Origin: a virus
Length of the DNA stretch: 27,295 nucleotides
Direction: 5' to 3' (one strand)
Virus record (IMG/VR): IMGVR_UViG_3300029319_000391
Span: 1-27,295 of that record
Made by a program: the position numbers and the translations under genes. Of the stretch, positions 1 through 27,295 are shown one piece after another. The notes under the pieces are model-generated. The model was not told the origin of the DNA. It ran no database searches and saw nothing but the letters and a program-made list of their open reading frames with translations. How positions within the stretch are numbered: position 1 is the stretch's first letter; every line of letters begins with the position of its first letter.

Positions 1-850
1 CATCTCCAAATCTAACGGTTCCGTTGTATAACTCGTCATACAAGACCTCAAAAACGCGATCAGTTGTACTAGAGGCGGAAAAAATATTATCGACTTGAGT
101 ATAACTTCCTGACAAGGCATTGTCGCTAGAGATGAATACTTGCACACTGTTTTCAATCACAGGTCCCTGACCTAATGAAATTGTTTTGAATACCTCCGTT
201 GTATCAAAAGAACCAGTTTCCTCTACGAGAGCGCCCTCAACTAATGCTAAATTGTTCCAAACTGTATTAGCTCCATCAGCAGAATCAGTAAGTGATAATT
301 CTAATTGCGTAGTATTTGATGTTAAGGACGAAATTTTTCCCCCAGTAGTGGTGTATAACGTATATGTTACTTGGCCCCCATCTTGAGGAGAAGAAATTGT
401 CACTACACGATCAGAGGCAGAAATCACAGGGTTTGCACCCGCTGGGGCATCCAAAGTAAACGATGCATTTCCTCCAGCCGAAGTAGGACCTTTCATTCTT
501 ATCCCTATCAACTCTAAAAGCTTTTTAACATTTTTTCTGTTTCGTGCGGTAGGCAAGAAATTTTCATTAGCTAAAGCATCTGCTTTAAAAGACATTACGG
601 CTCCCATGTAAGAAACCAGCTCAGCGAACATAACTGCAAAGTCGGACTCAGTAAAATTCTGATAATCTTCGGGGTATACAGCTTGCATATAGTTAAACAA
701 AGAGTCTCTTAAATCACCAAAATCCGTGGCTGCGTAATTTATTAAATCTTTTTTATTGTCAAAGTCTGCTCCAGTTTTTAGCAGCTTTTGAAAATCTGAA
801 GCCGCAGTGGTAAAAGGAATGTTGCTTGGTAAATTATAATTTCTAGTCAT
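1..850 (-). CDS. 6: Baseplate wedge protein, gp6-like (5' part only)
   Basis: This frame is open from an ATG at 850 to the left edge, so only the first 283 residues are present. T4 gp6 is a baseplate wedge protein of the J-like family that forms the dimeric ring of the baseplate. The N-terminal region shows the family pattern: TAASDFQKLL, then DFGDLRDSLFNYMQAVYPED, a Glu-rich stretch ending in AELVSYMG, and ANENFLPTARNRKNV. A Ser/Thr-rich beta region follows. The start overlaps the stop of the gp25-like gene as ATGA (847-850), which is the gp25-gp6 pairing expected for a baseplate wedge operon. The identification rests on motif and on neighbour; the C-terminal part cannot be seen. Confidence 0.85.
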   Translation of the reverse strand, partial: MTRNYNLPSNIPFTTAASDFQKLLKTGADFDNKKDLINYAATDFGDLRDSLFNYMQAVYPEDYQNFTESDFAVMFAELVSYMGAVMSFKADALANENFLPTARNRKNVKKLLELIGIRMKGPTSAGGNASFTLDAPAGANPVISASDRVVTISSPQDGGQVTYTLYTTTGGKISSLTSNTTQLELSLTDSADGANTVWNNLALVEGALVEETGSFDTTEVFKTISLGQGPVIENSVQVFISSDNALSGSYTQVDNIFSASSTTDRVFEVLYDELYNGTVRFGD

Positions 851-1308
851 AGCGATACTGTCAAGTCTGTCTGTTGATTAGTTGTTGAATCAGAAACAAC
901 TAAATGAATTTTAATGCCTGGAACGCCGAATCCGTCAAGCGCATCCCCCTGAAAAACATCAAGCTTTAACACGGTTGCTCTAGGGACATACAAAGCTAAC
1001 CCATTGATTACTTCCTTCTTTAAGTTGATTATTAAGTCCTCAGTAATGGGCTCAAAAAGATATCTACGCAAAGATAATCCAAAATTAGGGAGCATCACTC
1101 TTTCACCGCGCTCAGTTTTGATAAATTGAATTAGTTGGCTTTTTAAAAGCTCTATTCCTTTTGTTTTAGAGAATATGCCCTTTCTTTCATTTGCTGAATC
1201 ATACAAAGGATATCGAACGCCAAAAACATCATTTGAATCAATGGAGTTAATAATGTCATCCCTTGTTTTTTTAAGTGGGATTATGCCATAAATATTTGTT
1301 GTACTCAT
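847..1308 (-). CDS. 25: Baseplate wedge protein, gp25/GPW family
   Basis: A 153-residue protein of the GPW/gp25 family, the small wedge component that contacts sheath and gp6 in contractile tails. T4 gp25 is 132 residues, so the length fits. Residues 51-90 carry the family core: an amphipathic helix (GIELLKSQLIQFIKTERGER) followed by VMLPNFGLSLRRYLFEP, which is the hallmark RVM..FG....LFEP pattern. It starts at an ATG at 1308 that overlaps the TGA of the LamG protein gene by 4 bases, and it ends in a 4-base overlap with gp6. No strong Shine-Dalgarno sequence precedes it, so translational coupling is likely. This is one of the firmest calls in the window. Confidence 0.92.
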   Translation of the reverse strand: MSTTNIYGIIPLKKTRDDIINSIDSNDVFGVRYPLYDSANERKGIFSKTKGIELLKSQLIQFIKTERGERVMLPNFGLSLRRYLFEPITEDLIINLKKEVINGLALYVPRATVLKLDVFQGDALDGFGVPGIKIHLVVSDSTTNQQTDLTVSL

Positions 1309-3971
1309 GTTTGTATGTTCTTAAATAAACCCTTCTGTGCTTTGTAATTTTGTAAAACTTCACTAGTAGATAGGGGTTTTGAATAAAACTTCAGACTTCC
1401 CACAAAGCCATTTAGTCCACTAGTTAAGCCATGCCTAAGTCCCATAAAGCCACCATCTTTTGTGGAAGAATTAATTGGGTGGCCCTCTGTCCAACCACTC
1501 CCAAGGACCCATGGAGTGAAGAAAGTATCATTCTTAGGTCCATTATCAAAAGTAGTAAAGCCAGATTTTTGATTTACTGTATTGGCTGAGTAGTAAAAGC
1601 TGCTTCCATCGGCTGTATCAGGTGTGATTAAGGTGGGGATTCTAGGGGGATGTGTGGGCTCTGTGCCAAAGACATCTGACATCGCAGAGGAGCCCATCTG
1701 AACTCCATCTAGATAGACAATACATTTATCCGCAGAGACATCAAAAGTAATGTTAAGATGCACAAATCCTGCTGAAACGTCGCTCATTCTCTTTCCTTCA
1801 ACTTCATCGCCATCTCTGATTACAAATTTATTATATTTTATATTGTTCGAAGAATTTGAGCATGAAGTTCGAGGCGTAAATTCTACCGAGCTTGGCCCGA
1901 ATGCCATTGTCGGAGCGATAAAGAAGCAGCTAGAAGCAGTTGTATTCTCAACAGCTATACCAGCATTTTGCCCTGGGTCCGTATTTGTGCCTGGGACAAT
2001 ATAATCCTCGGAATAAATTACGGGATCTCGACTGAACCCAATCAGCAAGCCTCTAGTTGTGTTTGTCCCTTTAGCGTCTACAAGTGAGCTTACGTCAGGT
2101 AAATTTAAAGTTCCCCCCATATTTTCATTTCCGAGTAAAATTTTGTAGTAATTGTAGTCTCCCCAGCCTCCGCCATAATATGGCCTAAAAGAGTTGCCTG
2201 CTTCTTGTCCATTTGCGCTTGTTCCATAGTTAGGTATGTGCAACCAGCACTCCATGCTACAACCGCTAGAGTTGTACAGGAAATTCATAAATTCATCGGT
2301 GGGGGGTAGCCGCAAGTAGTTATTTGTTTTTGTTAGCTTGTAGGTGTTTACATTAAATCTAGATACTCCACCTAAGAAGGGAACGGACAGTCCAGAGGAG
2401 AACACTGAGCCGACATTTCCAACAAGTTGTGCGTTTCCGTAATCTCCTATTGTGGCACAGTTTAGTGCTCTATAGTTTTCCGAATCAGGTGTTTCCGTAT
2501 CTGCCTTCAAGAAATTGTAAATTGAGAACAAACTATCGCTAGAGATTTGATCGGTTAAGGAAAGCGCAGGAGCAGTTGTAGAGGACACTGAAGGACTAAA
2601 TACAATTGAGCCCTTCCCTACAGGAGGAACAACAAGTGGGTCTATTAGCGTTTCAGAGTTTACGCCGTAATTTCTAACAAACAAAGGCTCAATGGGGAGA
2701 ACCACATCCGTAACATCGCCAGCCTCAAAAACTAACTTCTTTTGAGAATCTAAATCAATATTTAAATTTATTGAACTCAAGTAAGAGAAATCATTTACTG
2801 GAACCTCACCTGGGGAGTATCTTTCATCACTACCAAATAAATCGGGGCCTTTTACAGCAACTTCAATTTGCTTCTTTCTTTTATTTATTTTTTGATCAAA
2901 GCTATCAATAACTGAATATAAGTTTTGCTTATGGTTAATCACTACAGCGGAGTCTTGTGCAAAACCCCCAGTCATTAGCTCAGTTATTTCCGACGAGACA
3001 TCATAAACTTGCTTCGCCTTTTGACCCTCTAATACCTGTAGGAAGTGATCCTTTTCATAGTATTGCATTAGGTCTACGGAATTATCAATAATATTGATAT
3101 CAAAAATAGTATCTACATACTGATTTAATATATCCGCAGAAACTAAACTTCCTTTTCCTCCTAAATTTGCTGCATGATTTAACTGCCACTTTACTGGATC
3201 AAGTACAAATCCAACATCCGATGCGGATGGGATCGGCTGCCCATTATAAAGTCTTTCTTGTGAATCGTAATAAAGTCCATCCTCAGATAAAACAAACAGT
3301 CCTTTCTTAGAGACTGGAGGACCAAAAATTAGACGGAAGATTGGCTCTTCGTCCTGATCTTCGGGGACTTCATTTTGACGATCAAAAAGAACGATCCCTA
3401 TGTTGTCAATTAATGTTTGACACTTGTTAGAGAAATCTATGGCTTGCTCTACCTGATGTCTCGCTAGGCCTAACGCAGCGGCTCTAGAGTTTGCGCTATA
3501 CTGGTCTGTGTTTCCTGCTAATCCGCCTGCGCCAGTCATGGGAGTGGGGCCAGTGCTGTCCTTCCAATCTTTAAACTCTTTTAGGCATGAAGAGATCTGG
3601 CTGAATAGCTCATCTCCTTGAGCGGCAAGACTTTCAAACTCAGCAAGTGCTCCATTTATAGATGCAAGGCTGTCTAAGAAATCTAAGTCTAGGCCAAATT
3701 TGCTAGACTCGCCAAATAGTGCTAATTTGCCAGTGCCAATGTCATAATCCAAGATACCCATAGAAGAGAATAGACCATTTACAACACCACCGATTGCCCT
3801 TCTTGCTGCGGCTTGGCCTTCTTTTGCAGCGGCAGCCATTGAACCTAAGACATCAGAATCAATTAGACCCAAAGCATTAATGCCAAAATTAAGCATACAA
3901 GTAGGAATGCCAAAAGCCGTATTAAGACTAGCAGCAGGATTAGTAAAATATAAAGGGTTAAAAAGTGCCAT
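1305..3971 (-). CDS. Large baseplate-associated protein with C-terminal LamG-like domain
   Basis: An 888-residue protein encoded between the gp5-like spike and gp25, so probably a baseplate or tail-tip component. Residues 1-480 match nothing I recognise; they include an Ala-rich helical part (about 40-180) and mixed charged segments. Residues about 485-885 look like a concanavalin A-like/LamG beta sandwich: CSMECWLHIP near 571 (the strand usually seen as fT.e.W) and, around 735-760, HLNITFDVSADKCIVYLDGV (the usual tfd....lYvdG). Such domains bind glycans, so a role in host contact is possible but inferred. The ATG at 3971 has a strong AGGAGA site that overlaps the previous stop. The protein is much larger than any T4 baseplate protein at this position. 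Confidence 0.7.
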   Translation of the reverse strand: MALFNPLYFTNPAASLNTAFGIPTCMLNFGINALGLIDSDVLGSMAAAAKEGQAAARRAIGGVVNGLFSSMGILDYDIGTGKLALFGESSKFGLDLDFLDSLASINGALAEFESLAAQGDELFSQISSCLKEFKDWKDSTGPTPMTGAGGLAGNTDQYSANSRAAALGLARHQVEQAIDFSNKCQTLIDNIGIVLFDRQNEVPEDQDEEPIFRLIFGPPVSKKGLFVLSEDGLYYDSQERLYNGQPIPSASDVGFVLDPVKWQLNHAANLGGKGSLVSADILNQYVDTIFDINIIDNSVDLMQYYEKDHFLQVLEGQKAKQVYDVSSEITELMTGGFAQDSAVVINHKQNLYSVIDSFDQKINKRKKQIEVAVKGPDLFGSDERYSPGEVPVNDFSYLSSINLNIDLDSQKKLVFEAGDVTDVVLPIEPLFVRNYGVNSETLIDPLVVPPVGKGSIVFSPSVSSTTAPALSLTDQISSDSLFSIYNFLKADTETPDSENYRALNCATIGDYGNAQLVGNVGSVFSSGLSVPFLGGVSRFNVNTYKLTKTNNYLRLPPTDEFMNFLYNSSGCSMECWLHIPNYGTSANGQEAGNSFRPYYGGGWGDYNYYKILLGNENMGGTLNLPDVSSLVDAKGTNTTRGLLIGFSRDPVIYSEDYIVPGTNTDPGQNAGIAVENTTASSCFFIAPTMAFGPSSVEFTPRTSCSNSSNNIKYNKFVIRDGDEVEGKRMSDVSAGFVHLNITFDVSADKCIVYLDGVQMGSSAMSDVFGTEPTHPPRIPTLITPDTADGSSFYYSANTVNQKSGFTTFDNGPKNDTFFTPWVLGSGWTEGHPINSSTKDGGFMGLRHGLTSGLNGFVGSLKFYSKPLSTSEVLQNYKAQKGLFKNIQT

Positions 3972-3979
3972 AAAATCTC

Positions 3980-5164
3980 CTATATTTGTCCTGTCAATCT
4001 TGGATCTAGATTAGGTCCTTGTGTGTAATTCAATGCCCATCGCGGGTCCATGAAGAAAGGGAATACCGTTAGGAAGAACTCATAATCAATTTCTAAATTA
4101 GTTTTTCTAATACCCATCAAAGCATCCATTAAATTAGGCGTCTGGAACGGATTTAGTTCGATGACTCCGCCTTGAGATGTATCCGATTGAATCCTAACAT
4201 TTCTCCCTGATATATTTATGTCTCCTAGGGATTTAATGTCAATTCCCATGTCTGAGTAGAGATGTATTTTATTATTACTTCTAACTTGAAAGGATGCGCC
4301 TGTGCCTCCTGGAACTTGCTCTGATGCTCCTCCAGGTAAGCCAAGGCAATCAATAAAAACTCCGTTACCGCTGTTTCTAATTACAATGTTGCCAGTATCT
4401 GATTCAAGTGTAATATTTCCAGTCTCGCTATTAAAGACGCCTGGAATTGTGGGAGTGCTCTTCTTTGAACCCGTTGAAAAGTTTGATATATTTATATTTC
4501 TTCCATCAGTAACCTTTAATGTCATCTCTCCTTCAGAGGATTCAATAATATTGTTACCAATTGAATGTAGCTTTGCGCCCTCTGGTCCAATCGTTTTATT
4601 TTCAGACTCTAAATCAGTTAGCTTTAGTGATGCGCCCTGGTCTTTACTATAAAGATTTACCTTCTGTGTATCAGATGAATCATCTAATCTAAGGCCATGT
4701 CCTCTTGCGCTTTTTAAATCAATGGCTTTGTTGTCCTTGCTTGCAGTGCGGTTCTCTCGCATCAATAAGGAGTGTCCTAGTGGGGTCGTAATGCCATAGG
4801 ACATACTTTGATTGTTGTCTTTACCGTCCTCTGCATCGTGTGGACTAAGTAGTGGAGCGCCTTGTTGTGGATCTTTGTCCTGTCTAACACCAATAGGATT
4901 TTGCTTTTGATCTTTTTCTGAATCCCAAATACTCCCAAGATAGTAATAATAAGGTCCCGTGTCGTTTTGTGCCGTATCAAAAAGAATGTCTGTATTTACC
5001 TCAGGTATGAAGCCTGCTCCTGCATACTGACCTCCACCATAAAAACTAACGTACTTTACATCTCTGTAATTTTTGGGGTCAGTAGCGTCTAAACCTTTGG
5101 GGCAAACTGTTAAGTTTCCCTTACCATCAAAATCTTTTTTTGATATAACTGTTCCTATTTGCAT
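3980..5164 (-). CDS. 5: Baseplate hub spike protein, gp5/VgrG-like, without a lysozyme domain
   Basis: A 394-residue protein with an N-terminal OB-fold-like part (about 1-110; KGNLTVCPKGLD, YYYYLGSIWD) and VgrG/gp5-like repeats after it: GHSLLMRENRTASKDNKAID followed by GHGLRLDDSSDTQKVNLYS. Then comes a low-complexity beta region (about 200-330) with regular glycines and asparagines, compatible with a beta-helical spike. T4 gp5 is 575 residues and has a T4-lysozyme-type domain between the OB fold and the helix; nothing like it is seen here, so this spike probably does not cut peptidoglycan. Its start overlaps the stop of the 63-residue gene as TGATG. Family call by motif and context. Confidence 0.78.
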   Translation of the reverse strand: MQIGTVISKKDFDGKGNLTVCPKGLDATDPKNYRDVKYVSFYGGGQYAGAGFIPEVNTDILFDTAQNDTGPYYYYLGSIWDSEKDQKQNPIGVRQDKDPQQGAPLLSPHDAEDGKDNNQSMSYGITTPLGHSLLMRENRTASKDNKAIDLKSARGHGLRLDDSSDTQKVNLYSKDQGASLKLTDLESENKTIGPEGAKLHSIGNNIIESSEGEMTLKVTDGRNINISNFSTGSKKSTPTIPGVFNSETGNITLESDTGNIVIRNSGNGVFIDCLGLPGGASEQVPGGTGASFQVRSNNKIHLYSDMGIDIKSLGDINISGRNVRIQSDTSQGGVIELNPFQTPNLMDALMGIRKTNLEIDYEFFLTVFPFFMDPRWALNYTQGPNLDPRLTGQI

Positions 5165-5355
5165 CAGACATCACCTAATCTTCTTAAATCATTTTTTAGC
5201 TTATTTTTTTGAGCATCTGATAGTTCATGTCTCTGAAAAGAGTTTAGTGTTCCACTTTTTTGCCTATCTGTAAGTCTAGCATATGGAAACTTTACTAGCT
5301 TCTCATTTCTATGAGTAATAGAAAATTGGTCTGGAGTTATTTTATTCGTCTGCAC
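5164..5355 (-). CDS. Small basic protein between hub and spike genes
   Basis: A 63-residue lysine/arginine-rich protein of unknown function. It has no ATG; the only usable start is GTG at 5355, which lies inside the end of the 997-residue gene (14-base overlap). Its stop overlaps the start of the spike gene as TGATG. Two similar helical segments can be seen (LTDRQKSGTLNSFQ and LSDAQKNKLKNDLR). The tight coupling on both sides, between hub and spike genes, suggests a baseplate hub accessory or assembly factor, but no family is recognised. The reading frame is short and the start non-ATG, so the gene is likely rather than certain. Confidence 0.6.
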   Translation of the reverse strand: MQTNKITPDQFSITHRNEKLVKFPYARLTDRQKSGTLNSFQRHELSDAQKNKLKNDLRRLGDV

Positions 5356-8335
5356 TTGTTATCGTCCCCGCTATATCCTTTACAAGTGAAAACTCTGACT
5401 CTGCCTTGTTGTTTTTTATCATGTGTCTAAATCCTACTATTTTATATAGTCCACTGAAAAAGTCAGCGGTCCCCATGCCGTAATCGCCCTGTGTTTTTAG
5501 TGTTGGGATGCTTTTCAGAAAAACAATACCAGGTTTTAACATGTGAGAAAAATTAGATAAATTAAACATTGGTAAAGTTTTTATCGCGCCCATGTATTGT
5601 TTCTCAAATAGCTCCATGAATAGCATACAAATTGCTATGGTATCTGAATAGTAATTTTTTCTTATTGATCTTCCTAATCCAACAGTTTCCTTTATAAGAA
5701 TATCTGTTAGATCAGTGCTTAATCCCGCTAAATTAATCGTTGTTCCGCCCAATGAATTAAATTCTGCGCCGCCGTAGCTGCCATGAGATCTAATATTATC
5801 TAGAACTCTATAAATATCCTGCATCTGCTCTTCCGTAGAAGGCTTTCCGTCAATTGGACCGCCAGCCAACCTAGTTGAGTACCTATAAGCGACATTATAA
5901 TAAATTTCCTCTAAAGATCCTAAAAATTGATTAAAAATAAAGTTATCAGCGTCAAAAGTATAAGATAATACATTAGAGTTCTCGGCGTTTGCTATAAAGA
6001 AAGGAACATTTAACTCAAATATATCCTCAAGTGTTGATTTATTCTCATCTTTATTTAAAAAACTAAACAAATCAGGAAGGCTTCTGGTAAATTCTTGTTT
6101 AGCATAATCATAATCATTAAAGAATCCTAGGGGAGTTGGATGCAAAGCTCTCTGTGCGGCCTGAATTTTTGCGAAATAAGTGTCATTTAGACCTCTTAAC
6201 ATCCTGGTTTTATCAGATCTCGAACCCTCAGCCACAGCCGTAAGATTTTGCTCTGTTAATTGTCTACTTCCGCTATCAACTAAGGTTATATCAAGATCCC
6301 TCTGAATTCTATTCCAAAAAGGATCTAAGAAATAAGTATTATCATTATCCGTTGATAGAAAACCTAAAAGGGGAACTCCTCTTTCTACTTGTCTATAAGA
6401 TGATCTTTTAGTTGGATCTCTCTTTACTTTTTTAACTATGTTGCCATATAAGTAATCCCTAATCAAGTCCTGATCACCAAATATAAAAAATGAATCATTA
6501 TTCACTTCAACATCAATTCGAGGCTTTCTTGATTTTGTATTTATCGCTTTTCTATAACCATCAAAAGTTCCGTTACCAAATTTTTCTTGAAAAACATTAA
6601 TTATATCCAAATCGTCTTCCCAATAGTGAGTCAGTTTGTTAACAAGAGTGCTGTTTTGATTTGTTATATTCTCAATCAACCTTTGTACAACAGTAATATA
6701 ATCACCTGTATCAGGCTTTATACCTACCGCATCTTCCTCTGCCTGAAACGGCAATTCTAAAGAAAAAACAGCGTCAGCGGAATCAGTTAACTTGGATAAA
6801 AATGGATCATTTATTACAATTTTACTGTAATCAGGGTTGGTGGTTTCGCGCTCGTTTCCAGTAAAAGCGCCAGCGACGGTAACAGGATCATCAGGATTAG
6901 AGAAATAATCAACAAGACTTTGAGCGCCCCACAGAACTGTACGAGGGTAAGAGAGGCCTTTTGGTAATAAATCTTGCGCCTGTTCGATACGCGAACGAGT
7001 TTCCACATCTCTTTCACTTATCGAGTACCCTCTATAAAAAACAGGATCTACATCTGATGCAACAGCTTCAGAATTATTACCTCTTAATCCTATTTTAGAT
7101 AAAAATTCTCTTTGTATCTCCGTTATATTTTTTATTTTTCCTGCACCTCGTGAAGGGTCATCAAGTTGTTTTGCAAGTCCAATATGTTCGGCACCCAGCA
7201 GTCGCATACTTAAAGATCTGAACTGTTCTAGTGGTTCGAAGGCTCTGGCATTGGGACGCTCCACGTCGCTCGGAATGGTTATATCGAACTGTGTATTATA
7301 AAAGTTTGAGTTTGAGCCATGATATTGACTCAACACTTCACTAATGACAGGAGATAATAATTGATCTAAATTAGGTAAAACAATTAAATGATTTTTTATA
7401 CCTAATTTATGGAAATAATTAGATATTAATTTGACAATACAATCATGTATAGATGGGGTGAACCCCTCCCATTCATTTAATTTTTTGTTTTCACCATTTC
7501 CCTCATAATCCCAAGCAATTATTGGTACAGCAATTGTTTTAAAGTTTAAAAGAGTTCGGTCTAAAGTGGTTTGTTCGTCAAACTGTCTACTGATATGATT
7601 TGGTGTAAAATGATATGTTACAGTCTCTTTTTTTCCATCATTAGAATATTCAATCTGACCTAAAATAGTGGCGAAAGGACCGCCCCAATAGCGTGTATCG
7701 TCTCCCACTCCATACGCAATGTATACACGCTGACCTCGCATGTTCTTTTTAATAACATCTCGAAGCTCTCTCCCGCTCAGGACAGGATTATTTGGGTCGT
7801 TTTTGGCAGCTTTTAGGCCGCCAAACCCAGTAAGAGCAGCTTCCAAGCCTTCTAGATTAATGTCTCTGCCCTCAGCCTCTAACGCGGCTTTATTGTACTT
7901 TAAATTCGATAACCGATCACCTAAAGAAAGCAGAAAAAACTTTTTTAGAATTTCTAATCCAGGCTCATAGGTTTTTAATTTTATCTCTGGACTCTTAACT
8001 CCTTGTGTTTTAGCAGCACCAAAATTGAAGCTATGTTCAAACTCAAGTAAGTTAACATCACTACTCAACATGGTTATGGCCCTCTTTCCAGCCACATTCT
8101 TATAAGTTTCGTAATAGTTTTTTTTGCCCTCAGCAGTGCCTACTTTGTCAATCCACTTTTTTTCACTCCGACTACCATCAGTAGCAAACTGATTTAAATC
8201 AGCCGAGAATCTAGCGAAACTTTCATAACTACTAAAATGGTCAGCTAACTCTTTATCAGTAGTTATAAAAATATTATATGTTCCCACCCTATTATCAGTG
8301 AATGGGCGAAAAACTTCTCTTCCTTTCTTTGCCAT
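5342..8335 (-). CDS. Very large baseplate hub-region protein (unrecognised family)
   Basis: A 997-residue protein lying between the gp53/LysM-like protein and the gp5-like spike. In T4-like and other contractile systems this position belongs to the hub (gp27 or gpD type), so a hub role is inferred from context only. I recognise no domain with confidence. Residues about 195-270 include YIAYGVGDDTRYWGGPF and KKETVTYHFTPNH, which read as beta-rich structural sequence. The remainder is a mosaic of charged helices and beta segments, without signal peptide or membrane segment. T4 gp27 has 391 residues, so this protein is more than twice that size and may be a fusion. The ATG at 8335 overlaps the previous stop as TAATG. 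Confidence 0.55.
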   Translation of the reverse strand: MAKKGREVFRPFTDNRVGTYNIFITTDKELADHFSSYESFARFSADLNQFATDGSRSEKKWIDKVGTAEGKKNYYETYKNVAGKRAITMLSSDVNLLEFEHSFNFGAAKTQGVKSPEIKLKTYEPGLEILKKFFLLSLGDRLSNLKYNKAALEAEGRDINLEGLEAALTGFGGLKAAKNDPNNPVLSGRELRDVIKKNMRGQRVYIAYGVGDDTRYWGGPFATILGQIEYSNDGKKETVTYHFTPNHISRQFDEQTTLDRTLLNFKTIAVPIIAWDYEGNGENKKLNEWEGFTPSIHDCIVKLISNYFHKLGIKNHLIVLPNLDQLLSPVISEVLSQYHGSNSNFYNTQFDITIPSDVERPNARAFEPLEQFRSLSMRLLGAEHIGLAKQLDDPSRGAGKIKNITEIQREFLSKIGLRGNNSEAVASDVDPVFYRGYSISERDVETRSRIEQAQDLLPKGLSYPRTVLWGAQSLVDYFSNPDDPVTVAGAFTGNERETTNPDYSKIVINDPFLSKLTDSADAVFSLELPFQAEEDAVGIKPDTGDYITVVQRLIENITNQNSTLVNKLTHYWEDDLDIINVFQEKFGNGTFDGYRKAINTKSRKPRIDVEVNNDSFFIFGDQDLIRDYLYGNIVKKVKRDPTKRSSYRQVERGVPLLGFLSTDNDNTYFLDPFWNRIQRDLDITLVDSGSRQLTEQNLTAVAEGSRSDKTRMLRGLNDTYFAKIQAAQRALHPTPLGFFNDYDYAKQEFTRSLPDLFSFLNKDENKSTLEDIFELNVPFFIANAENSNVLSYTFDADNFIFNQFLGSLEEIYYNVAYRYSTRLAGGPIDGKPSTEEQMQDIYRVLDNIRSHGSYGGAEFNSLGGTTINLAGLSTDLTDILIKETVGLGRSIRKNYYSDTIAICMLFMELFEKQYMGAIKTLPMFNLSNFSHMLKPGIVFLKSIPTLKTQGDYGMGTADFFSGLYKIVGFRHMIKNNKAESEFSLVKDIAGTITSADE

Positions 8336-8649
8336 TATTCTAAATCAGGAATGAAAATCCTATCCCCTTGGTTTAAATCTTCAAAAGGATCAAAATAAGA
8401 ATTATACTGCATAGGATACCACCAGTGCCCTGGAGATCCATAAAAAATGTTTGATATTTCATCGGGTCTGTTGGCACAAAATATAGGAATACGACCCTCT
8501 CTAGAAGAAATACCATTCATCTGTGTTAAAAAATCATCATACTTTGATCCCACGGAGGTTGTAACTTCTCTACCTTTATGAAGTAGCGTAACTGATCCAT
8601 AAGAATATCTTGTATAACTTTTGTTATCGCTATTATTAATAATTTCCAT
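8335..8649 (-). CDS. 53: Baseplate wedge protein, gp53-like with LysM-like end
   Basis: A 104-residue protein whose C-terminal half shows the LysM-like signature of gp53 and tail protein X types: ISNIFYGSPGHWWYPMQYNS, then DPFEDLNQGDRIFIPDLE. The spacing of the tryptophans, the Asp-Pro-Phe, the Gly-Asp and the terminal Ile-Pro matches that motif closely. In T4, gp53 joins wedges around the hub; in simpler tails the LysM protein ties hub to tube. The ATG at 8649 has GAGG upstream, and its TAA overlaps the next start as TAATG. T4 gp53 is about 196 residues, so this is a shortened version. The assignment to gp53 itself rather than to a generic LysM baseplate protein is inference. Confidence 0.68.
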   Translation of the reverse strand: MEIINNSDNKSYTRYSYGSVTLLHKGREVTTSVGSKYDDFLTQMNGISSREGRIPIFCANRPDEISNIFYGSPGHWWYPMQYNSYFDPFEDLNQGDRIFIPDLE

Positions 8650-8651
8650 AA

Positions 8652-9626
8652 TTACAAGCTACCTCGTGTAAGGGGGTCCTCCCATACTCCACTATTTAAC
8701 TGTGGGTCTTTTTCAATTAATAAATCATCCCACCCCTTAGCTAAATCTCTAGTATCTTTTCCTGTAAGATCTCTAACATCATAATTTCTCTGCACTTCTA
8801 ATAAACTAAGCTGTATCTTGATTCTATTAGGTAGTAAAGATACTATATCATAGCCTGCGGCCTCATCTATGGTTATTGAGTAGGACTCTGCAATTGTAGC
8901 AATATTATTAAATAATACTCCGTGATTTAATCTAATTATTGGAGGACCTAAAGTAGGTTTCTGTCTTGAACTCAAAGTGCTCATTCTAATTAATTCAATC
9001 CAAAATAACATAATGTCTATTGCTTGAGCAAATATAAAGGGTTTACTGTACGCTTGCAGATCAGAGGCGAGATCAGCCTCAGGTGTACTTGCAGTAGTGC
9101 CAATCGCGTTTGCTGTGGTTTGGCCTAACACATTAGTTTGTGCAGCCACTAAAGTATTTGTTATTGCATTTCTGTTTGAATCAGATTTTCCTCCAACTAC
9201 GCCATTTATTTTATTAAGAAAAATTTCTCGTTTTTTCTCATAGTTTGTTTCGGAAACCCTGCTTTCATTTTTTTCTACTTTTTTATTAAAAAACTCCTGC
9301 TGCTTTTGAAGAGTAGTCATGGCTGCTGGGGGCTGGGTAAAGAGTTCGTTGGTTGCCATATTGACAATGTGAGGGAGAGTCATGTCAAAGCTAACACTTA
9401 TCTTTTTGGATTTAGCGCCAGTGAATCCAAAAAAGTTGCTAGTTCTGCCGATGACATCGTATTTAACGAGGTTGGCAGTTTTTTTCTCGGAAATAATTGG
9501 ATTCTCAAAAAAAGGACACACTCTATCTAAAGAAGTGTTAGAGTCCGTTGTTGGGAACTCAAAAATTAATTTTGATCTTTCTTGTAAAAGATTATCTATT
9601 CTTGTCGCTTGTCCAAATAATGCCAT
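8652..9626 (-). CDS. Tail tube/baseplate junction protein (gp48/gp54 position)
   Basis: A 324-residue protein encoded directly after the tape measure gene, where T4 carries gp48 and gp54, the cap and initiator of the tail tube. Residues about 40-90 contain ENPIISEKKTANL, KYDVIGRTSNFFGFTG and KKISVSFDMTLPHI. This pattern of a bracing loop, igR(s/t) and a strand of the form isf.m.l is common in tube-initiator and LysM-linked baseplate proteins of contractile injection systems. The middle (about 105-190) is helical and Asn/Thr-rich; the C-terminal part carries a second beta region. ATG at 9626 overlaps the tape measure stop as TAATG, preceded by AAGG. Function is inferred from position and this motif. 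Confidence 0.58.
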   Translation of the reverse strand: MALFGQATRIDNLLQERSKLIFEFPTTDSNTSLDRVCPFFENPIISEKKTANLVKYDVIGRTSNFFGFTGAKSKKISVSFDMTLPHIVNMATNELFTQPPAAMTTLQKQQEFFNKKVEKNESRVSETNYEKKREIFLNKINGVVGGKSDSNRNAITNTLVAAQTNVLGQTTANAIGTTASTPEADLASDLQAYSKPFIFAQAIDIMLFWIELIRMSTLSSRQKPTLGPPIIRLNHGVLFNNIATIAESYSITIDEAAGYDIVSLLPNRIKIQLSLLEVQRNYDVRDLTGKDTRDLAKGWDDLLIEKDPQLNSGVWEDPLTRGSL

Positions 9627-11233
9627 TATACCTTATTACCTCTCACTAATGTCGGCTCTCTGTCTGTGTCCTCTACTGCTGCTGTTGTTCTGTCTACAGC
9701 GTCCACAACCTCAGATAAGCTGGTTGTCATCGCTACCGTCATGGCTGAATTGAATGTTTCTGCTCGTCTTACTTGCTCGTTTATTAGCAACCTAGAAAAG
9801 CTTTCAAAGCTATTCGCTGAGTCTTCGTCCCTTTTAATTTGTGCTAACTCAGCTTTTGTTCTGTCAACCTCGGCCTCTACAAGGGCTGATTGATTGAAAC
9901 CAAACATCTCTAAAAGTGATGGTAGCACGAGAAGTGCTGTAAAAACACCACCAAAAATACCTGCAAAGCCTTTAGGCATTAATGCTCCTCCCGCTCCCAG
10001 GCTTGTATTTAATAAAGCCGCTGTTAGTTTATTGACAGACATTGTATTTCTTTCTCTTGAAGCCATTGTCAGCCTATCCATGATTCTAGTTGTTACACCC
10101 CTGGTGATTAAATAAGCCATGAATGCGTTTACAACAACTTTTATTCCCCCTATTCCATCTGCAAGAGAAAGTATTTTTGTTCCAACATTAAGTAAACCCG
10201 TTGTAATCAGGCCCACCTGCTCAGCGAAAGGCGCGATAAATGTACTTAGAGCAGTTTTAAAGTCAGCAAAAATCTGGTCCAACCCTGTGTCTGGTTCTCT
10301 TGCCCTAGCTTGCTCCATCCCTCGGGTTATTTGCTCCGCCAAAATACCTGCCTGACCAATGATCCCCATTCTAAGTCGAGTCTCAATTAATCCTCCGCCT
10401 TGCATGTCTCCAAAAGCGCCAGCGCCCTGCTGTGTTTTCTTAATTAACTCCTCTACTGTTATTTGACCAGCTAAAAGTTTGTCAACATCTTGAAGAATAC
10501 CTAACCGCGCTAATTGTCCGATGTCTGCCGTAACAACAGCATCTACAAACTTTCCAATAGAGTCACCGAACGCTGGGAACTTAGCTGTTAATTTAGAAAC
10601 GGATTCCATCACAGGGCCAGCCCCGCCAGTTAAGCCAAGAACGGTTAAAGACTCACTTAGCTGGCCCATGCTTTCAATTAATAACTCAGTAGAAACACCA
10701 AATCTTAGCCCCGTATTAAGAACATTTCTATTTAAAGTATCTGTTGCTGCATTAGATAATAAACCTTGTGTAATTGCACTTTTATTTATTTTAACTAGAG
10801 CCGCGACATTTTGACCCGTAATAGACATTCGATTAGCTAAAGTTAATGAATTTTTTCCTACATTCATTAAGCCTTCACTTTGGAACCTGAAAAGTGACTC
10901 TAGCGACTGTCTTAGGCCTCCTGGCAGACCTTCTAATGTCTCTTGGTTAGACGAAAGTACAGTTGCAAATGTTTTATTAAAAGTTAAAAAAGACCTTTGA
11001 AGCGTAACGGCATCTAAGGCAAACTGCCTAATAGCTTTAGTTAAACTAATAATTGGAAATCGTACAGCACCTACAACCCTATTGGCATCTTCAAAAGATC
11101 TCTCTAACCTGTTAACTACAAAGAATAATGGATCATAAACATCCTCCACGGTAGGCCTAGCTCTACCTGATCCACCACCTCCGTCGCCAGCCTGCTGCTG
11201 AAAAGGGTATCTGTTAAGTAAATTATAAATCAT
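9626..11233 (-). CDS. Tail tape measure protein (gp29-like by position and make-up)
   Basis: A 535-residue, mostly alpha-helical protein with few cysteines or aromatics in its core, long Leu/Ala/Thr-rich helices and two hydrophobic stretches (about 370-385 and 440-460; GIFGGVFTALLVLPSLLEMF). These are usual traits of tape measure proteins, which set tail length and enter the host envelope. T4 gp29 has 590 residues, so the length fits a tail of similar size. The N-terminus has a glycine run (GDGGGGSG) and the C-terminus a helical Thr/Ala/Asp-rich tail. The next gene codes for a tube/baseplate junction protein, as in T4 (29-48-54). The call rests on composition and gene order, not on a sequence signature. 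Confidence 0.72.
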   Translation of the reverse strand: MIYNLLNRYPFQQQAGDGGGGSGRARPTVEDVYDPLFFVVNRLERSFEDANRVVGAVRFPIISLTKAIRQFALDAVTLQRSFLTFNKTFATVLSSNQETLEGLPGGLRQSLESLFRFQSEGLMNVGKNSLTLANRMSITGQNVAALVKINKSAITQGLLSNAATDTLNRNVLNTGLRFGVSTELLIESMGQLSESLTVLGLTGGAGPVMESVSKLTAKFPAFGDSIGKFVDAVVTADIGQLARLGILQDVDKLLAGQITVEELIKKTQQGAGAFGDMQGGGLIETRLRMGIIGQAGILAEQITRGMEQARAREPDTGLDQIFADFKTALSTFIAPFAEQVGLITTGLLNVGTKILSLADGIGGIKVVVNAFMAYLITRGVTTRIMDRLTMASRERNTMSVNKLTAALLNTSLGAGGALMPKGFAGIFGGVFTALLVLPSLLEMFGFNQSALVEAEVDRTKAELAQIKRDEDSANSFESFSRLLINEQVRRAETFNSAMTVAMTTSLSEVVDAVDRTTAAVEDTDREPTLVRGNKV

Positions 11234-11237
11234 ACTG

Positions 11238-11846
11238 TTAGCCGTTTAGATTTAGTTTATACACTGTCTCCATGCCGTTTAGTCTAAAAGTTCTATATTT
11301 ATTTTTAGGGAATATGGTTTGAACTCCTGCCTGTGAAACATTAGATTTTTTCGCCAAAGCTTGCGTATTTTTTCCACCTTGGGTGCTACTGTAATCTTTT
11401 CTATCTGGCTTGGCCTCTGAATGAAGCACATCAACGACTGCTGCCAAAGTATTTAGGTCTGTCGCGTCATCAATTAAAAAACACGACATTAGTTCGTTTT
11501 TTGTGTTAGAATTAAAAAACACTCCATTACCTTTCGATGTGCCCACCACTAAAACAAAATAAGAGTTTTTATCGTCTTTTAGTGTGTTATACTCAAATAA
11601 AACAATATCCCCAGCAACAAAAGAACTAAAACTTCTTTGGCTATCTCTGGCGAATTTACGCACTAGATCTTCAGGTCGTTGATTTGGGAGGAGATTCTGC
11701 TGTAAACTTTCCCTCTTGAACTCTTTCCAGCCTGGATCTTCAATTTCTTGCTGTTCTCTAAGTTCGTAGTAGTTTAGTAAAAACTGCGAGGCACCAGCCT
11801 TTCGGTCAAAAAAATCTCCAAATTTAGGTGTCAAAAATTCAAACAT
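11238..11846 (-). CDS. Unknown protein at the head of the tape measure operon
   Basis: A 202-residue protein I do not recognise. Its N-terminal third is helical and rich in Gln/Glu/Arg. Residues about 75-135 look like a small beta barrel (FVAGDIVLFEYNTLK, SYFVLVVGTS, MSCFLIDDAT). The C-terminal end has KNKYRTFRLNGMETVYKLNL. It is the first gene of the tail run that continues to gp6, so it may be a hub or tail assembly factor; this is inference from place only. The ATG at 11846 lies next to a 27-base AT-rich spacer shared with a divergent gene, and no Shine-Dalgarno sequence is visible. Five bases separate its stop from the tape measure start. Confidence 0.75.
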   Translation of the reverse strand: MFEFLTPKFGDFFDRKAGASQFLLNYYELREQQEIEDPGWKEFKRESLQQNLLPNQRPEDLVRKFARDSQRSFSSFVAGDIVLFEYNTLKDDKNSYFVLVVGTSKGNGVFFNSNTKNELMSCFLIDDATDLNTLAAVVDVLHSEAKPDRKDYSSTQGGKNTQALAKKSNVSQAGVQTIFPKNKYRTFRLNGMETVYKLNLNG

Positions 11847-11873
11847 GCGTGTATTATATAAAAAATATTAATA
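11847..11873. promoter_or_regulatory. AT-rich divergent spacer, candidate promoter pair
   Basis: The 27 bases between two divergent ATG codons are almost only A and T apart from a GCG near 11847. On the plus strand TATATAAAAA ends about 9 bases before the ATG at 11874; on the minus strand TATATAATA lies about 7 bases before the ATG at 11846. Both resemble -10 elements of the T4 late type (TATAAATA), but a start site placed 6-8 bases downstream would give almost leaderless transcripts. Neither gene has a Shine-Dalgarno sequence, which agrees with that. In AT-rich DNA such matches are cheap, so this is a weak call. Confidence 0.25.
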
Positions 11874-12164
11874 ATGTATAGTAATAGTGATATAGAGTTT
11901 ATTGATTTTATTGATTTAATCAATACTACATTAAGTAATGAGTTTGTTGAAAAATGGAGATATAGGTTTAGTGAAAGGTTTATTAAACACTTTCAAATAA
12001 AACTACTTAATTCATTAACTAAAAAGAAAGTACTCAAAATAGATACTTTGTATAACTACTTAACAAAAAAATGTAAGTACTCAAATGAGCAAGTAGAAAA
12101 CTTTTTTGAAGCTATAGATATAAGTATCTACTCTCCCATAATTCAAGGTGTCAGAAAGAAGTAG
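11874..12164 (+). CDS. Small orphan protein, unknown
   Basis: A 96-residue protein rich in Lys, Asn, Ile, Phe and Tyr, with no recognisable family. The sequence reads as helical throughout (EFIDFIDLINTTLSNEFVEK, then KHFQIKLLNSLTKKKVLK). Its codons are more AT-rich than those of the structural neighbours, as is common in phage accessory genes. It stands alone on the plus strand between the tail run and the nuclease gene. Its TAG abuts the TAA of the convergent nuclease gene with no spacer. No ribosome binding site precedes the ATG. It is probably a real early or accessory gene because the frame fills its gap exactly. Confidence 0.62.
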   Translation: MYSNSDIEFIDFIDLINTTLSNEFVEKWRYRFSERFIKHFQIKLLNSLTKKKVLKIDTLYNYLTKKCKYSNEQVENFFEAIDISIYSPIIQGVRKK

Positions 12165-12180
12165 TTATTCCTTCTTTTTT
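12155..12180 (+). terminator. Weak hairpin with T-run between convergent genes
   Basis: AAAGAAG at 12155-12161 pairs with CTTCTTT at 12171-12177 across a 9-base loop, and the T-run continues to 12180. It spans both stop codons of the convergent pair (12164/12165). The stem has only two G-C pairs, so it would be a weak terminator for plus-strand transcription. The minus-strand side has no T-run. Confidence 0.33.
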
Positions 12181-12929
12181 AGCTCTTGAATCCTATGCTC
12201 AATCAAAGATTGCTCAGTGAACTCAGGGCAAAGAGATTTGTAAGAACACCAGTTACAGTACTGGTTTCTCATTGGGCATAAGTCCTGCTTCTTAGCTTTT
12301 CTAATTTTCCAAACATCCTCAACAACAGACTTTACATGAGCAAAAATCTGATTTGAGGTGTATTGAACGCTTACTAGGTTGTCGGTTATTGGATAGTAGT
12401 GTGCGGCAGTAATTTTGTTTAATGGTATGTTGTACAGTTTATGCACAGCAAAAACGTAGCCCATTAACTGCGGATCTTGGTAAAGCTCGATTTTATTCTT
12501 CTCACGCTTACCAGTTTTGTAATCTATTACTAGATAACCCCCATCTTTACCTTTTATGATTCTATCAATATAACCATTTAAGGTGATACCTTCAGCAACC
12601 TCAATATCAAAATGCAATTCCGAGACCCCAACCTCTGGCAAAGAAGCATTTAGACGAAGAAAGTTTTTCAAACAAGGCAGCACCTTGCTGTCGTAAGATT
12701 TAGCGAACTTATAAGTATCTTTGTGCTGCTCAGACAACGCCTCAAGCTGGCTTAGCTCAGTGGCTTCAGCCCCATCTTCAAATATTTTGTGGATATATGA
12801 TCCAAAATGGAGAGCATCGGTGTTTGATGTATCGTAGTCGGCAAGCCGATCTACATAGCGATACCGATACTTAAGTTTACATTGGTTAAATGTGTCGCGT
12901 TTCGAATTACTAATTGTATTTATGAACAT
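12165..12929 (-). CDS. PD-(D/E)XK nuclease, Cas4/RecB-like with Fe-S cysteines
   Basis: A 254-residue exonuclease-type protein of the PDDEXK_1 (Cas4/AddB/RecB) family. Numbering from the ATG at 12929: KRDTFNQCKLKYRYRYVDRL at 10-29 with Cys17, His47 in GSYIHKIF, Asp122 in GYIDR, the catalytic Asp136-x-Lys138 in VIDYKTGK, and the QDPQLMGY helix near 151. The C-terminal Cys225-x2-Cys228-x5-Cys234, together with Cys17, gives the four-cysteine iron-sulphur layout of Cas4 and AddB. Such nucleases resect DNA ends, so a role in replication, recombination or host DNA breakdown is likely. An upstream in-frame TTG at 12944 is less likely as start because ATG 12929 has GAGGA at 12938-12942 (minus strand) with 8-base spacing. 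It is head-to-head with primase. Confidence 0.87.
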   Translation of the reverse strand: MFINTISNSKRDTFNQCKLKYRYRYVDRLADYDTSNTDALHFGSYIHKIFEDGAEATELSQLEALSEQHKDTYKFAKSYDSKVLPCLKNFLRLNASLPEVGVSELHFDIEVAEGITLNGYIDRIIKGKDGGYLVIDYKTGKREKNKIELYQDPQLMGYVFAVHKLYNIPLNKITAAHYYPITDNLVSVQYTSNQIFAHVKSVVEDVWKIRKAKKQDLCPMRNQYCNWCSYKSLCPEFTEQSLIEHRIQELKKKE

Positions 12930-12932
12930 ATG
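12927..12932. promoter_or_regulatory. Abutting divergent start codons (CATATG)
   Basis: The six-base palindrome CATATG holds both start codons: ATG on the minus strand (12929-12927) for the nuclease and ATG on the plus strand (12930-12932) for primase. There is no intergenic DNA. The nuclease's ribosome binding site (GAGGA, minus strand 12942-12938) lies within the primase codons; upstream of primase no Shine-Dalgarno sequence is visible. Confidence 0.7.
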
Positions 12933-13928
12933 TTTAATCCTCAATTTATTAAAGACTACCTTGCCGAAAAGCTGAACTCAGATTACCGAGTATCTTCTAA
13001 TAACTCTGAGATGATTCTCCCATCTGTATTTATAGAGGGTGATTACAAAAGACATATGAGTGTAAACTTAGATACAGGTCTTTGGCAGTGCTTCAAAACG
13101 GGGAATACTGGCAACTTTATAAAGTTGTACTCAATTATAGAGGGTATCAGCTATAAAGCCGCCGAATCAAAGCTACTCTTTCAGGGCGTTGAAACTGGGA
13201 TGTGGAATTTATGGGAGGATCAGCGACCCACTCCATCCCCTCAAGTAGTTAAGACTAAACTTATCACAGATGGATTTAAGCCTGTAAATATTGATAGCTA
13301 TGATTCAGAGGATGATCTTGTCGTAAAAGCTTGGACTTTCCTCATGGACCGTAGTTTGTTTAGCATTACCACAAATGAGCGAGATCCTTATTATGTAGCT
13401 ACAAAAGGCAAGTACAAAGGTAGGCTGATAATTCCGTTCAAAGATTACGACGGCGATATTTTCTTTTTTCAGGCTAGAAGTTTGTCATCGAACCTAAATC
13501 CCAAGTACCTCAATCCAAGGGCAGAAGATGGCGTAAAATCAAGCAATATTCTTTACCCCTTCGACTTTGAGCGCGAACACCTGTGTATTTGCGAAGGACC
13601 TGCGGACGCCATCTCGCTTAATTTAAACGGCTTAAACGCAACATGCACGGTAGGCAGTACAATCTCGCATGTTCAAATGCAAACACTGAGGGAGTTTGAG
13701 GGTAGAATCATTCTCGCATACGACAATGATGAAGCGGGTCAACGAGGGATCGAAAAGTTTGAATCTCTTAGAAAAAAGTATATGATGCCCACTTTCTCCG
13801 TATGCACTCCTCCGTTCAACTATAAAGACTGGAACGAAGCACATCAAGCAGGGGAAGATTTATATGAGTGGTTTACCGAAAAAACCTATGAGTACAACTT
13901 TGAAAATAAGTCTCTAAATAGTCTATAA
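12930..13928 (+). CDS. 61: DNA primase, gp61-like (TOPRIM)
   Basis: A 332-residue primase close in length to T4 gp61 (342), which makes RNA primers for lagging-strand synthesis together with the gp41 helicase. Numbering from ATG 12930: residues 40-70 resemble the DnaG-type N-terminal fold (NLDTGLWQCFKTGNTGNFIK) but keep only one cysteine, so a classical zinc site is not evident. The TOPRIM core follows: Glu222 in CICEGPADA, Asp265/Asp267 in AYDNDEAGQ, and KDWNEAHQ at 299-306. A longer start at TTG 12882 is unlikely: the residues it adds do not look like primase and overlap the nuclease gene. It leads a plus-strand pair with a small membrane protein gene, 6 bases downstream. Confidence 0.88.
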   Translation: MFNPQFIKDYLAEKLNSDYRVSSNNSEMILPSVFIEGDYKRHMSVNLDTGLWQCFKTGNTGNFIKLYSIIEGISYKAAESKLLFQGVETGMWNLWEDQRPTPSPQVVKTKLITDGFKPVNIDSYDSEDDLVVKAWTFLMDRSLFSITTNERDPYYVATKGKYKGRLIIPFKDYDGDIFFFQARSLSSNLNPKYLNPRAEDGVKSSNILYPFDFEREHLCICEGPADAISLNLNGLNATCTVGSTISHVQMQTLREFEGRIILAYDNDEAGQRGIEKFESLRKKYMMPTFSVCTPPFNYKDWNEAHQAGEDLYEWFTEKTYEYNFENKSLNSL

Positions 13929-13934
13929 TATTTC

Positions 13935-14216
13935 ATGGAACATTTAGTAGAATTTATGGTATGGGCATTTACCCTTATTGGTATTACGGTAACTATAACA
14001 CAATCAACACTTCTCTACCCAGCAAGGTCCTGGGTTGCAAGAATAAACCCCTTCCTAGGCACTCTTTTTTCTTGCGGAATGTGTTTTAGCTTTTGGGCAT
14101 CCATAATTCTATCATTCTTCATGAACTCCCTTACTGACTGCGTTTTTTTGGACGGTTTTTTGGGAGTAGGCCTGTGGTCCTATGTTGTTTCTAGATCACC
14201 CAAAAACGCAGCGTAA
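13935..14216 (+). CDS. Small membrane protein with CxxC-FW motif
   Basis: A 93-residue protein with three or so hydrophobic segments: residues 4-28 (FMVWAFTLIGITVTITQSTL), about 40-62 (FLGTLFSCGMCFSFWASIIL) and about 70-86 (CVFLDGFLGVGLWSYVV). The CGMCFSFW motif inside a membrane segment is shared by small phage membrane proteins of the type whose motif reads CpxCxgFW; the function of that group is unknown to me. It follows the primase stop by 6 bases and probably shares its transcript. Its stop lies 3 bases before the end of the convergent cysteine-rich gene. No signal peptidase site is evident. Confidence 0.68.
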   Translation: MEHLVEFMVWAFTLIGITVTITQSTLLYPARSWVARINPFLGTLFSCGMCFSFWASIILSFFMNSLTDCVFLDGFLGVGLWSYVVSRSPKNAA

Positions 14217-14219
14217 CGC

Positions 14220-14771
14220 TTAATCAACTGGCGTTGGCTGGTTGCAATCAAGCTCTACACCATAAGGCAGTATTGTTTTTAGGAAGTCTCTTTGTGTGCT
14301 TAAGCTATCCTCTAAAAACTTACCTATTTTACCGCTTCCAAAATCACAAGGATCTGTGTCAGCGTCTAATGGCTGCCCCGCAGCACCTGCTCCAAGCCTT
14401 ACACTTTTTACAACATAAATAGGACCAAAAGACCCTACGCATCCTGGCGACCTATCACAACTACCGCCTGCGGGAACACAGCCTGTCCACACCCAATCAG
14501 AGCCGTACACACCTTGACCCGCTACTGATTTACATCGCACATTCCTTTCTTCCCACCTAAAAGTGTCATCAGGGCACTCATCCTCACAAATACAATAACC
14601 TGAAACTTTAACAAAAGAATCAATCTTAACATAATACGGCGACCCTGGAATAGGACTGTCTTGCGACACCTCAACTTGAGGGGCCTCCCCTTCAACCGTG
14701 ACAAATACCTTACACTTCCTAGGAGCATTATCACCTAAAGAAATGCTTTGAATAATCCCACCAAAACTCAT
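14220..14771 (-). CDS. Cysteine-rich protein, last gene of the gp26-led run
   Basis: A 183-residue protein of unknown function with ten cysteines (20, 60, 62, 66, 80, 98, 105, 111, 142, 176), most of them in the middle around YCICEDEC and TGCVPAGGSCDRSPGC. There is no signal peptide or membrane segment. The N-terminal part reads as beta strands (CKVFVTVEGEAPQVEVS). In a phage virion run this could be a metal-binding or disulphide-stabilised decoration, fibre or head-tail protein. It starts 6 bases after the 185-residue gene ends and converges on the membrane protein gene with a 3-base gap. Confidence 0.72.
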   Translation of the reverse strand: MSFGGIIQSISLGDNAPRKCKVFVTVEGEAPQVEVSQDSPIPGSPYYVKIDSFVKVSGYCICEDECPDDTFRWEERNVRCKSVAGQGVYGSDWVWTGCVPAGGSCDRSPGCVGSFGPIYVVKSVRLGAGAAGQPLDADTDPCDFGSGKIGKFLEDSLSTQRDFLKTILPYGVELDCNQPTPVD

Positions 14772-14777
14772 AATTTA

Positions 14778-15335
14778 TTATAGATCAACTAAGTCTAGTT
14801 CAAATTCTGGGCATTGACCCTCAGCCTGAAGTAGAATATCTAAGATACTGGAGTTTGTACCTGTTGAGGTGTCTAAAGATGAGGCATAAGTTCCTGGCTG
14901 TTTATTAGCAATTAAGTTAAGAGAAACATGACTTCTACCCTCAACATCCTCTGTCCTTACTTCTCTTCGAGTCAGCCCTGCGGTTCTTGTTCGAATAACC
15001 CCTGAAGTACCAAAAGAACCAGAAGCAGCACCACTACTAATTAGCTCTAGCTCATGAAGTTGCATCATATCTCCACTTGATGCATTCCAGTATTTAAACT
15101 CGTTAGTGGCTGCCATAATGACGTTGCAGTCTAAGTAGTTAAAATCGGGCTCCCCAGTTGTGGGGCTATACTGCTGAACTCTTCTGTACATAATTTCAAC
15201 ATTTTGAACATGAATGCGGAAATTAGCGGTGGTGTTAGCTGAAGTAGTTCCAGATGTTGAAAAGTTAAAATTACCTGTACCAAAAGAATTGGTATAAGTA
15301 TTTATTCGGGTAGGTGTTCCTTGAACTGGTGGCAT
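14778..15335 (-). CDS. Unrecognised virion-type protein
   Basis: A 185-residue protein that I cannot place in a family. The N-terminal 40 residues are Thr/Ser/Asn/Gly-rich and probably flexible; the rest reads as beta strands (NFRIHVQNVEIMYRRVQQYS, HELELISSGAASGSF) and ends in an acidic tail (CPEFELDLVDL). Composition and context, downstream of the gp26-like gene, suggest a virion structural protein. GAGG at 15345-15348 (minus strand) sits 9 bases from the ATG at 15335. A 38-base AT-rich gap separates it from the preceding gene, the longest in this run. Confidence 0.7.
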   Translation of the reverse strand: MPPVQGTPTRINTYTNSFGTGNFNFSTSGTTSANTTANFRIHVQNVEIMYRRVQQYSPTTGEPDFNYLDCNVIMAATNEFKYWNASSGDMMQLHELELISSGAASGSFGTSGVIRTRTAGLTRREVRTEDVEGRSHVSLNLIANKQPGTYASSLDTSTGTNSSILDILLQAEGQCPEFELDLVDL

Positions 15336-15373
15336 AATTTGTAACCTCTATTTTATATAGAGTGTATACAATA

Positions 15374-16372
15374 TTATTTAACTATAAAATACATCATAGG
15401 ACTTACTATTTTTTCGGAAAGTAAATTATACTCAACTTGTAGAGAGTAAGTTCCTGTTTTTGCTCCTAGTTCACTAACATCCAATGATGTAGGATTCCCA
15501 TTCGTTAAATCAGCGGTAGTGTCAAAACTATAGATAATCGTATTGTCCGAAGTAATTCTGGTAGGGCTAGTGCTGTTAGTTTCTGTAGCACTCACAACAG
15601 TAACCCTTGAAGGAAGATTACTGTCTTCATTATGTTTTTTGATAACCACCGTCGCATTGGTTATAACTGACTGCTTGAAAATATTCTTTATATTATCATC
15701 AATATTTTCATTCTCAACTGTTATTTCTGTGCCGATTTTTAGGTCAACTTTAGAGCCCAAGGTAACTCGTTTATTGAATAGTTTATTTTTAGTTCTTAGA
15801 AGTAAGGGCTCAGTCAGCGAGAAAACAGTATTATCAAAAAGCTCAAATGAATTTATGTATACGGTCCAGTCACTATCAGAGAACATCTTAACAGTCCAAA
15901 CGTCAACATATCTTCCTGTTGCAGATGTGGTATTTTGGATTCTATCTCCGTTTTGATCAGTTCCTGACAGGTTACTACCAGCACCGCCATCAAGAACACA
16001 CGCAAATTCACCTTCTCCAATCTTGTACACACCACTGACACCACTACATGAAGGAGCACCTGCACCGAGTGTTGGTATTACTCCTGTATATTTTGTCTCA
16101 TCAAAAGATGTGTCAGTTGCTACAACCCCGTCACCTGATGGGCCAAAAACCATTTTAGCTAAGTTTGTTGTGCTGGAGGCCACAATCCCACTACTGTTAA
16201 GAACAGTTGAAGGCGCTAAGTTGTAAGCTCTGTCAAAAACATGAACAGAGCTTACAGCGTAAGGATCTACATACTCTCCATCATTAACAAAGTATGTTCT
16301 AAGTAAAACTTTTTGATCGACCTGAGGCCTATTGTGACGATCTACAACGGGTATATTATTTATTGAGGGCAT
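15374..16372 (-). CDS. Unrecognised beta-rich virion-type protein
   Basis: A 332-residue protein rich in Ser, Thr, Val, Asp and Asn with repeated beta-strand patterns, typical of phage fibre, decoration or neck proteins. The N-terminus (PSINNIPVVDRHNRPQVDQK) is followed by RTYFVNDGEYVDPYAVSSV. The C-terminal 60 residues look like an immunoglobulin-type strand set (GAKTGTYSLQVEYNLLSEKI). Two cysteines lie near 110-125. No family is recognised. Its first 17 bases overlap the end of the start-less -1-frame ORF upstream. Confidence 0.72.
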   Translation of the reverse strand: MPSINNIPVVDRHNRPQVDQKVLLRTYFVNDGEYVDPYAVSSVHVFDRAYNLAPSTVLNSSGIVASSTTNLAKMVFGPSGDGVVATDTSFDETKYTGVIPTLGAGAPSCSGVSGVYKIGEGEFACVLDGGAGSNLSGTDQNGDRIQNTTSATGRYVDVWTVKMFSDSDWTVYINSFELFDNTVFSLTEPLLLRTKNKLFNKRVTLGSKVDLKIGTEITVENENIDDNIKNIFKQSVITNATVVIKKHNEDSNLPSRVTVVSATETNSTSPTRITSDNTIIYSFDTTADLTNGNPTSLDVSELGAKTGTYSLQVEYNLLSEKIVSPMMYFIVK

Positions 16373-16547
16373 TTTTCTCTCGCTCTACTTCTTCTGTAAG
16401 TAATTCAATAAATGTAGCCCTTTCCGTCCTAGTTAGTGTTTTTACATCACCATACGAAAAGCCTACATGTTTCACAAGTATATAGGCTTCCCGCAACAGG
16501 TCTGAAACTTCTATGGATCCATTTAATTCACTGAGAAAAAATTTTCG
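16356..16547 (-). CDS. 63-codon frame without normal start; probable -1 frameshift extension of the gp26-like gene
   Basis: Between the gp26-like stop and the next gene, the -1 frame is open for 63 codons (from just after a TGA at 16550-16548 to TAA at 16358-16356). Its product looks like real protein: SELNGSIEVSDLLREAYILV, then HVGFSYGDVKTLTRTERATF and IELLTEEVEREKNALNK. Small phage proteins with an SYxD...ER.xFI..L.EE pattern are familiar from tail assembly regions (recollection, not a search). There is no ATG or GTG in frame; one TTG sits at codon 18. The frame meets the gp26-like gene at two slippery heptamers, so a -1 slip would give a 306-residue fusion. Alternatives: an ATG at 16522 (ATG GAT CCA TAG) with one base lost, or a rare start codon. 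Confidence 0.6.
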   Translation of the reverse strand, partial: RKFFLSELNGSIEVSDLLREAYILVKHVGFSYGDVKTLTRTERATFIELLTEEVEREKNALNK

Positions 16548-17275
16548 TCAATTGGTAGTCCAATTAAATTTGGGGTATTACAAGAATCGCATGTATAATT
16601 GATTTGAGGCTGGACTCCGTACTGGGAGAGTGTCAATTCTGCAACAAGAATATGAATATCCACCACAGGAAGCTTACTAATAACCTTAGAGATTGTTGTT
16701 TGAGTCTCAATCCCATCAATACTGGTAACAAATCGCCATAAGTTTTCTGCGATCTTATCGGGAGCCAGATAAGGCTCATCAGCAACGGTCAGAAAAGAGA
16801 TCGTAGCGTTTTTCTTGATACCTTTTAGGTATACTTCTCGATTATTAAACTGAAAGTCTTTAGGGACTTGAACTGTATTAAGTTTATCAAGCTCTAAACT
16901 TAAAGTATTTTGATAAGAGCAGTGACTACATACTGCCCCAACTTTATATTCATTACCATACGAAAGCTCTCTAATTTTTAGTAGTAGGTAAAGTTTATCA
17001 ATCATTAGTAGCTTATCAATATCTACATTTAGAACGCATCGACCAATTAGGTGGTTTGCAGGGTTAAACATTGGGCTTCTCGCCCCTGTGCTTAAAGATT
17101 TCTCATCTTCGAAGGTCATGGGTCTAACACGAACTGTTCCTTCCTTTCCAAAGTAAGGAATACCTCTTGAAGGGACAGATACATCCACTTCGGTTTCTGC
17201 GGGAAGATTCTCTAGTATTCTAGATAACTCTTCTTCTTCTGATAGCACTTTTGTCTCTGGAATTTCTGTATTCAT
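16523..17275 (-). CDS. 26: Baseplate hub assembly protein, gp26-like (T4_baseplate family)
   Basis: A 250-residue protein with the pattern of the T4 gp26 family: VDVSVPSRGIPYFGKEG at 30-46, VRVRPMTFEDEKSLSTGARS at 48-67, then DIDKLLMIDKLYLLLKIREL and SYGNEY. Two CxxC knuckles (Cys116/Cys119 in CSHC and Cys229/Cys232 in CDSC) form a likely zinc ribbon. gp26 (208 residues in T4) acts in assembly of the baseplate hub. The ATG at 17275 has AGAGG with 6-base spacing, and the gene is divergent from uvsW across 28 bases. The last codons contain slippery heptamers leading into an open -1 frame. It is far from the hub genes at 5-9 kb here, whereas in T4 they are neighbours. Confidence 0.83.
   Translation of the reverse strand: MNTEIPETKVLSEEEELSRILENLPAETEVDVSVPSRGIPYFGKEGTVRVRPMTFEDEKSLSTGARSPMFNPANHLIGRCVLNVDIDKLLMIDKLYLLLKIRELSYGNEYKVGAVCSHCSYQNTLSLELDKLNTVQVPKDFQFNNREVYLKGIKKNATISFLTVADEPYLAPDKIAENLWRFVTSIDGIETQTTISKVISKLPVVDIHILVAELTLSQYGVQPQINYTCDSCNTPNLIGLPIDENFFSVN
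16535..16544 (-). promoter_or_regulatory. Candidate -1 frameshift slippery site (two overlapping heptamers)
   Basis: Read in the zero frame of the gp26-like gene, the minus strand shows A AAT TTT (16544-16538) and, overlapping it, T TTT TTC (16541-16535). Both fit the X XXY YYZ rule for -1 slippage, and both lead to the same fusion. The zero-frame stop TAA follows 9 bases later, at 16525-16523. I could not find a convincing downstream pseudoknot by eye. Function is inferred; the heptamers themselves are directly visible. Confidence 0.5.
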
Positions 17276-17303
17276 AAAAAGCCTCTAATCTATAATAGTA
17301 CAG
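17276..17303. promoter_or_regulatory. Divergent spacer between gp26-like gene and uvsW, candidate -10
   Basis: This 28-base spacer contains a perfect TATAAT on the plus strand (17291-17296), 7 bases before the uvsW ATG; no good -35 hexamer is visible and the transcript would be leaderless or nearly so. On the minus strand the same bases read CTATTATAG, and AGAGG (17286-17282) serves the gp26-like start. A shared promoter region is likely; the exact elements are not certain. Confidence 0.28.
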
Positions 17304-18674
17304 ATGAAAATATATGTAAAAAATTTAAAGTCGCGTCTAGAGACGGATAATCCTGATTTGCTACGCGCTTTGTATGAACTGTATTCATTTAAAGTTCCAG
17401 GCGCAGAGTACTCTGGCGCATACAAAAGAAGACAGTGGGATGGTAAAACTCATTTCTTTAACAAAAATGGGACTTTTGCAACAGGTTTATTACCAAGATT
17501 ACTAGCTGATCTAGAAAAGGTCGAATGTACCCCAGAGATTGAGTATGAAGATTTAGGTAACCATGAACAAAATAACATTGTATCAATTGAGGGTTTCAAA
17601 TACTATAACTACCAAGAAAAACTTATAAGTCAGGGCTTGAGGGAGATGAGGGGTATTATTAAGTCACCCACAGGGTCAGGAAAAACTTTAATCATGGCTG
17701 GACTAGTAAAAGCTCTTAGCGGAAAAAAGATGGTCATTCTTTTCAACGCAAAGCAATTACTAACTCAAACATATCATTTTCTTACTGATACTTGCAAACT
17801 AGACAATATAGGACTTTGTTTTGGCGAAGGCTATATTTACGGAGATGTCATGCTTTGCACTATTCAAAGTATTGAAAAAATACTAGATACGCATCTAGAA
17901 GAAGCTGAAGTCTTAATGGTGGATGAGTGTCATGAATTTGCCAATGGAAAAACAACCTTAGCAGCCCTTAAAAGCTTCCCTAAAGCCACATACAGACTTG
18001 GTTTCACAGCAACACCGCCTAATGATAAGATACCAAGGTATAATCTAGAGGGAGCATTAGGGCGCGTCATAGAGGATGTAAATACATCTGATCTAGTAGA
18101 ATCTGGTAAACTAACAAAACCTATTATTCAAATAATCGAAAGGCCTTACGACGCAAAAAATTTAGATGAAGCCATGTCGTATTCTGAAATATATGAGGAG
18201 TTTATCGTAAATAACGAAAGTAGAAATAATATAATCAAGGAGATTGTAAATGATATCAGAAAAAAACACAGAAAAGCTCGTATACTTGTACTTACCAAGT
18301 CACTCGATCACGGAAGAACCCTGGAAAACTTACTTGGAGGCAGTTGTGAGTTCCTCCAAGGGTGTGATTCAATCGGAGAAAGGTATGAAGCTATTTCTCG
18401 ATTTAGAGGATGTGGAGGATCTAGCGTCCTCATTGGTACTAAAATCCTCCAAACAGGGGTTAATATTGAAGAAATAACGCACTTCATCAATGCTAGAGGA
18501 ATGAAATCTGAAATTGCTACACTGCAAGCTTTAGGAAGAGCATTAAGAAAGCATGAAACAAAAGAAAAAGTCTACGTTTATGATTTTTTTGATCAGGAAA
18601 AATATTTAGTAGACCATTCAAAGGAAAGAAAAAAACATTACAAAGCCGAGGGGCATGAGGTAAAAACGATATGA
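17304..18674 (+). CDS. uvsW: UvsW-like DNA/RNA helicase
   Basis: A 456-residue superfamily 2 helicase like T4 UvsW (503 residues), which unwinds R-loops and remodels forks and branched DNA, moving replication from origin- to recombination-dependent mode. The N-terminal small domain (1-70) carries KRRQWDGKTHFFNKNGTFAT. Motif I is SPTGSGKT at 121-128, motif II DECH at 207-210, motif III GFTATPP at 233-239. The C-terminal RecA-like domain has TKSLDHG, ILQTGVNIEE and motif VI QALGRALRKHE. All catalytic motifs are intact. The stop overlaps the next start as ATGA. A clear family member. Confidence 0.93.
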   Translation: MKIYVKNLKSRLETDNPDLLRALYELYSFKVPGAEYSGAYKRRQWDGKTHFFNKNGTFATGLLPRLLADLEKVECTPEIEYEDLGNHEQNNIVSIEGFKYYNYQEKLISQGLREMRGIIKSPTGSGKTLIMAGLVKALSGKKMVILFNAKQLLTQTYHFLTDTCKLDNIGLCFGEGYIYGDVMLCTIQSIEKILDTHLEEAEVLMVDECHEFANGKTTLAALKSFPKATYRLGFTATPPNDKIPRYNLEGALGRVIEDVNTSDLVESGKLTKPIIQIIERPYDAKNLDEAMSYSEIYEEFIVNNESRNNIIKEIVNDIRKKHRKARILVLTKSLDHGRTLENLLGGSCEFLQGCDSIGERYEAISRFRGCGGSSVLIGTKILQTGVNIEEITHFINARGMKSEIATLQALGRALRKHETKEKVYVYDFFDQEKYLVDHSKERKKHYKAEGHEVKTI

Positions 18675-18898
18675 AAAGTTCAGATGAAATAAAGAAAAGA
18701 TTATTATGCTTAAATGAGATTGATGAGCAGAGAGTTAAACAACTATCGAGTAGATTAACAACATATAAACAAAAAACTCCAATATCCAAAGAAGGTCTTA
18801 AAAATTTACAAAGCTTGCAAACAGAACTTCAGATATTTATTGGACAGTATACGGATAGATTATTGCATATAATGCAACAAAATCACATGGTAGATTAG
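18671..18898 (+). CDS. Small helical protein coupled to uvsW
   Basis: A 75-residue, charged and helical protein with no recognised domain (DEIKKRLLCLNEIDEQRVKQ, LKNLQSLQTELQIFIGQYTD). Its ATG overlaps the uvsW stop as ATGA, so it is translated with the helicase and may act with it. T4 also has a small gene, uvsW.1, directly after uvsW and of about the same length; the parallel is by place and size, and I cannot claim sequence similarity. The stop overlaps the convergent gene's stop (TTAG at 18895-18898). Confidence 0.7.
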   Translation: MKSSDEIKKRLLCLNEIDEQRVKQLSSRLTTYKQKTPISKEGLKNLQSLQTELQIFIGQYTDRLLHIMQQNHMVD

Positions 18899-19134
18899 TT
18901 GTCTATTTTTGGGATTACAATCTCAGGGTTTTCTAACTTTAGTTTTAAACCCCAATTCTCCATGTCTCGCTTCGTCCACTGCTCTTCTAAGCTTGCTTCT
19001 AGTAGCTCTAGCTTATTATGAATCAGACTTAATTGATTGCTGATCCAAACCACACCTCCACAGAGGGCAATTACCATGCCCAGTGGCATTAAAGTCTCTT
19101 TTGAGATTGTCATTCTTTTCTCTTGTGTGGTCAT
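18895..19134 (-). CDS. Small membrane-anchored coiled-coil protein (holin/spanin-like by shape)
   Basis: A 79-residue protein with one membrane segment (about 14-32, LMPLGMVIALCGGVVWISNQ), followed by a short heptad-like helix (about 34-52, LSLIHNKLELLEASLEEQW) and WTKRDMENWGLKLKLENPEI. Such single-span proteins next to fibre genes occur in many phages and are sometimes lysis-related. Its N-terminus has Lys/Arg before the span, so the C-terminus would face the periplasm, as in an inner-membrane spanin. No lysis enzyme gene is seen nearby, so the role stays open. The start overlaps the fibre gene stop as TAATG. Confidence 0.7.
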   Translation of the reverse strand: MTTQEKRMTISKETLMPLGMVIALCGGVVWISNQLSLIHNKLELLEASLEEQWTKRDMENWGLKLKLENPEIVIPKIDN

Positions 19135-20138
19135 TATGCTAACCTTTTAATAGTCATTGTAGATCCTGTTATAGCTTTTACACTATTGGACGATGTAGCA
19201 TCGTAAGTTATGTTAGCATTTTGCCCATCCGTCATGGTAAATACTGCTCGAATTGTATGTTCTAAAGGATCTACCGTTGAGTGAACTCTGGGCTGTCCCG
19301 CTAAGACATCTGCGCCATTTTTCTGAATAGTCAGGTCTACTAGAGTAGACCCCCCTTCAAGGATAACCACTCCCATAACTTCATAAGTCCCTGCATTTGC
19401 AGCAACGAAATATTTATTAGTATCATCCCAAGTAATGCCATCAGTAACAATAGTGGTTGGGGTGTTAGAGTATCCTAGTTTTTTTTCATCAGTAGAAGCA
19501 GCATCATCAGAATCTAGCTGCATATAACCAAACGGAGCGGGGTAAGGCATTCCATTGAAACTTAGAGCAGAAACAGCGGTAGCGGAGACACTAGTAGCCC
19601 CATCAACCGCCCCTGTAATTGTTAGACCAGCATTAGTAGTTTCCAACTTTAAGCTGTTATTGTAATATAACTCTACTTCACCATCTCCTCCCGACTCATT
19701 TAGTCTCATAAACTTTTCGCCTGTATTAGACAAAAAGTGAATATCATCTTCTGATTGTATAGTAATGGTTCCTTCATCAGACTTAATTAAATTTTCATAA
19801 GTGGCACCGTTTTCACGCTTCATAGAAAACTTTTGTCCATCTGCTCCCATACAGTTAAAGGCACCCGCATCAGGAGTAAAAAAGTTAACCGAAGACACTA
19901 CCACTGAAGATACAGTAGTAGCAGAAACATTTGTAGAGGATACAGTGGTAGCAGAGACATTCACCGAGTCTACAATAGTAGCAGAGACATTTGTAGATGA
20001 TACAGGCCCTAGATTGCTTAATGAGGATACACCTGTCCCTCCGTTCCTAATAGAGACTGTATCTGTGTCAGTAAACTCCGCTACAGACGAAGGCGTCGCT
20101 CCGCTAAACTCAAACTTTAATGGTGTTTTGTCTGCCAC
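19134..20138 (-). CDS. Fibre-like virion protein with repeat shaft and beta-rich head
   Basis: A 334-residue protein. Residues about 45-90 hold a ten-residue repeat (STNVSATTVS, SVNVSATIVD and variants) that looks like a short trimeric shaft. The middle has a phage-fibre-type stretch (GDGEVELYYNNSLKLETTNA) and the last 130 residues resemble a C1q/TNF-like jelly roll (YEVMGVVILEG, LTIQKNGADV, RAVFTMTDGQNANITY). A tail or head fibre is probable. The start is GTG at 20138, chosen because AAGGAG precedes it with 8-base spacing; the nearby ATG is out of frame. It is followed by the small membrane protein gene with TAATG overlap. Confidence 0.7.
   Translation of the reverse strand: MADKTPLKFEFSGATPSSVAEFTDTDTVSIRNGGTGVSSLSNLGPVSSTNVSATIVDSVNVSATTVSSTNVSATTVSSVVVSSVNFFTPDAGAFNCMGADGQKFSMKRENGATYENLIKSDEGTITIQSEDDIHFLSNTGEKFMRLNESGGDGEVELYYNNSLKLETTNAGLTITGAVDGATSVSATAVSALSFNGMPYPAPFGYMQLDSDDAASTDEKKLGYSNTPTTIVTDGITWDDTNKYFVAANAGTYEVMGVVILEGGSTLVDLTIQKNGADVLAGQPRVHSTVDPLEHTIRAVFTMTDGQNANITYDATSSNSVKAITGSTMTIKRLA
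19909..20008. repeat. 30-bp tandem repeats, three and one third units
   Basis: Units start at 19909, 19939 and 19969, with a partial unit to about 20008. A typical unit begins GATACAGTAGTAGCAGAAAC on the plus strand. A degenerate earlier piece lies at 19891-19908. The period of ten codons keeps the fibre gene in frame, so copy number can change without breaking the protein. Confidence 0.8.
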
Positions 20139-20150
20139 GATAACATCTCC

Positions 20151-20624
20151 TTAATGCCTGTCTCTCCCGCCTTTTAATGGAAGAGCATCCCCCGCAGCAA
20201 CGCCTCCAGCGCCTGTAAAGTCTATATTTGTAAAGTTGTTCATCAACTTTGCATTAACGAAAGCTCCCATGGCACTACTATTAATTTTAGACACTATTGC
20301 CCCTGTTTCCAATGCGGTATAACCACCGCTTCCTCCAGCCGTGCTTAGTGTGCCGTCTAATTTATCATTATCATCCTCATAAAGAGTTATGATGTAGCGA
20401 ACTCCCGCTTGAAGATAACAACCAAATTTTAAGAAATTACCCCTTCTACCGCGATAACCCCCAAACCTATTAGCAAAAACTCTAAAAGCAGGAACCTTAA
20501 CATTATTTATAGTAATAAAAGCCTCTATGCTTCGACCAGAGTTTTGATTTCCTAGCTTTGCTGCATCAGGATTAACTGCCTTTGATGCTAAGGGCGCAAT
20601 TCGACTGAAATTTACTAAACTCAT
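20151..20624 (-). CDS. Unrecognised virion-type protein
   Basis: A 157-residue protein of no family known to me. The centre is basic and aromatic (FRVFANRFGGYRGRRGNFLK), flanked by strands (AGVRYIITLYEDD) and glycine-rich turns; the C-terminus is GGRDRH. Its place in the run from scaffold-like protein to fibre suggests a virion component. The ATG at 20624 overlaps the upstream stop as ATGA, so translation is coupled. Confidence 0.68.
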   Translation of the reverse strand: MSLVNFSRIAPLASKAVNPDAAKLGNQNSGRSIEAFITINNVKVPAFRVFANRFGGYRGRRGNFLKFGCYLQAGVRYIITLYEDDNDKLDGTLSTAGGSGGYTALETGAIVSKINSSAMGAFVNAKLMNNFTNIDFTGAGGVAAGDALPLKGGRDRH

Positions 20625-21406
20625 TTAACATCAGGTAACTGTTGATCCCTAAGAGCAGAAGCCCTCTTAATGACACCATAGTTAATAGCATATAAATTTG
20701 ATGTTCCTGGTTGTGAGTTTTCAATAATAATCTCAGTTGCTGGCAAACCAGGAGGTAAAGTTAAAACTGCTGTTCCACCCGCTGCTGCAACAACGCCTAC
20801 CATCGCAGAGGCGGTAGGACTTATCCTGGTAATCGCTGAAGCACATGTAGCAGAAGTTGTAGTATCAAATGCGGAAGCAACATACTCATTTCCTGATGCA
20901 CCTCTACTAGGAATAACTCTGAAGAATCCATCAGTTCCACTTAAATCAGTTACCGAAACATAAGGAGCAGCGGCAAAACCACTTTCCATAGTCGCTTCAA
21001 TGGTAGCAGAGGTGCCAGTGGGAAGAACGCTAATTAGATTGGCACTATTCAAAGCACCACCATCATTATCGCAAATGACTAGCCCAGAACCAGCTAACCC
21101 TTGGTATACTCCAGCATTAGTAATCTCAATTTTTGATTCTAATTCCGAAGAATTTTTTCTAGTGGTGATAATGTTAAAGGTAGCAGAGGTTTCACCAACA
21201 CCCGCCCCAACAACACCACCTGAGGCAGTAAATGATGAAGTGCCTAAGGCAAATCCAGATGTATTCGACATTGACAGAGATTTAAGGCTGATAGCGGTAT
21301 TAAGTAATGGGATAGCAGACGCATTAAATGATCCATCACCTACCTGAACATTAGCAACCTCAACTAACTTACATACTGGAATGATTGTTTCTCTTAAATC
21401 TGCCAT
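20621..21406 (-). CDS. Unrecognised beta-rich virion-type protein
   Basis: A 261-residue protein rich in Ala, Ser, Thr and Gly with few charged residues, typical of phage decoration, neck or fibre-base proteins. Strand-like segments include SATFNIITTRKNSSELESKI and AVLTLPPGLPATEIIIENSQ; the last fifteen residues are basic then acidic (KRASALRDQQLPDVK). I see no known domain. The start overlaps the scaffold-like gene's stop as TAATG. Confidence 0.68.
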   Translation of the reverse strand: MADLRETIIPVCKLVEVANVQVGDGSFNASAIPLLNTAISLKSLSMSNTSGFALGTSSFTASGGVVGAGVGETSATFNIITTRKNSSELESKIEITNAGVYQGLAGSGLVICDNDGGALNSANLISVLPTGTSATIEATMESGFAAAPYVSVTDLSGTDGFFRVIPSRGASGNEYVASAFDTTTSATCASAITRISPTASAMVGVVAAAGGTAVLTLPPGLPATEIIIENSQPGTSNLYAINYGVIKRASALRDQQLPDVK

Positions 21407-23199
21407 TACTCAGTCTCCTCTTCCTCAGTGGCCTCGGTTTCTTCATCTTCTAACTCTTCTTCAGGCTCTTGCTCATCAAGCTCTTCAAAGTTAATTGAGT
21501 TTAGGATGTCTTCAAAACTCTTAAAATCAGACATTATCTCATCAGAAGTAGGAGTCTTGTCCTTAGTCTCACCTGCATCTTTTTCTTCTAAATCCTCTGG
21601 CGCTTCTTGAACTTCTGGCTCTTCATCAACTCTAGGCTCATCCTCAACTTGAGTTTCATCATTTTGTGCCATTGCTTTTCCAATCTTCTTACGACGATTT
21701 GCTAAGTATTCATCCGTTTCGTCTTCATCACCATCGTTATCAATGTCACCGTCTTCTTGACCCACGGGATCTAATTTTTTGTCTGAGTTCTTTGAAGACT
21801 TCTTGTTTTTATCTTCTTCCTTACTTCTTCGTTCTTCTTCTTCCTCAGCCTCTTTAGTTCCGCCCTTGATCCCCATTTCAGGATAACCCTTTTCTTTATT
21901 TTCTATAATAAGATTAACAAGCTCATCAATAGACTCAAGTGAAGAGAAGGTTTCTTTGATTGATATATCCTCAACTAATGTATTTTCTAAGATATCGTTA
22001 TACTCTGCTTTTTCAAAAAGAAGTTCAATAAAGTGATTAATATCAATTGATTCAACGCCATTCTTTGTTCTAAGCATTTGTGCATTTTCAGAAAGAACTT
22101 CTTTCTGGACTGAGCCTTTGGGACTTAACTTTGCAAGTGCCTCAAAAATAAGAACTTGTGTGTTAAGCAAGCTCTTAAAAGTTGGGATATCCTTTAGATT
22201 TTGAACGCTAATACCGTACTTCTCATTGAGCATGGAAATAAACACCTTTTTGATTGGTTTTTTGCTCTCAAATAAGTAACTGCTAAATGCCTTGAGGTCT
22301 TTGATGCTGACCTTTACGGACTCATTTAGCTCTAAATTATTGGTAATTGTATCGTAAATTTGTCTCTTAGTGGCTAAAGCAAAATAAGGAACCTCACAAA
22401 TGGCTTCAACTAAAGATTTTGCAATGACCTCCTCGTCTCTTTCATAAACAAGAGAAGCGAGCTTGGAGATTTTTTCGTTGTTAAGCCAAACAAGATTGAA
22501 GTTGTTCTTAGACTCGACCAACTCTTTTCTAATAAGCTCTTGCTTACAAACCATTTCATAAATGGTGTGATTAATCTCCTCTGGAATCTGATAGGTGCCT
22601 TCGTTAAGATCATCATAACTTAATTTAGGCAAGTTAAATGCATGAGATACCGCAGAGGACAGCCTGACCATATTTTTAATTTCAGGAATGTTTACTAGGT
22701 TTTTATTTTCTCTAAGGAATTCAACTAGAGCGGGAGCAATCTCTAATAATTTCTGAAACTCGTCAGACTCTAAGATCCTATTGCTGCCATTGAATTTTTG
22801 AGATTTTTCATAAAGCTTCTTTTTAACAGAAGAAAACTTAACTCTATTTTCCCATAGTTGAAGAACTTTGTTAAAACTAGTATCAGCCTCAACAAAGTCC
22901 TCTTCAAAGATATTTTGAATAAAGTTTGAAATTTTATAGTTGACAAAATCATCAAACTGATCGCTGTCTTCAAAAAGATCATCGCTTTCAACTTGAATGT
23001 TCTCAAGTAAAACCCCATTATCAAAATTATAAGAAGCGGCAATAATGTTGCCGCTTTCGGTAATAAATGTTACTTTTCTCTCTGTATCGTCAATAGAGAA
23101 AACCTCTACATTCTCTCGTAGTGAACGACCCAAATAATCAGATAATTTAATTATATTGGTTACTTTTTTATCTCTATTCTCAAAAATATGATCAAACAT
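21406..23199 (-). CDS. Large acidic protein, probably prohead scaffold or core
   Basis: A 597-residue protein encoded directly after the portal. Residues about 1-430 are Leu/Glu/Lys/Asn-rich and helical; the last 165 or so are extremely acidic with runs of Glu. Within this tail PVGQEDGDIDNDGDEDETDE and YLANRRKKIGKAM form a motif I associate with marine T4-like phage proteins; DxDxDG in it resembles one EF-hand-type calcium loop. In T4 the genes after portal 20 code for prohead core proteins 67 and 68, protease 21 and scaffold 22, so a core role is inferred. No protease motif is seen. AGGAG precedes the ATG at 23199. Confidence 0.62.
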   Translation of the reverse strand: MFDHIFENRDKKVTNIIKLSDYLGRSLRENVEVFSIDDTERKVTFITESGNIIAASYNFDNGVLLENIQVESDDLFEDSDQFDDFVNYKISNFIQNIFEEDFVEADTSFNKVLQLWENRVKFSSVKKKLYEKSQKFNGSNRILESDEFQKLLEIAPALVEFLRENKNLVNIPEIKNMVRLSSAVSHAFNLPKLSYDDLNEGTYQIPEEINHTIYEMVCKQELIRKELVESKNNFNLVWLNNEKISKLASLVYERDEEVIAKSLVEAICEVPYFALATKRQIYDTITNNLELNESVKVSIKDLKAFSSYLFESKKPIKKVFISMLNEKYGISVQNLKDIPTFKSLLNTQVLIFEALAKLSPKGSVQKEVLSENAQMLRTKNGVESIDINHFIELLFEKAEYNDILENTLVEDISIKETFSSLESIDELVNLIIENKEKGYPEMGIKGGTKEAEEEEERRSKEEDKNKKSSKNSDKKLDPVGQEDGDIDNDGDEDETDEYLANRRKKIGKAMAQNDETQVEDEPRVDEEPEVQEAPEDLEEKDAGETKDKTPTSDEIMSDFKSFEDILNSINFEELDEQEPEEELEDEETEATEEEETE

Positions 23200-23210
23200 G
23201 CTTTTTAGCT

Positions 23211-23233
23211 CTCCTAGGTGCTAAATTTATATA
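23211..23233 (-). promoter_or_regulatory. Candidate late promoter and ribosome binding site of the scaffold-like gene
   Basis: In the 56-base gap after the portal gene, the minus strand reads TATATAAATTTAG (23233-23221). TATAAATT (23231-23224) matches the T4 late promoter TATAAATA at seven of eight bases and lies 24 bases before the ATG. AGGAG (23215-23211) would be inside the transcript. It is the best-placed late-promoter candidate in the window, but no gp55-type sigma factor is encoded here. Confidence 0.38.
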
Positions 23234-23255
23234 TACTAACAACTTACTTAAAATT

Positions 23256-25022
23256 TTAAGATTCCTGTATTTTTCCTAAAATTCTACCCCATACTTTTTC
23301 TTCATCGACCCTATACCCCCGATTTTTTCTTTTTTGATTCCTATATTTTACAACTGCATCAAAACTCTCATTAGGTCTCTCTTGCTGCGTAGGTGTAGAC
23401 TCTAATCCTCCTGGCGTGTTACCTGCGGGTAGCTCACCAGCCCCTGGAGAGATCTGGTTAAGTTCTTGCTGTTGATAAGCAGCATCTTCCTGCTCTTGTC
23501 GTAATTTTTCTTTTAACAGAGCTATCTCTCCGTCACTCATATCATAGTATTCCTTGTAGATGTAATCTTTAGGGAATAACTGAGTTTGAGTTACGGTTTG
23601 CACGATTGCAAGCCTTGCTTGATCAATCTCCAATCTTCGTTTTGTAAATCTGTCTGATGGATCAGGTAATTGAATATGTAGATCTTTGATAAGAGTTAAC
23701 GGAAAACCCTTCATTACCAAATGTCTTTTTGCTAAAGTCTCAAGGCCTACTTCGATGTCGTGTTGCACTCTCGCAACTGCCCTAGCAAATTTAACATCTA
23801 ATTCTGACAAGTTAGCTTTCTTTTCAGGAGCTTGATCTTTACCTGCAACAACATAGTCTTTTGGAACTTTTAATGCTGCTAATAATTTGTCTCTGAAATA
23901 CGAAACATCCGTAACCTCCCCCAAGTTTTGAGCACCAGGCAAAGTCTCAATTCTTGTGCCTGCGTTTCCCTTAACAGGAACGAAGTAATCCTCGTCAGCA
24001 GACAAAGGGTTGTATCTAGCGTCAACACCGCCAGCCCTTTGGTACTTCTCCTTCTTAAATTTTTCTTTTACCCTCTCCATAAACATTTCTGCTTTGCTGC
24101 TGGGCAAATTACCAACATCAATGTAGAAAATTCTTCTCTCTGGGGCTCTTGCAAGTCTGTAAATTAGCATTGCATCTTCCATGAGACGCAAAGATCTAAA
24201 TGTTTGAACTCCATATGCGGCAACAGACTTTCCATAGGGATAAAATTTAGGATCAGAAGTAAACAATCTAAAGTGAATAATTTGATTTTTATCAAGCTCT
24301 ATGTACTTACTGTCTTTTTGGCCTTGATTTATATCATATGCTCCTTGAGAAGGATCTTGGATTGACCCTGTTGGTATTTGTTGTAAAAAGGTTTTTAAAT
24401 ACCCATAATCATCTTCCACTCGAAGAATATAGTTAGGGTTTAAAACTTTGATTTTTTGAATTCCTGCTTGTGGGTTATTCACATCTGCAATCTGCTCAAT
24501 AAAACAATCACCAAACTTTACCGTGTTTCGGCAGATGTCATAATACACACGATCCAACTCAATGGTTTTAAATAATCGCTCAACCTCACTAACTACCTCA
24601 GGACTTTCCGACCTAACACTCCATCGCCTATCATTTGTATCCCTTTGAGTACAATCATCAGAGTAAACATCAAATGCAGCACCTACTTCAGGGTGCTCAT
24701 CCATTTTTTCGTAGTCAGTATAACGCGCTCTACGGCTTCTCTCAATTTCTGAGTATACAGGAGTGGTTCTATTTACGGAAAAAGTAACTCCTGAGTCAGT
24801 TTCTGACTTTATATCAGTGCTATTAACCTTAGTATCACCTAAAAGCGTGGATTCTTGGTCCCTAAACTCTGTAGTAACCGCATCTTGAGCAGGAGTAGCG
24901 AAAAATCGAGCAAAAAACTTGCCCAATGCGCCTCTAGGGTAAAAATAAGGGCCTCTAGACCTAAAATTTGTCCATGTTGACTGCCCACCGTCTTCTGTGA
25001 TGTCTTCTACTTCATTAACCAT
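23256..25022 (-). CDS. 20: Portal protein, gp20-like
   Basis: A 588-residue portal protein (T4 gp20 is 524), the dodecameric ring through which DNA enters the head and to which the tail attaches. Family features: MDEHPEVGAAFDVYSDDCTQ near 107-126, DRVYYDICRNTVKFGDCFIE near 155-174, IIHFRLFTSDPKFYPYGKSV in the clip/stem region, and DVSYFRDKLLAALKVPKDYV near 376-395, which is a strong gp20-type signature. The C-terminus is Gln/Glu-rich and then basic. ATG at 25022 lies within the last codons of the terminase gene (16-base overlap). Order terminase then portal is typical for this phage type. Confidence 0.92.
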   Translation of the reverse strand: MVNEVEDITEDGGQSTWTNFRSRGPYFYPRGALGKFFARFFATPAQDAVTTEFRDQESTLLGDTKVNSTDIKSETDSGVTFSVNRTTPVYSEIERSRRARYTDYEKMDEHPEVGAAFDVYSDDCTQRDTNDRRWSVRSESPEVVSEVERLFKTIELDRVYYDICRNTVKFGDCFIEQIADVNNPQAGIQKIKVLNPNYILRVEDDYGYLKTFLQQIPTGSIQDPSQGAYDINQGQKDSKYIELDKNQIIHFRLFTSDPKFYPYGKSVAAYGVQTFRSLRLMEDAMLIYRLARAPERRIFYIDVGNLPSSKAEMFMERVKEKFKKEKYQRAGGVDARYNPLSADEDYFVPVKGNAGTRIETLPGAQNLGEVTDVSYFRDKLLAALKVPKDYVVAGKDQAPEKKANLSELDVKFARAVARVQHDIEVGLETLAKRHLVMKGFPLTLIKDLHIQLPDPSDRFTKRRLEIDQARLAIVQTVTQTQLFPKDYIYKEYYDMSDGEIALLKEKLRQEQEDAAYQQQELNQISPGAGELPAGNTPGGLESTPTQQERPNESFDAVVKYRNQKRKNRGYRVDEEKVWGRILGKIQES

Positions 25023-26548
25023 GTTAAATCCTCTTTAGTTTTGCCGCCATATGAGATAAGTGGGACCACATTTTTATTTTTTGGTTTATTTTCATCTTTA
25101 AAAGCTGATTCTCTATTAAAATCAACAAATGTGGTCTCTCTAGTAGACTTTAAAATGTGGTTAGCTAAGGATAAACTCATAATTAGGTCATCATGGCGAC
25201 CTTTATCAGCAGTTATTTTCCCAGAACCATTTATTACAAAGGTATTTAGTTCATTTAAGGTACGCTCAGAGTTAATTTTTAGAACATTAGTTCTAATACT
25301 TTCCTCTAATTCTGATAAAATCACATCTCGATTTCGCATTGTTACTTGAAATCCAGGCAAACCCTTCTCATCATGCCATAAATGTTCATACTCTAACTCA
25401 TTATAGAGTAAATCCAACAGATGATTACCCACAGTATTCCTCTCAACCACAATATTTGCTGTGTTATAGTACATTCCTTCAGCATTTAAGATTGTTGCAA
25501 AATCATTGATTGGTGTTTTATTGCTGTAAAACTCTGCAACAACCTCTCCATTATATAAATTTACGACTTGAGCGGCTGAATAGTCTCTATCACGACCTAG
25601 AGCCGTGTCAACCCCTATGATATAATCATAATAAGGTTCTGGTTCCTTCCAAACACGCATTCTATTGTTATATTTTGTATAATATTCTTGACTAACCTCC
25701 TCTGCTAAATGAGACAATATTGCTCCATCAACAAAGGTATCTCCCGTTCCCAAAAACTCACACTCATATTCTTGAAGCCACTGCTTTCTGGGCATATTTG
25801 ATTTTGTAACTTCTTCCCACTCCTCAATATAAAATGGAGGATTTCTGTTCTCCATCTCTTTGTAAATATGGTCAAATCCATCAGTCCTAAAATACTCAGG
25901 GTGCTCTTTCCATCGAATATCAATAGCATTAAAAGAGTTAGCTTTCTCTATGGCTCGTGTGTAAGTTTCGTAAAACCAGTTGCCTAAACCATTTACAGTA
26001 GAAAGAATAAAAGCTCGCCCACCAGTAGAAATGATTGGGTATACAGCAGCCCAAATTGTGTCAATAGACTCCACAAAAGCAGCCTCATCTATAATCAAAA
26101 ACGATCCAGCCAAAGATCGACCAGACTGTTTTCCCGATGGCCTTGATTTAATAACTGATCTATTTTTTAGTTTTAGCGTGTGCTTGTTATCCTCTGAAAT
26201 CCCTGGTTGCATGAATGCAGGCAGTTCCTCATACATAACCTTAATCCTGTCAAGGACCTCAGTGGCTTCAGTGTCACCCTTAGATAAAATAACAATAGAT
26301 TGATCTTTTTTAAATATTGCTAACCATAGAGCATACGCTGATGCAATCGTAGTGCATCCAGCCTGCCTAAATTTTCTTAAGATATTGAACCGATTATTCT
26401 CAAGTTCTTTTACAATCTTTTTTTGAAATGGGTATAATTGAAAGGGGACTAATCCACGAACAGGGTGTGTTACCTTAACATAGTTACACATAAAATGAGC
26501 AGGATCTGTCTTAGCTTTTTTAAACTCTGATAATACTGTACTTTCCAT
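25007..26548 (-). CDS. 17: Terminase large subunit, gp17-like
   Basis: A 513-residue DNA packaging motor with ATPase and nuclease domains (T4 gp17 has 610). ATPase: P-loop RKFRQAGCTT at 58-67, Walker B LIIDEAAF at 151-158 with Asp154-Glu155, and coupling motif STVNG at 183-187. Nuclease, RNase H-like: Asp313 in GVDTALGRD, Glu369 in VVERN, Asp453/Asp454 in RHDDLIMSLS. The P-loop lacks the usual GKT lysine and has GCT, so the basic residues at its start (Arg58, Lys59 or Arg61) would have to serve, as in other deviant terminase P-loops. The N-terminal arm is shorter than in T4. The ATG shares CATG with the divergent gene. Confidence 0.93.
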   Translation of the reverse strand: MESTVLSEFKKAKTDPAHFMCNYVKVTHPVRGLVPFQLYPFQKKIVKELENNRFNILRKFRQAGCTTIASAYALWLAIFKKDQSIVILSKGDTEATEVLDRIKVMYEELPAFMQPGISEDNKHTLKLKNRSVIKSRPSGKQSGRSLAGSFLIIDEAAFVESIDTIWAAVYPIISTGGRAFILSTVNGLGNWFYETYTRAIEKANSFNAIDIRWKEHPEYFRTDGFDHIYKEMENRNPPFYIEEWEEVTKSNMPRKQWLQEYECEFLGTGDTFVDGAILSHLAEEVSQEYYTKYNNRMRVWKEPEPYYDYIIGVDTALGRDRDYSAAQVVNLYNGEVVAEFYSNKTPINDFATILNAEGMYYNTANIVVERNTVGNHLLDLLYNELEYEHLWHDEKGLPGFQVTMRNRDVILSELEESIRTNVLKINSERTLNELNTFVINGSGKITADKGRHDDLIMSLSLANHILKSTRETTFVDFNRESAFKDENKPKNKNVVPLISYGGKTKEDLTWLMK

Positions 26549-26549
26549 G
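26546..26549. promoter_or_regulatory. Overlapping divergent start codons (CATG)
   Basis: The start codons of terminase (26548-26546, minus) and of the glycosyltransferase-like gene (26547-26549, plus) overlap by two bases in the palindrome CATG. Each gene's leader and promoter must therefore lie inside the other's coding region. No clear Shine-Dalgarno sequence is visible on either side. Confidence 0.65.
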
Positions 26550-27236
26550 AAAATTTATTCTTTAACTTGCACTCGGGACGAAAACTTGTCTCCCACCACA
26601 TCTAATCTATTAGAGTACTTTCAATCATGCGGCATTGAAACAAAAATCCTAATTAACCAAAAATCTATTTTTGAGGCTTATGATAAAGGGTTAGATGAAT
26701 TAGATGCCGATTTCGATGACATCATTATCTTATGCCATGATGATATAGAAATACTCACTCGCCCAGAGGTATTTACCCATCTACTAAAAGAAAACTTATC
26801 AAAAACAGATACAGGTTTTGTTGGCATTGCTGGAGCTAAATCATTTAACCAAAATGCAGTGTGGTGGAACAGGGAAGAGTGGGGTGCAGGACTTCTTAGT
26901 GGGTATATCTATCATGGAAAAAATAATTTAGATATGTATCCTACTCACTTTGGTAACTTAGGACAAGTAGTTGTAATGGATGGCGTTTTTCTTGCTGCAA
27001 CTAAAAGAACATTACGATCAATCCAATTAAGTAAACCTCAAGCCTTTCCTGGAGATTGGGATTTTTACGACATCTTCTACACTTTCCAGGCTCACAAAAA
27101 AGGCAAGAAAAACTATACTTTACCGATTCAAATGCGACATGAATCAGGAGGAGAGATTGCAGGCAGAGACTCTTGGCATAAAAATAGAGAAGCTTTTATT
27201 AGGATTTTCTCTACTTATCTCCCATCATCCGTCTGA
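26547..27236 (+). CDS. Glycosyltransferase-like protein (GT2-like fold)
   Basis: A 229-residue protein with the layout of small GT-A-type glycosyltransferases (the Glyco_tranf_2_5-like group): a beta-alpha start with IFEAYDKGLDELD near 41-53, IIILCHDDIEIL at 59-70 (the HDD being a likely metal/nucleotide-sugar site), VVVMDGVFLAATKRT at 141-155, GDWDFYDIFYTFQAHKKG near 169-186, and LPIQMRHESGGE, whose His may be the metal ligand seen near the end of this fold. The acceptor is unknown: phage DNA, a virion protein or a host glycan are all possible. It converges on, and overlaps by 22 bases, a gene entering from the right. Confidence 0.7.
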   Translation: MKIYSLTCTRDENLSPTTSNLLEYFQSCGIETKILINQKSIFEAYDKGLDELDADFDDIIILCHDDIEILTRPEVFTHLLKENLSKTDTGFVGIAGAKSFNQNAVWWNREEWGAGLLSGYIYHGKNNLDMYPTHFGNLGQVVVMDGVFLAATKRTLRSIQLSKPQAFPGDWDFYDIFYTFQAHKKGKKNYTLPIQMRHESGGEIAGRDSWHKNREAFIRIFSTYLPSSV

Positions 27237-27295
27237 CGGCGCTTTGGGGCAGTTTCAATAGCGCCCTGACCTGACTTTCTACCGCCAGTAATGAG
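27215..27295 (-). CDS. 3' end of a minus-strand gene (partial)
   Basis: The minus strand is open from the right edge to TAA at 27217-27215, giving 26 residues: a basic, polar tail (TGGRKSGQGAIETAPKRRQT and then DDGR). It would be the C-terminus of the gene before terminase in the packaging run, but its identity cannot be told from this tail. It overlaps the end of the glycosyltransferase-like gene by 22 bases. The frame is short, so a chance open frame is possible. Confidence 0.45.
   Translation of the reverse strand, partial: LITGGRKSGQGAIETAPKRRQTDDGR
27238..27265. repeat. GC-rich 6-bp inverted repeat
   Basis: GGCGCT (27238-27243) and AGCGCC (27260-27265) are perfect inverted copies across a 16-base loop, directly after the glycosyltransferase-like stop and in otherwise AT-rich DNA. 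There is no T-run on the plus strand, so it is not a classical terminator; it also lies in the partial minus-strand frame and may be chance. Confidence 0.3.

Follow-up and report, generated by a model that had tools for sequence, protein, structure and literature searches.

Frameshifting in chaperone genes is itself well known in phages, and a 2016 review describes G-T frameshifting as conserved in long-tailed phages 'except T4' (PMC5009743). For T4, gp26 and gp51 are the pair identified by Vladimirov et al. (2022) as the tail assembly chaperones of the T4-like phages, as reported in papers that cite that study (PMC10885494, PMC12846349). In the account given by the first of these, Vladimirov, Gautam and Davidson (2022) describe some T4-like phages as carrying a short copy and a longer fused copy, with no frameshifting (PMC10885494). 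In its remarks on slippery sites, the second refers to T-rich examples in the TAC-N genes of T4-like phages, and it mentions for the Vandenendeviridae/Andersonviridae (phage Adele) a -1 chaperone frameshift close to where TAC-N ends, at a T-rich motif that is conserved (PMC12846349). The locus reported here is a well-conserved and previously unannotated case.

The locus lies in a stretch of 27,295 bases, called the window below, which is a fragment of an uncultured T4-like myovirus from a virus record of that length. Its T4-type genes are those for the large terminase, the gp20 portal and two baseplate wedge proteins, one gp25-like and one gp53-like. It also encodes a primase and, next to the gp26-like gene, a helicase of the uvsW type. 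No relative was found in the bacterial genomes searched, which is consistent with a lytic phage. We propose, at a probability of roughly nine in ten, that the gp26-like gene gives rise to two tail assembly chaperones by a programmed -1 ribosomal frameshift: a TAC-N of 250 aa and a TAC-NC of 306 aa. The features are the following.

16523 to 17275, minus strand: gp26-like protein (putative short form, TAC-N), 250 aa, Pfam PF12322 T4_baseplate, two CxxC pairs.
16535 to 16541, minus strand: predicted slip site, the heptamer T TTT TTC in the phase of the gp26-like frame; T TTT TTC or T TTT TTT stands here in 142 of 142 loci.
16523 to 16525, minus strand: zero-frame stop TAA, three codons after the heptamer, with equal spacing in 47 of 50 representatives.
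16356 to 16541, minus strand: start-less C-terminal (T) domain of 61 aa, counting the two Phe, closed by TAA; homologous in all relatives.
15374 to 16372, minus strand: downstream gene, 332 aa, function not assigned; its first 17 bases, from the ATG on, are shared with the end of the T domain.

The gp26-like frame runs from an ATG at 17275 to the TAA at 16525..16523, and its 3' end reads ...GAA AAT TTT TTC TCA GTG AAT TAA. The product matches PF12322 (T4_baseplate, the T4 gp26 family) with an E of 5.8e-15 and 56 bits, above the Pfam gathering cut-off of 24.5 bits, and so belongs to the family. It also matches phrog_150 'baseplate hub' (E 2.5e-17), an annotation that probably stands for a tail assembly chaperone. 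The two CxxC pairs are zinc-ribbon-like. An AlphaFold2 model of the protein has a pLDDT of 86. When PDB folds were searched with it, the top match by probability was HK97 gp13 (2OB9) at 0.33, with a nonsignificant E of 1.5, and YqbN (3KLU) ranked lower in the same list. A search of solved structures by sequence returned only spurious matches for the gp26-like protein. We infer chaperone function from the family, from the gene order in relatives and from this weak structural likeness.

The -1 frame is open on the minus strand from 16547 to a stop at 16356, a length of 63 codons. The earlier note had described it as having neither ATG nor GTG. The absence of ATG stands, but there is one in-frame GTG, as well as one TTG, both well inside the domain. 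The placement of the frame and of the overlapping heptamers A AAT TTT (16544..16538) and T TTT TTC (16541..16535) ahead of the zero-frame stop held when the coordinates were re-checked on the minus strand. Slippage at T TTT TTC would give ...ENFF-LSELNGS... in a 306-residue product, so the predicted sizes of 306 residues for the fusion and 250 for the normal protein are reproduced for slippage at the second heptamer. X XXY YYZ heptamers in phase are frequent in this AT-rich window (95 in 8,486 codons), so a lone heptamer proves nothing. The conserved combination at this locus is far beyond chance.

Relatives were selected by protein similarity and not by the heptamer. A first scan with the gp26-like protein found 63 viral loci at 35-70% protein identity. 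With a second scan, based on a profile, the set grew to 142 loci with the window included, of which 78 are distinct and which reduce to 50 representatives at 80% identity. In all 63 relatives of the first scan the heptamer is kept, the zero-frame stop follows as a rule after three codons, and the -1 domain is some 60 residues long. All 142 loci have T TTT TTY (TTC or TTT) in phase followed by a homologous start-less -1 domain; the heptamer and the missing start, whose fate in relatives the earlier note had left to an alignment, are thus kept throughout. Homology of the -1 frame among the relatives begins right at the FF of the slip site. The first Phe codon is TTT in 50 of 50 representatives, against a background of 76% TTT elsewhere in these genes, and the codon 5' of it always ends in T, whether the residue is Asn, Asp, Ser, Gly or Thr. 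Naive P values are about 1e-6 for the first Phe codon and about 1e-8 for the preceding T, the true values being larger because of shared ancestry. The last base of the heptamer varies between T and C among the representatives; in slippery heptamers of such kind this base is unconstrained. A -1-frame stop lies directly 5' of the heptamer in 11 of the 50 representatives, and in one further representative the zero-frame stop comes one codon after it. Therefore, the frame switch is confined to the heptamer across the clade. Since only T TTT TTY is conserved, the slip site would be the second heptamer. A AAT TTT was rejected for this role, being unconserved; GAT, AGT, GGT and ACT are also found before the Phe codons.

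Beyond the zero-frame stop, the T domain has a pooled dN/dS of about 0.13, and third-position differences in the -1 frame are 2.6 times as many as first-position ones. Stops in the -1 frame of the domain occur in 0 of 72 loci, and stops in the other two frames in 72 of 72. By these measures on the sequences, the domain is under purifying selection. The conserved heptamer, the homologous domain with no start and the dN/dS value all support the programmed -1 frameshift put forward in the earlier note. The AlphaFold2 model of the domain is helical and confident (pLDDT 92.9). Nothing matched it in the PDB fold search, nor in the search of solved structures by sequence. Membership in DUF6760 (PF20546) was considered and rejected, with 14.5 bits and an E of 0.04 against a cut-off of 27, and scores below the cut-off in all members tested.

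The -1 domain might instead be an independent small gene, expressed from a rare start codon or by termination-reinitiation near the gp26-like stop. Some distant relatives (121Q gene 595 and LR756511) do carry an ATG for the T frame across the gp26 stop, and the cyanophage records annotate the T frame as a separate gp51. However, T TTT TTC is kept in 121Q and LR756511 too. In nearly all of the clade, none of the -1 frame's first 14 codons is ATG, GTG or TTG, no start codon is common to the relatives, and the homology already starting at the FF is against a separate start. An independent gene would also leave the synonymous constraint on the heptamer without a reason. The outcome that the earlier note had named as refuting its reading, an intact ATG gene in relatives or an indel, did not come about: no ATG-started gene for the -1 domain exists among the 142 loci, all of which keep the slip site and the start-less domain. 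The window's own ATG at 16522 does hit TAG after three codons, as that note had said. We regard an independent gene as very improbable.

Slippage could also take place in transcription, with RNA polymerase adding a base on the T-run and shifting the frame in the transcript rather than on the ribosome. Every relative has a run of six to eight T at the site, but in most it is only six, which is short for efficient transcriptional slippage. The run also always stands in the X XXY YYZ phase of tandem slippage, a phase that is partly forced by the Phe-Phe codons. This explanation seems to us just as improbable as the independent gene. A third possibility is that one ORF was split in two by gene decay or by an indel from sequencing or assembly; the window is a metagenomic contig known from a single record and has a homopolymer at the site. 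Against this, 78 distinct sequences, drawn from many metagenomes, have the arrangement, as do the finished genomes of cultured phages, and the -1 part is under purifying selection. Conservation and dN/dS refute the indel and pseudogene readings, to which we give next to no weight.

In the programmed ribosomal frameshift that we favor, most ribosomes would stay in the gp26-like frame as far as its TAA and yield the short form of 250 aa (TAC-N), in the role of G. A smaller share, with two tRNA-Phe on TTT TTC, would shift one base backwards at T TTT TTC, so miss the stop that follows three codons later, and by reading the -1 frame produce the long form of 306 aa (TAC-NC), in the role of GT. On the lambda model, the part shared by the two forms would bind the tape-measure protein, and the T domain would recruit tail-tube subunits during assembly. 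A conserved downstream stem-loop was looked for in 22 aligned loci and gave no consensus pairs, pseudoknots being outside the search, and the window's own downstream hairpin is unremarkable (z -1.26). No Shine-Dalgarno-like stimulator is evident upstream in the alignment. Therefore, the heptamer may act alone or with a further element.

The ATG of the 332-aa protein falls inside the end of the T domain (window 16356-16372), and therefore its translation may be coupled to the frameshifted reading. The protein itself (15374..16372) has no confident family match. A tape-measure gene was not identified within the 27,295-base window. Beside the portal there is a 597-aa protein (21406-23199, minus strand) with no functional match, and since the RaK2 gene in the corresponding position carries an annotation of similarity to a tape-measure protein, we consider the 597-aa protein a candidate tape measure.

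Nearly all the non-T-even phages of the gp26 family that were examined have a T-like domain in another frame after a terminal FF or like residues. Frameshifting in this family was unfamiliar to the earlier note; a T-like second frame proves to be widespread across it, and the window is not the first of its kind. The frame is -1, by way of xxT TTT TTC/T, in Escherichia 121Q, Klebsiella RaK2, Pseudomonas PA5oct, Agrobacterium Atu_ph07, Xanthomonas XacN1, Pectobacterium CBB, Cronobacter GAP32, Vibrio 2.275.O, Stenotrophomonas RAS14, Sinorhizobium phiM12 and Phosso, the cyanophages S-RIM8 and S-SSM5, and the 595-kb LR756511. Records for the cyanophages and several jumbo phages with this site usually list the two parts as distinct genes, 'gp26' and 'gp51'. 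In 121Q (L156, 3813-4022) and LR756511 (L065, 6787 onward), the T frame has an ATG across the gp26 stop besides the slip site, which would allow a free T protein as well as a fusion. Viral contigs like S-SSM5 have T TTT TTC and 60-66 codons of -1 frame in 51 of 51 distinct loci. For S-RIM8 (L159, 3170-3360) and S-SSM5 (L160, 3170-3360) themselves, the records begin a 'gp51 baseplate hub assembly catalyst' at an internal start codon, and the -1 frame joins gp26 at T TTT TTC. In phiM12 the gene order is gp26, gp51, one gene, and then a tape-measure-like gene.

In another set of phages the domain is in the +1 frame and there is no T before the first Phe codon. These are Bacillus SP-15, Listeria LIS04, Streptococcus GXN1, Microcystis Mel-JY01, Flavobacterium immuto and Streptomyces BRock; the +1 loci (L146, L147, L148, L149, L151, L152, L144, L145, L162 and L251-L330) have it after the gp26-like gene. 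Among 61 distinct immuto-like loci, the +1 frame is open and start-less, and the -1 site occurs in none (0/61). The immuto-like loci have in common TTT CTT/TTT TGG CCT GAC before the stop, which is reminiscent of the CUU U slip site of prfB. SP-15, LIS04 and immuto have the gene order sheath, tube, gp26-like, T, tape measure, with the pair where G/GT classically lies in lambda. The Alishewanella phage Slickus01 (L153, 3718 onward) has a gp26-family gene with no clear T-like frame directly after it, and it may use another arrangement. We think it fairly probable that the way of making the long chaperone changed repeatedly in the T4 gp26 family, among -1 slippage, +1 shifting and the gene duplication of the T-evens. 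A change in the direction of shift between branches of one gene family may be new.

T4 gp26 ends LKEFFELL and is followed by gene 25. A further PF12322 protein of T4, gp51, has an additional C-terminal tail, which looks like the T domain by eye and aligns with it weakly in a profile comparison. Profile comparison with T4 gp26 and gp51 gives weak scores, and the T4 link rests on Pfam together with the resemblance visible in the gp51 tail. The T4 sequences themselves agree with the chaperone assignment of gp26 and gp51, and T4 seems to make its short form from gene 26 and its long form from gene 51. Since the gp26 family carries the frameshift signature outside the T-evens, in the clade of the window, in cyanophages and in many jumbo phages, the two-gene arrangement of T4 looks like the exception. 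For annotation, what is called 'gp51' or 'hypothetical protein' after gp26 is in most cases a frameshift product's C-terminal domain.

Where T4 has two separate genes, the window phage would rely on a single gene with a frameshift; only one gp26-like copy is seen in any of 16 related contigs (fragments of up to 106 kb). The cyanophages S-SSM5 and S-RIM8 resemble the window: T TTT TTC precedes the gp26 stop, and the -1 frame encodes a T-like domain. They differ in being annotated as two genes with an internal start, and the overall similarity is weak. Phage Adele, likened by description, belongs to other phage families and has the motif GTTTTT. The comparison with lambda G/GT (TAC-N/TAC-NC) made in the earlier note is apt. 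Shared with lambda are a short form with a predicted frameshifted long form, a slip site just before the zero-frame stop, a start-less C-terminal domain and, in related phages, a position between the tail tube and the tape measure. In contrast, the N part here is a larger, cysteine-containing domain of the T4 gp26 type, and the site is T TTT TTC in place of the lambda GGGAAAG; the likeness to lambda G described here is one of arrangement.
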